DNA of 64,000 bases, taken from an uncultured Bacilli bacterium (GTDB taxonomy: Bacteria > Bacillota_I > Bacilli_A > RFN20 > CAG-826). Each line of letters opens with the position of its first letter. Within the stretch, counting starts at the first letter, position 1. The notes below the pieces were generated by a model, which saw only the letters and a list, made by a program, of their open reading frames with translations, did no database searches and was not told where the DNA came from. Below are positions 1 through 64,000 of the stretch, piece after piece. The DNA is taken from positions 1 to 64,000 of the forward strand of contig CALVSB010000004.1 in assembly GCA_944358895.1 (NCBI GenBank), given 5' to 3'. The position numbers were made by a program, and so were the translations under genes.

Positions 1-1
1 T

Positions 2-77
<76 letters not shown>

Positions 78-118
78 AGCCCGACAATAATAGTCTCTGC
101 CTTTAAGGGAAGCAAGGA

Positions 119-646
119 CTATTTTTTCAGGTCTTCGGATTTCCCTTTGGCCGCCGCCTTGTTTTCCCGCTCGATTTTCTTGATCATCAGGTAGTTCTTA
201 AGGCGGAGCGTGCCCTTCTTCCAGAAGTCGACGATCCAAAGCGGCGTCGGCCCCGGGTCGAGCCGCATGTTGAGGTTGATGTAGTCGATGTCGTGGCGAA
301 GGACCCTGATCCTGCGGGTAAAGAGGATGGCGAGGACGAGCCCGTAGAGGAAGCCGATCCCCCCAATGACGAGCCCGGCCGCCGAGATGCCGAATTCGAG
401 GCTGTCGAAGCGAAGGATACGGAAGCTCTGCCCGTTCACCGTATAGGGCTTATAGGAAAGCATGAGGAAGATGAAGCCGATGACAAGGAAGATGGCGCCG
501 AGGACGAGGAAGCTCATCGAGGAATCGCGGCGCTCGCCATAGGCATTGGCTTCGCGGTGAAGGGCTTGCACGACTTTCGTCCGCGTATCCTGATCGATTT
601 TCTCACTCGAACGTTCGTATTCGACATGCGGGATTTTCTTGAACAT
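119..646 (-). CDS. small two-helix membrane protein, unknown function
   Basis: I do not recognise this 175-residue protein. It has a charged cytoplasmic-looking N terminus (about 1-43), two strongly hydrophobic stretches (about 44-64 and 84-109) joined by a short polar loop, and a basic lysine-rich C-terminal tail of about 65 residues. It therefore looks like an inner-membrane hairpin with both ends inside. A Shine-Dalgarno-like AAGGGGGAAG precedes the ATG. It follows the lipoprotein gene at 659-1837 by 12 bp and is probably co-transcribed with it. There is no catalytic motif, and the gene could simply be a lineage-specific accessory membrane protein. Confidence 0.6.
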   Translation of the reverse strand: MFKKIPHVEYERSSEKIDQDTRTKVVQALHREANAYGERRDSSMSFLVLGAIFLVIGFIFLMLSYKPYTVNGQSFRILRFDSLEFGISAAGLVIGGIGFLYGLVLAILFTRRIRVLRHDIDYINLNMRLDPGPTPLWIVDFWKKGTLRLKNYLMIKKIERENKAAAKGKSEDLKK

Positions 647-658
647 CGCTCTTCCCCC

Positions 659-1837
659 TTATTCGCCAAAAAGCGAAACGAACACCGAAGCCTGGGCAGC
701 TTGGGGATTCGGATTGAGGATCGAGGTTGCAACGAGGAACTCGTTGTTCGCCTTGTCCTCGGCCGCCTCGGAATCGAGGCACCCGTAGAAACGGTAGTTG
801 AAGGCACTCGAAGACTGGGTATAGGTGAGGTCAAGCTCGGTATAGACGAAGTCCGGGATCACCGCCTTCACGGCTTGATCGACCCCAAGAGACTTGGCGA
901 AGAGGGAAATCGTGTCTGTTTCGAAGCAAGCCGAGATGGTCGAGGAGCTTCCGGCCACGAAATCTTGGGCCAGGCTCTCGGCATGGTCAGACAGGTATTG
1001 AGGGGTGAAAAGATCGTAAGCCGAAGAGTAAGCAGAAGCCTCGAGCGCATAGGGAATGGGATATTCCGCGTAAAGGCGCGGGGCCCCTTCCTCGCCTGGC
1101 TTTTCGTCGATGAAAAAGCGCTGGCCATCGAAGACGAGGTAGCTTTCGTCGGAGAGGATGTTCCCTTCCTCATCGAGCGACCAGGCGAAGGGATCGGCAA
1201 GAAGGGCGAGCTTCGAGGAGGTTTCCCCCGTCTCGATGCCAAGGTAAGAAACCGTTTCGTCCCTGCCTTCGAAGGAAAGGGAGAAGCCGCCGTCCATCGG
1301 CGCGAGGGTCAAGCTAGCGGCCTTCAAGCGGTTTTCGTTTCCAAGGAAGCCCGTCGAGCCATCATAGGAATAGTATTGCCAGTCATCGCTCACAAAAGAA
1401 GAAAGATAGTAATTGCCGGGCGTCGGCTCGAGGAGGCCAGCCGGGAGGTCTTTGGCTGGTACGGCCCGATAAGTCCCGGCGGCAACACCCGAAAGCTCGC
1501 CGTCTTTCACGTCGACGTATCCGAAAGGCCCAAAGGACGCATCCCATCCGGTATCGGCATCGGGAGTGGCGTAAAAGCCCCTTTCGGCATAGGAAAAGAC
1601 TAGGCGCGGGGTCACGCTGCTTGGAAGGGAAGCATCGTCGTCGTAGTCGCCTGGAAATAGATTGAACGAGACCGTATTGAGGCCGCCATGGTCAAAGCGG
1701 GCAAGAACGCTCGAGACCGACGGCCGGACGCCGCTCGACGACGACTCCTCAGACAAGGAAGAAGAAATGGCCCCGCCGCCGCCGCACGAGACGAGGAGGA
1801 AGGCCGCAACCAACGGCAGAAAGACTTCTTTTTTCAT
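659..1837 (-). CDS. lipoprotein, unknown function
   Basis: The product (392 residues from the start chosen) is a surface lipoprotein. A basic N terminus MKKEVF leads into a hydrophobic core and the lipobox LLVSC (Cys18), followed by a glycine/serine-rich linker typical of the other lipoproteins here. The rest is acidic and rich in Ser, Tyr and Asp, with no domain I can name. An in-frame ATG nine bases upstream (1844-1846) overlaps the -10 box of the only good promoter, so the ATG at 1835-1837 is preferred. It would then be the first codon of a leaderless message. The gene is separated from the ABC/nuclease operon by a terminator. Confidence 0.7.
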   Translation of the reverse strand: MKKEVFLPLVAAFLLVSCGGGGAISSSLSEESSSSGVRPSVSSVLARFDHGGLNTVSFNLFPGDYDDDASLPSSVTPRLVFSYAERGFYATPDADTGWDASFGPFGYVDVKDGELSGVAAGTYRAVPAKDLPAGLLEPTPGNYYLSSFVSDDWQYYSYDGSTGFLGNENRLKAASLTLAPMDGGFSLSFEGRDETVSYLGIETGETSSKLALLADPFAWSLDEEGNILSDESYLVFDGQRFFIDEKPGEEGAPRLYAEYPIPYALEASAYSSAYDLFTPQYLSDHAESLAQDFVAGSSSTISACFETDTISLFAKSLGVDQAVKAVIPDFVYTELDLTYTQSSSAFNYRFYGCLDSEAAEDKANNEFLVATSILNPNPQAAQASVFVSLFGE

Positions 1838-1844
1838 CCGTTTC

Positions 1845-1873
1845 ATTATATGAAAGACCCCCTACCCTTTCAA
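1845..1873 (-). promoter_or_regulatory. promoter of the lipoprotein gene, leaderless type
   Basis: On the minus strand TTGAAA (1868-1873) is followed by a 17-bp spacer and a perfect TATAAT (1845-1850). Only seven bases (GAAACGG) separate the -10 box from the ATG at 1837, so transcription should begin at or next to the A of the start codon. No ribosome binding site can fit. Confidence 0.75.
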
Positions 1874-1882
1874 TTCCCGGGC

Positions 1883-1913
1883 AAAAGAAAGGAGCGGTCG
1901 GATCAACCGCTCC
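1883..1913 (-). terminator. intrinsic terminator of the ABC/nuclease operon
   Basis: The minus-strand transcript forms an 8-bp stem GGAGCGGT/ACCGCTCC (1906-1913 with 1891-1898), then the U-rich run TTTCTTTT. It starts 16 bp after the stop codon of the 830-residue lipoprotein and sits just before the next promoter. Confidence 0.8.
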
Positions 1914-1928
1914 AATAGGCAAATCGGG

Positions 1929-4421
1929 CTATTCGTTGATCGTCCAAGTCGGATTGACGATCTGCGCGCCGCTATAGGCGCTCAGGATGCCCTTGAAGGT
2001 GACGTTGTCGCCCACCGCGATCTTCTTGATCTCGGCAAAACCGGCTTCGCCGCTCTTGCTCGATTCGTAATGGACGGGGATCGAGCCGGTGCCGACCGTG
2101 AGGTCGATGTCGAAGTAGCCGCCGTCGAGTTCGGCGCTCGCAACCGTTCCGGTCGCTTCGATCGGCCGGCCGTAATCGGTCAGCTTGATCGGGGTCGAGC
2201 CGTCGTAAACAAGGGTCGTCGGGGTCTCTAGGCCCTTCACGATGTCATCGTCGCTATTGTTGATGAGGGTGGCTTTCGCGTTGCTGATCTGCCAATAGCC
2301 TTGATATTCGGCAAGCTTGCCCTCGACGAGGACGACCTTGCCAGCCGTGTAGGAAGAGGTGAGGTCGAGGTTCTTGTTGTAGACGGAAAGGCCGAGATCG
2401 CCATCGGCAAGGAAGAGATAACGGTCATCCTCGCTGAAGCGGCCGCTGATGTAAGCGACGACCGCGACGCTATCGCCAAGGGACTTTCCATAGGCTCCGG
2501 CGATGTTGGTCGTTTCGGCCGGGAGCTCGACGTCCGGAACGTCATCGGTGTTCGGGACGAAGACGGCCGTCGGCTCGGCGGTGTAGAACTGGACCGGGTA
2601 GTTTCCATCCGCGCCGAGATAGGAGGTGTTGGAAACGGAAATCGTGTCGAAAGTTCCATAGACACCGAAGTAATAAGTCTTGCCGTTCACGGTTCCGACG
2701 ACGGTCTTGTACTCCTCGTCGTAGGTCCAGTCGAACTTGGTTTTAGTGATGGCAGCAGCGACTTTCTCCCCGTCTTGTCCGGCGGCGAGGTAGCCGTCTT
2801 CGACCTTGAGCGCGATCGTGCCGGCCGTGGTTCCCTCTTCGACAGTTACCGTCGCGGCATCGGCATAGGTCTTGGTCGACTGGAAGCGGTTGCCGTTCGA
2901 ATCGACGATCCTCCCGTCGACGTAGACGTAATAGCCGTTATTGGCATGGTAGACGCCGAGGGTATACTCCTTGCCGACTTCCGGCTCGACCCCGGCTTGG
3001 CCTTCGTAATGGCCGTCGGGGAGGGCTTCGCCGTCCTCGATGTCAGCCGAGGGCTTTCCGGTCTCAGAATCGTAAAGATGGACCGCATAGTAGTCGCTCG
3101 AGCCCAAGGAATCGACGCCTTCGACTTCGATCGTGTCGTGTTCGGAGCCCATGCAAAGGAAGACTTCTTCGTCTCCGCACATGCCAGTGAGGGCCATGTG
3201 CTCCTCGTCGAAGGTCCAAGTGAAAGGCTCGGCCTGGAGAACGACGTTCTGGTGATAATTCCCGTCGGTGCCGGTAGCAAAGACCGTCGCGATGTACTGG
3301 CCGGCATTCTCGCCATTGGTGATCTGGAGAGAAAGGGCATTGGTTTCGGCATCGGTGATGGTCGCCTGGAGAACGGCCGTCGGGAGCCATTCGTCCGTCG
3401 TGCCGAAGTAAAAGCCATCCATCTTGCCCGTGAAGAAGAGGTAAGAGTCCTTCTCCTGGTGATAGGTGCCGAGGCGGTAGGTCTTGCCGTCCTCAGGGAC
3501 GACGCCGTCATCGGCCGGGGCCGTCGGGTCGATCCGGATGTTGAAATCCTTGCTCGCCATGGCCGTCCCCTCGTAGTTGGCGGTCGCCGTCAATTTCCAG
3601 ACGGCATAGGGGTTTTCCGCGTTCTCGACGGTCGAGCCGGAAACGACGTCGGCAAAGGCGTGGCCTTCGCCGCGGGTCCAGACGAAGGGCTCGTCGACGT
3701 AGGCCGCGTTGTTATAATCGCCAAAGGTCGCGCCGAGGTACTTCCCATTGCTCGCCTTGAGGGTGAATCCTTCGCCAGAAGCCTCGTAGGCGAAGCCGAG
3801 GGCCTCATCGAAGCTCTCGGTAGTCGGGAGGAAATTGCCCGTTTCCCCATTGAGGAAAACGTACTTTCCGAGCTTGTAGCTATAAAGGCCGACTTTGTAG
3901 GTCTTGCCGTTTTCGCCTTTCACGCCGAGATCGACATTGGTCTTTTCGGCGTTGAGGGCAGCCGGGGCCGCCTCATAAAGGCCGACGACGTAGTAGTCGG
4001 CACTCGAGAGGTTCGACTCATCGTAGAGGCCGATGGTGTCATGAGAACCGTTCGTGCCAAGGAAGAGGGTCGTGCCCTCGTGGGTGAGAAGGAGCGGAGC
4101 GGCCATGTTGAGGATGGTGACGCCCGAGCCTTCGTAGGGGGTGGTTTCGGTGGCCGTATAGCTGATGTCAAATTTGTAGCCGTTGATCGTCTGGCTCGTG
4201 AAGAGCTCGATCACGCGGGAGCGGGAACCCGGATTGCCTTCGTTATAAAGAAGGCGGGCCAAGGCGGCGTTGGCATCGGAGACCGTCGGTCCGGAAACGA
4301 CGATGGACGAGGATTCGGACGAAGTCGATGGGATCGAAGAGGAAGTCTCCTCCGTGGGGCCGCAGGCCGTGGCTAGGAACAAGACGGCCACGGCGGGGAT
4401 GAAGAATTTCTTGGCTTGCAT
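1929..4421 (-). CDS. large repeat lipoprotein with C-terminal OB-like domains
   Basis: The protein has 830 residues. A signal peptide ends in the lipobox LATAC (Cys20) and a Ser-rich linker follows. Three related modules can be seen at about 171-250, 310-450 and 481-613, plus the tail of a fourth at about 110-150. Each opens with a GKxYxLGxY-like strand; the complete ones carry PFxWTxDEE-like and HDTI/FDTI motifs and end near DYYxVxLY. The last 190 residues (about 640-725 and 740-828) resemble two OB-fold-like beta domains, with VVLVEGKL and GYWQISN-type strands similar to the C-terminal part of the neighbouring nuclease. It is the last gene of the ABC operon (23 bp after the nuclease) with a good AGGAGG site. 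A nucleic-acid or polymer capture role on the surface is inference. Confidence 0.75.
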   Translation of the reverse strand: MQAKKFFIPAVAVLFLATACGPTEETSSSIPSTSSESSSIVVSGPTVSDANAALARLLYNEGNPGSRSRVIELFTSQTINGYKFDISYTATETTPYEGSGVTILNMAAPLLLTHEGTTLFLGTNGSHDTIGLYDESNLSSADYYVVGLYEAAPAALNAEKTNVDLGVKGENGKTYKVGLYSYKLGKYVFLNGETGNFLPTTESFDEALGFAYEASGEGFTLKASNGKYLGATFGDYNNAAYVDEPFVWTRGEGHAFADVVSGSTVENAENPYAVWKLTATANYEGTAMASKDFNIRIDPTAPADDGVVPEDGKTYRLGTYHQEKDSYLFFTGKMDGFYFGTTDEWLPTAVLQATITDAETNALSLQITNGENAGQYIATVFATGTDGNYHQNVVLQAEPFTWTFDEEHMALTGMCGDEEVFLCMGSEHDTIEVEGVDSLGSSDYYAVHLYDSETGKPSADIEDGEALPDGHYEGQAGVEPEVGKEYTLGVYHANNGYYVYVDGRIVDSNGNRFQSTKTYADAATVTVEEGTTAGTIALKVEDGYLAAGQDGEKVAAAITKTKFDWTYDEEYKTVVGTVNGKTYYFGVYGTFDTISVSNTSYLGADGNYPVQFYTAEPTAVFVPNTDDVPDVELPAETTNIAGAYGKSLGDSVAVVAYISGRFSEDDRYLFLADGDLGLSVYNKNLDLTSSYTAGKVVLVEGKLAEYQGYWQISNAKATLINNSDDDIVKGLETPTTLVYDGSTPIKLTDYGRPIEATGTVASAELDGGYFDIDLTVGTGSIPVHYESSKSGEAGFAEIKKIAVGDNVTFKGILSAYSGAQIVNPTWTINE

Positions 4422-4444
4422 AGTTTTCCTCCTGCCAATTGAAG

Positions 4445-5914
4445 TCAGTCGTCGAAGATGACGGTGTCGTTATTGAGAGCCATCAACTGGTTCTCGACCG
4501 TCTTGCCGCTCGTCGAAACGTAATGCTGGACGGGTCCGACGAAGGTAAAGGTTTCGCCCTCGACCGTGAAGTAGTCAAGGAAGTTGGTGTGGTTGATGCG
4601 GACGCCCGCCTGGTTGCGGTCGGCAATGGCCGAATCCTGGGCCCGGAGCATGGTGCTGCCGGTCGAATCGGCAACGCAAAGGGAATAGGCTCCGCTCGAT
4701 TCGTCGGCCCAGCTGTCCTTTTCGACGCCATGGAGGCCTTCGACCCGGACGATTTGGTTGACGTAGCGATTGCTATTGGCGATGTCGGCCGCCGTCACCG
4801 TTACCGGCACGTACTCGGCGTCGTTCCTTTCGAGGATGACCGTGGCACCGGGAAGCTCGTAAAGATCGTTGTACTTGAAGTTGGTGATCTGGAGGTTCCC
4901 GCCGAATTCGGTGATTGTCCCTATGACCCGGAGATGCCATCCCGGGTGGCGGAGCGGCAAGTAACTCTTGTAGCCGCCGAAGATGTAGAGGCCATAGCGC
5001 CGCATCTCCCCGGTTTCATAATCCGGGTAGTCCATGTAGACATAGGCGTTGTCGCCGCCGTCGTAATAGCTCGCGGCCACATAGCACTCGAAGGAAACCT
5101 GGTAGACGGTCGTCTCGGTATCGGTCGCTTTCGGGGTCCAGTCGAAGTCGACGAGTTCCTGCTCGCCGGTTTCCTTGTCGACGATCGTGCGCTTGTTCTC
5201 GACAAGCTCTTGGATCGTCGTGGAATAGGTTTCGTCGTCCGGGTTCTCCGGGTCGACTTCGCCCGACCAGATGTAATTGCCTTCGCACTGGGCCTTGAAG
5301 TCGGCATCGTAGAAATAGTCGCTGTAGATGGAGTCGCTCACGCCCTGGGCTGGCGAAAGACCGGCCTCGACGAGCATGAGGTTAACCATCTTGAAGTCGT
5401 CGAGGGTGGGGTTTTCCTCGGTCGTCACCCAAACGTAGACGAGGTAACGGTCGTTGCCGTCCATGTCGGGCACGTGGTACTCGTTGTAGTTGGAAGAGAT
5501 GACGATGTGGGCGGCTCCTTCGGTTAAATGCTTGGTGAAGCGCGAAGCGGCAAAGCCCCAGTCTTGGATGTCCCCCGTCGATTCAGGCGTGTTGATGCCG
5601 TCGTAACGGCAAAGCAAGGAAGCCCCGTAAGGCTCGCCGTTCTCGTCGAGGAGGCGAACCCGCGAAGTGTCGCCGTCGACATGCCGTTGAAGGGCGACCT
5701 CGGCGATTCCGTCCTTGAGGAAATCCCGTCCTTTGTAATCGAGCTTAAGCTTGACGAGGTCGCTATAGACCGTCGTGTCGCAAGTCCCTTCGGAAGAACT
5801 CGTCCCATCCGAAACGGAAATAGCCTCGGAAGAAGACTCGCCGCCGGTCGTCCCCCCGCACGAGGCAAGGGCGAAGCCGGCCAAGGCCAAAAGGGCAAAT
5901 TTGAGTTTTACCAT
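4445..5914 (-). CDS. staphylococcal nuclease-like (thermonuclease) lipoprotein
   Basis: This 489-residue lipoprotein (lipobox LASC, Cys19, Ser-rich linker) contains an SNase-type domain at about residues 60-225. Visible are HVDGDTSRVRLL, the active-site strand CRYDGINTPES and DRYLVYVW. Aligned to staphylococcal nuclease, Arg103, Thr109, Glu111 and Arg156 match R35, T41, E43 and R87, while the calcium ligand D40 reads Asn108. The C-terminal half (about 265-489) looks like one or two OB-type beta domains (WHLRVIGTITEFGGNLQITN). Predicted role: extracellular, membrane-anchored cleavage of DNA/RNA. It is 10 bp after a substrate-binding protein and clearly in the ABC operon, which suggests that its products are imported. 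Confidence 0.85.
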   Translation of the reverse strand: MVKLKFALLALAGFALASCGGTTGGESSSEAISVSDGTSSSEGTCDTTVYSDLVKLKLDYKGRDFLKDGIAEVALQRHVDGDTSRVRLLDENGEPYGASLLCRYDGINTPESTGDIQDWGFAASRFTKHLTEGAAHIVISSNYNEYHVPDMDGNDRYLVYVWVTTEENPTLDDFKMVNLMLVEAGLSPAQGVSDSIYSDYFYDADFKAQCEGNYIWSGEVDPENPDDETYSTTIQELVENKRTIVDKETGEQELVDFDWTPKATDTETTVYQVSFECYVAASYYDGGDNAYVYMDYPDYETGEMRRYGLYIFGGYKSYLPLRHPGWHLRVIGTITEFGGNLQITNFKYNDLYELPGATVILERNDAEYVPVTVTAADIANSNRYVNQIVRVEGLHGVEKDSWADESSGAYSLCVADSTGSTMLRAQDSAIADRNQAGVRINHTNFLDYFTVEGETFTFVGPVQHYVSTSGKTVENQLMALNNDTVIFDD

Positions 5915-5924
5915 GTCATTCTCC

Positions 5925-7373
5925 TTATAGGGCGTTCACCGATTGGTTGAAGGAATACTGGAAGGCATCGTCGATCGACATTGTGTCGAGGAAGACGTTG
6001 CCGAGGATGTTCCCGACTTCATCGCGGCAAACCGCCGATCCCGGGAAAACGTCGGTGTAGAAGGTGTCGTCCCGGATCGAAGCCGTCACCTTGCTGGCGC
6101 GGCCGTAGAGGCGGTCGCCTTGGTCTTGCAGCCAGGTCTTGTAATAGTCGGTCTCATAGCTCGAGATGCGGACCGGGTCATAGCCGGTCGACTGGGTCGC
6201 GATGTAGGCGCTGTTCTCGCTGCTCGTGCAGAAACGGTAGAAAAGCCAGGAGGCATAGCGTTGTTCCCAAGAGCCGTTCCCGAAGAAGCAAAGGGATGGG
6301 CCCTGCGAAACGTAGGCCGGGTCTTGGCCTTCGATATGGGGAGCCGCGCAGACGCCGACTTCGAAGTTCGGGGTATCGGCATAGCTCGTGCCGCCCGAAG
6401 AAGAAATCATCATGGCCGCCCGCCCTTCTTCGAAGAAGGAAGAGGTATAGGTGTTGTTCCCGCTGGTCAGCTTGGTCCTAAGCAAGCCCTTGTCGTAGTA
6501 GCCCTTGAGCTCCCTGACCATGCTCTTGGCCTGGTCGTTATTCCAAAGAAGAGGCATCTCCTGGGTATTGTCCGTGTAGGGAATGCCCATCTGCTTGCAC
6601 ATCGTGATGAAGAGGTTGGAATCGCTGTCGTAGCCTAGCGGGGCGTGCCAGTTGTTGACGACGCCGGCGCAGGCATCCTGAACCTGCTGGCAGAGATCCC
6701 ACATGTCGTCCCAGGTCATGTTGCCGTTAGGCTCGGTCAGGCCGAATTCCTGGAAGAGGTCGCGGTTATAGAAGAGGAGCTCCGTCGACTTGGTCCAGGG
6801 AAGGGAATAAAGGCCCTCGGTTTGGTAAGCCAGGCCTTCGTTCCAATAGCTCTTCACGAAGTCGTCGACGCCGAGGTAGGTAATGCCTTCCTCGCTATAG
6901 GAGCCCTCGAGGCCAATGACCGGGTCATTGACGAAGGCGTCCATCGGGATGACGGCCCCCGCCTCGATGTAGTCGGAAACGTGGTCGGGGTAGCAATAGG
7001 CCAAGTTCGGGAGCCCCGAACCGCCGGCCGCGATAGTGCGGTCGATTTTGTCCTTGATGCCGTCATAGTCGCCCTGGCCCGAGGTCGTGCCCTCTATTTT
7101 GATGTTCGGGTAAAACTTGTTGAACTCGCGGGCAAGGACGCCGATCCATTGAAGGTTGGTGCCACTCGAGGTGACCCAAATGGTGATCGTCGTGTTGAGA
7201 TCCTCGGGATTGCCATAAAGGTCGATGTCGTAATTCTGGTAGACAAAATCGGTGGAAGAACCGTCGGAAGCCGTCGAGGAGGATTCCGCCCCGCCCCCGC
7301 AGGAAGCGAGGGCGAAGGTCGCAATGCCCAAGAGGAGGCCGGCTTTGACGCGGGATTTAGAAAAAGTTGACAT
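5925..7373 (-). CDS. ABC transporter substrate-binding lipoprotein (sugar type), copy 2
   Basis: A 482-residue family-1 extracellular solute-binding protein. A signal peptide ends in the lipobox LASC (Cys25) and a short Ser-rich linker follows. The fold signature is the TITIWVTSSG strand, FYPNIKIE, AYCYPDHVSDYIEAGAV, LPWTKSTELLFYNRDLF and a C-terminal WLFYRFCTSSENSAY segment, as in MalE/UgpB-like proteins. It is a diverged paralogue of the protein encoded at 7399-8850, with the same block order. It probably shares the permeases at 8933-10961 and the ATPase at 10964-12121. The substrate is unknown. The adjacent nuclease makes nucleotide or oligonucleotide ligands possible, but ordinary sugars cannot be excluded. 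Confidence 0.88.
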   Translation of the reverse strand: MSTFSKSRVKAGLLLGIATFALASCGGGAESSSTASDGSSTDFVYQNYDIDLYGNPEDLNTTITIWVTSSGTNLQWIGVLAREFNKFYPNIKIEGTTSGQGDYDGIKDKIDRTIAAGGSGLPNLAYCYPDHVSDYIEAGAVIPMDAFVNDPVIGLEGSYSEEGITYLGVDDFVKSYWNEGLAYQTEGLYSLPWTKSTELLFYNRDLFQEFGLTEPNGNMTWDDMWDLCQQVQDACAGVVNNWHAPLGYDSDSNLFITMCKQMGIPYTDNTQEMPLLWNNDQAKSMVRELKGYYDKGLLRTKLTSGNNTYTSSFFEEGRAAMMISSSGGTSYADTPNFEVGVCAAPHIEGQDPAYVSQGPSLCFFGNGSWEQRYASWLFYRFCTSSENSAYIATQSTGYDPVRISSYETDYYKTWLQDQGDRLYGRASKVTASIRDDTFYTDVFPGSAVCRDEVGNILGNVFLDTMSIDDAFQYSFNQSVNAL

Positions 7374-7398
7374 GTTGATAGCCTTTCTTGATCGCCAA

Positions 7399-8850
7399 TC
7401 AGCTAGCGGTCGTGACGTCGTTCAAGGCCGTTTCGAAAGCTTGGTCGACCGTAAGCGAGCCGAGCAGGACGTTGGTGATGATGCCGCCCACCGCCGTCCG
7501 GGCCGCGGCCGAGCCGTGGAAGACCGGGGAGGTAAAGTAGGCATCGGCATAGTTGTCGTTGGCGAATTGGATGGCCTCGCGGATGAGGCCGGCTTCCGAG
7601 CCGCTCACCGCCTCGCTCAGCCAATTCTTGTAGGATTCAGTTTCGAAGGCGCTCTTGCGGACGGGGTTGTAGCCAGTATAACGAGCAAGCTGGCAGGTGT
7701 TGTCGCTATTGCTGCACCACTTGTAGAAAAGCCAAGCCGCTTGGATTTCTTCTCTCGAGGAAGTCGCGAAGAAAGTCATCGAAGGCCCTTGGGAAATGAC
7801 CTTCGGGTTTTCCGGGTCGTATTGGGGAAGGGCGGCAATGCCGATATTGAAATCCGTGGTGAAGTTGTACTTCGTGCCGCCGGTCGAGCCGACCGTCATG
7901 TAGAGGTTACCTTCTTGGAATTTGCTCGAGGTGAATTGGTTGCCGCCGAGCGAGCCCTTGGTCACGAAGTAATGCTTCTGGTACTGGGCGAGAAGGTCGC
8001 TAACCATCGCCTTCGCTTGGTCGTTGTTGAAGAGATAGTGGTTGTCTCCTTCGGCCGTCGTGTAGGGAATGCCCATCTGTTCGGACAAGGTGATGTAAAG
8101 GTTGTCGTCGCTATCGTAGCCGAAGGGGTAGAACTCTTCGTTCCCGGTTCCGGCGACGGCCATGATCTCGCCGCAGAGCTTCCAAAGGTCTTCCCAAGTC
8201 GTGGGAACTTCCCAACCGTTGAGATCGAAGACGTCCTTGTTGTAGAACATGACTTCGGTGGATTTGCTCCAAGGCATCGAATAGACCCCCGGAGTGTCGT
8301 AGGAGACGCATTCTTCAAGGTAGCCGCCGTAATAATCGTCGAGGGGGCCGGCATTCGTGCCGTCGTCGCAACCCATGCCGATGATTGGGTCGTTGATGTA
8401 GCCGGCGAGGTTGACGCTCACGCCGGCATCGAGGTAGTCGGCGACGTGGTCAGGATAGGCAACGGCCATCGTCGGAGCGTTGTTGGCGGAGATGGCCTTA
8501 CGGAGATCTTCCCAGATTTGGTCGTAGTTGGAGTGGTTTTCCAAAGTGACCTTGATGTTGGGGAAGAAAGCTTGGAAGGCTTTGATTTGGTCGTTGAGCC
8601 AGGTTACGGTCGGGCTCGAGCTGGCGCCATAGGTGTGCCAAACCGTGATGTTCGCGGTAAGGTCCTTCGGATCGCCCTCGAAGGGGACATAGTCGTCGGG
8701 AGTTTCCCAGGAGTCTACCTCGGGGGCTTCGCTGCTGCTAACGGCTTCGGAACTGACGTTGCTGGAAGAGGGTTCCGTCGGGCCGCAAGCCGCGAGGACG
8801 CCGCTCAAGACGAGAAGGGAGGCGATAGGGAAGGCTTTCCTTATTTTCAT
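7399..8850 (-). CDS. ABC transporter substrate-binding lipoprotein (sugar type), copy 1
   Basis: A 483-residue solute-binding lipoprotein with lipobox LAAC (Cys22). The start at 8848-8850 is chosen because AAAGGAGAT lies inside the first codons of a longer in-frame ATG at 8868, which marks that ATG as the untranslated leader. The conserved blocks ITVWHTYG, FFPNIKVT, AVAYPDHVADYLDAGV, MPWSKSTEVMFYNKDVF and WLFYKWCSNSDN align with the following paralogue. It is the first extracytoplasmic component after the permeases; the 82-bp gap holds hairpins that may let it be made in excess over the membrane parts. Role: captures the ligand and presents it to the permease pair. Confidence 0.88.
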   Translation of the reverse strand: MKIRKAFPIASLLVLSGVLAACGPTEPSSSNVSSEAVSSSEAPEVDSWETPDDYVPFEGDPKDLTANITVWHTYGASSSPTVTWLNDQIKAFQAFFPNIKVTLENHSNYDQIWEDLRKAISANNAPTMAVAYPDHVADYLDAGVSVNLAGYINDPIIGMGCDDGTNAGPLDDYYGGYLEECVSYDTPGVYSMPWSKSTEVMFYNKDVFDLNGWEVPTTWEDLWKLCGEIMAVAGTGNEEFYPFGYDSDDNLYITLSEQMGIPYTTAEGDNHYLFNNDQAKAMVSDLLAQYQKHYFVTKGSLGGNQFTSSKFQEGNLYMTVGSTGGTKYNFTTDFNIGIAALPQYDPENPKVISQGPSMTFFATSSREEIQAAWLFYKWCSNSDNTCQLARYTGYNPVRKSAFETESYKNWLSEAVSGSEAGLIREAIQFANDNYADAYFTSPVFHGSAAARTAVGGIITNVLLGSLTVDQAFETALNDVTTAS

Positions 8851-8885
8851 CAGAAGATCTCCTTTCAATTGAATCTTCGTAGATT

Positions 8886-8939
8886 ATTCTACCCTTTAAG
8901 GGTTAGAACCTAAATTGAAAGGGCTATCACGGCTAGCCC
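8886..8939 (-). promoter_or_regulatory. hairpins between permease and binding-protein genes
   Basis: The gap after the MalG-type permease contains two inverted repeats. GGGCTA/TAGCCC (8921-8926 with 8934-8939) spans the permease stop codon, and ACCCTT/AAGGGT forms an almost loop-less palindrome near 8890-8902. A TAGAAT that could serve as -10 (8886-8891) also lies here, but with no convincing -35. Such gaps often stabilise or partly terminate the message so that binding protein exceeds permease. That role is inference. Confidence 0.35.
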
Positions 8940-10030
8940 TTGATGCCGGCGCGGCCAACGCCGCGCATGATGTATTTGCGGAAGAAGATAAAGAGGAGAA
9001 GAAGCGGTACGGTAACGAGAATCGTCGCGGCCATCTGGAGTCCGTATTGGGGATCGCCCGTCGTGGTCGTGAACGAGTTCCGGAGACCGTTCGTGATGAG
9101 ACGCCACTCGTCTTTGGAAGCCACGAGGTTCGGCCAGACGTAGGAGTTCCAGGCGCCCATGAGCTTGAGGATGAAAATCGAGATGATGGTCGGGGCGGCA
9201 AGCGGCACCATGACCTGCCAAAGGAAGGACCAGTCGCTTTTCCCGTCGACCTTGGCTGCCAGATAGAGTTCGTTGGGGATTTGCTTGAAGTTTTGGCGGA
9301 GAAGGTAGATGTAGAAGACCGAAACCCAGAAGGGAACGATCATGGCGCTGAAGACGCCGATGACATTGTCGAGCCAGCCGAGATAGGAGACGGTAATGTA
9401 ATTGGTGATGACCATCATTTCGCCCGGGATCATCATCGTCGCGAGGATGAGGATGAAGAAGAAGTCCCTCCCTTTGAACTCAAGCCGCGCGAAGGCAAAG
9501 GCCGCGAGGATGGTCGTGACGAGAGTGCCGAGCGTCGAGATGATGCCGACGATGACCGTGTTCCGGAGATAAGTCACGAAGTCGAACCATTTGAAGACAT
9601 TGACGAAGTTGCTCCAAAGGACGGTGTTCGGGAAGAAGGTCTGCTGGGTTTGGCGGATTTCGGTCGTCGACTTGAGCGAGGTGATGATCATCCAGTAGAA
9701 GGGGAAAAGGACGACCAAGGCCATGAAACCGATGAAGGCATAGGTGACGACGAGGGAGACGACGCGTCCGGCTTTCTGGGCCCGTTCGATCGCCTTGACC
9801 GACTGCCCGCTTTCTTGGAGGACGAGTACCATGCCCTTAACGGAAGTGGCTTTGTACTCGGGGCTCGCAAGCATCTTCTCGTAACGGCCGGCCGACGTAA
9901 ATCTATGCAAAGCCTTGGCAATGGATTGGAAAGCGCCTTGCGCCGCGGCTTTTGTCTTCTTTAGGAAGGAAGCGAATCCGCCCCGCTCGTTTTGGGTCTC
10001 TTCGACCGGGAGTTGCTCTTTATTGCTCAT
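8933..10030 (-). CDS. ABC transporter permease, carbohydrate type (MalG-like)
   Basis: Inner-membrane permease of 365 residues. A polar N-terminal extension of about 95 residues is followed by six hydrophobic segments. The cytoplasmic EAA loop, which docks on the ATPase, reads ELYLAAKVDGKSDWSFLWQV followed by MVPLAAP, the standard carbohydrate-permease-2 form. The start MSNKEQ at 10028-10030 is preferred over an ATG 123 bp upstream, which would lie deep in the preceding gene. The chosen start still touches the stop region of the MalF-type gene (stop at 10032-10034), indicating translational coupling. It works as a heterodimer with the product of 10032-10961. Confidence 0.9.
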   Translation of the reverse strand: MSNKEQLPVEETQNERGGFASFLKKTKAAAQGAFQSIAKALHRFTSAGRYEKMLASPEYKATSVKGMVLVLQESGQSVKAIERAQKAGRVVSLVVTYAFIGFMALVVLFPFYWMIITSLKSTTEIRQTQQTFFPNTVLWSNFVNVFKWFDFVTYLRNTVIVGIISTLGTLVTTILAAFAFARLEFKGRDFFFILILATMMIPGEMMVITNYITVSYLGWLDNVIGVFSAMIVPFWVSVFYIYLLRQNFKQIPNELYLAAKVDGKSDWSFLWQVMVPLAAPTIISIFILKLMGAWNSYVWPNLVASKDEWRLITNGLRNSFTTTTGDPQYGLQMAATILVTVPLLLLFIFFRKYIMRGVGRAGIKG

Positions 10031-10031
10031 A

Positions 10032-10961
10032 TCAGTAGTGAACCCTCTTCTTGGAAACCCAGAACTGGATGCCAGTGAACGCCAGGATGACGACAAAGAG
10101 GAGAACGGCCGCCGCCGACCCATAATGAACGTTGTTCTGAGAAATGGTGTCATAGATGTAGTAGACGACCGTGTACATGTTCTTGGTCGCGTCCGTGCCC
10201 GGCTTCCCGAGAAGGCCGACGACGCTGTCGTATTCCTTGAAGGCCCCGATGAAGGAAGTAATCATCACGTAAAGGATTTGCGGGGACAATAGAGGAACCG
10301 TCACGTGCATGAGGGTCTTGAACTTCCCGGCCGAATCGATCTTCGCGGCATCGTAATACTGCTTGTCGATGCCAGCCAATCCAGAAAGGAAGATGAGGAT
10401 CTTGAACGGCAATGAAGACCAGATGATGTAGATGCAAAGGGCGATCATTGCCTTCCAGGTCGGGGCGCCGAGATCGATCCAGGCATACTCGCGGCCCATC
10501 GTCCCAAGCAAGAAGTTGACGATGCCGTTGTAGTCGAAGAGGACGGCAAACACCATGCCGACGGCGATGGAGTTCGTGACGTAGGGAATGAAGAAAATCG
10601 TTTGGAAGATCTTTTGGAACTTCGGGATGGAATTGAGCCCGACGGCAATCGCCAAGGCGATGATGATCGAGAGAGGGACCGTCACGAAGGTGATGATGGC
10701 CGTGTTGGGGATGGCGTAACGAACGACGTCGGTCACGTAACCCTGGAGTTCGACCGGGGCCTCGGGATTCGTCGGGGCCAGCCCGAGGACAATCGCGAAA
10801 TTGTCGAAGGTAAAGCCGGCTGACGTCTGCTTGATGTAGTCGTAGTCCTTCATGAAGGCGATCGAGAAAGTCGAAATGAGGGGATAAAAGGTGAACACCG
10901 CCATCAAGATGATGATCGGTGCCAAATAAAGCCACCCTTTCCAGTTGTTTTTCTTGATCAT
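10032..10961 (-). CDS. ABC transporter permease, carbohydrate type (MalF-like)
   Basis: A 309-residue inner-membrane protein with six hydrophobic segments, starting MIKKNNWKGWLYLAP, which is typical for sugar permeases of the MalF/UgpA group. The EAA motif appears as QYYDAAKIDSAGKFKTLMHV followed by TVPLLSP. It begins two bases after the ATPase stop codon and is followed directly by the MalG-type partner, so the two are made together. Role: one half of the membrane channel of the importer. The substrate cannot be told from the sequence. Confidence 0.92.
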   Translation of the reverse strand: MIKKNNWKGWLYLAPIIILMAVFTFYPLISTFSIAFMKDYDYIKQTSAGFTFDNFAIVLGLAPTNPEAPVELQGYVTDVVRYAIPNTAIITFVTVPLSIIIALAIAVGLNSIPKFQKIFQTIFFIPYVTNSIAVGMVFAVLFDYNGIVNFLLGTMGREYAWIDLGAPTWKAMIALCIYIIWSSLPFKILIFLSGLAGIDKQYYDAAKIDSAGKFKTLMHVTVPLLSPQILYVMITSFIGAFKEYDSVVGLLGKPGTDATKNMYTVVYYIYDTISQNNVHYGSAAAVLLFVVILAFTGIQFWVSKKRVHY

Positions 10962-10963
10962 CC

Positions 10964-12121
10964 TTAGGCAATCCTCTCTTCGTTGCCCTCAAGGGAGAAG
11001 GCGAAGCATTTGTGCGGCTTGACTTCGCAATGGATGTCCCCCACTTTCACGTCGGTAAAGGCATCGACGACGAACTTGCAGGGGCGGGTTTCCAAGGGGT
11101 GATCGCCTTGGATGATGATGTCGCGGCCCTGGGTGATGATCTGGTCGATATGGAAGGGAAGGACGCCCTTCTCGGAGGGAACGATGCCCTCCGGCCGGAT
11201 GCCGACGGTGACTTTCTGATCGGGAAGGGTCTTGTCGGTTATTTCCTTGACCATCGCGTCACCGATGTAAATCTTGTTGCCGCGGATTTCGCCATGGAAG
11301 AAGTTGATCGGCGGGGTGCCTAGGAAGTTGGCGACGAAGCGATTGGCCGGCTCGTTGTAGACTTCCTGCGGGATGCCGGCTTGTTGCTCGACCCCGAGTT
11401 TCATGACGACGATTTCGTCGGAAATCGACATTGCCTCTTCCTGGTCGTGAGTAACAAAGATAGTCGTGATGCCGGTCGATTTTTGGATCCGGCGGATTTC
11501 TTCCCGGGTCTGGAGACGGAGCCGGGCATCGAGATTGGAAAGAGGTTCGTCGAGGAGGAGGACCCGGGGATGCTTGACGAGGGCCCGGGCAATGGCGACC
11601 CGTTGCTGCTGGCCGCCGGAGAGCTGGCTCGGCTTCCGCCAGAGGTATTCCTCGATTTGGACGATCTTGGAGGTCTCGCGGACGAGCTTGTCGATTTCGA
11701 TCTTGGTCAGCTTTCTTTTCTTGACGAGAGGCTTCCCTTCCTCGTCGAGGACGTCGTTCCCGTTGGCATCCTTGACCTTTTCCTCGACTCGGAGGTTGGT
11801 AAGGGGGAAGGCGACGTTCTTATAGACGGTCATATGCGGGTAAAGCGCGTAGTTTTGGAAGACGAGGCCGATGCCGCGCTTTTCCGGGGAGAGGTCAGTG
11901 ACGTCTTCGTCCCCGAACCAAATCTCGCCCGAGGAAGGTTCGCTTAAGCCGGCGATCATGTTGAGCGTCGTCGATTTGCCGCATCCCGAGGGACCGAGGA
12001 GCGCGTAAAGCTTGCCGTCGGGAATCGTGAGATTGAGATCCTCGACCGCGTGAGTGTCGGGAATGTTCTTCTTAGGATTCCCCGGGAAGATCTTCGTGAG
12101 ATGCTTGAGTCTAATTTCCAT
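10964..12121 (-). CDS. ABC transporter ATPase (MsmX/UgpC/MalK type)
   Basis: Cytoplasmic ATPase of 385 residues that powers the importer. Walker A is GPSGCGKST (43-51), the signature is [10 protein letters not shown] (from 167), Walker B is LLLDEP (188-193) and the switch histidine is in VTHDQ (His225). A C-terminal TOBE-like regulatory region follows, as in MalK. About 28 charged residues are inserted at roughly 112-140, between the Q-loop region and the signature. The start at 12119-12121 has AGGAGA at proper distance; a longer in-frame ATG at 12187 lies upstream of the promoter. It is the first gene of the seven-gene operon, and MsmX-type ATPases often serve several importers. Confidence 0.93.
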
Positions 12122-12153
12122 GAGAGTCTCCTGGTGGCCTCTTGCCTTAAGAC

Positions 12154-12182
12154 ATTCTAAGAAGAATGAGGTAGGCTGACAA
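12154..12182 (-). promoter_or_regulatory. promoter of the ABC/nuclease operon
   Basis: TTGTCA (12177-12182), a 17-bp spacer and TAGAAT (12154-12159) on the minus strand, 32 bp upstream of the ATPase start codon. The -10 box lies inside a small inverted repeat, CATTCT-AAGA-AGAATG on the plus strand (12153-12168), which could be a repressor site or a short leader hairpin. Confidence 0.65.
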
Positions 12183-12202
12183 GGCACCCCACGCCCAAAA
12201 AT

Positions 12203-12214
12203 ACCGATATCGGT
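12203..12214. promoter_or_regulatory. palindromic operator ACCGATATCGGT
   Basis: A perfect 12-bp palindrome upstream of the operon promoter. If transcription starts about seven bases after the -10 box, its centre is near -61, a position typical for activators that touch RNA polymerase from upstream. The half-site matches the TACCGATA repeats around the hydrogenase promoter at 44944-45023. Confidence 0.55.
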
Positions 12215-12244
12215 TACATTGAAAACCTAGGGGCCATCGCCAGT

Positions 12245-13285
12245 TCAATCGATGCCCCGCCTTTCGCTCTCCTTTTCTTCCGGCGAGAGGATTCTTTCCT
12301 TTTCCACGAGGTCGAGCGGGGTCGAGGCCCCGGCCTTCGAGACGAAATCGTCGTAGGAAAGGAAAATCGGCATCTCCGAGGCATCGACGACGTAGGTGCC
12401 GCTCACGTAATCGTGGAAGCTCTGGCGGTCCCGCCTTGCCATCGTCATCGTTATCGAGACCAATAGGGGGATCATGAAGGCAAAAATCGACAGCAAAACC
12501 TCGGCCAAAAGAAAGATAAGGTTCCTGGCAATGGTCCGTTTGAGGCTAGGGGGAACGGCTTCGGAGGTAAGGACCCCGAGTTTCAAGGCCTTGAGGCCCA
12601 GCGTCTGCCGCCCCCGCCTGAAGAAGAGGGGCGGGACGAAGAAAGGAACGAAAAGGCCGACGAAGAGTGAGAAGACAAGGCAGCCGCCTACGGTGAGAAA
12701 GGCGACCCTCGAGGCGTCGATGTATTCGCTGACGGTCGAGACATAGGGAATGGCCGTCCCGTCTATAGCCTCGACGTAAAAGGAGTACATCGCTTTCGAA
12801 GAAAGGCGAGGAACCAGCGTCCCGTCCGCCTCCCTTCGCCAGTAAGGGCCGTTCCCCTCACTCCCTTCGTAAATGATCGCGCCCTCCCCATACTTGAGGG
12901 CGGAATAAATCTCCATCCCGTCGCCTTCCGGGAAGAAGTAGGCGTCGGCAAAGAATTGATCGAGGGCGGTCGCGAAAACGGTATCGGCCGCGGAATAGTT
13001 GGGGTTTTCATCGTCATCGCCTACCGCATGGCTCTCGGTTATGGCAACCGTCCCGCCGCCTTCTTCTTTCTCATAGAGGCCGCTCCGGAGCTCGATCTCG
13101 TCCATCGTCGCGACGGCTCCTTCGTAAAAGGGGGCCTTCGAGAATCCAGTCATGGCCGCGGCCCCGATCGCCAGGGCCAAGATCAAGCCGATGGACAAGT
13201 CGATGAGAAAAGCCATGGCCCGCCTCCACCTGGAGCACGGCCGATAGACCATTTCGATTTTTTCGCCTTCAGTCATAGTAGCCAT
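12245..13285 (-). CDS. RDD-family membrane protein, third of three
   Basis: A 346-residue integral membrane protein of the RDD family (transport-associated, biochemical role generally unsettled). The first helix carries the family's basic-plus-Asp signature (RWRRAMAFLIDLSIG). About 150 mostly acidic residues then form a loop outside the hydrophobic core, followed by the later helices with RRGRQTLGLKALKLGV, the usual second RDD segment. It overlaps the stop of the preceding RDD gene (13269-13271) by 17 bp, so the two are coupled. A second in-frame ATG at 13276 is an alternative start. Confidence 0.8.
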   Translation of the reverse strand: MATMTEGEKIEMVYRPCSRWRRAMAFLIDLSIGLILALAIGAAAMTGFSKAPFYEGAVATMDEIELRSGLYEKEEGGGTVAITESHAVGDDDENPNYSAADTVFATALDQFFADAYFFPEGDGMEIYSALKYGEGAIIYEGSEGNGPYWRREADGTLVPRLSSKAMYSFYVEAIDGTAIPYVSTVSEYIDASRVAFLTVGGCLVFSLFVGLFVPFFVPPLFFRRGRQTLGLKALKLGVLTSEAVPPSLKRTIARNLIFLLAEVLLSIFAFMIPLLVSITMTMARRDRQSFHDYVSGTYVVDASEMPIFLSYDDFVSKAGASTPLDLVEKERILSPEEKESERRGID

Positions 13286-14345
13286 TCTTGAGCCGCCAAG
13301 CCTCCAGGTCGTCCTTCTCGACGACGCGGGTAAAGGTCGAAAGGTCGTGGAGGGTCGAGCGCCCTTCCTTGAAGAAGGTCAAGCTCCCTGATACGAGAGT
13401 TAGGAGGAGCCCGACGATGGCAACGTGCCAAAGCTCGAACTCGCTCCCGAGAAAAGCGAAGGCCGGAAGGGTAATCGACTGATAAGTCAAAAAGAAGAAA
13501 GGGGCAAAAACCACCGCATAAACCCCCTCCAATGTCTCGATTAAGCCCCGGGAAAGGATTTGGTAAACGCTTGGGGGATTTCCGCCATCGTCGACGACCT
13601 CAAGGCGGAGGACCATCTTGGAAAGAGTCCGTCCCCGCTTGAAAAGGAAGGGAAGGGCCATGTAATAGATGGCCGCGGTCAGGAAATAGGAAACGAGGGC
13701 CGCGCCCCCGCCGGCATAGCGGACTTCCTCATCGGCGCCGGCATAGGCGGAATATAGTTCGCGGTAAGGGAGCGTCTCGCTTCGCCCGATATCGACCCAG
13801 ATGTCCTGATAGACCGCGACGAAACCCGAAAGGGCCGCTTCGTAAAAAGAAGCCGTCTCGTCGTCCCTTTGCCCTTCGTCAAGGTAGGAAGAGCAGGCCT
13901 CCTTGGCCTCTTCACTCAATCCATAGGCCCCGTCTTCGCCAATCGCGAATGGACGCAGGTCTTGTAATTCAAGGAAACGCGCATTGTGCTCCTCTGGGCT
14001 CAGCCCTAGGTAGGAGGTGTCCGCGTAAAGGAGAAAATCCCCGTCAGAAGTCCCGTCGATTTGTCGGTTTATCCAATCTTCGCCCCGTTTTAGGGCCCCA
14101 TCGTCGGTCGGGATCGCCTCTCCCTCGCTCAAAAGGCGGGTCTTTCCGGCTTCCGCGGAGAGGCTATCGTAGGCGAGGGAAACGGCATCGGCTTTCCCAT
14201 AATAGTCGAAAATCGGGGCCCCTATCGCCGCAAAAACGATCATCGACGTCATCGCGACGATGCACATGTCGACGAAATAGCTTCCGAAGCGTCGACCCCG
14301 CCGCGCCGGCGGCAGGAAAGAGCGCTCCGCTCCCTCGACGCTCAT
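13269..14345 (-). CDS. RDD-family membrane protein, second of three
   Basis: A 358-residue RDD-family protein. The N-terminal signature RRFGSYFVDMCIVAMTSM is followed by a large soluble loop (about 50-215), then four hydrophobic segments with FKRGRTLSKMVLRLEVV in the position of the second RDD motif, and a short charged tail. Its start overlaps the stop of the upstream RDD gene as ATGA (14342-14345). The large, acidic, aromatic-rich loop between the first two helices is shared by all three products but diverges in sequence. Function unknown; a complex of the three products is a reasonable guess. Confidence 0.8.
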   Translation of the reverse strand: MSVEGAERSFLPPARRGRRFGSYFVDMCIVAMTSMIVFAAIGAPIFDYYGKADAVSLAYDSLSAEAGKTRLLSEGEAIPTDDGALKRGEDWINRQIDGTSDGDFLLYADTSYLGLSPEEHNARFLELQDLRPFAIGEDGAYGLSEEAKEACSSYLDEGQRDDETASFYEAALSGFVAVYQDIWVDIGRSETLPYRELYSAYAGADEEVRYAGGGAALVSYFLTAAIYYMALPFLFKRGRTLSKMVLRLEVVDDGGNPPSVYQILSRGLIETLEGVYAVVFAPFFFLTYQSITLPAFAFLGSEFELWHVAIVGLLLTLVSGSLTFFKEGRSTLHDLSTFTRVVEKDDLEAWRLKNGYYD

Positions 14346-15967
14346 GAATCCTTCTTCTCGTCCTCGCCGAGAAGATCGTCTTCGTTTTCGCTCACCGGAT
14401 TGACGAAAGGAAGGGGCTCTTCCTTCTTTTCTTCTTTCTTCGGTTCGGCCGGCTTATCTTCCTCCGGCTTCGCGGCTTCCCCTTCTTCCTTGTGGAGATT
14501 GGGCTTGCCTTTGCCCGCCACGACGTAGCCCTGCTCCTTTTGCTCGGCCAGGCGCTTGAGGGCGGCGTTGAACTCGTCGTCCTTCATCTGCTCGTACTCG
14601 TCGAAATTGGTAATGTTCCGGGCTTCCTCGCGGTTGCGGTCGATCGTCGAGGAATCGAGGATGCTATCAAGCATCGCGATGTGCTCGTTCTCGGCCTGGG
14701 CCTTCGGATCGACGTAGCCCGGGAAGAGCTCGGGATGGAGATGCATGTAGTTTTCTTTCTCCGCTTCGTCTTTGAAGACGACGCTCGTGCGGGAGTCGAC
14801 CTCCAAGGTATGGGTCAAGCGGTCGTGCAGGGACTGCTTACTCTTCGAAAGGGCGAGGAACATGTAGTCAATGAGGCAGATGATGAGGAAGGCGAAAATC
14901 GGGATCGTGTCCCCCGGAAGGATCGGGATCGACACGATGATGAACATGAGGAGGGAACGGAGGGTCCGTTCCTTCATGGTGATGGTATAGCCGTCGAGGC
15001 TGATGACCGAAAGCTTCATCAGCCACTTGCCCGGGGTCTTCGCGTCCTTCGAAACCATCGGGACGAGGAAGAAGACGATGAAGGCGAAGGGGAGATAGGC
15101 GGGCAAGAGGGCGAGCCAGGCATTGCTATTGAGCCGGCTCACGATGCTGCTGTAGTAGGTCTGGGTCGGGTTCGCGTCGCTCCCGATGGCGAGGGCCACC
15201 GCTTTCCCGTAGACGCCGAGGTCGCCATAGGAAGAGCCGCCTTTGTCGAGGTCGAAGAAATAGAGGGCCAATTCCTTCAAGGTGTCCTTGTCGCCGGCGT
15301 CGACGAGTTCCTGGTACTTGGCCTGGAGGACCGGCCGGGCCGCGAAGTCAGCCGCTTCCCCGCTTTCGCTCAACGCATATTTGAAGTACTCGGAATCGCC
15401 GGAAAGTCCTTTCTCCGTCACCCCGTTCCGCTCGATCGAGGAATTGACCTCGTCGCGGGTCGGAAGGCCAAAGAAGTTCTGGGCGAAGTAATCAGAATAC
15501 CCATAGGAAGTGAATTCGCCAACCGTCGCCGTTTCCCCGTTGGAAAGAGTGTAGGTGATCGGCTGGAAGAGGCCGTCCGAATCCGCGTAGGTCGGAAGGA
15601 CCCCCACCACGTAATGCCAAGCCAGGCGGTAGTAGGCCTCGTAGGTTTCCTCGCCCTCCGGGAGCTTGTCGTATTGGTAGTCGCTCGGAAGGGACGAGGA
15701 GCCGGAAACCGCCGGGTAGGCCGAGGGGCCATTCGGGTCATAAGAATAAAGGTAGTAGTTTCCGTCCTGTCCTTCGCGGAAGAGGCCGGTCGCCTGCTGA
15801 TAGGTTTTCAAATCGCTCGTAAGGGCATCGTTGCCGAGGGCTTTGGCCATCGCCGGCCCGATGAGGAACTGCGAAAGAAGAAGGAAAGGAACGAGTAGGA
15901 GGAGGAAGTCGACGAGGAAGGCGACGAACCGGCGGAAGAGGCCGGCTTCTTTAATGCTAGCGTCCAT
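14342..15967 (-). CDS. RDD-family membrane protein, first of three, long charged tail
   Basis: A 541-residue RDD-family protein. It has FRRFVAFLVDFLLLLVPFLL at the N terminus, a loop of about 220 residues, helices around DAKTPGKWLMKLSVISLDG and KSKQSLHDRLTHTLEV, and a C-terminal cytoplasmic tail of about 140 residues rich in Glu and Lys, without counterpart in the other two. It is the first gene of the three-gene unit. No Shine-Dalgarno precedes the ATG; a TATAAG box lies only 11 bases upstream, so the message may have an extremely short leader. Confidence 0.8.
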   Translation of the reverse strand: MDASIKEAGLFRRFVAFLVDFLLLLVPFLLLSQFLIGPAMAKALGNDALTSDLKTYQQATGLFREGQDGNYYLYSYDPNGPSAYPAVSGSSSLPSDYQYDKLPEGEETYEAYYRLAWHYVVGVLPTYADSDGLFQPITYTLSNGETATVGEFTSYGYSDYFAQNFFGLPTRDEVNSSIERNGVTEKGLSGDSEYFKYALSESGEAADFAARPVLQAKYQELVDAGDKDTLKELALYFFDLDKGGSSYGDLGVYGKAVALAIGSDANPTQTYYSSIVSRLNSNAWLALLPAYLPFAFIVFFLVPMVSKDAKTPGKWLMKLSVISLDGYTITMKERTLRSLLMFIIVSIPILPGDTIPIFAFLIICLIDYMFLALSKSKQSLHDRLTHTLEVDSRTSVVFKDEAEKENYMHLHPELFPGYVDPKAQAENEHIAMLDSILDSSTIDRNREEARNITNFDEYEQMKDDEFNAALKRLAEQKEQGYVVAGKGKPNLHKEEGEAAKPEEDKPAEPKKEEKKEEPLPFVNPVSENEDDLLGEDEKKDS

Positions 15968-15978
15968 AACGAGTTAAT

Positions 15979-16007
15979 CTTATACAAGTCTCGGCGAAAG
16001 GCAAAAA
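15979..16007 (-). promoter_or_regulatory. possible promoter of the RDD operon, near-leaderless
   Basis: TATAAG (15979-15984) with a weak TTTTTG 17 bp upstream (16002-16007). TTGCCT followed by a 16-bp spacer and TAAGAT is an alternative reading. Either would start transcription about 2-4 bases before the ATG at 15967. Confidence 0.4.
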
Positions 16008-16043
16008 GAACGAAGGAAAAGTTTGTTTTCTTGGCCGAAAAAC

Positions 16044-16073
16044 GAAAAAAGGCCTTGGGTTTCCCCAAGGCCT
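16044..16073 (-). terminator. intrinsic terminator of the str operon (after tuf)
   Basis: A perfect 10-bp stem AGGCCTTGGG/CCCAAGGCCT (16064-16073 with 16050-16059), a 4-base loop, then a run of U in the minus-strand transcript. It begins 30 bp after the tuf stop codon. Confidence 0.92.
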
Positions 16074-16102
16074 CATGGCTCAAGTTAACCTCGACCCCTC
16101 AA

Positions 16103-17296
16103 TTAGTGAAGGATCTCGGTGACGGTGCCGGCGCCGACGGTCCTGCCACCCTCGCGGATGGAGAACTTGGTGCCCTTTTCGAGAGCGACCGGGTGGATGA
16201 GCTGGACGGTGAACGTGACGTTGTCGCCCGGCATGACCATCGCGACGTCAGCCGGAAGGGTGATGTCGCCGGTGATATCGGTCGTCCGGAAGAAGAACTG
16301 CGGACGGTAGCCGTTGATGAAGGCCGTGTGACGGCCGCCTTCTTCCTTCGTGAGGACGTAGACGGTCGCGGTGAACTTGTCGTGCGGGACGATGGAGCCC
16401 GGCTTGGCAAGGACCTGGCCACGCTCGACCTGGTCGTGGGTGATGCCACGGAGGAGGGCGCCGATGTTGTCGCCGCCCTGAGCGAAGTCGAGGGTCTTGC
16501 GGAACATTTCGAGGCCGGTGACGACGGTCTTCTGGGTCGGCTTGATGCCAACGATTTCAGCTTCGTCGTTGATCTTGATCATGCCACGCTCGACACGGCC
16601 GGTGACGACGGTGCCACGACCGGAGATCGTGAGGACGTCTTCGATCGGCATGAGGAACGGCTTGTCGGTATCGCGCTGCGGATCCGGGACATAGGTGTCG
16701 AGGGCGTTAAGAAGATCCCAGATGCACTTGGCATCGGCATCGTCGGCGCTCTTGACCTGGCCGGCCTTGAGGGCGGAGCCACGGACGACGGGGATGTCGT
16801 CGCCCGGGAAGCCGTACTTCGTGAGAAGGTCGCGAACGTCCATCTCGACGATGTCAACGAGCTCGGGGTCGTCGACCATATCGCACTTGTTGAGGAAGAC
16901 GATGATGTAAGGAACGCCGACCTGACGGGCAAGAAGGACGTGCTCGCGGGTCTGCGGCATGACGCCGTCGGTGGCGGCGACAACGAGGATGGCGGCGTCC
17001 ATCTGGGCGGCGCCGGTGATCATGTTCTTGACGTAGTCAGCGTGCCCCGGGCAGTCGACGTGCGCATAGTGGCGCTTGTCGGTTTCGTATTCGACGTGGG
17101 CCGTGTTGATCGTGATGCCACGAGCCTTTTCTTCCGGGTTGGCGTCGATTTGGTCGTAGGCCATGTCCTTCGCGAGTCCCTTGAGGGCGAGGACGTGGGT
17201 GATCGCCGCGGTAAGGGTGGTCTTGCCGTGGTCGACGTGGCCGATGGTGCCGACGTTGACGTGGACGCGGTCACGGTTGAACTTTTCTTTTGCCAT
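16103..17296 (-). CDS. tuf: translation elongation factor Tu
   Basis: EF-Tu (397 residues, normal length) delivers aminoacyl-tRNA to the ribosome as a GTP complex. The G motifs are intact: [10 protein letters not shown] (G1), DCPGHADY (G3) and NKCDM (G4). Domains 2 and 3 follow with [12 protein letters not shown] and the C-terminal VGAGTVTEI. It is the last gene of the str cluster, 87 bp after fusA, with its own promoter in that gap and a GGAGGAAA site, as expected for a protein needed in large excess over EF-G. Confidence 0.98.
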
Positions 17297-17337
17297 TTTG
17301 CAATTTCCTCCAAATGGTTTCTTGAAACGCGCTAGTT

Positions 17338-17366
17338 ATGATAGAGCAACGCTTTTTCAAAGGCAA
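17338..17366 (-). promoter_or_regulatory. promoter of tuf
   Basis: TTGCCT (17361-17366), 17-bp spacer, TATCAT (17338-17343) in the fusA-tuf gap. It would let tuf be transcribed independently of the upstream str genes. Confidence 0.55.
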
Positions 17367-17383
17367 CTTCGTTGAAGCCTTTT

Positions 17384-19486
17384 TTAGCGCATCGACATGT
17401 TGCTCTTCTTCACGATTTCGTCCTGGATGTACCGCGGGGTCTCACCGTAGTGATCGAAGGTCATCGTGAAGTTGCCGCGTCCCTGGGTGAGGGAGCGGAG
17501 GTCGGTGACGTAGCCGAACATCTCGGCGAGCGGGACGAGGCAGGAGACGACCTTGGCGTTGCCGCGCTGGGTTTCGCCGTTGAGCTGGCCCCTCCGGCGC
17601 GAGATGTCGCCGATGACGTCGCCGTAGTACTGATCCGGCACCGTGATGTCGACTTTCATGATCGGCTCGAGGATGACCGGGTCGCACTTGGGCGCCGCTT
17701 CCTTGAGGGCGAGGGAGGCCGCGATCTTATAGGCAGCTTCCGAAGAGTCGACGTCGTGGTAGGACCCGTCGAAGAGGGTGGCTTTGATGTCGATGGCCGG
17801 GAAGCCAGCGACGAGGCCGCGGTTGAGCGCTTCCTCAAGGCCTTGCTGGGTCGGCTTGATGAATTCCTTCGGAACGGCACCGCCAACGACGGCATCGACG
17901 AATTCGAAGCCCTTGCCGGGGTTCGGCTCGAAGCGGATCCAGACATCGCCGTACTGGCCGTGGCCGCCGGTCTGCTTGATGTAGCGGCCTTCGGCCTCGC
18001 CGGTCTTGCGAATCGTCTCGCGGTAGTTGACCTGCGGGGCGCCGACATTGACATCGACGTTGAATTCGCGGCGCATCCGCTCGACGAGGATGTCGAGCTG
18101 GAGCTCGCCGACGCCGCCGATGATGGTCTGGCCGGTTTCCTGGTTGGTGTGGACGCGGAAGGTCGGGTCTTCCTCGGCAAGCTTCTGGAGGGCGTTGTTC
18201 ATCTTCTCCATGTCGGCCTTGGTCTTCGGCTCGACCGCTTCTTCGAGGACCGGTTCCGGGAACTCGAGGCGTTCGAGGACGACCGGGGTGTTCACGTCGG
18301 TGAGGGAGTCGCCGGTCGTCGTGTTCTTGAGCCCGACGACGGCGCCAATCTCGCCAGCGTGGAGAACGCTGACTTCCTGCCGCTTGTTGGCGTGCATGAG
18401 GACGAGACGCGAGATGCGCTCCTGGCTGTTCCTCGAGCTATTGAGGACGTAGGAGCCGCTCTTCAAGGTGCCTTGGTAGACACGGACATAGGCGAGACGC
18501 CCGATGAAGGGGTCGGTCGCGATCTTGAAGGCGAGGCCCACGAACGGGGCATCGTCGGTCGTCTTGCAGGTGTACTCTTCGCCGTCGAGCTCGCCCTTTT
18601 CGCCCGGGATGTCGAGCGGCGAGGGGAGGTAGTCGATGACGGCGTCGAGGAGGGGCTGGATGCCCTTGTTCTTGAAGGCCGTGCCGCAGAGGACCGGGAA
18701 GAAGGAGTCGTGGATGACCGCCTTCCGGATGGTCTTCTTGACGAGGTCGACGGAAGGTTCCTTGCCGTCGAGGACGTCCATCATGAGTTCTTCGCTATAG
18801 TCGGCGAGGGTCTCGAGGAGGATCTGGTGGTACTTCTCGGCCTTGGCCTTCACTTCCTCGGGGATCTCGACGATCTTCGGAGCTTCGTCCTTGGATTGCG
18901 AGTACATGATGGCGTTCATCTTGACGAGGTCGACCATGCCGGTGAAGCCGTTCTCGCGGCCGATCGGGTACTGGATAGCCGCGTACTTGACCCCAAGGCG
19001 TTCCTTGAGGGTGTCGAGGCACATCTCGAAGTCGGCGCCGATGGCATCCATCTTGTTGCAGAAGATGATCCGCGGGACATTGTACTTATCGGCCTGGCGC
19101 CAGACGGTCTCGGTCTGCGGCTCGACGCCGTTTTTGGAGTCGAGGACGGTGACCGCGCCGTCGAGGACACGGAGGGAACGCTCGACTTCAACGGTGAAGT
19201 CGACGTGCCCCGGAGTGTCGATGATGTTGATCCGGTGGCCGTTCCAGAAGCAGGTCGTCGCGCTCGAGGTGATCGTGATGCCCCGCTCCTGCTCCTCTTC
19301 CATCCAGTCCATGACGGCCGTGCCTTCGTGGACTTCGCCGATCTTGTGGGTCCGGCCGGTGTAATAGAGGATACGTTCGGTCGTGGTCGTCTTGCCGGCA
19401 TCGATGTGGGCCATGATGCCGATGTTGCGGGTATGGGGGAGGTCGTAGGTTTCCGATTCTTTGATCGCGTCTTCGTTATTGGCCAT
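17384..19486 (-). CDS. fusA: translation elongation factor G
   Basis: EF-G (700 residues) catalyses GTP-driven translocation and, with the recycling factor, splits ribosomes. The G domain shows [23 protein letters not shown] and [10 protein letters not shown]. Domain IV carries the usual [12 protein letters not shown] and the C-terminal domain ends at SNMSMR. It lies 18 bp after rpsG in the rpsL-rpsG-fusA-tuf order that is standard for bacteria, with GGAGG just upstream of ATG. Confidence 0.98.
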
Positions 19487-19504
19487 ACTTTGCTTCCTCC
19501 CTTG

Positions 19505-19975
19505 TTACCAGCGATAGTGGGCGTAGGCCTTGTTGGCCTCGGCCATCTTATGGACTTCTTCCTTCTTCCGCACCGAAGCTCCGGTGCCGTTGGCCGCGTC
19601 GATGATCTCGGCGGCTAGCTTTTCTTCCATCGTCTTTTCCCCGCGGAGGCGCGAATAGGTGACGAGCCAGCGGAGGCCGAGGGTCTGCTTGCGTTCGGGC
19701 GAAACCTCGACCGGGACCTGGTAGTTGCTGGCCCCGATCCGGCGAACCTTGAGCTCGACTTCCGGCATGATGTTGCCGATGGCCGTCGCGAAGACGTCGA
19801 TGGCCGGTTTTCCGGTACGCTCTTCGATCAGCTTGAACGAGTGGTAGATGATGGTCTGGCTGGTGCCCCGCTTCCCGTCGAACATGACGCGGTTGATGAG
19901 GCGGGTGACGAGCTTCGAGTTGTAAACGGGATCAGGAAGGACGTCCCGTTTCTCGGTTTTTCCTTTGCGTGACAT
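19505..19975 (-). CDS. rpsG: 30S ribosomal protein S7
   Basis: S7 (156 residues, normal) nucleates assembly of the 3' domain of 16S rRNA and lines the E site. Recognisable stretches are the start [29 protein letters not shown] and the C-terminal [20 protein letters not shown]. It starts 11 bp after rpsL with a good ribosome site. In many bacteria S7 represses its own operon by binding between rpsL and rpsG; the short gap here leaves little room for that. Confidence 0.97.
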
Positions 19976-19986
19976 TTCCTATCTCC

Positions 19987-20406
19987 TTACTTGCTTTCTT
20001 TCGGCTTCTTGGTGCCGTAGAGGCTCCGGCCCTGCCGACGGGCTTCGATCCCGGCGCAGTCGAGGCAGCCGCGGATGATGTGGTAACGAACGCCCGGAAG
20101 GTCCTTGACACGGCCTCCGCGGATCATGACCGTGGAGTGCTCCTGGAGGTTGTGGCCTTCCCCGCCGATGTAGGCGGTGACTTCGTAGCCGTTGCTGAGC
20201 TTGACCCTGGCGTACTTCCGCATGGCGGAGTTCGGCTTCTTCGGGGTCATGGTGCCGACCCGGGTGCAGACCCCGCGCTTCTGGGCGCTGGGCTCGGAGG
20301 TCGAGCGTTTGGTGAGGGCGTTCCACCGCTTCCCAAGGGCCGGGCTCTTGCTCTTGGCCTTGGAAGTCTGGCGGCCTTGCCTCACGAGTTGATTGATGGT
20401 AGGCAT
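19987..20406 (-). CDS. rpsL: 30S ribosomal protein S12
   Basis: S12 (139 residues, normal) sits at the decoding centre. [11 protein letters not shown] and [11 protein letters not shown] carry the wild-type lysines of the streptomycin-sensitive form, so no streptomycin-resistance change is visible. It is the first gene of the str operon, 52 bp downstream of a strong promoter's -10 box, with AAGGAG before the ATG. Confidence 0.97.
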
Positions 20407-20458
20407 CGCTTTTTCTCCTTACTAAAACTAGACGCTTTCTTGCTAGTGTCCGGGCAAG

Positions 20459-20487
20459 AATATAGGGCCCATGAAAAGTGAAGTCAA
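20459..20487 (-). promoter_or_regulatory. promoter of the str operon
   Basis: TTGACT (20482-20487), a 17-bp spacer and TATATT (20459-20464) upstream of rpsL. It is one of the strongest vegetative-type promoters in the window. The remaining part of the rpsL-rpoC gap holds the rpoC terminator and no gene. Confidence 0.85.
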
Positions 20488-20586
20488 CACCGACTTTCGG
20501 ACCTATTTGATACGCCGGGCAACGTGGAAACTTTCACGGTGGCTTTTCTCCTCTTTCGCATGAAAGCGTTTTCTCCTTTCGGGCAC

Positions 20587-20616
20587 GAAAAAAGGCCCTA
20601 GCCGCAGCTAGAGCCT
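20587..20616 (-). terminator. intrinsic terminator of rpoBC
   Basis: A 10-bp stem AGGCTCTAGC/GCTAGGGCCT with one G-U pair and a 4-base loop, followed by TTTTTT on the minus strand. It begins 12 bp after the rpoC stop codon. Confidence 0.9.
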
Positions 20617-20628
20617 ATAAGGATGAGG

Positions 20629-24732
<4,104 letters not shown>

Positions 24733-24745
24733 CTAATTGCCTCCG

Positions 24746-27700
24746 TTAGTCGTCGAGCGAAGAGCCGATCCGGTCGGTGACCGAGAGGCCCTCTTCCTCG
24801 GCGATGGCCGTCTCGTCGCTATTTGCGGCGGTCGGTTCCTCTTCTTCCTCGGAGGGGTGTTCCCGCGGCGAGGTGAGGCTGCGGATGGCGCTATTGACCT
24901 TCCGCTCCTCGATGAGGGCTTCCTTGGCTAGGGAGTCCATGTTGATCTCGGATTCGTTTTCGTCGTAGAGGTGGACGTCCATGGCCAAGCCTTTGAGTTC
25001 CTTCGTAAAGACCTTGAAGGCTTCCGGCATGCCGGGCTTCGGGATGTCGAGGCCCTTGATGATGGCTTCGTAGCACTTCCTTCTGCCGACCCGGTCGTCG
25101 CTCTTGATGGTGAGCATTTCCTGGAGGACGTGGCTCGCGCCGTAGGCTTCGAGGGCCCAGACCTCCATTTCGCCGAACCGCTGGCCGCCGTTCTGGGCTT
25201 TGCCCCCGAGCGGCTGCTGGGTGACAAGGCTATAAGGTCCGGTCGCCCGGGCGTGGAGTTTGTCGTCGACCATGTGCACGAGCTTGATCATGTACATGAT
25301 GCCGACCGAGATACGCTCCGGGAAACGTTCGCCGGTCCGCCCGTCGTAGAGGACGGTCTTGCCGTCGTTGCTGAGGCCGGCCTTCTGCATGAGGTCGGCG
25401 ATCTCTTCGTCGCTGATGCCGTCGAAGACCGGGGTCGCCACCCGGATGCCGAGCTTGCGGCAAGCGAGGCCGAGGTGGACTTCGAGGATCTGCCCGATGT
25501 TCATACGGCTAGGAACGCCCATCGGGGAAAGCATGACGTCGATCGGGGTGCCATCCGGGAGGAACGGCATGTCCTCGATCGGGAGGATCTTGGAAATGAC
25601 GCCCTTGTTGCCGTGGCGGCCCGACATCTTGTCGCCCTCGGAGATCTTCCTCTTCTGGACGATGTAGACGCGGACTTTCTTGATGACGCCGGTCGGAAGC
25701 GGATCGCGCTTCTTCCGTTCGTAGACTTTGACCTTGAGGACGATGCCGGCCCCGCCGTGCGGGACGCGGAGGGAGGAATCCTTAACGTCCTTCGTCTTCT
25801 CGGCGAAGATGGCCATGAGGAGCTTTTCCTCCGGCGTCGGCTCGGACTGGCCTTTCGGGGTCACTTTGCCGACGAGGATGTCGCCCTCCCGGACTTCGGC
25901 GCCTGGGATGATGATGCCGTTCTCGTCGAGGTTGGTCTTGAGGTCGTCGCCGACATTCGGGATGTCGCGGGTGATTTCCTCTTCGCCGAGCTTCGTTTCC
26001 CGGCATTCGCAGTCATAGTCCTCGATGTGGATGGTCGTGTAGCAATCGTCCTTGACCATCCGCTCGGACATGATGACGGCGTCTTCGTAGTTGTAGCCGT
26101 TCCAGGTCATGTAGGCGACGAGCATGTTTTGCCCGAGGGCAAGCTCGCCTCCCCGCATGGCCGGGCCGTCGGCGATGACTTCGCCGCCCTTTACCTTGTC
26201 GCCGACGTGGACGATCGGGTGCTGGTTGATGCAGGTGCCGTTGTTGGAACGGTCGAACTTCTGGAGGGTGTAGGTCTTCTCGCCGCTCTCACCTTCGACC
26301 TTGATGGTCGAGCCGTCCATGTAGGTGACGGTCCCGTCTTCCTCGGCGACGACGGCTAGGCCCGAGTCGCGGGCAATCCGCCGCTCGAGGCCGGTTCCGA
26401 CGTAGGAAAGCTGCGGCCTGAGAAGCGGAAGAGCCTGACGCTGCATGTTGGCGCCCATGAGGGCCCGGGTGGAGTCATCGTTCTCGAGGAACGGAATGCA
26501 AGCCGCGGCGATCGAAACGATCTGCTTCGGCGAGACGTCGACGAAGTCGATGAGTTCGCGCGGGGCGACGAGGTTTTCCCCGTCGTGCCGGCAGACGACG
26601 TCGTTCTCGAGGATTTCCTTGCCGACGATCGTCTTGCCTTCGAATTCGACTTTAACCGGCTCGCCAAGCTTGATGTTGGCTTCGGCGATATAGTGGCCGG
26701 CTTCTTCGTCAGCCGAGAGGTAGACGCCGTCGTCGAGGACGAAGTAATGGGCTTTGCCCTTCTCGTCCACCACTTTTTCGACCCGCCGATAAGGGGTCTG
26801 GATGAAGCCGTAGTCGTTGACCTTGGCGTAGGTGGAAAGGTTGTTGATAAGACCGATGTTCTGGCCTTCAGGAGTTTCGATCGGGCAGATGCGGCCGTAG
26901 TGGGTATAGTGGACGTCGCGGACTTCCATCGAAGCGCGGTCGCGGGTAAGGCCGCCCGGGCCGAGAGCCGAGATACGGCGCTTGTTGGTAAGTTCGGCCA
27001 GCGGGTTGGTCTGGTCCATGAACTGGGAGAGCTGGCTCGAGGCGAAGAACTCCCGGATGGACGAGGTCAGCGGCCGGATGTTGATGAGGGTCTGGGGCTT
27101 CGCGGTGGCGAGGTCGGCCGTGATCGACATCTTCTGCTGGACCGTCTTGCTCATCTTGGTGAGACCGATCCGGAACTGAGTCTGGAGCAGCTCGCCGACA
27201 CAACGGACCCGGCGGTTGCCGAGGTGGTCGATATCGTCGGTCGTTCCGATCCCGAACTGGATGTTGTTGAAATAGGAGAAGCAGGCGACCATGTCGCTGA
27301 TCGAAGCCCTCGAGAGCGACGGCTCGCCGTTGAGGCCGGTCAGAAGGAGGTCGGTGCCGATGATCTTGACGATATCGCCGTCCGGCTTGTCATAGGCATG
27401 GACCTTGACGACATTGACGCGGTTATGGGTATCGATGAGATCGTTGGTCTTGAGAACCTGGGTGAACTGCTCGCTATGCTCAAAGAATTCGGCGTCGCGG
27501 AGTTCCTGGACGTCTTCTTTGCTGAGGGTATGGCCCTTGATGAGGGGTTCTCCATCGTTGTTGGTGAAGATGGTGCCGTCGTCATTGACAAGGTCCTCGG
27601 CAAGGATCCTTCCGACGAGGCGGGAATAGATCCCGAGCTTCACCGTGTATTTGAAACGGCCGGCCCGTCCGAGGTCGTACCGCTTGTCGTCGAAGAATTT

Positions 27701-28543
27701 CTGGACAAGGAAATTGATGACGCCCTTGCCCGTCATCGGCTCGCCCGGCTTGAGGCGCGAGAAGATGACGCGGAGCGCGACGTCGCTATAGGAAGCGAAG
27801 CGCTTGTCCTCGGCGACGAGGTCGTGGCCTTCGTCGTCCCGGTACATCGCCTTTTCCTTCTCGACGGTCGTCTTCATCATTTCGCTTTCGCCGAAGAGGT
27901 CGAAAAGCTGTTGATCGTTATCGAGGCCGAGCGCCCGGAAAAGGATCGTGGCCGGCATCTTGCGCTGGCGGTCGATCCGGACGAACATCGTGTTCTTGAG
28001 ATCGGACTCGAACTGGAGCCAGGTGCCGCGGGTCGGGATGATCTCGCCGTTGTAGATATGGGCACCGCTCTTGTCGGGGGTATCCTGGAAATAAGCGCCC
28101 GGTGAACGGACGATCTGGCTGACGATGACGCGTTCAGCCCCGTTCACGATGAAGGTGCCTGAATCGGTCATCATCGGGACGTCGCCCATGTAGACTTCGC
28201 TCTCGGCCTTTTCGCCGGTCGGCGAAACGAGGCGGAGGGTCACCTTCAGTTTGCTCGCATAAGTGAGGTCGCCTTCGCGGCACTCAATCGGGGTATAGAC
28301 CGGCGCTTCGAAACGCGAGCTCACGTACTCGATGGAATAGGTTTCCGCATAGTTCTTGATCGGGAAAACCTCTTTCATCACCTGATCGAGTCCTTCGTCG
28401 AGGAACCAAGCGAAGCTCTTGGTCTGGATTTCGACGAGATTGGGAAGCGGCGCGCTTCCGCTGATCTTGGAGAAGTCGATCCTTCCGTTCTCGTCGACCG
28501 GGTAAGAGGCATAGGCGGCGAGAAGGTTCTTGTCTTCGTTCAT
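24746..28543 (-). CDS. rpoB: DNA-directed RNA polymerase subunit beta
   Basis: The beta subunit (1265 residues) forms the other half of the active-site cleft. The rifampicin pocket is clear at about 502-532 ([18 protein letters not shown] and following). The position equivalent to E. coli His526 is Asn520, encoded by AAC at 26984-26986, while Asp516, Arg529 and Ser531 equivalents are unchanged. The C terminus extends about 70 residues past the length of the B. subtilis protein, with an acidic tail. It lies between the RsmC-like methyltransferase (9 bp) and rpoC (13 bp). Confidence 0.98.
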
Positions 28544-28552
28544 TTGTTGCTC

Positions 28553-29152
28553 CTATTTGCTTGCTTTAATGATCCAATAGCCTTTTTTCTTCTCGAGGAT
28601 CGCGACGCGGGGAAATAGTTCCTGCAGGTGGGCATGGACGCTTTCGGCGCCCTGCTTCCGCCGCACCACCACGTAGAGCGAGCCGCCTTCCCTAAGGTGG
28701 GACGGGGCGCCGTCGTAGATGGCATAGGTGACTTTCTTGCCAGCGCGGATCGGAGGATTGGAGACGATTGAGTCAAAAAGGGAGTCGAGGTGGAGGTAGA
28801 CGTCGCTTTCAACCACGGTGCACCTGGACGCTAGCCCCATGTGTCGGGCGTTTTCCCGCGTCAGGTCGAGGGCCCGTTCGTTCACGTCGGACAAAGTGAG
28901 AGAACGTTTTGGGTCGAAGGAGGCAAGGATGAGGCCGATCGGCCCGACCCCGCAACCGAGATCGAGGATCTTCTCTCCCAAGTCGAGCGTCGCGATCGTT
29001 TCGATCATGATCTTGGAGCCAAGATCGAGCTCGTGGGAAGAAAAGACTCCTTTGTCGCTCTTGAAGGAATATTTCCGGCCGAGGACTTCGCACTCGAAGG
29101 TGATGTCTTGATGGGACATCCCTTCCACGTTGTCGAAGTACTGAGGAGCCAT
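28553..29152 (-). CDS. rsmC: class I SAM-dependent methyltransferase (RsmC/YbxB-like)
   Basis: A 199-residue methyltransferase of the family found between rplL and rpoB in many Bacillota. The SAM-binding motif is ILDLGCGVGPIGLILA (about 62-77) and the catalytic motif is NPPIRAG (about 131-137). The NPPxRxG form matches the 16S rRNA m2G1207 enzyme RsmC, but the protein is half its length and equals only the catalytic domain. The start has AAGGA eight bases upstream. It is probably co-transcribed with rplJL upstream and rpoBC downstream. The rRNA target is inferred from family and context. Confidence 0.82.
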   Translation of the reverse strand: MAPQYFDNVEGMSHQDITFECEVLGRKYSFKSDKGVFSSHELDLGSKIMIETIATLDLGEKILDLGCGVGPIGLILASFDPKRSLTLSDVNERALDLTRENARHMGLASRCTVVESDVYLHLDSLFDSIVSNPPIRAGKKVTYAIYDGAPSHLREGGSLYVVVRRKQGAESVHAHLQELFPRVAILEKKKGYWIIKASK

Positions 29153-29180
29153 TTATATATCCTTATATAAGCGCGTAAAT

Positions 29181-29213
29181 CCCCACCCCAGGAGGAACGC
29201 TCCCAGGGCAGGG
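29181..29213 (-). promoter_or_regulatory. long hairpin between rplL and rsmC-rpoBC (attenuator-like)
   Basis: The minus-strand RNA can form a 14-bp stem (29200-29213 with 29181-29194) containing several G-U pairs around a 5-base loop. There is no U run after it, so it is not a classic terminator. Its position between rplL and the polymerase genes is where other bacteria place a partial terminator or RNase processing site. Confidence 0.6.
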
Positions 29214-29246
29214 CTTTGGATGATGAGTTTTGTTGGGGAGTCGGAA

Positions 29247-29630
29247 CTACTTGATTTCGACTTCGGCGCCGATGTCGGTAAGGGCCTTCTTGTGGCTTTC
29301 GGCCTCGACCGGGGAGATCTTCTCCTTGAGGGTCGCCGGGCAGGCATCGACGAGCTTCTTGGCATCCATGAGGCCAAGGCCGGTGATGCCCTGAACCGCC
29401 TTGATGACGGCAACTTTGCCAGCCGTGCCAAGGCCCTTGAGAATGAGGTTGACCTCGGTCGGTCCCTTGGCGGCCGGGCCATCGTCCTCGGCCGGAGCGG
29501 CAGCAGCCACCGGGGCGGCGGCCGTGACACCGAATTCCTTTTCGACGTCTTTGACGAGGGCGCTAAGTTCGAGCGCGCTCATCTGCTTGAGCGTATCAAT
29601 GATTTGCTCGTTGGTAAGTTTCTCAGCCAT
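29247..29630 (-). CDS. rplL: 50S ribosomal protein L7/L12
   Basis: L7/L12 (127 residues) forms the flexible stalk that recruits translational GTPases. The N-terminal dimerisation helix region, an Ala/Pro-rich hinge ([15 protein letters not shown]), and the globular domain with [13 protein letters not shown] and [19 protein letters not shown] are all present. It is 18 bp after rplJ in the usual order. Confidence 0.97.
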
Positions 29631-29648
29631 GATTTTATCCTCCTAGGC

Positions 29649-30152
29649 TTAGTTGGCGGCCGCTTGGCCGTCTTTGTTGGCAATCGCGTCGATTGCCCGG
29701 GCGAGAGATGCCATCGGTTCGTTGAGAACCATGCAGAACATCGAGAGGAGCGCTTCCTTCGACGGAAGTTTGGCAACTTCCTTGAGGCCGGCTCCATCAA
29801 CGACCTTCCCTTCGACGAGGCCGGCCCTCAGGACCAGCTTCTCGTGGTAACGGGAGAACTTGTAGAGAGCGGCAACTCCAGTCGAGACATCCTCCGAGAA
29901 GACGAAGGCGTTCGGGCCTTCGAGGTACTCGTCGAGGCCTTCGATGCCGGCGTCGTGAAGGGCGCGGGCAGCCATGGTGTTCTTGTAAACGCCAAGGTGG
30001 GCCTTCTTCTCGGCCAAGGCGCGGCGGAGTTCGTTGAGCTCAGCGACCGTCAGGCCCTGATAGCCAACGATGGCAAGGGTCTTGCTGTTCTTGAGGCCTT
30101 CGCTGATCTCGCTCACCGCGGCCTTTTTCTGCTGCAGAGCGTTTTGGTTCAT
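29649..30152 (-). CDS. rplJ: 50S ribosomal protein L10
   Basis: L10 (167 residues, normal) anchors the L7/L12 dimers to 23S rRNA. Recognisable are MNQNALQQKKAAVSEI, ELNELRRALAEKKAHLGVYKN and the C-terminal helix that binds L12. The GGAGGAACGAGG site precedes the ATG. A structured leader upstream (30216-30271) suggests the usual autogenous control by the L10-L12 complex. Confidence 0.97.
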   Translation of the reverse strand: MNQNALQQKKAAVSEISEGLKNSKTLAIVGYQGLTVAELNELRRALAEKKAHLGVYKNTMAARALHDAGIEGLDEYLEGPNAFVFSEDVSTGVAALYKFSRYHEKLVLRAGLVEGKVVDGAGLKEVAKLPSKEALLSMFCMVLNEPMASLARAIDAIANKDGQAAAN

Positions 30153-30215
30153 CCTCGTTCCTCCTTTCTTCGCAAATATATCTGTGAAGCTAACTAGACT
30201 AGCGGGTTTTATCGA

Positions 30216-30271
30216 CTAACCTCGGCAACGTGTTTTTATTAAGGCATGTGCCCGTTGCTTTCTTAGGCTAG
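30216..30271 (-). promoter_or_regulatory. L10 leader (autoregulatory mRNA element)
   Basis: In the rplA-rplJ gap (30153-30306) the transcript can pair CTAGCCT (30265-30271) with AGGTTAG (30216-30222) and, inside it, GCAACG (30253-30258) with CGTTGC (30225-30230), leaving a purine-rich asymmetric internal loop. A short GGGCA/TGCC hairpin caps it. This stem with kinked internal loop upstream of rplJ fits the ribosomal protein L10 leader family. The match is by eye only. Confidence 0.6.
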
Positions 30272-30306
30272 CAAGCATTTCACCAAAGTAGGGTTCCTTC
30301 GAAGGC

Positions 30307-30996
30307 TTAGTTGCGGCCTTCGAAGGTGATTTTGATGCCAGGGCCCATCGTGGTGTGGGCAACGACATTCAAGATGAAGGCGCCCTTCACGGTCGAGGGA
30401 CGGCTCTTGGCCACCGCGTCGCAGACAGCCTTGAGGTTGTCGGCGATATCCTGATCGGAGAAGGAGCAACGGGCGACCGAGATGTTGAGGTTGGCGTCCT
30501 TGTCGACGCGGTAGGCGATCTTGCCTTTCTTGATCTCGGCGATGGCCTGGCCGATCGCCATGGTGACCGTTCCGGTCTTGGGGTTCGGCATGAGGCCTTT
30601 CGGGCCGAGGATGCGGCCCATCTTTCCGAGTTCGCCCATCATGTCAGGGGTGGCAACGATGACATCGTAGTCGAACCAGTTTTCTTTCTGGATCTTCTCG
30701 ATGAGTTCCTTGCCGCCGACGAATTCGGCACCAGCCGCCTTCGCTTCTTCCTGCTTGGCATTGGTGAGAGCGAGGACCCGCTTCGTCTTGCCGCTGCCGT
30801 GCGGGAGAACGAGGGTTCCCCGAATGAGCTGGTCGGCGAGGGTCGGGTTGACGTTAAGGCGGAAGCTCACGTCAATGGTCGAATCGAACTTGGTGACGCT
30901 GGTCTTCTTGAGAAGAGCCGCGGCCTCATCGATGGTGTAGATCTTGCTGTGATCGACGAGTTTGAGGGCTTCGCGGTATTTCTTTCCGGTTTTCAT
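30307..30996 (-). CDS. rplA: 50S ribosomal protein L1
   Basis: L1 (229 residues, normal) forms the mobile stalk at the E site. Typical blocks are KKYREALKLVDHSKIYTIDE, LPHGSGKTKRVLAL, GRILGPKGLMPNPKTGTV and the C-terminal TTMGPGIKI. It starts 13 bp after rplK, as in nearly all bacteria. L1 is the usual repressor of this operon through a site near the start of the rplK message. Confidence 0.97.
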   Translation of the reverse strand: MKTGKKYREALKLVDHSKIYTIDEAAALLKKTSVTKFDSTIDVSFRLNVNPTLADQLIRGTLVLPHGSGKTKRVLALTNAKQEEAKAAGAEFVGGKELIEKIQKENWFDYDVIVATPDMMGELGKMGRILGPKGLMPNPKTGTVTMAIGQAIAEIKKGKIAYRVDKDANLNISVARCSFSDQDIADNLKAVCDAVAKSRPSTVKGAFILNVVAHTTMGPGIKITFEGRN

Positions 30997-31009
30997 CTAT
31001 TGGCCCTCC

Positions 31010-31420
31010 TTAGCGGTCGACGACAATGCCCATCTGGCGGGCGCTGCCTTCGACGATCTTCATGGCCGCCTCGACGTCATTGGCGTTGAGGTCCGGCAGT
31101 TTGTACTCAGCGATTTCCTTGAGCTGAGCTTCGGTGATGTGCCCGACGATCTTCTTCGGGTTGCCGCTTCCTTTGCTGATGCCAGCCGCCTTGAGCAAGC
31201 GATTGGCTACCGGCTCGGTCTTGATGACGAAGTCGTAGGACTTGTCCTCGTAAGCGGTGATGACGACAGGGACGACCTGTCCCTTACGATCCGCGGTCTT
31301 GGCGTTGAAGTCCGTGCAGAACTTGTTCATGACGACGCCAGCCGAGGCGAGTTTCGGTCCCGGATGCGCTTCCCCGCCGGGGAGCTCCATCTTGAGGACC
31401 TTGACGATTTTCTTTGCCAT
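31010..31420 (-). CDS. rplK: 50S ribosomal protein L11
   Basis: L11 (136 residues) lies at the GTPase-associated centre and is the target region of thiostrepton-type antibiotics. The N-terminal domain starts MAKKIVKVLKMELPGGEAHPG instead of the commoner leucine-rich form with two PP motifs near the start, and the C-terminal RNA-binding domain ends EGSARQMGIVV. It is the first gene of the rplKAJL-rsmC-rpoBC unit here, with its own promoter about 80 bp upstream. Confidence 0.96.
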   Translation of the reverse strand: MAKKIVKVLKMELPGGEAHPGPKLASAGVVMNKFCTDFNAKTADRKGQVVPVVITAYEDKSYDFVIKTEPVANRLLKAAGISKGSGNPKKIVGHITEAQLKEIAEYKLPDLNANDVEAAMKIVEGSARQMGIVVDR

Positions 31421-31501
31421 GGTTTCCTCCTATTTGGTAATCTGGCCGTGGTGCGCGGGCCCCGTCTAAGGCCCTACCACGCCGCACATACGTGCTTGTG
31501 T

Positions 31502-31529
31502 ATTATACGCGCGAGGCGCCCTCGTTCAA
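31502..31529 (-). promoter_or_regulatory. promoter of the rplK-rpoC operon
   Basis: TTGAAC (31524-31529), a 16-bp spacer and a perfect TATAAT (31502-31507) on the minus strand. The same TTGAAC-16-TATAAT architecture is seen upstream of the zinc-sensor gene. The roughly 75-nt leader contains G/C-rich complementary segments that could bind L1. Confidence 0.8.
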
Positions 31530-31894
31530 TAGAAATTTTTTGCAGCAACCTAATTTTTGTTTCCAGCAAAAATCGGATAAAAGAATGGCGTTTTGCGGAC
31601 TTTATTCTGCAAAAACCCGTTATCTATGCCGAAATCAACTAAAAAGACTTCGTGCGTTTTTTATTGGGTCGCGCCGCCTCTGGGCCCGGCAAGCCATTGT
31701 TCATTCGTCTTGGATTATACCTTTCAGAGGGCAAGTTCAGTAATCTCCAATTGCTTGCTTTGTAAAGGCAATGCTTAGATATATCCTTATATGTTTTATT
31801 AAGATTCTTTGTTACTTTGTATTAATGGATTTCAACCAAAAATCCTCCGATGAATTCAATCTTTTTATTTATTATTTTAGGTGACCTTTTGCAT
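31530..31894. other. AT-rich intergenic stretch without a recognisable gene
   Basis: About 365 bp between the zinc-ATPase terminator and the rplK promoter. It is visibly richer in A and T than the rest of the window and contains T-rich runs. Short open frames on both strands have no ribosome site, no homology I can recognise and no codon pattern like the neighbours. I see no tRNA, insertion-sequence end or riboswitch here. Confidence 0.6.
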
Positions 31895-31895
31895 A

Positions 31896-31927
31896 AAGAA
31901 AAAGCAAGCCCGGAAACGAGCTTGCTT
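31896..31927 (-). terminator. intrinsic terminator of the zinc-efflux operon
   Basis: Stem AAGCAAGCTCG/CGGGCTTGCTT (31917-31927 with 31902-31912, one G-U pair), GAAA-complement loop, then TTTTTCTTT on the minus strand. It lies 24 bp after the ATPase stop codon. Confidence 0.85.
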
Positions 31928-31950
31928 ATTGAGAATCGGCGTCCTCTCCC

Positions 31951-34113
31951 CTACTTCACCTTTTCGTAGAGTAGGGTATAGGCATAGAGAACCATTAAGA
32001 CCGTAAGACCCGTATCGGCCATGACGGCAACCCACATCGGGAAGGCGTCTCCCAAGAAAGCACTTAGAAGCATGATGCTCGCCTTGATGAGAAGCCCGAG
32101 GACGATGATGGAGACGGCCCGGAAGCGCGTCTTCTTGGCAATCTTGATGCCAGAAACGAGCTTGCTTGGATCGTCGTTCATAATGACGAGATCGGCCGAC
32201 GAAATGGAGGAGTCGCTGCCGATGCCGCCCATCGCGATGCCGACGTCGGCCAAGGCAATCGAAGGAGCGTCGTTCACGCCGTCGCCGATGAAGGCAACGC
32301 TGCCCGGAGCCGCGGCAATCTCTTCCTTGAGGTGGTCGCTCTTTTCTTCTGGGAGAAGCCCTGCTTTGACCTCGTCGAGGCCAAGCTGGCTGCCGACGGC
32401 CTTGGCATTTTTCTCCTGGTCGCCGGTGAAGAGCTTAACCTTGATGCCGAGGGAATGGAGGCCGTCCACCATCTTCTTCGACTCTTTCCTGATGACGTCG
32501 TTGAGGATGACATAGCCCTGATATTTGCCATTGACGGCCAGATGGACGACCGTCCCTTCTTCCTTGACCTCGTCGCAATCGATGCCAAACTGCTTCATTA
32601 GCTTGGCATTGCCAGCCAGGATTTCATCGCCATGATAGCGGGTCTTGATCCCGTGCCCGGCAATTTCCTCGTAGTCTTCCTGCTCGGCGGCCAGCTCAAG
32701 CGCGTCGTGGGCGTCCCCGACAATGGCTTTGGCGATCGGATGAGCCGACCGCGACTCGGCGCACTTGAGATAATGCATGAACGTGCATTTGTCGAGGCCG
32801 TAGAGATGCCAGGTCGTGACCTGGAAGTCGCCATAGGTGAGGGTCCCCGTCTTGTCGGAGACAACCGTCTTGATGCGGAGCAGCTTGTCGAAATAAGGCG
32901 AGCCTTTGACGATGAGGCCGTTCTTCGAGGCGAGGCCGATGCCGGCGAAATACGAGAGCGGGACGCTCAAGACGATCGCGCAGGGGCAGGCGATGACGAG
33001 GAAGGAGAGGCCGACCCGGATCCAGGTCTTCCAAGTCTCCGCGTCGCCGATTCCAAGGAACAGGGGCGGAATTACCACCACAAGGGCCGCAAGAAGGACG
33101 ACGAAAGGGGTGTAGTACTTGCTGAAGACGGAGATGAATTTCTCAGCCTTGCTCTTGCCGCGGCCGGAGTTCTCGACGAGAGTCATGATCTTGGCCAGGG
33201 TCGAAGAGGAATACGGCTTGGTGATCTGGACGGTCAGATTGCCGCTCTTGAGAGTCGTGCCAGAGAGGACTTCGTCGCCTTTCTTCTTATAGACAGGGAC
33301 GAACTCGCCGGTGAGAGAACTCACGTCGACGTTTCCTTCGCCGGTGACAATGACGCCGTCGGAAGGGAAGGACTCGCCGACCTTGACCATCACGAGATCG
33401 CCGACCTGAAGGTCTTCCGGCTTCACGGTCTCGAGGCCGTTGGCCCCGATCCGAGTCGCCGTTTCGCTCTTGAGGCTCACCGCATCGACAATCGCATTGT
33501 GCGATTTCCGGCTGGCGACGATGTCAAAGAGGTCGCCGAGCTGATAGAGAGATACGACCATGACCGCGTCGAAGAAACTCATCATCTCATCCATCGCGAT
33601 GATGGGAAGGAGGAAAGCCCCGAGAGAGGCTATCGTCATCAGGAAGGCTTCATCGAAGATGTTCCGGAAGTGGATGACGTTCCTGATGAAGCGCCAAGCG
33701 ACGTCGTAGCCGGCCAGGAGCCAAGCGACGAGATTGACGGGGAAGAGGACGGTCCAAAGATAGTCGTGGCCGAGCCCGAGGCCCATCATCGTGAAGGTCG
33801 TGACCGCGCTGACGGCAAAGGCCACGATGACGCGGACGAGCTTCACCCACATCGCCTTGTCCCAAGCCACCCGCTTCGAGGGCTTCTCCGGAATCGGGGC
33901 CACGTGGAATTCTTCCTCGACCGAGTTGACGATCTTGTCGATTTCCTCGATCGGCTTCTTCTCGGCCGTCAGGTAGATCTTCCCGGCGCCGTAGTCGATG
34001 TTGCACTCGCTGACCCAGCTTTCCTTTTCCATCCGGTGGACGACCCGCTCGGCGCACGCCGGGCAGTCGAGGCCTGTGATGAGATAAGCTTGATCGATCT
34101 TTTCTTCGGCCAT
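31951..34113 (-). CDS. zntA: Zn/Cd/Pb-exporting P1B-type ATPase (ZntA/CadA-like)
   Basis: A 720-residue heavy-metal pump that expels zinc-group ions from the cytoplasm. It has one N-terminal HMA domain with CPAC (Cys17, Cys20), the actuator LTGE (267-270), the membrane CPC (376-378), the phosphorylated Asp in DKTGT (Asp420), the His-Pro motif (458-459) and GDGVNDAP. The last helices carry Lys677 and ADTG (Asp700), the pair that marks the zinc/cadmium subgroup (P1B-2) rather than copper. It begins one base after the stop of the ArsR-type sensor, whose coding end supplies the AGGAGG. The cassette interrupts the usual nusG-rplK junction. Confidence 0.93.
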   Translation of the reverse strand: MAEEKIDQAYLITGLDCPACAERVVHRMEKESWVSECNIDYGAGKIYLTAEKKPIEEIDKIVNSVEEEFHVAPIPEKPSKRVAWDKAMWVKLVRVIVAFAVSAVTTFTMMGLGLGHDYLWTVLFPVNLVAWLLAGYDVAWRFIRNVIHFRNIFDEAFLMTIASLGAFLLPIIAMDEMMSFFDAVMVVSLYQLGDLFDIVASRKSHNAIVDAVSLKSETATRIGANGLETVKPEDLQVGDLVMVKVGESFPSDGVIVTGEGNVDVSSLTGEFVPVYKKKGDEVLSGTTLKSGNLTVQITKPYSSSTLAKIMTLVENSGRGKSKAEKFISVFSKYYTPFVVLLAALVVVIPPLFLGIGDAETWKTWIRVGLSFLVIACPCAIVLSVPLSYFAGIGLASKNGLIVKGSPYFDKLLRIKTVVSDKTGTLTYGDFQVTTWHLYGLDKCTFMHYLKCAESRSAHPIAKAIVGDAHDALELAAEQEDYEEIAGHGIKTRYHGDEILAGNAKLMKQFGIDCDEVKEEGTVVHLAVNGKYQGYVILNDVIRKESKKMVDGLHSLGIKVKLFTGDQEKNAKAVGSQLGLDEVKAGLLPEEKSDHLKEEIAAAPGSVAFIGDGVNDAPSIALADVGIAMGGIGSDSSISSADLVIMNDDPSKLVSGIKIAKKTRFRAVSIIVLGLLIKASIMLLSAFLGDAFPMWVAVMADTGLTVLMVLYAYTLLYEKVK

Positions 34114-34114
34114 G

Positions 34115-34411
34115 TCACATTGCCTCCTGCACGTGGTCGTAAACGACCTTCAATAGTTCGCGCACGTGATCGTCGGCTAAGACGTAATAGACTTTCGTCC
34201 CGTCCTTCCGCATCGAGAGAAGATTCTCCTCCTTAAGAACTTTCAGTTGGTGGGAAGCCAGCGACTGGCTCACCCCCGCCTCTTCTTGAATCTCGCCGAC
34301 CGATTTCTCCCCGTCCATGATCGCGTAAAGGATCTTGAGGCGGGTGAAGTCGCCGGCAATCTTGAGGAGGCTTTCCATTCTTTCGAGAACTTGCTCGCTG
34401 GGCATGTCCAT
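34115..34411 (-). CDS. ArsR/SmtB-family zinc-responsive repressor
   Basis: A 98-residue winged-helix metal sensor from the start at 34409-34411, which has AAAGGAGAT at the right distance; a longer in-frame ATG at 34459 overlaps the promoter. The recognition helix is SVGEIQEEAGVSQSLASHQL. The C-terminal helix has Asp80, His82, His93 and Glu96, exactly the spacing of the alpha-5 zinc site of SmtB (D104, H106, H117, E120). No cysteine is present, which argues against arsenic or cadmium thiolate sensing. It probably represses its own operon until zinc rises. Three operator-like repeats surround its promoter. Confidence 0.9.
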   Translation of the reverse strand: MDMPSEQVLERMESLLKIAGDFTRLKILYAIMDGEKSVGEIQEEAGVSQSLASHQLKVLKEENLLSMRKDGTKVYYVLADDHVRELLKVVYDHVQEAM

Positions 34412-34413
34412 AT

Positions 34414-34490
34414 ATGAATCTCCTTTCATGCAAAGCCTATTATATGAAGGTTCATTCATGGTTCAAGGGGTAAGATGAACAATTTTTCAT
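34414..34490. promoter_or_regulatory. three phased operators of the zinc sensor
   Basis: The inverted repeat ATGAA-N6-TTCAT occurs three times: 34414-34429 (over the ribosome site), 34444-34459 (exactly between -35 and -10) and 34475-34490 (upstream of -35). Centres are 30 and 31 bp apart, close to three helical turns. Placement and symmetry fit ArsR/SmtB dimers. Confidence 0.75.
34439..34466 (-). promoter_or_regulatory. promoter of the zinc-sensor/zinc-ATPase operon
   Basis: TTGAAC (34461-34466), 16-bp spacer, TATAAT (34439-34444) on the minus strand. The spacer is filled by the central operator repeat, so a bound dimer would block RNA polymerase. Confidence 0.8.
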
Positions 34491-34507
34491 ATTTGAGAAC
34501 AAGCACG

Positions 34508-34533
34508 AAAAAAGGCCCCGGTCGCCCGGGGCC
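34508..34533 (-). terminator. intrinsic terminator of rpmG-secE-nusG
   Basis: A perfect 8-bp stem GGCCCCGG/CCGGGGCC (34526-34533 with 34514-34521), 4-base loop, then TTTTTT on the minus strand, 15 bp after the nusG stop. It isolates nusG from the zinc cassette. Confidence 0.93.
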
Positions 34534-34548
34534 CTTAGACCAAATTGA

Positions 34549-35109
34549 TTAAATACGCTCGATGTCGGAGAAATCCTGATCGACGACGGTTTCGCGGCCG
34601 AAGAAGAGCGTCTTGATTTGAACGGCGCCCGTCTTCTTGTCGAGCGAGGTAATCGTGCCTTCGGTTCCTTCGAGGGGCCCCTTGATGATCTTGACGCGGG
34701 TCCCGACTTCATAGCCGTTGAACATCGATTCGTCGACCATGCCCATTCGCTTGAGGACCGGCTCCATCTGCTCGATCGGGACCGGGGTCGGCTTCTGGCC
34801 GCCGCCGCTCGAACCGGCGATGCCGGTGACGCCCGGAGTATTACGGACGATGTACCAGCTCTTGTCGGTCATGATCATCTCGACGAAGATGTAGCCCGGA
34901 TAAAGGTTCCGGACCTTGGTCTTGCCGGTTTGGATGCCGTCTTTGAGAACCGGCTCCTCGACCTCGACGACGAGGACGCGGAAAATCTCGTTTTCCATCC
35001 CCATCGAGGCAATCCGCTTCCTGATGTTGTCGGCGGTCTTCTGCTCGTGCATCGAGTAGGTATTGATGATGTACCAGTTCTTTTCGCCGAGCTTAGCTGC
35101 TTCTGCCAT
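34549..35109 (-). CDS. nusG: transcription termination/antitermination factor NusG
   Basis: NusG (186 residues) binds the polymerase clamp and modulates pausing and coupling to translation. The NGN domain starts at KNWYIINTYSMHEQKTADNI. The KOW domain near the C terminus reads GTRVKIIKGPLEGTEGTI. The start at 35107-35109 follows AAAGGAGGAA; a longer in-frame ATG at 35217 would run into secE and is rejected. It is 14 bp after secE. Confidence 0.96.
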   Translation of the reverse strand: MAEAAKLGEKNWYIINTYSMHEQKTADNIRKRIASMGMENEIFRVLVVEVEEPVLKDGIQTGKTKVRNLYPGYIFVEMIMTDKSWYIVRNTPGVTGIAGSSGGGQKPTPVPIEQMEPVLKRMGMVDESMFNGYEVGTRVKIIKGPLEGTEGTITSLDKKTGAVQIKTLFFGRETVVDQDFSDIERI

Positions 35110-35123
35110 TCCCTGTTCCTCCT

Positions 35124-35318
35124 TTAGGCGCCAAAGGCGGCCTCGAGCTGCTGGATGATGCTCTGGGCCGTCAGATCCTCGAGAGCGAGGAAGATGGCGC
35201 AGAAGAGCGCGATGCAAATGACGACGGCAATCGAGGGCCAGAGGGTTTCGCGGCTGGGCCAGCGGACCTTCTTGCCCTGCTTTGCCACTTCTTTTAGGTA
35301 TTTAACCGGCGGGGTCAT
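35124..35318 (-). CDS. secE: preprotein translocase subunit SecE
   Basis: Short SecE (64 residues) of Gram-positive type that clamps SecY in the Sec channel. An amphipathic stretch with KQGKKVRWPSRETLW is followed by a single transmembrane helix (about 28-50). It sits between rpmG (12 bp) and nusG, the standard order, with GGAGGAA before the ATG. Confidence 0.95.
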   Translation of the reverse strand: MTPPVKYLKEVAKQGKKVRWPSRETLWPSIAVVICIALFCAIFLALEDLTAQSIIQQLEAAFGA

Positions 35319-35330
35319 GGTGATTCCTCC

Positions 35331-35480
35331 TTATCGCGATTCGCGGTGCAAGGTGTACTTGTTGCACTTCGGGCAGAATTTCTTCAGCTCGAGGCGCTTG
35401 CTGGAAGCGGGATTCACTTCCGTTTGGTAGTTGCGCGAGAGACATTCCTCGCAAATCAAAAAGACCTTTTTCCTTGCCAT
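35331..35480 (-). CDS. rpmG: 50S ribosomal protein L33
   Basis: A 49-residue L33 of the zinc-binding type: two CxxC pairs, CEEC (10-13) and CPKC (36-39), hold one zinc. The start [13 protein letters not shown] and end KYTLHRESR are typical. The gene reads ATG at 35478-35480 to TAA at 35331-35333. It is followed by secE after 12 bp. Such L33 forms are often under zinc control, which is notable given the zinc cassette two genes downstream, although no operator is seen at its own promoter. Confidence 0.95.
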
Positions 35481-35509
35481 CGGCTTATCTTACTCACCTA
35501 GCATGCGGA

Positions 35510-35538
35510 ATGGTAGTCCTTCGCGCCGGGCCGGTCAA
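35510..35538 (-). promoter_or_regulatory. promoter of rpmG-secE-nusG
   Basis: TTGACC (35533-35538), 17-bp spacer, TACCAT (35510-35515) on the minus strand, 30 bp upstream of rpmG. The rest of the gap to 35636 shows nothing else. Confidence 0.75.
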
Positions 35539-35636
35539 GAAAAGTTCTCTTATAGAGAAAGGGGCAAAATTCGTCCATCAAGGCAGGGGGCGGCCATCTA
35601 TTCCGTTTTTCGTGAAAAAGATGGGGTTTTTGCGTG

Positions 35637-35665
35637 TAAAAAGCCACGGATGACTAGTCCGCGGC
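35637..35665 (-). terminator. intrinsic terminator after the sigma-factor gene
   Basis: Stem GCCGCGGA/TCCGTGGC (35658-35665 with 35643-35650, one G-U), 7-base loop, followed by TTTTT on the minus strand. It lies 10 bp after the stop codon of the SigH-like gene and closes the HAD-cysS-rlmB operon. Confidence 0.85.
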
Positions 35666-35675
35666 CTTTATATCA

Positions 35676-36185
35676 TCAGCCCTTTTTCTCGAGGAAGAGG
35701 GACTTGTAGCGCTCATAGCGCCGCCGCACTTGCTTGTAAGTGAGGCCGAGGCGCTCGGCGATCTGGCGGAGGGATAGCCCTTCCAGCCTCAAGGAGGCAA
35801 TCGCCACTTCCTCTTCGCTCAGACGGTCCATCACGGCCGCGAGCTGCTCGAAGGCCTCGGCCCGCTCGTAGTAGGCCGAAGGAGACTCCTCGGGGGAGGA
35901 AACGACGTCGTGGAAGGTAAGCGTCCCGTCGCGGTCGACATAGCCGTCGAGGGAGACCGTCTGGGGATCGAAGCACCCTTCTTTGTTGTAAAAGGCGATG
36001 ATCTCGTGGGAGAGGATCGTGAGGAGGAAGCTCCGGAAGGTGCCCCGCCCAAGCTCGAAGCTCAGGAGGGCGTTCTCGAAGGAGCAAAAGAAGATGTAGT
36101 TGAGGTCCCAGACGTCGATCCTCGAGGCGAGGATGGGCTGGGCCCGGTAGCAGAGTTTGACCCGGAGGGCGAAATAACGTTCCAT
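35676..36185 (-). CDS. sigH: RNA polymerase sigma-70 family factor (SigH-like)
   Basis: From the ATG at 36185 the product has 169 residues, with a region-2-like N-terminal half and a clear region-4 helix-turn-helix (LSLRQIAERLGLTYKQVRRR). The place between rlmB and rpmG-secE-nusG is the B. subtilis sigH locus. The same frame stays open upstream to the rlmB stop and encodes ELFVRLRLGSQEAHTALMERY, which looks like genuine sigma region 2.1. The real start is therefore probably near 36269, at a non-standard ATT (giving 197 residues), since no ATG, GTG or TTG exists there. Region 2.4 is poorly conserved, so promoter specificity is unknown. Confidence 0.75.
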   Translation of the reverse strand: MERYFALRVKLCYRAQPILASRIDVWDLNYIFFCSFENALLSFELGRGTFRSFLLTILSHEIIAFYNKEGCFDPQTVSLDGYVDRDGTLTFHDVVSSPEESPSAYYERAEAFEQLAAVMDRLSEEEVAIASLRLEGLSLRQIAERLGLTYKQVRRRYERYKSLFLEKKG

Positions 36186-36270
36186 CAGCGCGGTGTGCGC
36201 TTCTTGGCTTCCGAGCCGGAGGCGGACGAATAACTCTTCGTCCCTAGCGTTTTGCGATGTTTTGATAATG

Positions 36271-37032
36271 TTACTTTATGCGGCAGGCATCGATCTGGGC
36301 CAGGAAAATACCAGCTGCCACCGACGCATTGAGGGAGTTTACATGTCCATGCATCGGGATTTTGACGACGAAGTCGCTTTCCTCGAGGACGAGGCGCGAA
36401 ATCCCCTTGCCTTCGCTGCCAACGACAAGGGCGATGGGCACCTTGTAATCGACGTCGAGGTAGGAGAGAGAGGCGCTGCCCTCGCTGCTCACGATCCAGA
36501 AGCCATTGGCTTTCAGTTCCCGAACGGCGTTCGATAAGGAAGACACGATAGAGAGCTTTACATAGCAAGCCGCCCCGGCCGACGTTCTGTAGGTCGTGGC
36601 ATTTAGCGGAGCTTGCCCCCGAAGGCGGACGACAACGCCGTCGGCCCCGAAGGCATCAGCGGAGCGAAGGATCGCCCCGAGGTTGTGCGGATCTTCAATC
36701 CCGTCCAAAAGAACGATGGTCGGGTACTCGCTTTTCCGGCTTTGGGCGATCAGCTCCTTGAGAGGGATCGGCTCCGCCGGGCGAACCTGGCAGACGAGCC
36801 CTTGGTGGGGAGCGTGGCCGCTCAAGCGCGCGAGCGACGGCTCATCGGAGGGACGTGCCCATAGACCCCGCTCTTTGGCGAGGCGAACGACTTCGTCATC
36901 TTCGAGCCTCGAAAGATAGTATAACCGCTCAGCTTGGCCCGAATAGACAGCCGATCGACAGGCGTTACGTCCGTATACGATTATAGGCTTCGTCGATACA
37001 ATTGTTTTTCTTTTTTTACGATAGGTGATCAT
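36271..37032 (-). CDS. rlmB: 23S rRNA (guanosine-2'-O)-methyltransferase, TrmH/RlmB family
   Basis: A 253-residue SPOUT-fold methyltransferase. The N-terminal L30e-like substrate-binding part begins IIVYGRNACRSAVYSG. The SAM-binding knot shows DGIEDPHNLGAILRSADAFG, ALVVGSEGKGISRLVLE and IPMHGHVNSLNASVAAGIFL. The expected product is 2'-O-methylated G2251-type 23S rRNA. The start overlaps the mgtC stop as ATGA (37029-37032). It is followed at once by the sigma-factor frame. Confidence 0.92.
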   Translation of the reverse strand: MITYRKKRKTIVSTKPIIVYGRNACRSAVYSGQAERLYYLSRLEDDEVVRLAKERGLWARPSDEPSLARLSGHAPHQGLVCQVRPAEPIPLKELIAQSRKSEYPTIVLLDGIEDPHNLGAILRSADAFGADGVVVRLRGQAPLNATTYRTSAGAACYVKLSIVSSLSNAVRELKANGFWIVSSEGSASLSYLDVDYKVPIALVVGSEGKGISRLVLEESDFVVKIPMHGHVNSLNASVAAGIFLAQIDACRIK

Positions 37033-37781
37033 TGCACGTCGGTGGAAATTTTGAGTTCAAGCGGCTTCACGACGAAACGAATCTCGTCGAGGAAGGCTGA
37101 GATGGCCGTCTCGTCGGCGCTCGACATCCGGAAGACAACCCGGAGGGCGCTGCCTTCCTGATAGGAAAGAAGCTCGGTCTGGGTCTCGCGGATTTTGATG
37201 TTGTAGCGATTGGCCGCGAGGATGATGTCGCGGATGACCGGACGGTCGCTCGGAAGGACAAGCATGAGCATCGGGTTCCGCTTGGCCATCGCTTTCTCGA
37301 CCCGGCGGAGAAGAACGAGGCAGACGAGGGCGACGCCCGTCGCGATCGCGGCAACAATGAAATTGCCGCTTCCGCAGGCGAGGCCGATGGCCATCGTGAC
37401 CCAGATGGTCGTGGCCGTCGTCAGGCCTTTGATGTCGGTGCCGGTTTGGATGATCGTGCCGGCCCCGAGGAAGCCGATGCCCGGGACGACCTGGGCCGCA
37501 AGGCGGGCCGGGTCGCGGTTAGGGAAAGCGGCATCCGAAAAGCCGTAAATCGAGATGATCATGATGAGGGCGCTGCCGATCGCGACCATGAGGTGCGTCC
37601 GGAGCCCGGCCGCATGGCCGTTGTACTCGCGTTCGAAGCCGATGAGGCCCGAGAGAAGGGCCGTCATCACCAAGGAGAGGAGAATGAGGAAAATGTTCCC
37701 GACCCAAAAGAAGTTCTCGGGGAGGAGATTCCCAAAACCGGTGTTAAACCAGTCGATGATGATGCGGTCAATCGTGGTCAT
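37029..37781 (-). CDS. mgtC: MgtC/SapB-family membrane protein
   Basis: A 250-residue MgtC-family protein. Five hydrophobic segments contain the family blocks GLIGFEREYNGHAAGLRTH, VVPGIGFLGAGTI and GLTTATTIWVTMAIGLACG. A C-terminal ACT-like soluble domain of about 80 residues follows. MgtC proteins are linked to growth at low magnesium and to control of the F-type ATPase in pathogens. The gene sits between cysS (6-bp gap) and rlmB (4-bp overlap), where B. subtilis has mrnC. Its link to translation genes is probably only operonic. Confidence 0.9.
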   Translation of the reverse strand: MTTIDRIIIDWFNTGFGNLLPENFFWVGNIFLILLSLVMTALLSGLIGFEREYNGHAAGLRTHLMVAIGSALIMIISIYGFSDAAFPNRDPARLAAQVVPGIGFLGAGTIIQTGTDIKGLTTATTIWVTMAIGLACGSGNFIVAAIATGVALVCLVLLRRVEKAMAKRNPMLMLVLPSDRPVIRDIILAANRYNIKIRETQTELLSYQEGSALRVVFRMSSADETAISAFLDEIRFVVKPLELKISTDVQ

Positions 37782-37787
37782 GGTCGT

Positions 37788-39131
37788 TCAGAAAAGCCCT
37801 TTCTCGATGAGCTTGGCCCGGAGGAGGTCGCTCCTTCCGAAGTCTTTCTCATCTTTCGCCTTATTGTAATCGAAGTACAGTTGCTTGTCTTCCTCCGAAA
37901 GGGGCTCCGGCTCGACGTAAAGCCCCATCAATTTCAAGGAAGAAACAAAGGTTTTGTAGGCGTTTTTGAGGCCAGCCGGATCCTTTTTGGCCATCCGGAG
38001 GGCCTGGTTCAGGGCCTTCTGCTCGGCATAGAGGCGCGAGAGGGCGTTCGGGGTATTGAGATCGTCGGATAGTTCCTCGAGGAGGGCCGAGTCCTTGGCT
38101 TCGGCTTCGACCTTTTCCCGGCCGAGGAGGGAAAGCTGGACGAAAGCCTTATGAAGAGAGGCGGCCAGGGAGTCGTATTTCTCCTTGGCTTCCTTCATCT
38201 TGTCGTCGCTATAGGAAAGGGGCGCCCGGTAATGGGTGGAAAGCACCATCAGGCGGAAGGGGAGGCCACCGTAGTCCTTGGCCACGTCTTTCATGAGGAC
38301 GACGTTCCCGAGCGACTTGCTCATCTTCTCGCCGACGATGTCGATGAAACCGTTGTGCATCCAATAATGGGCGAGACCATTCCCGTTCTGGGCAAAGGAC
38401 TGGGCCCGCTCGTTTTCGTGATGGGGGAACTTGAGGTCGAAGCCGCCGCCGTGGATGTCGATGTACCCGCCTTGATCGCGGAAAATGGTGTCGATCATCA
38501 CGCAGCACTCGGTGTGCCAGCCCGGCCGGCCCTCGCCCCAAGGCGAATCCCACTTGATCCCGTCGGTCGTCTTTTTCCAAAGGGCGAAATCCAAGGGGTC
38601 TTCCTTGGCCGAGTCGACCTCGATCCGGGCCCCTTTCTCGAGATTGTCGACCGTGTTGCCGCTCAAGGCCCCGTAGGAAGGAATCTTCCGGACGCGGAAA
38701 TAGACATTGCCGTCGACTTCGTAGGCATAGCCCTTTTCCTCGAGCCGGCGGATATAGGCGATGATCTCGTTCATCATCTTGGTCGGCCGCGGGGTGATGT
38801 CGGGAAGGGAAGAACCCACTTCCTTCACCAGCCGCGCGAACTCGGCAATGACCCCTTCCGAGAGTTCGGCTTCGCTGATGCCGAGCTCCTTGGCCCGGTT
38901 GATGATCTTGTCGTCGACGTCGGTGTAGTTGCTCACGTAGGTAACGTCATAGCCGATGGCCCGGAAATACTTCACGAGCTGGTCGAAAACGACGACGGGG
39001 CGGAAATTCCCGATATGGGGGTCGCTATAGACGGTCGGCCCGCAGCAATAAAGGGAAACCTTCCCCGGCACCAGCGGCTCGAAAAGAACCTTCTTTCCGC
39101 TCAGTGAATCAGCAATGTAAGTGTCTCTCAT
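37788..39131 (-). CDS. cysS: cysteinyl-tRNA synthetase
   Basis: CysRS (447 residues) charges tRNA-Cys. The HIGH motif appears as HIGN (39-42, after GPTVYSDP) and the second signature is KMSKS in GEKMSKSLGNVV. The zinc-site cysteine (CCGPT) and GWHTECCVM are present. The start MRDTYIAD at 39129-39131 is chosen because GGAGGAAAAG lies just upstream and it overlaps the preceding gene's stop by ATGA. No T-box leader is visible, as the gene is internal to an operon. Confidence 0.96.
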   Translation of the reverse strand: MRDTYIADSLSGKKVLFEPLVPGKVSLYCCGPTVYSDPHIGNFRPVVVFDQLVKYFRAIGYDVTYVSNYTDVDDKIINRAKELGISEAELSEGVIAEFARLVKEVGSSLPDITPRPTKMMNEIIAYIRRLEEKGYAYEVDGNVYFRVRKIPSYGALSGNTVDNLEKGARIEVDSAKEDPLDFALWKKTTDGIKWDSPWGEGRPGWHTECCVMIDTIFRDQGGYIDIHGGGFDLKFPHHENERAQSFAQNGNGLAHYWMHNGFIDIVGEKMSKSLGNVVLMKDVAKDYGGLPFRLMVLSTHYRAPLSYSDDKMKEAKEKYDSLAASLHKAFVQLSLLGREKVEAEAKDSALLEELSDDLNTPNALSRLYAEQKALNQALRMAKKDPAGLKNAYKTFVSSLKLMGLYVEPEPLSEEDKQLYFDYNKAKDEKDFGRSDLLRAKLIEKGLF

Positions 39132-40048
39132 TTCTTTTCCTCCGCGTTTTCTTCTTCCGCCTCGTCGCCGCCGACTTTGATCCGCGAGGCCAGCTCCCCG
39201 TAGGAAGCCAGGCACGCCCCCATGAGGAGAATGGCGCATCCGAGGGCCAAACTCACGTAATAGAGCTCATAGAGGAAGAGGCCCGAACTATCGATCAGGA
39301 AGGCGTCGATGAAGAGCACAAGACCGGAAATCGCCAGCAAAACCCCGCTCAGCATATCGGATTTGCCGCTCGTTTCCCCGGGATAGAACTTCTTGGCCGC
39401 AAGGTGGCCGACCGGTCCGCTCAGAATGGCCACCACCATCCCGATTAACAAGAGATAGAAATGAAGGCCGTAGCCAACTTCCGGGTTCCCCATGTCTTCG
39501 ACCTGATGAAGGTCGGGATAAATGTAATTGCCGAGGACATAGAGGAAGCCAGCCGCCCCGAGAAAGGAAGGAATGAGGGACGTCACCATATCCTTCCCGC
39601 CTTTTAGGACATCACTTCCCACGTAGTCAAGAAGCTCGGCCGCGAAGAGGTAGAGATAAGGGATGGCCGCGACGACCGAGGCCAGGAAGTAGACGTTCTT
39701 CGCCGTCTCGGGCCGGGCGGCATAGTGAACGAGGCTCATCGCCCCGTAGCTCGCGAAGGCAATGATATCGATTAAGTAACCAACGGCCTTGACCACATGC
39801 CCGGTCGCCGGCTTTTTCCGCATCGATGTCCCGAGGGCGAGGACGATAAGGGCCGCGATCGTGAGCGGCACGAAGAAGACGGTGCCGGTCCGGAGGTAAT
39901 ACCCCGGGTCGTTCATTCCCGATTCGTAGTTCGGGTTAGTGCTCGCCAGGGAGGAGGCAAAGGCCAGGACGAAAGCAAAGGCCCCGACGAGGATTTCGTA
40001 ATAAGGACGGCTTTGGCCTTCCTCGATTTTCTTCGTAACGATACTCAT
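39128..40048 (-). CDS. multi-spanning membrane protein, unknown function
   Basis: I cannot assign this 306-residue protein. It has eight or so hydrophobic segments from about residue 20 to 285 and an acidic C-terminal tail (GGDEAEEENAEEKK). Short loops contain conserved-looking SLVHYAARPE, NYIYPDLHQVEDMG and SGPVGHLAAKKFYPGE. No transporter signature is obvious. It overlaps both neighbours (HAD phosphatase and cysS) by four bases, so it is translated with them and belongs to the six-gene operon. Confidence 0.6.
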   Translation of the reverse strand: MSIVTKKIEEGQSRPYYEILVGAFAFVLAFASSLASTNPNYESGMNDPGYYLRTGTVFFVPLTIAALIVLALGTSMRKKPATGHVVKAVGYLIDIIAFASYGAMSLVHYAARPETAKNVYFLASVVAAIPYLYLFAAELLDYVGSDVLKGGKDMVTSLIPSFLGAAGFLYVLGNYIYPDLHQVEDMGNPEVGYGLHFYLLLIGMVVAILSGPVGHLAAKKFYPGETSGKSDMLSGVLLAISGLVLFIDAFLIDSSGLFLYELYYVSLALGCAILLMGACLASYGELASRIKVGGDEAEEENAEEKK

Positions 40049-40692
40049 AGGGGAATTTTACCAATATCGGCCGCCTCTTTGGCCACAAAGAGGGCTTTTT
40101 GGGTCCATTCTTCGCCGTAGTTCCCGTACCCATAGGTCACGAGAATCAAGGGAAGCCCCGCCGCTACGCTCGTTTCGTAGTCGACGATCGAGTCGCCGAC
40201 ATAGTAAGAATCTTCTTTGGCGAGGCCCCGCGCCGCCATCATGGCGAAGATCGGCTCGGGGTTCGGCTTGACGCCCCGGGTCTCGAGCTGTCCTTGAATT
40301 TCCTCGAAGAAGCCGTCCCCGAAATGGAAAGCGAGAAGCTCCTTGGCCAGTTTGTCCGGCTTGTTGGTATAGACAAAGAGGCGATGGCCCTCGCCTTTGA
40401 GTTTGCCAAGCGTTTCCTTGAGGCCGGGATAGGGCTTGCTGCCCGCCACTTGGAAAGCTTCGTAACGCGGGAGGTAAGCAGCTTTGACTTCGGCAAAAAG
40501 GGATGGTTCGTCAAGGTGGGCAAGCGCCCGGTGGACGAGGACGTCGGTCCCCCGGCCGATGAGGCGCTCGCACTCCTTGGCGGTGTAGGAAAAGGGAACG
40601 CCCGAGGCGCGCAAGGCTTCGTTCAGGGCCCGGGCAATGCCGGGCAAGGTATCGACGAGGGTGCCGTCGAGATCGAAAAAGAGATTGGCCAT
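40045..40692 (-). CDS. HAD-family phosphatase (phosphoglycolate phosphatase-like)
   Basis: A 215-residue HAD hydrolase of the Gph/PgmB type. Motif I is DLDGTLVDT close to the N terminus, an alpha-helical cap of subfamily I follows, then motif II (VYTNKP), the motif III lysine region and motif IV (YYVGDSIVDYETSVAAG). The likely substrate is 2-phosphoglycolate or another small phosphate ester. The ATG at 40690-40692 has no Shine-Dalgarno, and a CATAAT box lies seven bases before it, so the message is probably leaderless. Longer in-frame starts would run through the hydA terminator. Confidence 0.85.
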   Translation of the reverse strand: MANLFFDLDGTLVDTLPGIARALNEALRASGVPFSYTAKECERLIGRGTDVLVHRALAHLDEPSLFAEVKAAYLPRYEAFQVAGSKPYPGLKETLGKLKGEGHRLFVYTNKPDKLAKELLAFHFGDGFFEEIQGQLETRGVKPNPEPIFAMMAARGLAKEDSYYVGDSIVDYETSVAAGLPLILVTYGYGNYGEEWTQKALFVAKEAADIGKIPL

Positions 40693-40699
40693 CGCCGCT

Positions 40700-40722
40700 A
40701 TTATGCGCGCAGGCGCGCATAA
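40700..40722 (-). promoter_or_regulatory. palindrome and leaderless-type promoter before the HAD gene
   Basis: TTATGCGCGC and GCGCGCATAA form a perfect 10-bp inverted repeat around a 2-bp centre (40701-40722). Its left end contains CATAAT (40700-40705, minus strand), a plausible -10 exactly seven bases from the ATG. No good -35 is present, which would suit an activated or regulated promoter. A binding protein could occupy the palindrome. Confidence 0.5.
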
Positions 40723-40723
40723 A

Positions 40724-40744
40724 GAAAACGAGCCCGCCGGCTCG
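40724..40744 (-). terminator. intrinsic terminator of the hydrogenase operon
   Basis: Stem CGAGCC/GGCTCG (40739-40744 with 40729-40734) around GGCG, followed by TTTTCTTT on the minus strand, 15 bp after the hydA stop. Confidence 0.75.
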
Positions 40745-40759
40745 CTTTCCTTTATTCCT

Positions 40760-42559
40760 TTACTTCGGATACCGTTCCCGGTTCTTCCGATAGCTCGTAT
40801 GGAGGATTTCCTCGGCTTTTTCGCTCCCGTAGCTCCCGAGGTAATCCGCATAGAGACGGATGATGTCGGGGTTGTTATGGGACTGGCGGATGGCCTTCCG
40901 CTCGTCGATCGAGTAGAGGATGGCCGCCCGCTTCTCGCGGTAAGTGTCGAGGATGTCCGCGCTTTCGTGGTCGAGGAGCGAGGGCTTCACGAAGGGCTGA
41001 CCCCCGCCGTTGATGCAGCCGCCGGGGCAGCCCATGATCTCGATGAAGGCATAGGGGGATTTCCCGGCCCGCACTTCGTCGAGGAGGGGCTTGGCATTCT
41101 TGGTGCCGGAGGCCACCGCCACCTTCACCTTGGTGCCGTCGATGTCGATTTCGGCCGTCTTGACGCCTTGCTGGCCCCGGACCGCCGTGAATTCGACCGG
41201 CTCGTGCTCCTTGCCGGTCACCGTGTGGTAAGCCGTCCGAAGGGCCGCTTCCATGACGCCGCCGCTCACGCCGAAGATGGCAGCCGCGCCGGTGTATTCG
41301 CCTAGCAAATCGTCGTCGAACTTCTCCTCGGGGAGATCGTCCCAGAGGATGCCGCTCCGCTTGATGAGGAGGGCCAGCTCGCGGGTCGTGAGGACGCAGT
41401 CGACGTCGGGGATACCTTTGATCGCCTGGTTCTCCGGCCGCTCGGCTTCGCCTTTCTTGGCCGTGCAGGGCATGATCGAGACGACATAGATGTCCTCGGG
41501 CTTCAGCCCATGCTTTTCGGCAAAGTAGGTCTTGGTGATGGCGCCCTGCATCTCATGGGGCGACTTGCAGGTCGAGACATGGGGAATGAGGTCGGGATAG
41601 AAGAACTCCATGAAGTTGATCCAGCCCGGCGAGCAGGAGGTGATCTGGGGAAGCGGACCGCTCTTCTTGGTCAGCCGGTTGATGAGTTCCTGGCTTTCCT
41701 CGGCAATCGTGAGGTCGGCCCCGAAATTGACGTCGAAGACGCGGTCGAAGCCGAGCCGGTGGAGGGCGGCGACCATCTTGCCTTCGCCGTTTTCCTCGCC
41801 GATCTTCCGCCCAAACTCCTCGCTGATGGCTGCCCGGACGGCCGGGGCCGTCTGGACGACAAGGAACTTGTGGGCTTTCTTGGCTTCGTCGATCTTGTTG
41901 ATTTCGCGCTTCTCGGAAAGAGCGCCGGTCGGGCAGACTTCGATGCATTGCCCGCACTGTAGGCACGGGACCTTGGCGAAGCTCCGTCCGGCGATGGGGC
42001 TCACGACCGTCTTGAAGCCGCGGTTCTCGAAGCCGAGGATCCCGATGCCGGTCGCTTCCTTGCACCGCTCGATGCAGCGCCCGCAGAGAATGCACTTGCT
42101 GGAGTCGCGGATGATGCCCGGGGCCAGCTCGTCTTTGCTGACCGGGGTCCGGGCCCCGAGGTATTTGTTATCCTCGGCGCCGGTGATGTTGGCCACGTGG
42201 AGAAGTTCGCAGTGCCCGTTCTTCACGCAGGTCTGGCAATCCTTGCTGTGGTTGGAAAGGAGAAGCTCGACCGAGGTTTTCCGAGCTTCGACGGCCATCG
42301 GGGAGGAAATCTTGATCTCGAATCCCTTCTCGGCCGGGCATTCCTTGATCGGATAGACGCACGAAGCGTAAAGGCGGGAACCCCGGGGCGAGGAAATCTC
42401 GACGAGGCAGACCCGGCAGGAAGCCAGGGAGTTGTGCCCATGGTTCCAGTAGCAGAGAGTCGGGATCCGGAAGCCGACCGAGCGGCAGGCTTCGAGGACC
42501 GTTAAGGAGGCGTCGACTTCGTAGAGCCGGCCTTCGATTTTGACGTTTACCTTGTCCAT
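40760..42559 (-). CDS. hydA: [FeFe] hydrogenase catalytic subunit (HydA/HndD)
   Basis: The 599-residue catalytic subunit reduces protons to H2 in the cytoplasm. In order it has a plant-type [2Fe-2S] domain (Cys36, Cys48, Cys51, Cys67), a His-ligated [4Fe-4S] site (His104, Cys108, Cys111, Cys117), two ferredoxin clusters (CILCGRCIERC from 156; CLQCGQCIEVCP from 199), and the H-cluster motifs L1 TSCSPGW (307-313), L2 MPCTAKK (363-369) and L3 GCPGGCINGGGQP (510-522), then a small-subunit-like C terminus. L1 has Ser where CpI-type enzymes have a second Cys. With hydC and hydB it matches the trimeric NAD(P)/ferredoxin bifurcating type. Confidence 0.96.
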   Translation of the reverse strand: MDKVNVKIEGRLYEVDASLTVLEACRSVGFRIPTLCYWNHGHNSLASCRVCLVEISSPRGSRLYASCVYPIKECPAEKGFEIKISSPMAVEARKTSVELLLSNHSKDCQTCVKNGHCELLHVANITGAEDNKYLGARTPVSKDELAPGIIRDSSKCILCGRCIERCKEATGIGILGFENRGFKTVVSPIAGRSFAKVPCLQCGQCIEVCPTGALSEKREINKIDEAKKAHKFLVVQTAPAVRAAISEEFGRKIGEENGEGKMVAALHRLGFDRVFDVNFGADLTIAEESQELINRLTKKSGPLPQITSCSPGWINFMEFFYPDLIPHVSTCKSPHEMQGAITKTYFAEKHGLKPEDIYVVSIMPCTAKKGEAERPENQAIKGIPDVDCVLTTRELALLIKRSGILWDDLPEEKFDDDLLGEYTGAAAIFGVSGGVMEAALRTAYHTVTGKEHEPVEFTAVRGQQGVKTAEIDIDGTKVKVAVASGTKNAKPLLDEVRAGKSPYAFIEIMGCPGGCINGGGQPFVKPSLLDHESADILDTYREKRAAILYSIDERKAIRQSHNNPDIIRLYADYLGSYGSEKAEEILHTSYRKNRERYPK

Positions 42560-42563
42560 GGTC

Positions 42564-44438
42564 TCACTCCTTCACGATGGCGTGGAAGCGGCAGCCCGCC
42601 ATGCAGGCCCCGCACTTGATGCAGCGGCTTTGATCGATGTGATACGGCTCCTTGCCCGGAACGCCCGAAATGCACTGCACCGGGCAATTTCGCGCGCAAA
42701 GCGAGCACTTTTTGCACAATTCCGGAACGATCTTGTAGCGCGTGAGCTTCTTGCAGACGTGGGCCGGGCACCGCTTCTCCTCGACGTGGGCCCGGTATTC
42801 CTCCGGGAACTTCCGCATGGTGGAAAGAATCGGGTTGGCCGCCGTCTGGCCAAGGGCGCAGAGCGAGCCTTTCTGGGTGACTTCGGCCAGATGCTCCATG
42901 TCTTCGAGCGTCTTCTCCGTCGCCGTCCCGTTCACGATGGTCGTGAGCATTTCGTGGAGGCGCTTGGTCCCGATTCGGCACGGGGTGCACTTCCCGCAGG
43001 ATTCGCTGCAGATGAAGTCCATGTAGAAGAGGGCGACGTCGACCATGCAGTTGTCCTCGTCCATCACGATGGCGCCGCCCGAGCCCATCATCGAGCCGCG
43101 GGCCACGAGGGTGTCGTAGTCGATCGGGGTATCGAGGTCTTCCTCGGTCAGGCAGCCGCCCGAGGGGCCGCCCGTCTGGATGGCCTTGAATTTCTTGCCG
43201 CCGGGGATGCCGCCGCCGATGTCGTAGATGAGAGTCCGGAGGGTAGTTCCCATCGGGACCTCGACGAGGCCGACGTTGTTGATCTTGCCGCCGAGGGCAA
43301 AGACCTTGGTGCCCTTGCTCCCCTCGGTGCCGGTCTTGGCGTATTCCTCGGCCCCGACCCTGATGATGTAGGGCACTTGGGCCAACGTTTCGACGTTATT
43401 GACGCAGGTCGGCTTGCCCCAAAGCCCCTTGACCGCCGGGAAGGGCGGGCGGGGGCGCGGCATGCCGCGCTTGCCTTCGATCGAATTGAGAAGGGCGGTT
43501 TCTTCGCCGCAGACGAAGGCCCCGGCCCCCTCGCGGAGGTGGACCCGGAAGTTGAAGCCGGTCCCGAGGATGTTGTCGCCGAGAAGCCCTACTTCCTCCA
43601 TGTCCTTGATGGCCCGCTGGAGGCGTTCGACGGCGATCGGGTATTCGGCCCGGACGTAGAAATAGCCTTCGTCGGCCCCGAAAGCGTAGCCGGCGATCAT
43701 CATGCCTTCGATGACCTCGAAGGGGTTGCCCTCGAGGATCGAGCGGTCCATGAAGGCGCCGGGGTCGCCCTCGTCGCCATTGCAGACGATGTACTTCTTG
43801 TCGCTTTTCACCGCCGCGGCGAAACTCCATTTCCGCCCGGTCGGGAAGCCAGCTCCGCCCCGGCCCCGAAGGCCGGACTTCAGGACTTCGTCGATGACGT
43901 CCTGCGGCTTCATCGTCGTGAGGACTTTCTTCAAGGCCTTGAAGCCGTCGTAGCCGAGGGCCTCCTCGAGGAAGTCGGGGTTGATGAGGGAGCAGCCGTG
44001 GAGGGAAATCCGCTTCTGCTTCTTATAGAAATTGATGTCGTCTTGCCTGGCGACTTTCTCGTGGGTGACCGGGTCGACATAGAGAAGATCCTCGACGATG
44101 CGGCCGCCGATGAGGTCTTCCTCGACGATGCGGGCAACGTCTTTGATGGTCACTTTCCGGTAAAGGGTGTCTTCCGGGAAGATCTTGACGAAGGGGCCCT
44201 GCGAACAGAATCCGAAACAGCCGACGTGGTTGCAAGTGACCCGGTAGTCGAGGCCCTTTTCCTTGATGAGCCGGCGGAACTCCTCGACGAGGTCCTCCGA
44301 CCCGTTGGCAATGCAGCCAGTTCCGCCGCAGATGAGGACGGCGCGCTTGCCGCCCTTCCCGCTCAATTTGTCGTTGAACGACGAGGTGCAGCTCGCGATT
44401 TCCCTTTCAAGGATTTCCGGGGTGGATAGGCGTTCCAT
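42564..44438 (-). CDS. hydB: bifurcating hydrogenase flavoprotein subunit (HydB/HndC, NuoF-like)
   Basis: A 624-residue NADH-binding flavoprotein. The N-terminal thioredoxin-like [2Fe-2S] domain has Cys37, Cys42, Cys74 and Cys78. The NuoF core carries the NAD loop GRGGAGFPTG (192-201), the FMN region CNGDEGDPGAF (219-229) and the [4Fe-4S] motif SCGKCTPC (480-487) with Cys527. A C-terminal ferredoxin domain has two four-cysteine motifs (575-585, 606-616). The domain order and length equal HydB of trimeric enzymes that couple NADH and reduced ferredoxin oxidation to H2 formation. It is one base after the hydC stop and four bases before hydA. Confidence 0.95.
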   Translation of the reverse strand: MERLSTPEILEREIASCTSSFNDKLSGKGGKRAVLICGGTGCIANGSEDLVEEFRRLIKEKGLDYRVTCNHVGCFGFCSQGPFVKIFPEDTLYRKVTIKDVARIVEEDLIGGRIVEDLLYVDPVTHEKVARQDDINFYKKQKRISLHGCSLINPDFLEEALGYDGFKALKKVLTTMKPQDVIDEVLKSGLRGRGGAGFPTGRKWSFAAAVKSDKKYIVCNGDEGDPGAFMDRSILEGNPFEVIEGMMIAGYAFGADEGYFYVRAEYPIAVERLQRAIKDMEEVGLLGDNILGTGFNFRVHLREGAGAFVCGEETALLNSIEGKRGMPRPRPPFPAVKGLWGKPTCVNNVETLAQVPYIIRVGAEEYAKTGTEGSKGTKVFALGGKINNVGLVEVPMGTTLRTLIYDIGGGIPGGKKFKAIQTGGPSGGCLTEEDLDTPIDYDTLVARGSMMGSGGAIVMDEDNCMVDVALFYMDFICSESCGKCTPCRIGTKRLHEMLTTIVNGTATEKTLEDMEHLAEVTQKGSLCALGQTAANPILSTMRKFPEEYRAHVEEKRCPAHVCKKLTRYKIVPELCKKCSLCARNCPVQCISGVPGKEPYHIDQSRCIKCGACMAGCRFHAIVKE

Positions 44439-44921
44439 TTATGCTTCCTCCTTGGCCCGGCACTCGGCGATGAGGCCGGCCACTTGCCCGGGCTGGACCA
44501 TCGGGTAGACCTTGCCGTTGATCGAAACAGCCGGGGCGAGGGCGCAGGCCCCGATGCAGCGAAGGGCCTCGATGGTGAAAAGCCCGTCGTCGGAAGTCTG
44601 CCCCGGCTTGATGCCGAGGAGCTTCTCGAATTCGTCGAGCACCGCTTGGGAATTCTTGACGTAGCACGCCGTCCCGAGGCAGACGCCCACGACGTATTTG
44701 CCTTTCGGGGTCAACGAGAAGAAGTTATAGAAGGTCACGACCCCGTAGATCTCGGCGAGGGGAATGCCCGTTTCCTCGCTCACGAGTTCCTGGGCCTCGA
44801 TGGGGATATAGCCGTATTTCCGCTGGATCTCCTCGAGGATGATCATGAGGGGCGAGGGTTCCTCCTTGTGGGAGGCACAGATCGCCACGATGTCTTTCTT
44901 GGCTTCGCTTCGAAGTGCCAT
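44439..44921 (-). CDS. hydC: bifurcating hydrogenase [2Fe-2S] subunit (HydC/HndA, NuoE-like)
   Basis: A 160-residue thioredoxin-like [2Fe-2S] protein. The cluster ligands are CLGTAC (Cys81, Cys86) and CIGAC (Cys122, Cys126). An N-terminal helical bundle with GYIPIEAQELVSEETGIPL is as in NuoE. It passes electrons between HydB and HydA. First gene of the hydCBA operon, with AGGAGGATCG before the ATG and a regulated promoter immediately upstream. Sizes (160, 624, 599) fit the Thermotoga-type trimer. There is no separate HndB-like gene, since that domain is fused to HydB. Confidence 0.95.
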   Translation of the reverse strand: MALRSEAKKDIVAICASHKEEPSPLMIILEEIQRKYGYIPIEAQELVSEETGIPLAEIYGVVTFYNFFSLTPKGKYVVGVCLGTACYVKNSQAVLDEFEKLLGIKPGQTSDDGLFTIEALRCIGACALAPAVSINGKVYPMVQPGQVAGLIAECRAKEEA

Positions 44922-44943
44922 TTCGATCCTCCTAGTAAAAAAA

Positions 44944-45023
44944 TACCGATAAAAATTGTAATATCGGTAATCTTCGATTACAACTGAACAAACCGGTAAT
45001 CTTTGGAGGCAAAATTACCGATA
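44944..45023. promoter_or_regulatory. operator array of the hydrogenase operon
   Basis: Four related motifs flank the promoter: TACCGATA (44944-44951, at the start point), TATCGGTA (44962-44969, between -10 and -35), the palindromic ACCGGT with its TAA flank (44992-44999, upstream of -35) and TTACCGATA (45015-45023). The first two form an inverted pair bracketing the -10 box. The same half-site forms the palindrome at 12203-12214. A redox- or fermentation-sensing repressor is a reasonable guess; the motif is not the classic Rex site. Confidence 0.65.
44955..44983 (-). promoter_or_regulatory. promoter of hydCBA
   Basis: TTGTAA (44978-44983), 17-bp spacer, TACAAT (44955-44960) on the minus strand, 34 bp upstream of the hydC ATG. 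It is embedded in the operator array. Confidence 0.75.
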
Positions 45024-45046
45024 TTTTTCGAGGCTTCAAGCCGCCG

Positions 45047-45979
45047 TCAGGCCCCGAACTTCGCCTCGTCGATCTTAAAGGCTTCGATGAAGGTGGCCGG
45101 GAGGGCGATGCGCTCCTCGATCTTCTCAAGGTCTTTGTCCTCAAGTTCCCTGTCGAAGGGAAGGCGCGAGAAGTCCTCGGTCCCGTCGGAAATCGAGACA
45201 TAGAACTCCTTTCCGATGAAGGCGATGTCGAAGAGCCCGGAGAAATGTTTTTCAAGGTCCATGATCTTTTCCATGACGGCCGGGGTCAAGACGTAAAGGG
45301 CCCGGGTCGGATCGTCGCTCAGGACGGCGAACTTCTCGTCGAAGGCGATCGACTCGGTCTGAACGAGGATCAGTTCTCCCGGATCGACGGTCCCGTTTTT
45401 CTCCTTCTTCTCAACGATCCGGACGAGGCCGCCGAGGTCGCGCCCAAGGGCAAAGCGGTAAAAAGTACCCTCGGCATAGGTGACGTAATGGGTCCCGTTT
45501 TTGCTCTCTTGCTTCCGTTGAAGGACGTAATGGCCCTTCTCGAAAGGAATCCCTTCGTAGCGACCGGCCATGTAGAAGCTTCCAAAGTAGCGGGAAGGAA
45601 CGTCGAAGAAGCCGGCATAGTCGATGACCTGCTCTGCGATGGCCCGATCGGGATCGTAGACGATGTCCCCGAAAAGAGCCCGGCCCCGCTTCTCCTCAAG
45701 GAAGGCAAAGGCTTTCCTTTGGTAAGTCGAGCGAAAGCCCTTCCCATAACCATAAAAAACGAGAGCAACGGTGAAGGCGGCGGCCAGAGTCATGAAAAGG
45801 GCCACCAAAAGGCCGTCGGCGATGTAGTCGAGGCCGAAGAGGACGAAAACGGCAATGAGGGCGAGGACGCCGAAAAGGCCGATGACGAGGCCGACGTTCT
45901 TGAAGATGCTCCCTTTCTTGGCTCCCTTGGCCCGAAGGGCGGAAAGAGCCTTCTTGTCTTCTTCGCTTATGTAAGCCAT
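45047..45979 (-). CDS. DUF3137-like membrane protein, partner of LemA
   Basis: A 310-residue protein. After about 27 basic and polar residues come two adjacent hydrophobic segments (about 28-50 and 54-78), followed by a soluble domain rich in beta strands (FDVPSRYFGSFYMAGRYEGI, FALGRDLGGLVRIVEKKE) and ending in an acidic region. Layout and the neighbouring lemA gene match the DUF3137 group often encoded beside LemA. Biochemical role unknown. No ribosome site precedes the ATG; instead a terminator-like hairpin ends six bases upstream. Confidence 0.75.
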   Translation of the reverse strand: MAYISEEDKKALSALRAKGAKKGSIFKNVGLVIGLFGVLALIAVFVLFGLDYIADGLLVALFMTLAAAFTVALVFYGYGKGFRSTYQRKAFAFLEEKRGRALFGDIVYDPDRAIAEQVIDYAGFFDVPSRYFGSFYMAGRYEGIPFEKGHYVLQRKQESKNGTHYVTYAEGTFYRFALGRDLGGLVRIVEKKEKNGTVDPGELILVQTESIAFDEKFAVLSDDPTRALYVLTPAVMEKIMDLEKHFSGLFDIAFIGKEFYVSISDGTEDFSRLPFDRELEDKDLEKIEERIALPATFIEAFKIDEAKFGA

Positions 45980-45984
45980 TGTTG

Positions 45985-46010
45985 AGCAAAAAGCGCCCGC
46001 AAAAGGCGCT
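45985..46010 (-). terminator. terminator-like hairpin between lemA and the DUF3137-like gene
   Basis: Stem AGCGCC/GGCGCT (46005-46010 with 45992-45997), 7-base loop and TTTTTG on the minus strand, between the lemA stop (46026-46028) and the next ATG. It may end part of the lemA transcripts. Confidence 0.65.
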
Positions 46011-46025
46011 TACTTTCTTTCGAAA

Positions 46026-46598
46026 CTAGAATTTGATCTCGACGTCTTCCTTCTTCCGGTCCTCGGCCTCGAAGAAATCGCGCGAGGTTAGATGAAGATG
46101 GTGGGCGACGATCGAAGAAGGGAAAACGGCGATCTCCTGATTGAAGATCGAAACGTTGGAGTTATAGATCCGGCGGGCGCTCTGGAGCTGCTCCTCGACG
46201 TCGCTGACCTGGTTCTGGAGGCCGGCGAAGACGGTGTCGGCCTTGAGGTTCGGATAGTTTTCGGCCACGGCCTGGATCGAGGCGAAGGCCCGGTTCAGGC
46301 GGCCTTCGATGGCGCTTTTCTCCTTCATCCCCTCCTCGGCCTTCGGAGCCCGGAGCCCGGTCGTCTTCATGATCGTCTCGGCTTCGTGCTTAGCGTAGCC
46401 CTTCACCACTTCGACCGATTTGCTGAGAAGGTCGTAGCGCTTGGTCAAAGCCACGTCGATGCCGCTGGCGGCCTCGTCGATCTTCACCGCGTAGCGCTTG
46501 AACTTGTTGTTGGTCGCAATCCACCAAATTACGAAGGCAAGAAGCAGGATGACAACGATGCCTCCGACGATGGAAACGGGAATGATCCAAGCTAGCAT
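46026..46598 (-). CDS. lemA: LemA family protein
   Basis: A 190-residue LemA protein. An N-terminal transmembrane helix (about 4-27) faces a long helical cytoplasmic or extracytoplasmic domain with the family landmarks NKFKRYAVKIDEAASGIDVA, LTKRYDLL, FASIQAVAENYPNLKA and a C-terminal RRIYNSNVSIFNQEIAVFPS. Function remains unclear across bacteria. The start MLAWII at 46596-46598 has AGAGG upstream; the longer ATG at 46625 would overlap the promoter. It forms a small unit with the DUF3137-like gene. Confidence 0.88.
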   Translation of the reverse strand: MLAWIIPVSIVGGIVVILLLAFVIWWIATNNKFKRYAVKIDEAASGIDVALTKRYDLLSKSVEVVKGYAKHEAETIMKTTGLRAPKAEEGMKEKSAIEGRLNRAFASIQAVAENYPNLKADTVFAGLQNQVSDVEEQLQSARRIYNSNVSIFNQEIAVFPSSIVAHHLHLTSRDFFEAEDRKKEDVEIKF

Positions 46599-46620
46599 AT
46601 GAGTACCTCTTTCGAGGCTA

Positions 46621-46629
46621 ATCATAGCA
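46621..46629 (-). promoter_or_regulatory. extended -10 promoter of lemA
   Basis: TGCTATGAT on the minus strand (extended -10 with TATGAT at 46621-46626). No good -35. It lies just after the rplQ terminator and 23 bp before the lemA ATG. Confidence 0.5.
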
Positions 46630-46635
46630 CAAAAT

Positions 46636-46657
46636 GAAAAAGGCCCCGAAGGGCCTT
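46636..46657 (-). terminator. intrinsic terminator of the S10-spc-alpha superoperon
   Basis: Stem AAGGCCC/GGGCCTT (46651-46657 with 46640-46646) around TTCG, then TTTTC and further T on the minus strand, 16 bp after the rplQ stop. Confidence 0.88.
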
Positions 46658-46673
46658 CTGGTTGCTAGGTCGC

Positions 46674-47075
46674 TTAGTCGCTCCAGCGGACGAGGACCAG
46701 TTCGGCATTGTCGCCCTTGCGGGCGCCGAGCTTGTAGGTCTTCGTGTAGCCGCCGACGCGGTCCTTCATCTTGGGGCCGAGCTCCTTGAAGAGCTTGTCG
46801 AGGGCACTCACGCCGTTCTTGTCCTTGATGCCGTCGCGGAGGACGCTGGCGGCATGGCGGCGGCTGGCGAGGGTGTTTTCCTTCGCAAGCGTCACCATCG
46901 AGTCGGCGAGGGAGACGAGCTCCGGGGCGACGCCGCTCGTGACGGTCACTTCGTCATGGACGATGAGCTCGCTCACGACGTTGCGGAGCATCGAATAGTT
47001 CTTCGAGGCGGTATAGGCGGCCTTGAAGCGGACGCCGGTCTTGCCGTGGACGTTTTTTCTACCTTGTGATGCCAT
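46674..47075 (-). CDS. rplQ: 50S ribosomal protein L17 (diverged N terminus)
   Basis: L17 (133 residues) binds near the exit tunnel. From YSMLRNVVSELIVHDEVTVT to GGYTKTYKLGARKGDNAEL it aligns well with the family. The N terminus differs: about 28 residues precede MLRN instead of the usual 15 or so, and the canonical YRKLGRTSAHR is missing. It is 3 bp after rpoA and is the last gene of the superoperon, in the usual place. Confidence 0.93.
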   Translation of the reverse strand: MASQGRKNVHGKTGVRFKAAYTASKNYSMLRNVVSELIVHDEVTVTSGVAPELVSLADSMVTLAKENTLASRRHAASVLRDGIKDKNGVSALDKLFKELGPKMKDRVGGYTKTYKLGARKGDNAELVLVRWSD

Positions 47076-47078
47076 AAG

Positions 47079-48080
47079 TTATTCTCCTACGTAATCGCGG
47101 AAGTGGAGGCCGATCGAAGCAAGCTTCTCCTTGACCTCCTTGAGCGACTTCTTGCCGAGGTTGCGGACCTTCATCATCTCGTCTTCGCTCTTCTGGATGA
47201 GCTCCATGACGGTGGAGATGCCAGCCCGCTTGAGGCAGTTGTTGGCCCGGACGCTGAGGTCGAGTTCCTCGATCATCATGTCCTGGTACTTGTTCTCTTC
47301 GTTGTGCTTCTCTTCCTTCACGAGGCGGAGGTTCTTGACCTCTTCCTTGAGGTTGAGGAAGCGCTCGAAGTGCTCGACGAGGATGTGAGCCGCCATGGCC
47401 ACCGCCTCTTCCGGGGCGATGGAGCCATTGGTCGTGACCTCGAGAGTGAGCTTGTCGAACTTGTTGTCGCTGTCGACGCGGGTCGGCTCGACTTGGTAAG
47501 CGCACTTCTTGACCGGGCTGTAGTTGCTGTCGGTCACGATGGTCCCGATGCGGCTGATCTTCTTCTGGGCCTTGTTGATGTCGCTGGTGACGTATCCGCG
47601 GCCGCGGGCCACGTAGATCGTCATCTTGAGCTCGGCGCCCTCCGCGAGGTGGGCGATTTCGAGCTCGGGGTTCACGACCGTCACGAGGGAAGGAAGGTCG
47701 AGATCGCCGGCGCGGAGGACCATCGGTCCCTTGACGTCGACGTTGATGACTTTCGTCTCCGACTTGTCGTCGTCGACCCGGAGAACGAGGTCCTTCAGGT
47801 TGAGGACGATTTCGGTGACGTCTTCCTCAACGCCCTTGATGGCGCTGAATTCGTGACGAACGCCTTCGATGTCGAGGGCGTAGACGCTAGCGCCGGGAAG
47901 GGCGCTCAGTAAGACGCGGCGGAGGGCATTGCCGATGGTGATTCCGAAACCCCGTTCGAGCGGGGCGACGACGAATTTGCCATAGTGCGCCACCGGGTCG
48001 CTGGCTTCTTCTTCAACGGTGAAGGGAAGGAAGGCTCCGGGGATGACGCTCTCGACGGTTTTAGTATCGTTAATAGGCAT
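47079..48080 (-). CDS. rpoA: DNA-directed RNA polymerase subunit alpha
   Basis: Alpha (333 residues) nucleates polymerase assembly and contacts UP elements and activators. The N-terminal domain has YGKFVVAPLERGFGITIGNA followed by LRRVLLSALPG. The C-terminal domain has LDLSVRANNCLKRAGISTV and LGKKSLKEVKEKL. Located between rpsK (23 bp) and rplQ, as in other Bacillota. Confidence 0.98.
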   Translation of the reverse strand: MPINDTKTVESVIPGAFLPFTVEEEASDPVAHYGKFVVAPLERGFGITIGNALRRVLLSALPGASVYALDIEGVRHEFSAIKGVEEDVTEIVLNLKDLVLRVDDDKSETKVINVDVKGPMVLRAGDLDLPSLVTVVNPELEIAHLAEGAELKMTIYVARGRGYVTSDINKAQKKISRIGTIVTDSNYSPVKKCAYQVEPTRVDSDNKFDKLTLEVTTNGSIAPEEAVAMAAHILVEHFERFLNLKEEVKNLRLVKEEKHNEENKYQDMMIEELDLSVRANNCLKRAGISTVMELIQKSEDEMMKVRNLGKKSLKEVKEKLASIGLHFRDYVGE

Positions 48081-48103
48081 TTGCTATCCTCCTTGCTCGT
48101 CTA

Positions 48104-48514
48104 TTAGCCGCGGGTCCGCTTGGGCGGACGGCAGCCGTTATGGGGAACCGGGGTGGTATCCGAGATGGAGAGAACCTGGAGTCCGGCGGCGCCGAGAGCG
48201 CGGACGGCGCTTTCGCGGCCGGGGCCCGGGCCCTTGACGTTCACGTCAAGCTGCCGGATGCCTTGCTCGAAGGCGCTCTTGGCCGCGGCTTCGCTCGCGA
48301 GCTGCGCGGCGAAGGGGGTCGACTTCTTGCTGCCCTTGTAGCCGAGGGCGCCGGCGCTCGACCAGGCAATGACGTTGCCGGCCGGGTCGGTGATCGTGAC
48401 GATGGTGTTGTTGAAGGTCGAATGGATGTGGGCGATGCCCCGCGTGAAGTTTCTCTTGACCTTCTTCTTCCGCGCGGTGGTCGACTTCTTGCCCTTTTTC
48501 TTGGTATCTGCCAT
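48104..48514 (-). CDS. rpsK: 30S ribosomal protein S11
   Basis: S11 (136 residues) sits on the platform by the E-site codon. It has a lysine-rich N terminus ([20 protein letters not shown]) somewhat longer than usual, then [20 protein letters not shown] and the end [20 protein letters not shown]. It follows rpsM by 17 bp. Confidence 0.97.
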
Positions 48515-48531
48515 ATCAGTTGACTCCTAAG

Positions 48532-48906
48532 TTAGCGGGTGGCCTCTTTCTTGTTGGCGATGGTCTTCCGCTTGCCTTTCCTCGTCCGGGCGTTGGTCTT
48601 CGTCCGTTGGCCGCGGACCGGGAGGCCCTTGCGGTGGCGGATGCCACGGTAGCAGCCGATTTCCTGGAGCCGCTTGATGTTCATCGCGACTTCGCGGCGG
48701 AGGTCGCCTTCGGTCTTGAGCTTGGCGACCTCGGCGCGGATGGCGCCGAGCTGTTCGTCGGTCAGGTTCTTGACGCGGATGTCCTCGCTAACCTTGGCGG
48801 CGGCGAGGATCTTCTTGGCGGTCGAGTCCCCGATGCCGTAGATGTAGGTAAGGGAGACGACGACGCGCTTCTCGTTGGGGATGTCGACCCCGACAATACG
48901 TGCCAT
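48532..48906 (-). CDS. rpsM: 30S ribosomal protein S13
   Basis: S13 (124 residues) forms bridge contacts with the large subunit and touches P-site tRNA. It starts [20 protein letters not shown] and ends in the basic tail [20 protein letters not shown], with [20 protein letters not shown] before it. Normal length; 21 bp after rpmJ. Confidence 0.97.
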
Positions 48907-48927
48907 AAATTCTTATTTACTCCTTAA

Positions 48928-49041
48928 TTAGCCCTGCCGCTGCTTGTGCTTGGGGTTGGGGCAAATGCACATGACGACCCCGTGGCGGCGGATGATCTTG
49001 CACTTATCGCAGATGGGTTTGACGCTAGGTCTGACTTTCAT
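48928..49041 (-). CDS. rpmJ: 50S ribosomal protein L36
   Basis: A 37-residue L36 of the zinc type, too short for many gene finders. It begins [15 protein letters not shown] and ends [13 protein letters not shown]; Cys11, Cys14, the CIC cysteine pair region and His32 provide the zinc ligands. ATG at 49039-49041, TAA at 48928-48930. It lies between infA (19 bp) and rpsM. Confidence 0.95.
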
Positions 49042-49060
49042 AGTTTTTCCTTCCTTCCGG

Positions 49061-49282
49061 CTAGTTTTTGTACCGGAACGTGATGCGCCCGCGTGTTAAG
49101 TCATAAGGCGAGAACTGGACGGTAACCCGATCGCCGGGAAGAATGCGGATGTAATGCATCCGGATTTTGCCCGAAACGCAGGCTAGGACTACCGCGCCGT
49201 TGGATAGTTTCACCTTGAACATGGCGTTGGGGAGGTTCTCCAACACCGTCGCTTCGACTTCGATGCAGTCTTCTTTGCTCAA
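49061..49282 (-). CDS. infA: translation initiation factor IF-1
   Basis: IF-1 (73 residues) is a single OB-fold that blocks the A site during initiation. Typical sequence: [54 protein letters not shown]. Its ATG overlaps the map stop (49279-49282), so the two are coupled. Confidence 0.97.
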
Positions 49283-50043
49283 GAGCCTTCTCCTTCCTGC
49301 CGAGTTAGGATCTCGGCGCCCGTAGAGGTGATGGCCACCGTGTTTTCGTAGTGGGCGGCATACCGATGGTCGCGGGTGACGGCCGTCCAGCCGTCGGGAA
49401 GAACCCGGAGGCTGTTTTTCCCTTCCATCACCATCGGCTCGATGGCGAGGGTCATCCCTTCCTTCAGGATCGGCCCGGTGCCGGGACGCCCGTAGTTGGG
49501 GATGTAGGGATCTTCGTGCATCTCGCGCCCGATGCCGTGGCCGGTGTACTCGCGGGGCACGCTATAGCCGCAGCTATGCGCATGCTCCTCGATGGCGTGG
49601 CACACGTCGCCGAGGTGGATGCCCGGACGGAGCATCTTATAGGCGATCTCGAAGCACTCCTGCGTCTCCCTAATGAGACGGAGGTGCTCCTCCTTCACGA
49701 TCCCGACCGGATAAGTCCGGCAGGCATCGGCCATGTAGCCGTGCTTTTGGGCCACGAGGTCGACGGAGACGATGTCGCCGTCATGAAGGACCTTCTTGCT
49801 TGAAGGAATGCCGTGGACGAGAACTTCGTTGACCGAGACGCAAGCCGAGCCGGGGAAGCCGCCATAGCCTTTTTCGGCATTGATGGCACCCATTTCGGCC
49901 ATGGTCTTGTCCACGAGATCGGCGATCTCGAGGGTCGAGACGCCGGGCTTTATGAAGTCCTCGAGGCGGGCGAAGCACTCGATGAGCACCTTACCCGCCT
50001 CTTTCATGAGGCCGATTTCGGCCTTTGATTTGAGGACGATCAT
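49279..50043 (-). CDS. map: methionine aminopeptidase, type I
   Basis: MetAP (254 residues) removes the initiator methionine. The metal-binding residues lie in [20 protein letters not shown] (two Asp), [15 protein letters not shown] (His) and the Glu of [10 protein letters not shown] and of the C-terminal [18 protein letters not shown] segment. Starts four bases inside the adk stop region (overlap 50040-50043). Confidence 0.97.
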
Positions 50044-50690
50044 TTGTTGCCTAGGAGGGCGAGCAGCTCCGACTGCATGTTCAGGAGGGAGAGGGTCCCG
50101 TCGAAGCTATGGAGAAGCCCTTCCTTCTTGTAGTAATCAAGGAGCGGCTCGGTGGACTTGAAGTAGTTCTCGAGACGGACCTTGAAGGAGTCGACGTTGT
50201 CGTCTTTCCGTTGGATGAGAGGAGTCCCGCAGTAGTCGCAGATCCCTTCCTTCTTCGGCTTCATGGTGTTGACGTTGAAGGAAGCGCCGCACTTCGGGCA
50301 AACCCGCCGCCCGGCGATCCGGGAGACGAGCACCTCGCTCGGGCACTCGATGTCGATCACGAGGTTGACCTCGCGGCCGATTTCGGGCCCGAACTTCTTG
50401 AGGGCCTCAGCCTGCGGAATGGTCCGCGGGAAGCCATCGAGGAGGTAGCCATTGGCGCAGTCGGGGCGCGAGAGGCGCTCCTTGACCAGCTCGCAGGTGA
50501 GCTCGTCGCTCACAAGGCCACCGCCGTTGACGATGTCCTTGATCTTGTTGCCGAGCTCGGAACCGGAAGCCATCGCTTCGCGGAACATGTCGCCGGTCGA
50601 GATGTGCGGGAGCTTGTATTCGGTCGCGATCCACTTGGCGTGGGTTCCCTTCCCCGCTCCCGGCGGGCCCATGAGGATGATGTTGAGCAT
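50040..50690 (-). CDS. adk: adenylate kinase
   Basis: Adk (216 residues) balances AMP, ADP and ATP. The P-loop is GPPGAGKGT near the N terminus, and DGFPRT and the AMP-site residues are present. The lid holds a four-cysteine zinc site (CPKC and CDYC), the Gram-positive form. The start codon shares a base with the secY stop, a common secY-adk-map order. Confidence 0.97.
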   Translation of the reverse strand: MLNIILMGPPGAGKGTHAKWIATEYKLPHISTGDMFREAMASGSELGNKIKDIVNGGGLVSDELTCELVKERLSRPDCANGYLLDGFPRTIPQAEALKKFGPEIGREVNLVIDIECPSEVLVSRIAGRRVCPKCGASFNVNTMKPKKEGICDYCGTPLIQRKDDNVDSFKVRLENYFKSTEPLLDYYKKEGLLHSFDGTLSLLNMQSELLALLGNK

Positions 50691-52048
50691 TAGATTCCCT
50701 CCCTCGCTTCTTCGAAGCTCTTGCCGGCAAGGAGGCCGTCGATCTGCGAATTCAGCTCGAGAGCCACGCCGACGATGATGATGAGGCCGGTGCCGCCGAT
50801 GGCGAGAGACGCGTCTCCGTCAAAGGCGTTGGCCCAGACGAGGACCACCGGCAGGGCCGCGATGAAGCAAAGCGCCGCCGCCCCGATGAAGGTGATCCGG
50901 TTGAGGACCTTGCCAACGTAGCGTTCCGTCTCCTTGCCCGGGCGGATGCCAGGGATATAGGAGCCGTTCTTCTGGAAGTTGTCCGCCAGGTTGGCCGGGT
51001 CGATCGTCATCTGCGAGTAGAAGAAGGTGAAGGCAATGATGAGGGCGAGATAGATGAAGAGCCCCCAGTTCATTTCCCAGGTCGAGCCGTCGAACCACGG
51101 CATGGCCATCGTCTGGTTGTAATTGAAGACGGTGAGCCAGCTGGCGCTAGCGGCCTCCGACGAGATGAAGCTCGCGATGATGGCCGGCGCCGACATGATC
51201 GAAGCGGCGAAGATGACCGGGATGACCCCAGCCGAGTTGACCTTGATCGGGAGGAAGCTGGCCCGCGCCATCGGAGCGGTCGAACCGCCCTTTCCGGCAT
51301 GCTGGACCGGGATCTTCCGCCTGGCCAACTCGATGAAGACGACGAAGCCGACGATGAAGACCATCGCGATGATGTAGAGGGCGAACATGAAGCCGCCCTG
51401 GATCATCTCGCTCGAGCCATATTGGACCCGATCGGTGATCCACTTCGTCCAAGCCGTCGAGATCTGGGTCGGAAGCGAGCGCACGCAGCCGGCGAAGATG
51501 ATGACCGAGATGCCGTTCCCAAGGCCTTTTTCGGTAATCTGGTCGCCGAGCCACATGGCCAGCATCGCCCCGGCGAGGAGGACGGTGACGATATAGGCAT
51601 ACGTCCAGAAGTCGGGGTTCAGATTGAGGTTGATGTAGTCGCTGTTCTCCATCGTCCGGATGATGCCGTAGCCCTGCACCGCACCCAGTAGAAGGGTGAG
51701 GTAACGGGTCGCCATCTCGATTTTCTTCCGCCCGTACTCGCCTTGCTTCGATAGCTGGGTGAGGGCCGGAAGGACGTCTTTGGAGAGTAGCTGGATAATG
51801 ATCTGCGCCGTGATGTAGGGGGAAACCCCAAGGGCGAAGACCGAGAAGTTGCTGAGGGCACCGCCACCCAGTAGGTTCATGATGGCGAGGGAGTTCCCAC
51901 TGCTTAAGGCATCGTCCAACTCCGAGGTGACGCTGACGCCGGGGACCGTAATGGCCGCCCCGATCCGGATGATGAAGAGAATCATGATCGTAAAGAAGAT
52001 ACGATTCACGATTTCTTTGTTTTTGAAGATCGAGACGAACTTTTTCAT
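50690..52048 (-). CDS. secY: Sec translocase channel subunit SecY
   Basis: SecY (452 residues) is the protein-conducting channel with ten predicted helices. Markers include the N-terminal KEIVNRIFFTIMILFIIRIG, LGVSPYITAQIIIQLL, the cytoplasmic loop ELARRKIPVQHAGKG and GTGLIIIVGVALELNSQIDG near the C terminus. Its ATG touches the rplO stop. Confidence 0.98.
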   Translation of the reverse strand: MKKFVSIFKNKEIVNRIFFTIMILFIIRIGAAITVPGVSVTSELDDALSSGNSLAIMNLLGGGALSNFSVFALGVSPYITAQIIIQLLSKDVLPALTQLSKQGEYGRKKIEMATRYLTLLLGAVQGYGIIRTMENSDYINLNLNPDFWTYAYIVTVLLAGAMLAMWLGDQITEKGLGNGISVIIFAGCVRSLPTQISTAWTKWITDRVQYGSSEMIQGGFMFALYIIAMVFIVGFVVFIELARRKIPVQHAGKGGSTAPMARASFLPIKVNSAGVIPVIFAASIMSAPAIIASFISSEAASASWLTVFNYNQTMAMPWFDGSTWEMNWGLFIYLALIIAFTFFYSQMTIDPANLADNFQKNGSYIPGIRPGKETERYVGKVLNRITFIGAAALCFIAALPVVLVWANAFDGDASLAIGGTGLIIIVGVALELNSQIDGLLAGKSFEEAREGI

Positions 52049-52500
52049 TACTTCTTGGCCTCAAAGGTGCCGCCGGCCGCCTCGATGGCAGCCTTCGCGG
52101 ACTTGGAGCAAGCGCTAACCTTCACCGTAAGCTTCTTGGTGAGGGGCTCTTTGCCCTTAGCGAGGATTTTAATCCCATCTTCGGGCTTTTTCACGATGGA
52201 GCTCTCAATGAGAAGCTCCTCAGTGATCTCGGTTCCGTCTTCGAAACGGTTGAGAACGCTGAGGTCGACGGTCGCGAAGTGCTTGCCGCCGAGGTTCTTG
52301 AAGCCAAACTTCGGGAGGCGCCGAGCGAGCGGCATCTGGCCGCCTTCGAAGCCCCTCTTCTTGGTGTGGGCGTGGGCACCCTGGCCTTTTTGGCCCTTGC
52401 CCGCCGTCTTGCCGTTGCCGGTGCCGAGGCCCTGGCCCTTACGCCACTTCTTGGTCTTGGCTCCTTTGACGACCTTGAGATCGCTAAGCGAGGTGATCAT
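52048..52500 (-). CDS. rplO: 50S ribosomal protein L15
   Basis: L15 (150 residues, normal). The glycine-rich N-terminal extension (GQGLGTGNGKTAGKGQKGQ) reaches into the 23S core, followed by FEGGQMPLARRLPKFGFKN. Its ATG overlaps the rpsE stop as ATGA (52497-52500), leaving no space for rpmD, which normally lies between rpsE and rplO. Confidence 0.97.
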   Translation of the reverse strand: MITSLSDLKVVKGAKTKKWRKGQGLGTGNGKTAGKGQKGQGAHAHTKKRGFEGGQMPLARRLPKFGFKNLGGKHFATVDLSVLNRFEDGTEITEELLIESSIVKKPEDGIKILAKGKEPLTKKLTVKVSACSKSAKAAIEAAGGTFEAKK

Positions 52501-53201
52501 TCAGCTTTGCCTCCTTTGGCTTCGGGAGCCGCCGGTTTGACCTCTTCCGGGGTCTTGAGACCGCGGAGGACCATCACCCTGTTGTACTCCTTGAGCTTCT
52601 GAAGCCCGTCATGGGTGGCGCGAACCACGTTGATCGGGCAGCGCGAGCCGTAGACTTTGCTCACGATGTTGCGGATGCCGGCGAGTTCGAGGACAGCCCG
52701 GACCGGGCCGCCGGCGATGATGCCGGTGCCGGCCGGAGCCGGCTTGAGGACGACTTTCGTCTTCCCGAATTTGCCGCTGACTTCATGGGCGATCGTCCCG
52801 CCCTTGGCCACGTGGATCTTGTAGAGATGCTTCTTGGCCTGGGCAAGGCTCTTCTTGATGGCATCGGGGACTTCGCCGCTCTTGGCCATGGCGAAGGAAT
52901 ACCTTCCCTTGCCGTCGCCGACGACGACGAGAGCGTCGAAGCGCATGTGCTTGCCGCCCTTTTCGGTCCGGGATACCCGGTTGATGTCGACGACGCGGTC
53001 CTGATATTCGTCCTCGTCGCGACGGTAGCCGCCGCGTCCGCCGCGGCGTTCGCCCGGACGGCCGCGCCGATCCCCGAACTTGCGGGAACCGGGGCGCTCG
53101 CTACGGACGGAGCCGTGGGGCTCGTAGACCGGGTTGCCGGTCGGGCGGGCCTTTTCTTCGGTCTTGGCCGCCGGAGCAGCCTCTTTTTTCGTTTCTTCCA
53201 T
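52497..53201 (-). CDS. rpsE: 30S ribosomal protein S5 with N-terminal extension
   Basis: S5 (234 residues; usual about 165). The conserved part begins near DRVVDINRVSRTEKGGKHMR and ends YNRVMVLRGLKTPEEV. Before it are about 70 extra residues: an Ala/Glu/Lys stretch and an Arg/Gly-rich segment (GDRRGRPGERRGGRGGYRR) that looks RNA-binding. A short Ala/Lys tail follows the core. The start at 53199-53201 has AAGGAGACAG upstream; a longer in-frame ATG at 53297 lies in rplR. Confidence 0.96.
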   Translation of the reverse strand: MEETKKEAAPAAKTEEKARPTGNPVYEPHGSVRSERPGSRKFGDRRGRPGERRGGRGGYRRDEDEYQDRVVDINRVSRTEKGGKHMRFDALVVVGDGKGRYSFAMAKSGEVPDAIKKSLAQAKKHLYKIHVAKGGTIAHEVSGKFGKTKVVLKPAPAGTGIIAGGPVRAVLELAGIRNIVSKVYGSRCPINVVRATHDGLQKLKEYNRVMVLRGLKTPEEVKPAAPEAKGGKAE

Positions 53202-53211
53202 GTCTGTCTCC

Positions 53212-53568
53212 TTAGAAGCGGAGCCCGCCTTCCCGGGCCGCGTCGGCGAGGGCCTTGACCCGGCCGTGGTAGGTGTAGCCGCCGCGGTCGAAGACAACTT
53301 CCTCGATCTTGGCAGCCTTGGCCTTCTCAGCTAGGACCGAGCCGACCTTGGCAGCCGCCTCGACATTCCCGCCATTGGCGAGATGAAGCTGGGTGGAAGA
53401 GGCGCTCACGAGGGTGACGCCCTTCGTGTCATCGATGATTTGGGCTTCGATGTGCTTGTTGGAGCGATAGACGCAGAGCCGCGGGCGAAGCGAAGTGCCC
53501 TTGACTTTCTCCCGAACGCGCTCATGGCGACGCTCGCGGACGAGATTGCGCGATACTTTCTCGATCAT
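53212..53568 (-). CDS. rplR: 50S ribosomal protein L18
   Basis: L18 (118 residues) binds 5S rRNA. It has the basic N terminus [19 protein letters not shown], then [20 protein letters not shown] and the end [20 protein letters not shown]. Normal length; 11 bp from rplF, 10 bp to rpsE. Confidence 0.97.
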
Positions 53569-53579
53569 AGGCTACCTCC

Positions 53580-54146
53580 TTACTTCTTGCCGCCGGCCGC
53601 CGCGCGCTTGCCGACTTTCTTGATGAGCTTCTGGCCTTTGTAGTGGACGCCCTTGTTGCCGTAGACGTCCGGCCGATGCTTGTCGTAGATGGTCGCGGCC
53701 GTCTGGCCGACTTCCTGCCGGTCGACGCCTTCGACGACGATATGGGTCTCATCGGGGCAAGTGATCTTGGTGTACTTGCCGATGGCCTTGACGGTGACTT
53801 GGTGCGAGTAGCCAAGGAACATCGTGAGGGTGTCGCCCTTCATCGAGCAGCGATAACCGGTACCTGCGACCTCGAGCTCCTTCTTCCAGCCCTCCGAGAC
53901 GCCGACCACGGCATTGTGGAGGATGGCCGCGGTCGTGCCGTGGTTCTCCGAGCCCTGGATCGCGTCTTCTTCGGCTTCGAGGATCGGTTCGACGTGGGCG
54001 ACCTTGTCCTCGAGGATGATCTTGACGTCCGAAGGAAGGTGGATTTCGACCTCGCCCTTCGGCCCTTTGATGAGAGCGCTATGCTCCTTCACCTCGATGC
54101 TGACGCCTTCGGGGAGATGAATCGGACGCTTGCCAATACGTGACAT
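53580..54146 (-). CDS. rplF: 50S ribosomal protein L6
   Basis: L6 (188 residues) lies near the sarcin-ricin loop. It starts MSRIGKRPIHLPEGVSIEV and contains GTGYRCSMKGDTLTMFLGYS and the C-terminal RPDVYGNKGVHYKGQ. About 10 extra basic residues at the end. 14 bp after rpsH. Confidence 0.97.
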   Translation of the reverse strand: MSRIGKRPIHLPEGVSIEVKEHSALIKGPKGEVEIHLPSDVKIILEDKVAHVEPILEAEEDAIQGSENHGTTAAILHNAVVGVSEGWKKELEVAGTGYRCSMKGDTLTMFLGYSHQVTVKAIGKYTKITCPDETHIVVEGVDRQEVGQTAATIYDKHRPDVYGNKGVHYKGQKLIKKVGKRAAAGGKK

Positions 54147-54160
54147 GCCTGATTTCCTCC

Positions 54161-54556
54161 TTACCAGACGTAGCAGAGGACTTCGCCGCCGACGTTGGCC
54201 TTGCGGGCCTCGCTATCGGTGAGGATTCCTTTGCTCGTCGAGACGATGGCGATGCCAAGGCCCTTGAGGACGCGCGGAAGCTTCGCAGCTTCGACGGTGA
54301 CCCGGAGGCCCGGCTTCGAGATGCGCTTCATGCCAGTGATGACGCGCTCCCCGTTCTCGCCGTACTTGAGATTGATGATGAGGGTTTTCTTGGCCCCTTC
54401 CCCTTCCGAGAGGAAGGAGAGGATGTAGCCCTGGTCCTTGAGGATTTTGGCAATCGAGGCCTTCATCTTCGAGTAGGGCATGGAGACAGACTCGCGGCGC
54501 AGCGCATTGGCGTTGTTGATGCGAACGAGCATGTCAGCGATCGGATCGTTAATCAT
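54161..54556 (-). CDS. rpsH: 30S ribosomal protein S8
   Basis: S8 (131 residues) is a primary 16S-binding protein and, in many bacteria, the repressor of the spc operon. It starts [20 protein letters not shown] and ends [20 protein letters not shown]. Normal length; 19 bp after rpsN. Confidence 0.97.
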
Positions 54557-54575
54557 GTTTCTGTGTCTCCTTTCC

Positions 54576-54761
54576 TTACCAAGAGGCTTTCTTCATGCCC
54601 GGGATTTCGCCCTTGTAGGCGAGTTCCCGGAGGCAAATCCGGCAAAGCCCGAACTTCCGGATGACCCCGTGGGGCCGCCCGCAGCGGCTGCACCGGGTAT
54701 ATTCGCGGGTCGAGAACTTCGGCTTCCGCGCGGCTTTGATCTTAAGCGATTTCTTAGCCAT
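54576..54761 (-). CDS. rpsN: 30S ribosomal protein S14, zinc type
   Basis: Type Z S14 (61 residues). Two CxxC pairs (CSRC and CRIC) bind zinc; the sequence [20 protein letters not shown] is characteristic. Shorter than the zinc-free type by about 30 residues. 11 bp after rplE. Confidence 0.97.
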
Positions 54762-54772
54762 GTCTTGTCTCC

Positions 54773-55555
54773 TTAGTGCCGGAAGGGCATTCCGAGGTGG
54801 GTGAGGAGCGAAAGGGCTTCCTCATCCTTCTTGGCCGTCGTCACGATGACGATGTCCATGCCGCGGATCTTGCCGATCTTGTCGTAGTCGATTTCCGGGA
54901 AGATGAGCTGTTCCTTCACGCCGAGGGTGTAGTTCCCGTGGCCGTCGAAGGCATTGCGGGAAACGCCGCGGAAGTCGCGGACCCGGGGAAGAGCGATGGA
55001 GACGAGCTTATCGTAGAACTCGTACATCCGCTTGCCGCGGAGGGTGACCTTGCAGCCGATGGCTTGCCCCTCGCGGAGCTTGAAGGTCGCGATGGACTTC
55101 TTGGCGTGGGTGACGACCGGCTTCTGCCCCGCGATGAGGGTGAGGTCGGCCACGCTATCTTCGAGGGCCTTGGCGTTCTGGGTGGCGTCGCCAACGCCGA
55201 TGTTGATGACGATCTTGACGAGCTTGGGCGCCTCCATCGGCGTCTTGTAGCCAAACTCCTTCATGAGTTCCGGGACGATTTCTTCCCGGTACTTCTTCTC
55301 GACGCGGTTGAGCTCGCTTCCGACGACCTTCTTGGCCTTCGGGGCTTCCGCCGCTTCGACTTTCTTCGCCGGGGCCTTCTTGGCCGGGGCTTTCTTAGCG
55401 CCTTCGGCCTTCGGGGCAGCGGCTTTCTTCGCCGGAGCCTTCTTGGCCGGGGCTTTCTTCGCGCCTTCAGCCTTCGGGGCAGCGGCTTTCTTCGCCGGAG
55501 CCTTCTTGGCCGGGGCCTTCTTGGAGGCCTCTAGGACTTTCTTTTCTTCAGCCAT
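54773..55555 (-). CDS. rplE: 50S ribosomal protein L5 with repeat N-terminal extension
   Basis: L5 (260 residues; usual about 179). The conserved protein starts around residue 80 ([20 protein letters not shown]) and holds [20 protein letters not shown] and [20 protein letters not shown]. The first 78 residues are an Ala/Lys/Pro-rich tail made of 21-residue repeats (12-32, 33-53, and a third partial copy from 54), resembling histone-H1-like or translocated RNA-binding tails. The ATG with GGAGG 11 bp after rplX supports this start, and there is no other good start before the core. Confidence 0.95.
55361..55522 (-). repeat. 63-bp tandem repeat inside rplE
   Basis: Two nearly identical 63-bp units (55460-55522 and 55397-55459) and a partial third to about 55361 encode Lys-Lys-Ala-Pro-Ala-type repeats. 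Differences are mostly at silent positions, consistent with recent duplication or selection for the amino-acid pattern. Confidence 0.85.
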
Positions 55556-55566
55556 GGTTAGCCTCC

Positions 55567-55881
55567 TTACTTCTTGCCTTCAAGGGATTCGCCGGAAGCG
55601 CCGACGCGGATTTTCTTCCCGTCGACGATCTTGTGATGGACCCTCGTGGCTTTCTTGGTCTTCGGATCGATGAGCGCGACTTTGCTCGCATCGAGCGGCA
55701 CGTAGATGTCGAGGATGCTCCCCTCGGGAGTATTCTGGGTCGGCTTCTTGTGCTTCTTGTGGACGTTCACGCCTTCGACCACGACTTTGTTGAGTTTCGG
55801 GTAGACCCTTTGGACGATGCCGGTCTTGCCCTTGTCGTCGCCCGAGAGGACGATGACTTTGTCGCCGGTTTTGATGTTCAT
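55567..55881 (-). CDS. rplX: 50S ribosomal protein L24
   Basis: L24 (104 residues) initiates large-subunit assembly. The KOW segment is [20 protein letters not shown], followed by [20 protein letters not shown] and a basic C terminus. Normal length; 13 bp after rplN. Confidence 0.97.
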
Positions 55882-55894
55882 TGCCTTGCTCCTC

Positions 55895-56263
55895 TCAGAT
55901 GACTTCCATGGCGAGGGAGATGATCTTCATGTAGCCCTTGTCACGGAGTTCGCGGGCCACCGGTCCGAAGACACGGGTGCCGAGCGGGTTGCCGTCCTTG
56001 TCGATGAGGACGACGGCGTTGTCGTCGAAGCTGATCGAGCTGCCGTCCTTGCGGATGATGGCGCGCTTGACGCGGACGATGACGCCGGTGACGACCTGGC
56101 CCTTCTTGATCTTGCCGTTCGGGATCGCGTCCTTCACGGCGCAGGTGACCGTGTCGCCGAGGGTCGAGAATTTGCGACGGGCGCCGCCGTGCTGGCGGAA
56201 GACCCGGACGCTACGGGCGCCGGAATTGTCGGCGACGACGAGATTCGTTTCGTTCTGGATCAT
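55895..56263 (-). CDS. rplN: 50S ribosomal protein L14
   Basis: L14 (122 residues, normal) lies at the subunit interface. It starts [20 protein letters not shown] and contains [20 protein letters not shown] and [13 protein letters not shown]. 9 bp after rpsQ. Confidence 0.98.
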
Positions 56264-56272
56264 ATCGTCCTC

Positions 56273-56632
56273 CTATTCCGCTTTCTTCTCTTCGGCCTCT
56301 TCCTTGTTGGAAGCGACTTCTTCAGAAGAGCCCTCGATGGCCTCGAGCTTCTCCTCGACGGTCGCGGCAGACTCGCTGCCGACGGCCTTCTTGTCGATGC
56401 TCACGAGGCGGTAGCGCTTCGTCTTGGAGATCGGGCGGCAAGCCATGATCGTGACGACGTCGCCGACCTTGGCCTCGCCCTTCTCGTCATGAGCGTGGTA
56501 CTTCTTGGTGTAGCTGACCCGCTTCGCGTAAAGGGGGTCGTTCCGCTTGGTGGAGACGGTCACGGTGATCGTCTTCGCGGTCTTGGTCGAGGTGACCGTT
56601 CCCTGAACGGTCGTTCTCTGATTCCTTTCCAT
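56273..56632 (-). CDS. rpsQ: 30S ribosomal protein S17 with acidic C-terminal extension
   Basis: S17 (119 residues; usual about 85). The OB-fold core runs from [20 protein letters not shown] to [15 protein letters not shown]. About 35 extra, mostly acidic residues follow ([20 protein letters not shown] and more). 10 bp after rpmC. Confidence 0.96.
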
Positions 56633-56642
56633 GATCTTCTCC

Positions 56643-56846
56643 TTACTTGTGCGCGATCTGGAGTTCGCGCTCCCTCTTGACGGTGAGGAGCCGGGCGAGG
56701 TCCTTGCGGATGCTCGCGATTTCCTCGGGATGCTCGAGCTGGCCGACGGCCTTGGACCGGGTCAGTTCGAAGCGGCGTTGACGAAGGGAAGAAATCTTCT
56801 CGTCAAGCTCGGCCGCGGTAAGTTCCCGCACTTCCTTGATGTTCAT
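56643..56846 (-). CDS. rpmC: 50S ribosomal protein L29
   Basis: L29 (67 residues, normal), a two-helix protein at the tunnel exit. It starts [20 protein letters not shown] and ends with the usual [16 protein letters not shown]. Its ATG overlaps the rplP stop by one base. Confidence 0.96.
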
Positions 56847-57409
56847 TACTTATCCCCCTTCTCGGCCGGGGCAGCCGCCTCTTCGGCGGCCGGCTCATTG
56901 CCGGTATCGGAGACGGTTTCGATGTGATCCTCGTTCTCAATGGCTTCGAGGGTCGAGGCGTGGGCCTCTTCCATCTTTTCCCGTTCTTCCTCGCTCAGGG
57001 CCTTGGTCCTGGCGATGATCTTGGTTTTGACCGGAAGCTTGTATCCGGCTTGGTGGAGTGCCTTGAGGGCGAGCTCCTCGCTGATGCCGCCGATCTCGAA
57101 GATGACGCGGCCTTCCTTGCAGACGGCCACCCAGCCTTCGGGCGAGCCCTTGCCGGAACCCATACGGACTTCGGCCGGCTTCTTCGTCTTCGCGAGATGC
57201 GGGAAGACGCGGATCCAGATCTTGCCAGCGCGGTCGGTGTAACGCGCGAGGACGATACGGGCGCTTTCGATCTGGCGGTCGGTGAGATAGGCTCCTTCGA
57301 GAGCCTGGAGCCCCCACTCCCCGAACTCGACGGTATTGCCCTTGGTGGCAATGCCTTCGTAGCTGAGGCTATGCGGGCGGCGGTATTTAACGCGCTTTGG
57401 CTGTAGCAT
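56846..57409 (-). CDS. rplP: 50S ribosomal protein L16 with acidic C-terminal extension
   Basis: L16 (187 residues; usual about 140) contacts the A-site tRNA. The core has [59 protein letters not shown] and [20 protein letters not shown]. About 45 residues of acidic, Ala/Glu-rich tail follow. Its start lies inside the last 23 bases of rpsC, in another frame, so the genes are tightly coupled. Confidence 0.96.
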
Positions 57410-58130
57410 GGTTACCTCCTTCGCGACGCGAGTCGCGGCGATCGCGGCGGTCTTCCCTCCGTTCTTCGCTCACAAGCGAGGAAGCCTCGCTCTTGTTGGC
57501 GCTGCGGCAGATCCAGACCTTGACCCCGATCCGGCCATAGGCGGTATGGGCGCTTACGGCCGCGAAGTCGATGTCGGCCCTCAAGGTTTCGAGGGGGACG
57601 ACGCCTTCCTTGTAGCCTTCGCGACGGGCGATTTCCGCGCCGCCGAGACGGCCCTGGCACTGGGTGCGGCAGCCGGCGGCACCGGCCTTGCGCATCCGCT
57701 GGATGGCTTTCTTCTGGGTCGAGCGGAAGGACTGGCGCTGCTCGAGCTGCTCAGCGATCCACTTGGCCACGAGAGTGGCGTCGAGGTCGACGTTCTTGAC
57801 TTCCTCGACGTTGAGGGTGAGGTTGCCGGTCTTGACGACCTTGGCAAGCTCGGTCCGAAGGGTCTTGAGGTTGGCCCCTTCCTGGCCGATGACGGCGCCC
57901 GGACGGCCGACGTGGAGGGTAACGATGACTTGGCTGCCCTTGTCGTTCTTGTTGCGGGCGATGTCAATATGCGAGAGCATCGCGTCCTTGAGCTTCGGTT
58001 CGAGGAAGCGACGGATGTCGATGTCTTCCTTGAGGAAGGAGGCGAAGTCCTTCTTGGAAGCGTACCAATTGGCTTCCCAGCCGCGGTTGATGCCGATGCG
58101 GAGGCCGACGGCGTTGACTTTCTGACCCAT
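57387..58130 (-). CDS. rpsC: 30S ribosomal protein S3
   Basis: S3 (247 residues) lines the mRNA entry tunnel. The KH domain has GRPGAVIGQEGANLKTLRTE and the second domain has GCRTQCQGRLGGAEIARREG and DIDFAAVSAHTAYGRIGVKV. The end is a basic Arg/Asp-rich tail ([18 protein letters not shown]-like) whose codons carry the rplP ribosome site and start. 2 bp after rplV. Confidence 0.97.
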   Translation of the reverse strand: MGQKVNAVGLRIGINRGWEANWYASKKDFASFLKEDIDIRRFLEPKLKDAMLSHIDIARNKNDKGSQVIVTLHVGRPGAVIGQEGANLKTLRTELAKVVKTGNLTLNVEEVKNVDLDATLVAKWIAEQLEQRQSFRSTQKKAIQRMRKAGAAGCRTQCQGRLGGAEIARREGYKEGVVPLETLRADIDFAAVSAHTAYGRIGVKVWICRSANKSEASSLVSEERREDRRDRRDSRREGGNHATAKAR

Positions 58131-58132
58131 GG

Positions 58133-58684
58133 TTAATCCCTCTCCTTCACGGTGACGTAGATATTGCTCGTCCTCTTGACGAGGCCGGACGAAGAGCCTT
58201 TGGCGCGCGGCAGGTAGCGCTTCATCTTGATCCCGTCGGAGGCTTGGATCATGGCCACGTAGAGACGGGTGTAATCCATGCCGAAGTTGTTGGTCGCGTT
58301 GGCGGCCGCGCTCTTGATAAGCTTGGCAACCGGGGTCGCGGCGCTCTTGTTGACGCGGGCGAGCATCTTGAGGGCGTAATCGACGTCCTTGCCCCTCACG
58401 AGGTCAATGACGAGGCGAGCCTTGCGCGGGGTGACCCGAACGTTGAGGCTCGAAGCGTGGGCTTCGGTGACGACCGGCTTGGCCGGCTCGGCCTTGACAG
58501 CCTTCTTGGTCTTCTTGGCCGCGGCCTTTTCGACCTTGGCCTCTTCCTTGACCTCAGCCTTCTCGGCCTTGGCCTTGGTGGTCTTCTTAGCAGCCTTCTT
58601 GGGGGCCTTTTCCTTGACGGTTTCTTCCTTGACGGTTTCTTCGGTCGCGGCCTTCTTGGTGGCTTTCTTCTTGGTTTCTGCCAT
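58133..58684 (-). CDS. rplV: 50S ribosomal protein L22 with N-terminal extension
   Basis: L22 (183 residues; usual about 112) lines the exit tunnel. The conserved protein begins near EAHASSLNVRVTPRKARLVI and ends YLPRAKGSSSGLVKRTSNIY. The first 70 residues are a Lys/Ala/Glu tail with repeated KKA and EETVKE elements. The ATG has AGGAGG upstream and is 13 bp after rpsS; no alternative start lies closer to the core. Confidence 0.95.
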   Translation of the reverse strand: MAETKKKATKKAATEETVKEETVKEKAPKKAAKKTTKAKAEKAEVKEEAKVEKAAAKKTKKAVKAEPAKPVVTEAHASSLNVRVTPRKARLVIDLVRGKDVDYALKMLARVNKSAATPVAKLIKSAAANATNNFGMDYTRLYVAMIQASDGIKMKRYLPRAKGSSSGLVKRTSNIYVTVKERD

Positions 58685-58697
58685 TGCTTAGGCCTCC

Positions 58698-59000
58698 TTA
58701 CTTCTTGGCGGCAGCGGCCTTGGCGGCTTGATCGCCGAGGTTATTGCCGTGGTGTCCCGGGAACGTACGGGTCGGGGCGAATTCGCCGAGCTTGTGGCCG
58801 ACCATGTCCTCGGTCACGAAGACGGTGATGTGTTCCTTGCCGTTGTAGACGGCGAAGGTGTGCTCCACGAATTGGGGGTAGATGGTGCTGCGGCGCGACC
58901 AGGTCTTGATGATGTCTTTCTTGCCGGCTTTGTCGAGCGCCTCTACTTTGTTCAGGAGATACTGGTCCACGAACGGGCCTTTTTTGCTTGAACGAGACAT
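58698..59000 (-). CDS. rpsS: 30S ribosomal protein S19
   Basis: S19 (100 residues) is on the head of the small subunit. It starts [20 protein letters not shown] and contains [20 protein letters not shown] and [16 protein letters not shown]. Normal apart from a few terminal alanines and lysines. 13 bp after rplB. Confidence 0.97.
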
Positions 59001-59013
59001 GTCCTAATTCTCC

Positions 59014-59844
<831 letters not shown>

Positions 59845-59915
59845 TGTTTTACTCCTATAGCGGTCTCTTTCCTCTTATATATAGAGGAGGCGGTTTCCTG
59901 CCTTCCCTTCAGGGC

Positions 59916-60269
59916 CTATTCCTTGAAGAGATCGACCGCGTTGCCCTCCTTGAGGGTAACGATGGCCTTTTTGTAGCCGCCGACGCGGCCTTTGTAACGG
60001 GAGCCACGGGATTTCTCCTTGGCGCTCACGTTGGAGACCTTGACGTCTTCCACCGCCACTTGGTAGAGGCGCTGGAAGCTGTCCTTGATCTCGCTCTTGT
60101 TGCTGGAGGCAGCAACCTTCACGGTGACCTTCCCGTCGTTCTGGAGAAGAGCCATGCTCTTTTCGGTGATGACCGGTTCGAGGATGACTTCGTAGTCGTG
60201 CGCCGTCGGGGCGGCATAGACCTTCTTGGTCTCGGCCGTCTTTTCGGTCTCTTTCTTTTCTTCAGCCAT
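59916..60269 (-). CDS. rplW: 50S ribosomal protein L23 with N-terminal extension
   Basis: L23 (117 residues; usual about 95) forms the docking site for signal recognition particle and trigger factor at the tunnel exit. The core starts at HDYEVILEPVITEKSMALLQ and holds KGRVGGYKKAIVTLKEG at the end. About 20 extra Glu/Lys residues precede it. Its ATG overlaps the rplD stop by one base. Confidence 0.96.
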   Translation of the reverse strand: MAEEKKETEKTAETKKVYAAPTAHDYEVILEPVITEKSMALLQNDGKVTVKVAASSNKSEIKDSFQRLYQVAVEDVKVSNVSAKEKSRGSRYKGRVGGYKKAIVTLKEGNAVDLFKE

Positions 60270-60910
60270 TATTCGAGGCCTCCTTGAAGTTTCTCGAGGG
60301 TGCCCTCGTCCATGAGGAGAGCATCGCTATTGAGGACATCGCGGACCGAGACGTTCGAGTAGGCACGGATGCCGACTTTCGCGAGGTTGAGAGCCGCCTT
60401 GATGACCTTTTCGTCGCTCCCGTCGGTGACGTAGAGGACTTTCTTGCCGTCGAGCTTGAGGTTCTTGAGGATGGAAGCGAATTCCTTGCTCGAGATTTCC
60501 TTGAGCTCGATCTTGTCCACGATCACGAGGCCGTTATTGACCTTCTGCGAGAGGACGGTGCGAAGGGCAAGGAGATGCGCCTTCTTGTTTTGGGAGAGCT
60601 TGTAGCTCTGGTTCCCATCGGGTCCGAAGACCGTGCCGCCGCCGACCCAGAGCGGGGAGCGGATCGAGCCAGCGCGGGCCCGGCCGGTGCCTTTCTGGCG
60701 CCAGGGCTTCTTGCCGCCGCCGCTGACTTCGTGGCGTTTCTTGGTCTTGGCCGTCGCCTGGCGGGCGTTGGCCTCTTCGGTGACCACGGCGTCGTGGACG
60801 CACTGGATGTTGGCGTCGACAACCCCGAAGACCGAGGCGGAGAGATCGACCGTGCCGGCCTTTTCGCCGGTCATCTTAAGGAGGTCGACCGACAATTTCT
60901 TCTCAGCCAT
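60269..60910 (-). CDS. rplD: 50S ribosomal protein L4
   Basis: L4 (213 residues) extends a loop into the exit tunnel and can act as repressor of the S10 operon. The loop contains GGGKKPWRQKGTGRARAGSI and PLWVGGGTVFGP. Normal length. 3 bp after rplC. Confidence 0.97.
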   Translation of the reverse strand: MAEKKLSVDLLKMTGEKAGTVDLSASVFGVVDANIQCVHDAVVTEEANARQATAKTKKRHEVSGGGKKPWRQKGTGRARAGSIRSPLWVGGGTVFGPDGNQSYKLSQNKKAHLLALRTVLSQKVNNGLVIVDKIELKEISSKEFASILKNLKLDGKKVLYVTDGSDEKVIKAALNLAKVGIRAYSNVSVRDVLNSDALLMDEGTLEKLQGGLE

Positions 60911-60913
60911 TCC

Positions 60914-61645
60914 TTATTCTCCTTTCGGCTGCTCGGCAGGGGCTTCCTGCGCGGGCGCGGTTTCCTTGACCGGGGTCCGGTCGATGAGTTCCTTCACCTC
61001 AGGCTTCTTGAACTGGGTGAGGACGGCGGAGCGGAGCATCACGAGGCTCTTCTTGGGTCCCGGGACGCCGCCCTTGACGAGGATGTAGCCCTTTTCGGCA
61101 TTGGACTCGATCACGGTGACGTTCAGGATCGTCGCGTGTTCGGGGCCCCAGTGGCCGGACATCGTCTTGCCCGGGATAACCCGGTTGTTGCAACGTCCGT
61201 TGTTGGCAAGAGAGCCGATCTGACGGTGGTAGCCGCTACCATGGGCCTTCGGGCCGATGTGGTTGCCGTACTTCTTGATGGTGCCGCTGTAGCCGTGGCC
61301 CTTGGTGGTACCGAGGACATCGACCACGTCGCCGGCCGCGAAGATCGAAGCATCGATCGTGTCGCCGACGTTCTTGGTTCCGTAGATTTCGTCGCCCTTC
61401 AGTTCGGCAAGGTGCCGCTTCGGAGTGACGCCGGCTTTCTTGAAGATGCCCTGCCGCGGCTTGTTGGCGAGGCGGAGCGGAAGTTCTTCATAGCCGATTT
61501 GGAGGGCTTCATAGCCGTCCTTTTCCTTCGTCTTCTTTTGAAGGACGACGTTCGGCAGGACTTCGATCACCGTGACGGGATACATCGTTCCGTCTTTGGC
61601 GAAGACTTCGGTCATGCCCATCTTTCTTCCGAGAATGGATTTCAT
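60914..61645 (-). CDS. rplC: 50S ribosomal protein L3 with short C-terminal extension
   Basis: L3 (243 residues; usual about 210) reaches to the peptidyl transferase centre. Core markers: KSILGRKMGMTEVFAKDGTM, TKGHGYSGTIKKYGNHIGPK and GHWGPEHATILNV. About 25 extra Pro/Ala/Glu residues close the protein. 12 bp after rpsJ. Confidence 0.97.
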   Translation of the reverse strand: MKSILGRKMGMTEVFAKDGTMYPVTVIEVLPNVVLQKKTKEKDGYEALQIGYEELPLRLANKPRQGIFKKAGVTPKRHLAELKGDEIYGTKNVGDTIDASIFAAGDVVDVLGTTKGHGYSGTIKKYGNHIGPKAHGSGYHRQIGSLANNGRCNNRVIPGKTMSGHWGPEHATILNVTVIESNAEKGYILVKGGVPGPKKSLVMLRSAVLTQFKKPEVKELIDRTPVKETAPAQEAPAEQPKGE

Positions 61646-61657
61646 CTAAGTCCCTCC

Positions 61658-61990
61658 TTACTTCTTGGCCTTGGCGGCCTTGGTGTCGACCTTGATGTCG
61701 ACGCCATTGGGGAGATCCAACTTCCTGATAGCATCCACCGTTTCCTTCTTCGGATCGATGATGTCGAGAAGGCGCTTGTGGGTCCGGATCTCGAATTGTT
61801 CCCGGCTGTCCTTGTACTTGAAGGTAGCGCGGAGAATCGTGTAGACCTGCTTCTCAGTGGGAAGCGGGATCGGGCCAACCACTTGGGCGCCCGTTTTCTT
61901 GGCCACTTCGACGATCTTCTCGACGGCCGTGTCGAGGATCTTGTGGTCGTAAGCTTGTAGCCTTATCCTCAAGGCTGGATTGTTCGCCAT
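61658..61990 (-). CDS. rpsJ: 30S ribosomal protein S10
   Basis: S10 (110 residues) is the first gene of the superoperon; in other bacteria it also pairs with NusB in antitermination. It contains [36 protein letters not shown] and [20 protein letters not shown] short Lys/Ala tail is added. The site AGGAGGAAAG precedes the ATG after a 127-nt leader. Confidence 0.97.
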
Positions 61991-62013
61991 GTCTTTCCTC
62001 CTATGTGTTTCAA

Positions 62014-62060
62014 CTTGGCTTCTGGAGTTAGCTCTCCGCGAGTTCCCCGACTAAGCCAAG
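62014..62060 (-). promoter_or_regulatory. structured leader of the S10 operon
   Basis: The rpsJ leader (61991-62117) can form a perfect 8-bp stem, CTTGGCTT with AAGCCAAG (62053-62060 and 62014-62021), enclosing a smaller GGAG/CTCC helix, just before the ribosome site. A role in autogenous control by a ribosomal protein such as L4 is likely by analogy, not shown. Confidence 0.5.
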
Positions 62061-62123
62061 GGGCTTCAACGCCTCTTAGCGTGTCGGCAACATCGCGAAT
62101 CAACGCTAGCGCCAGCGTGCGAA

Positions 62124-62152
62124 AGTTTACCCTCGCGCGTAGGCGAAAACAA
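62124..62152 (-). promoter_or_regulatory. promoter of the S10-spc-alpha superoperon
   Basis: TTGTTT (62147-62152), 17-bp spacer, TAAACT (62124-62129) on the minus strand. Upstream (62156-62230) the DNA is A/T-rich, as suits an UP element. No gene is seen between 61991 and 62275. Confidence 0.65.
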
Positions 62153-62253
62153 GCCAAAAATTAGAGAAGCCATCTCGATTTTTGGGTTTTTGGAAAAAGG
62201 TTGCGGTTTTATCGAGATTTTTTATTGGCGAAATCGTGAAATTCCCTAAAACT

Positions 62254-62270
62254 TTGTGCGTGGTGCACAA
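62254..62270 (-). terminator. possible weak terminator after queH
   Basis: Stem TTGTGC/GCACAA (62265-62270 with 62254-62259) with a 5-base loop, followed by AGTTTTAG on the minus strand. The U run is short. It starts five bases after the queH stop codon. Confidence 0.4.
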
Positions 62271-62275
62271 TTTTA

Positions 62276-62977
62276 CTACTTCGGTTCCGGGCTTTTGGAG
62301 GGACCATCGATCGGGTGGTAGAGGTCCTTGAGTCCTAATTTCTTGGCGCGCTCGAGGCCGCCCGCGTACGAGAACTCGCATCCGCAATATAGCTGCTGGT
62401 AAAGGCCGTACTGGCGCTGGATCAGCTTTCCTTTGTCGATGCCGCCCCGCTTCTTGAAATCGCTATGGAGATATTTGACACTCGGGTAGTCCAAAGCCAC
62501 CCTGGCAGCGATCCGGTTTATGACCTGGGACGGCTTGAACCGGCTAAGCGTCAATGTCGTCGTAACGTATTCGAAGCCCTTTTCGGAAGCGACTTCGAAG
62601 GCTCGGCGCAATCGTTTCTCGTAGCAGATTTGACAACGCCTCCCGCCTTCTTTGTCGTCGGGAAAAGGCCGCAAATCAGCCATATAAGTCTCGTAATCGT
62701 AGTCGTCTAACAACAAGTCGACCTTATATCCCCGGTCTCTATGAAGATCGCCGAGAAGCGTGGCCAACTCCTTTTCCCTCCGCTCAAATTCGCTTCGGGG
62801 ATAGATGTTCGAGTTGCTATAAAGAATCGTCACTTCGAAGTAAGGGACGAGCTCTTCCAACGGATGGCACGAGCAAGGGCCGCAGCAGGCGTGCAAAAGA
62901 AGACGGGGTTTCCGCCCGTTCAGGCGCTTGGCCTCGTCTTGGAATACTTTGTCGTAGTCGATATAGCGCTCAGCCAT
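62276..62977 (-). CDS. queH: epoxyqueuosine reductase QueH
   Basis: QueH (233 residues) carries out the last step of queuosine synthesis, reducing epoxyqueuosine in tRNA; it is the cobalamin-independent alternative to QueG. Cysteine motifs for the iron-sulfur and metal sites: HACCGPCSC (Cys31, Cys32, Cys35, Cys37), GGRRCQICYEKRL and YCGCEFS. The start MAERYIDYDK at 62975-62977 overlaps the queA stop by eight bases. Longer in-frame starts lie inside queA. Confidence 0.93.
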   Translation of the reverse strand: MAERYIDYDKVFQDEAKRLNGRKPRLLLHACCGPCSCHPLEELVPYFEVTILYSNSNIYPRSEFERREKELATLLGDLHRDRGYKVDLLLDDYDYETYMADLRPFPDDKEGGRRCQICYEKRLRRAFEVASEKGFEYVTTTLTLSRFKPSQVINRIAARVALDYPSVKYLHSDFKKRGGIDKGKLIQRQYGLYQQLYCGCEFSYAGGLERAKKLGLKDLYHPIDGPSKSPEPK

Positions 62978-64000
62978 CGATCTTGGCCTTCGAATAATCG
63001 TAATGGCCGTAAATGAACATGGCATCCCCAAAGGAGAAGAAACGATAACGGCTTTCGACCGCATGGCGGTAGCACTCAAGGGTGAATTCACGGCCCATGA
63101 AGGCCGAGACCAGCATGATGAGAGTGCTCTTCGGAAGGTGGAAGTTGGTAATCAAAGCATCGACGGCTTTGTACTCGTAACCCGGCGAGATGAAGATGTT
63201 GGTCGCTTCGTCGACCGGGACGAACGTCCCGTACTTGCTATAGACAGCTTCCAGCGTCCGGACGCAGGTCGTCCCGACGGCGACGATGCGCCTTCCTTCG
63301 GCCTTGGCCTTGTTGAGAGCGTCGGCCGCTTCCTTCCGGAGGTGGATCATCTCGCTATGCATGTGATGATCCTTGGTGTCCTTGACCTTGACCGGCCGGA
63401 AAGTGCCAAGGCCGATATCCAGCGTCAGGTCGACGATCTCGATTCCTTTCTGAACAAGGCGGTCGAGAAGTTCTTCCGTAAAGTGAAAGCCAGCCGTCGG
63501 AGCCGCGGCCGAGCCCGGATGCTTGGCATAAACGGTCTGATACTCGCCGTTGCTCTCGCACTGCTTTTTGATATAAGGCGGAAGCGGCATCTCGCCGAGG
63601 CTTTCGAGAATCTCGAGGAAGATGCCCTGATAAAGGAAACGGACGTGTCGAATCCCTTCGTCGTATACCCCGGTGCAAACGGCCTTAAGACGGCCGTCTC
63701 CGAAAACGAGAACCGAACCGACGCGGACCGACTTGGCGTGGCCCACGAGGCACTCCCATTCATCGCCTCCGAGTTCCTTCAGAAGGAGGAGTTCAACCTT
63801 GCCTTGGCTTTCTTCCTTCGTCCCGATGAGCCGGGAAGGGAGAACCTTGGTGTCATTCCTGACAAGAACATCGCCCGCATGTAGGTAATCGTAGATATCG
63901 GCAAAGACCGCATCCTTGTAGGTTTGATGCTCGCGGTCAACGAGCATGAGTCGGCATTGATCGCGGACCTTGCTCGGGCTTTGAGCAATCAATTCTTCCG
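62970..64000 (-). CDS. queA: tRNA preQ1(34) S-adenosylmethionine ribosyltransferase-isomerase QueA (5' end outside window)
   Basis: QueA transfers and rearranges the ribosyl part of SAM onto preQ1 in tRNA, giving epoxyqueuosine, the QueH substrate. About 342 residues are in the window: SRLIGTKEE, PGSAAAPTAGFHFTEELLD, LGTFRPVKV, HMHSEMIHL, VGTTCVRTLEA and NFHLPKSTLIMLVSAFMGRE. The frame is still open at the window edge. It reads EELIAQSPSKVRDQCRL there, where family members have about 10 residues more, so the true start is beyond 64000 and the TTG at 63990-63992 is internal. Confidence 0.94.
   Translation of the reverse strand, partial: EELIAQSPSKVRDQCRLMLVDREHQTYKDAVFADIYDYLHAGDVLVRNDTKVLPSRLIGTKEESQGKVELLLLKELGGDEWECLVGHAKSVRVGSVLVFGDGRLKAVCTGVYDEGIRHVRFLYQGIFLEILESLGEMPLPPYIKKQCESNGEYQTVYAKHPGSAAAPTAGFHFTEELLDRLVQKGIEIVDLTLDIGLGTFRPVKVKDTKDHHMHSEMIHLRKEAADALNKAKAEGRRIVAVGTTCVRTLEAVYSKYGTFVPVDEATNIFISPGYEYKAVDALITNFHLPKSTLIMLVSAFMGREFTLECYRHAVESRYRFFSFGDAMFIYGHYDYSKAKIDG

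Follow-up and report, generated by a model that had tools for sequence, protein, structure and literature searches.

In S. aureus, the NADH/NAD+ sensor Rex uses the operator TTGTGAA-W4-TTCACAA, an 18-bp palindrome with a 7-4-7 layout, and is sensitive to the length of the spacer (PMC2883068). The operator of T. saccharolyticum, TTGTTANNNNNNTAACNN, is of the Clostridia type TTGTTAA-N4-TTAACAA with the same 18-bp 7-4-7 architecture; in this species, adhE and the hydrogenase operons hfsABCD and ech carry predicted Rex sites (PMC5886521). More generally, the targets of Rex, known or predicted, include rex, adhE, and hydrogenase operons (PMC5886521, PMC6018154), and fba is a target in S. pneumoniae (PMC6018154). 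Rex–DNA complexes solved for T. maritima (7WB3, PMC8836258), S. agalactiae (3KET, PMC8376106), and T. ethanolicus (3WGI) serve here as the reference for comparison. Common to solved Rex proteins are two domains, an Arg-Lys/Arg pair reading the DNA, a Gly-x-Gly-x-x-Gly motif, and a tyrosine that stacks on the nicotinamide. In ternary structures of T. maritima Rex, the G at arm position 3 and the base at position 5 are read by Arg48 and Lys49, and the wing enters the minor groove (PMC8836258). Ala47 of S. agalactiae Rex contacts bases 6 and 16 through water bridges (PMC8376106).

Here, we analysed the promoter of the hydrogenase operon hydCBA in a 64,000-nucleotide stretch of DNA from an uncultured Bacilli bacterium (hereafter, the window). 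Judging from the sequence comparisons below, its operator is probably a lineage-wide variant of the known Rex system, and a non-Rex regulator is unlikely. The proposed operator shares with the S. aureus and Clostridia-type operators the 18-bp 7-4-7 form, a 4-bp AT-rich centre, AA at the inner end of the arm, the overlap with promoter elements, and the placement at fermentation or hydrogenase promoters, but it has C at arm position 2 and G at position 4, and extra half-sites at hydC. As with the predicted sites of hfsABCD and ech in T. saccharolyticum (PMC5886521), it would place Rex at the promoter of an anaerobic hydrogenase; unlike those operons, hydCBA is of the A6 type and NADH-linked, with an extra half-site array and altered operator letters.

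The hydCBA promoter and its half-site array

The protein families found in hydC, hydB, and hydA point to an NADH-linked [FeFe] hydrogenase operon of the group A6 type (Table 1). HydA scores 764.1 bits against NF040763, one bit below the cut-off of 765, and passes the cut-off of TIGR02512. The upstream neighbour of hydC is a gene for a DUF3137 protein on the same strand (45047-45979), and a 125-bp intergenic gap before hydC holds all four array sites. An Rfam scan of the window returned a tRNA as its sole match.

Table 1. Features of the hydCBA locus (window coordinates)
Feature	Position	Strand	Remarks
18-bp Rex-type operator (site A, full)	44932-44949	-	+ strand CTAGTAAAAAAATACCGA = CTAGTAA-AAAA-ATACCGA
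Site A as first noted, TACCGATA	44944-44951	+	44944-44949 = end of the operator's right arm
Site B, half-site TACCGATA	44962-44969	-	within the -35/-10 spacer; + strand TATCGGTA
Site C, degenerate half-site	44991-44998	-	+ strand AACCGGTA; upstream of -35
Site D, half-site TACCGATA	45016-45023	+	upstream of -35
-35 box TTGTAA, hydCBA promoter	44978-44983	-	promoter scan; TTGTAA/TTGTTA kept in relatives
-10 box TACAAT, hydCBA promoter	44955-44960	-	17-nt spacer; TA[CG]AAT in most relatives
Ribosome-binding site AGGAGG, hydC	44928-44933	-	read from sequence; GGAGG invariant in relatives
hydC, NuoE-like [2Fe-2S] subunit, 160 aa	44439-44921	-	PF01257 7e-48
hydB, NuoF-like flavin/NADH subunit, 624 aa	42564-44438	-	PF01512, PF10589
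hydA, predicted NADH-dependent [FeFe] hydrogenase catalytic subunit, group A6 type, 599 aa	40760-42559	-	NF040763, TIGR02512

The original prediction had described four operator copies at 44944-45023, with an inverted pair around the -10 box and two further copies upstream of the -35 box. We confirmed the array, its coordinates, and this arrangement: the promoter scan found one sigma-70 promoter, TTGTAA-17-TACAAT, on the minus strand (0.2 expected from shuffles), with the copies at 44944 and 44962 on either side of its -10 box and sites C and D beyond its -35 box. Three of the four copies are exact, whereas the fourth (AACCGGTA) has two mismatches. None of 20,000 dinucleotide shuffles of the 125-bp gap reached three exact 8-mers. 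Over the whole window, TACCGATA occurs four times against 0.41 expected, a number reached in 0 of 100 shuffles, and the only copy outside the array lies at 12202. The flank ATTACCGATATT is identical at sites D and B. Elsewhere in the window, an element with overlapping arms, AATACCGATATCGGTTAC, lies between the genes for a sugar-type ABC ATPase and a membrane protein (12200-12217).

A left arm, CTAGTAA (44932-44938), had been overlooked, and it makes the 44944 copy, just 3' of the -10 box, part of an 18-bp palindrome. This palindrome spans the predicted transcription start and touches the ribosome-binding site, a position that resembles the sites in rex promoters. None of B, C, and D has a good partner at the N4 spacing, and given the spacer sensitivity of S. 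aureus Rex, these three sites may not be held by a Rex dimer. D and C form an inward-facing pair, TCGGTAA-N15-TTACCGG, with a spacer 11 bp, about one helical turn, longer than N4; such a distance would be compatible with cooperativity or a looser contact. Our guess is that the half-sites B, C, and D contribute affinity or cooperativity. Two other layouts were rejected. The A/B pair of a 26-bp Rrf2-type dyad (spacer 10) is not kept in more distant promoters, and the asymmetric TATCGGTA form predominates over a plain 8-bp palindrome TAYCGRTA.

Conservation at hydC promoters

We compared the upstream region of hydC in the window with those of 57 relatives. The word TATCGGTA/TACCGATA occurs 27 times in 18 of these 58 regions, against 0.3 expected. 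In an alignment of six hydC promoters, the window's own and those of five near relatives, all four sites are kept in G034, G030, and G033; G024 has a degraded site D and keeps A to C, including the degenerate C, while G002 keeps mainly D, plus an altered B (TATCGATA). More distant hydC promoters mostly have one site or none. Thus, the expected conservation in orthologous promoters holds for the motif, and the four-site array is restricted to a small clade comprising the closest relatives. These data also refute the reading of the repeats as chance, or as serving another purpose such as AT-rich promoter elements or RNA structure. The word is just 8 bp long and has about 25 copies in the genome, often inside genes, as such a reading would have it, but the shuffles never reproduced the array, the motif is kept in diverged promoters, and the palindrome is found order-wide, which leaves practically no likelihood for chance.

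TC(A/G)GTA is more frequent in the hydC promoters of genomes that have rex (11 of 18) than in those of genomes that lack it (2 of 17; p 0.003, with kinship ignored). One of the hydC promoters carrying TATCGGTA (L087) belongs to a genome in which no Rex was detected, and this assembly may be incomplete.

The Rex protein and the rex-adhE locus

The genome encodes one Rex only, a protein of 211 aa at the head of a rex-adhE operon. It scores 248.1 bits against the NF003994 equivalog model (cut-off 130), with PF06971 and PF02629 also above cut-off, and its closest solved structure is T. ethanolicus Rex (E 6e-37, PDB comparison); the AdhE that follows scores 1354 bits against a cut-off of 951. One of the 26 genomic copies of TACCGATA lies directly before rex, and the rex promoter has the motif twice, as CCGGTAAAGAAATACCGA, 22-39 bp before rex, and as TCGGTAAAAAAATATGGA. 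The same promoter contains a near-perfect CcpA-type cre site, TGGAAACGCTTTCA (L263, about 13780-13800), which is likewise present in G024, G030, and G034.

Aligned to the solved Rex chains, the protein has the NAD(H) site, with GAGHLG as the Gly-x-Gly-x-x-Gly motif and the nicotinamide-stacking tyrosine in LLSYPNF. The recognition helix EEQIRKDL aligns without gaps to ASQIRKDL of T. maritima Rex; the Arg-Lys/Arg pair is kept, and Glu-Glu stands in place of Ala44-Ser45. The glycine-rich wing GKRGxGY is absent: PGVPKKGRDL is found instead, so that the wing reads PGVPKKGR, with one extra residue, against FGKRGVGY in T. maritima, and related wings occur in the clade. The altered wing appears to be a feature of specificity, and the protein still clears the family models by a wide margin.

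The rex-adhE locus (L263, G000:C28, 8473-13692) continues with an [FeFe] hydrogenase-like protein that has a weak PAS match, and the corresponding locus of G024 (L265, G024:C6, 2509-10001) adds a SpoIIE phosphatase and a second hydrogenase-like protein. The genes after rex-adhE are probably an H2-sensing module placed in one operon with the NADH sensor. A second regulator, served for example by these hydrogenase-PAS/SpoIIE genes, could read B, C, and D beside Rex at A, in which case hydCBA would answer to both NADH and H2. This continuation of the locus and the missing N4 partners of B, C, and D speak for such an arrangement; however, one half-site word is common to the three sites, to A, and to the rex promoter sites, which points to one protein, and we regard a second regulator beside Rex as unlikely.

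An operator shared across the order

Our sample of the order comprised 192 genomes, of which 112 have a Rex domain above cut-off. Across the order, rex promoters share the 18-bp palindrome TC(G/A)GTAA-N4-TTAC(C/T)GA in the 7-4-7 layout of Rex, and many genera carry TCGGTAAAAAAATACCGA, TCAGTAAAAAAATACTGA, or TTGGTAAAAAAATACCGA about 20-35 bp before the rex start codon. Among the 37 genomes of the genus, the perfect form TCGGTAA-N4-TTACCGA has only four occurrences: three immediately precede rex (G023, G032, and G036) and one immediately precedes adhE (G016), a gene identified by the agreement of its N-terminal sequence with the confirmed AdhE of the rex-adhE locus. Palindromes with one mismatch occur, among other places, at rex of G024 and G033. 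We compared 31 spacings between half-sites in the rex promoters of other genera. At N4, 75% of TC(A/G)GTA half-sites are accompanied by a partner that agrees in 6 or more of 7 letters, a larger share than at any other spacing, and the mean match to half-site anchors is by far the best, 5.18 of 7 against 2.5. N4 likewise comes out on top for the hydC promoters (z 3.0) and for the genus-level set of rex promoters (z 8.5).

The arms of known operators, TTGTTAA/TTGTGAA, did not appear as the consensus; TC(G/A)GTAA is used throughout the order, in agreement with the earlier remark that the letters differ from the usual Rex consensus. We found no published description of TC(G/A)GTAA-N4-TTAC(C/T)GA as a form of the Rex operator in the mostly open-access literature that we searched. 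The motif sits at rex, rex-adhE, adhE, and hydCBA, with one candidate each before fba and rnfC, and the part of the original prediction that concerned control of fermentation is supported.

Its other part, a dedicated regulator distinct from Rex, is not supported: in the 7-4-7 layout, this motif occurs at the promoter of the sole Rex gene and at the rex, rex-adhE, and adhE promoters of relatives, and the regulator is therefore most likely Rex with a shifted specificity. A non-Rex protein with single or arrayed TATCGGTA half-sites as its binding sites and with hydCBA, rex-adhE, and rnfC under its control, Rex being just one of its targets, would account for the solitary half-sites B, C, and D, for direct repeats with an 8-bp period in several rex promoters, for the opposite-order pairs at rnfC, and for the motif in the L087 genome. 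Against it are the clean palindromes with Rex spacing at rex and adhE, only a few bases away from known Rex operators, the TCAGTAA and TTGGTAA forms that bridge this motif and those operators, and the fact that no other candidate regulator was found adjoining the motif. We consider a non-Rex regulator very unlikely. The tandem direct repeats ATCGGTAAATCGGTAA, found just before the rex start codon in seven promoters of the genus (G003 and six relatives), are not explained by a symmetric Rex dimer. Together with the reversed pairs at rnfC and at one other place and the L087 motif, they leave room for a second protein, to which we give a low probability.

The rnfC element, CTACCGATAAATCGGTAA (L264, G000:C12, 2234-2251), has its arms in the opposite order, TTACCGA-N4-TCGGTAA, about 20 bp before the gene, and a similar element lies upstream of a lipoprotein gene (G000:C1:11298). 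A NarL-type 7-2-7 layout, TACCGAT-NN-ATCGGTA, is matched exactly at two genomic places, before rnfC and upstream of the lipoprotein gene. With one mismatch allowed it was found in 3 of the 37 genus genomes, no more than the reversed control, and was rejected as not conserved. Rex-type palindromes also follow the phosphoglycerate mutase gene in two genomes (L246, G001:C32; L250, G010:C49; at about 1501); the palindrome in G001 is directly upstream of fructose-bisphosphate aldolase, and the G010 contig ends shortly after.

A matrix from other genera recovers the hydC site

We built a weight matrix from 25 distinct sites in the rex promoters of genera other than that of the window. The score used to choose these sites was set by hand, with arm position 4 unconstrained and the other positions favoured, and a motif-free palindrome search of the rex promoters gave the same words. 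The sequence at 44932-44949 ranks first among the 63,983 18-mers of the window, with 17.8 bits against 6.7 for the next, a ranking that overstates the surprise, since shuffling the AT-rich upstream region itself yields a score as high in 7 of 5000 cases. Despite the shuffle result, an operator at 44932-44949 is consistent with its position, with the relatives, and with the shared word. At least 14 bits are reached in 17 of the 58 hydC upstream regions against 1.9 in shuffles, and this is the control that we relied on; at least 10 bits are reached in 24 of 58 upstream regions and 0 of 57 coding segments, a comparison unequal in base composition.

Residue 45 and arm position 4

In the alignment, Ala47 of S. 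agalactiae Rex corresponds to Ser45 of T. maritima Rex, and by our own mapping bases 6 and 16 correspond approximately to arm position 4. Glu45 is mostly found with G at arm position 4; in the lineages where residue 45 is Val, Ile, or Met and the operator is clear, the base is A (TCGATA, TAGATA). Rex proteins with Met, Ile, or Val45 and rex operators of these types were observed at L319, L280, L282, L267 (genus g5), L268, and L269 (f3 g36). A carboxylate facing the cytosine of the G:C pair would be a simple explanation for the pairing of Glu45 with G.

Residue 45 changes independently only twice in the tree of the C-terminal domain, a number with which an independent-pairs test cannot reach significance, and four Glu45 rows have no G in their best site. 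The two changes and the four exceptions make the link between Glu45 and G at position 4 a good hypothesis and not a result; we rejected covariation as proof of the specificity of residue 45 on account of the two changes, and kept it as a lead. More broadly, and still speculatively, the Rex of this order may have re-tuned its operator repeatedly, with residue 45 setting position 4 (G:C with Glu45, A:T with Val, Ile, or Met45) and the hydC half-sites, arrayed at about a helical turn, giving a steeper response to NADH. We regard this possibility as less likely than not. If it is true, a single-residue swap would re-target Rex.

Proposed regulation of hydCBA and its meaning

The array at hydCBA is very likely the control region for the lineage's own NADH/NAD+ sensor, Rex, with an operator that has drifted throughout an order of uncultured bacteria, and a new regulator is unneeded to explain it. 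Rex of this lineage would recognise TC(G/A)GTAA-N4-TTAC(C/T)GA rather than TTGTTAA-N4-TTAACAA. By analogy with known Rex biology, from which direct binding, repression, and release by NADH at hydCBA are taken, a NAD+-bound Rex dimer would occupy 44932-44949 over the transcription start and block RNA polymerase. A build-up of NADH would then release Rex and allow production of the hydrogenase, which would consume NADH and evolve H2, and the rex-adhE operon would be under the control of its own Rex too.

The usual way to predict a Rex regulon is to search for TTGTTAA/TTGTGAA arms, and in this order of Bacilli from gut and rumen such a search would overlook the entire regulon. With the classic arms, the hydrogenase genes would suggest a missing or new redox regulator, and the altered operator supplies the right search word for the Rex regulon of the order. 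The natural TCGGTA, TCAGTA, TTGGTA, and TCGATA operators, with the Rex variants paired to them, offer a test of how a winged-helix repressor may be retargeted while its regulon is kept.
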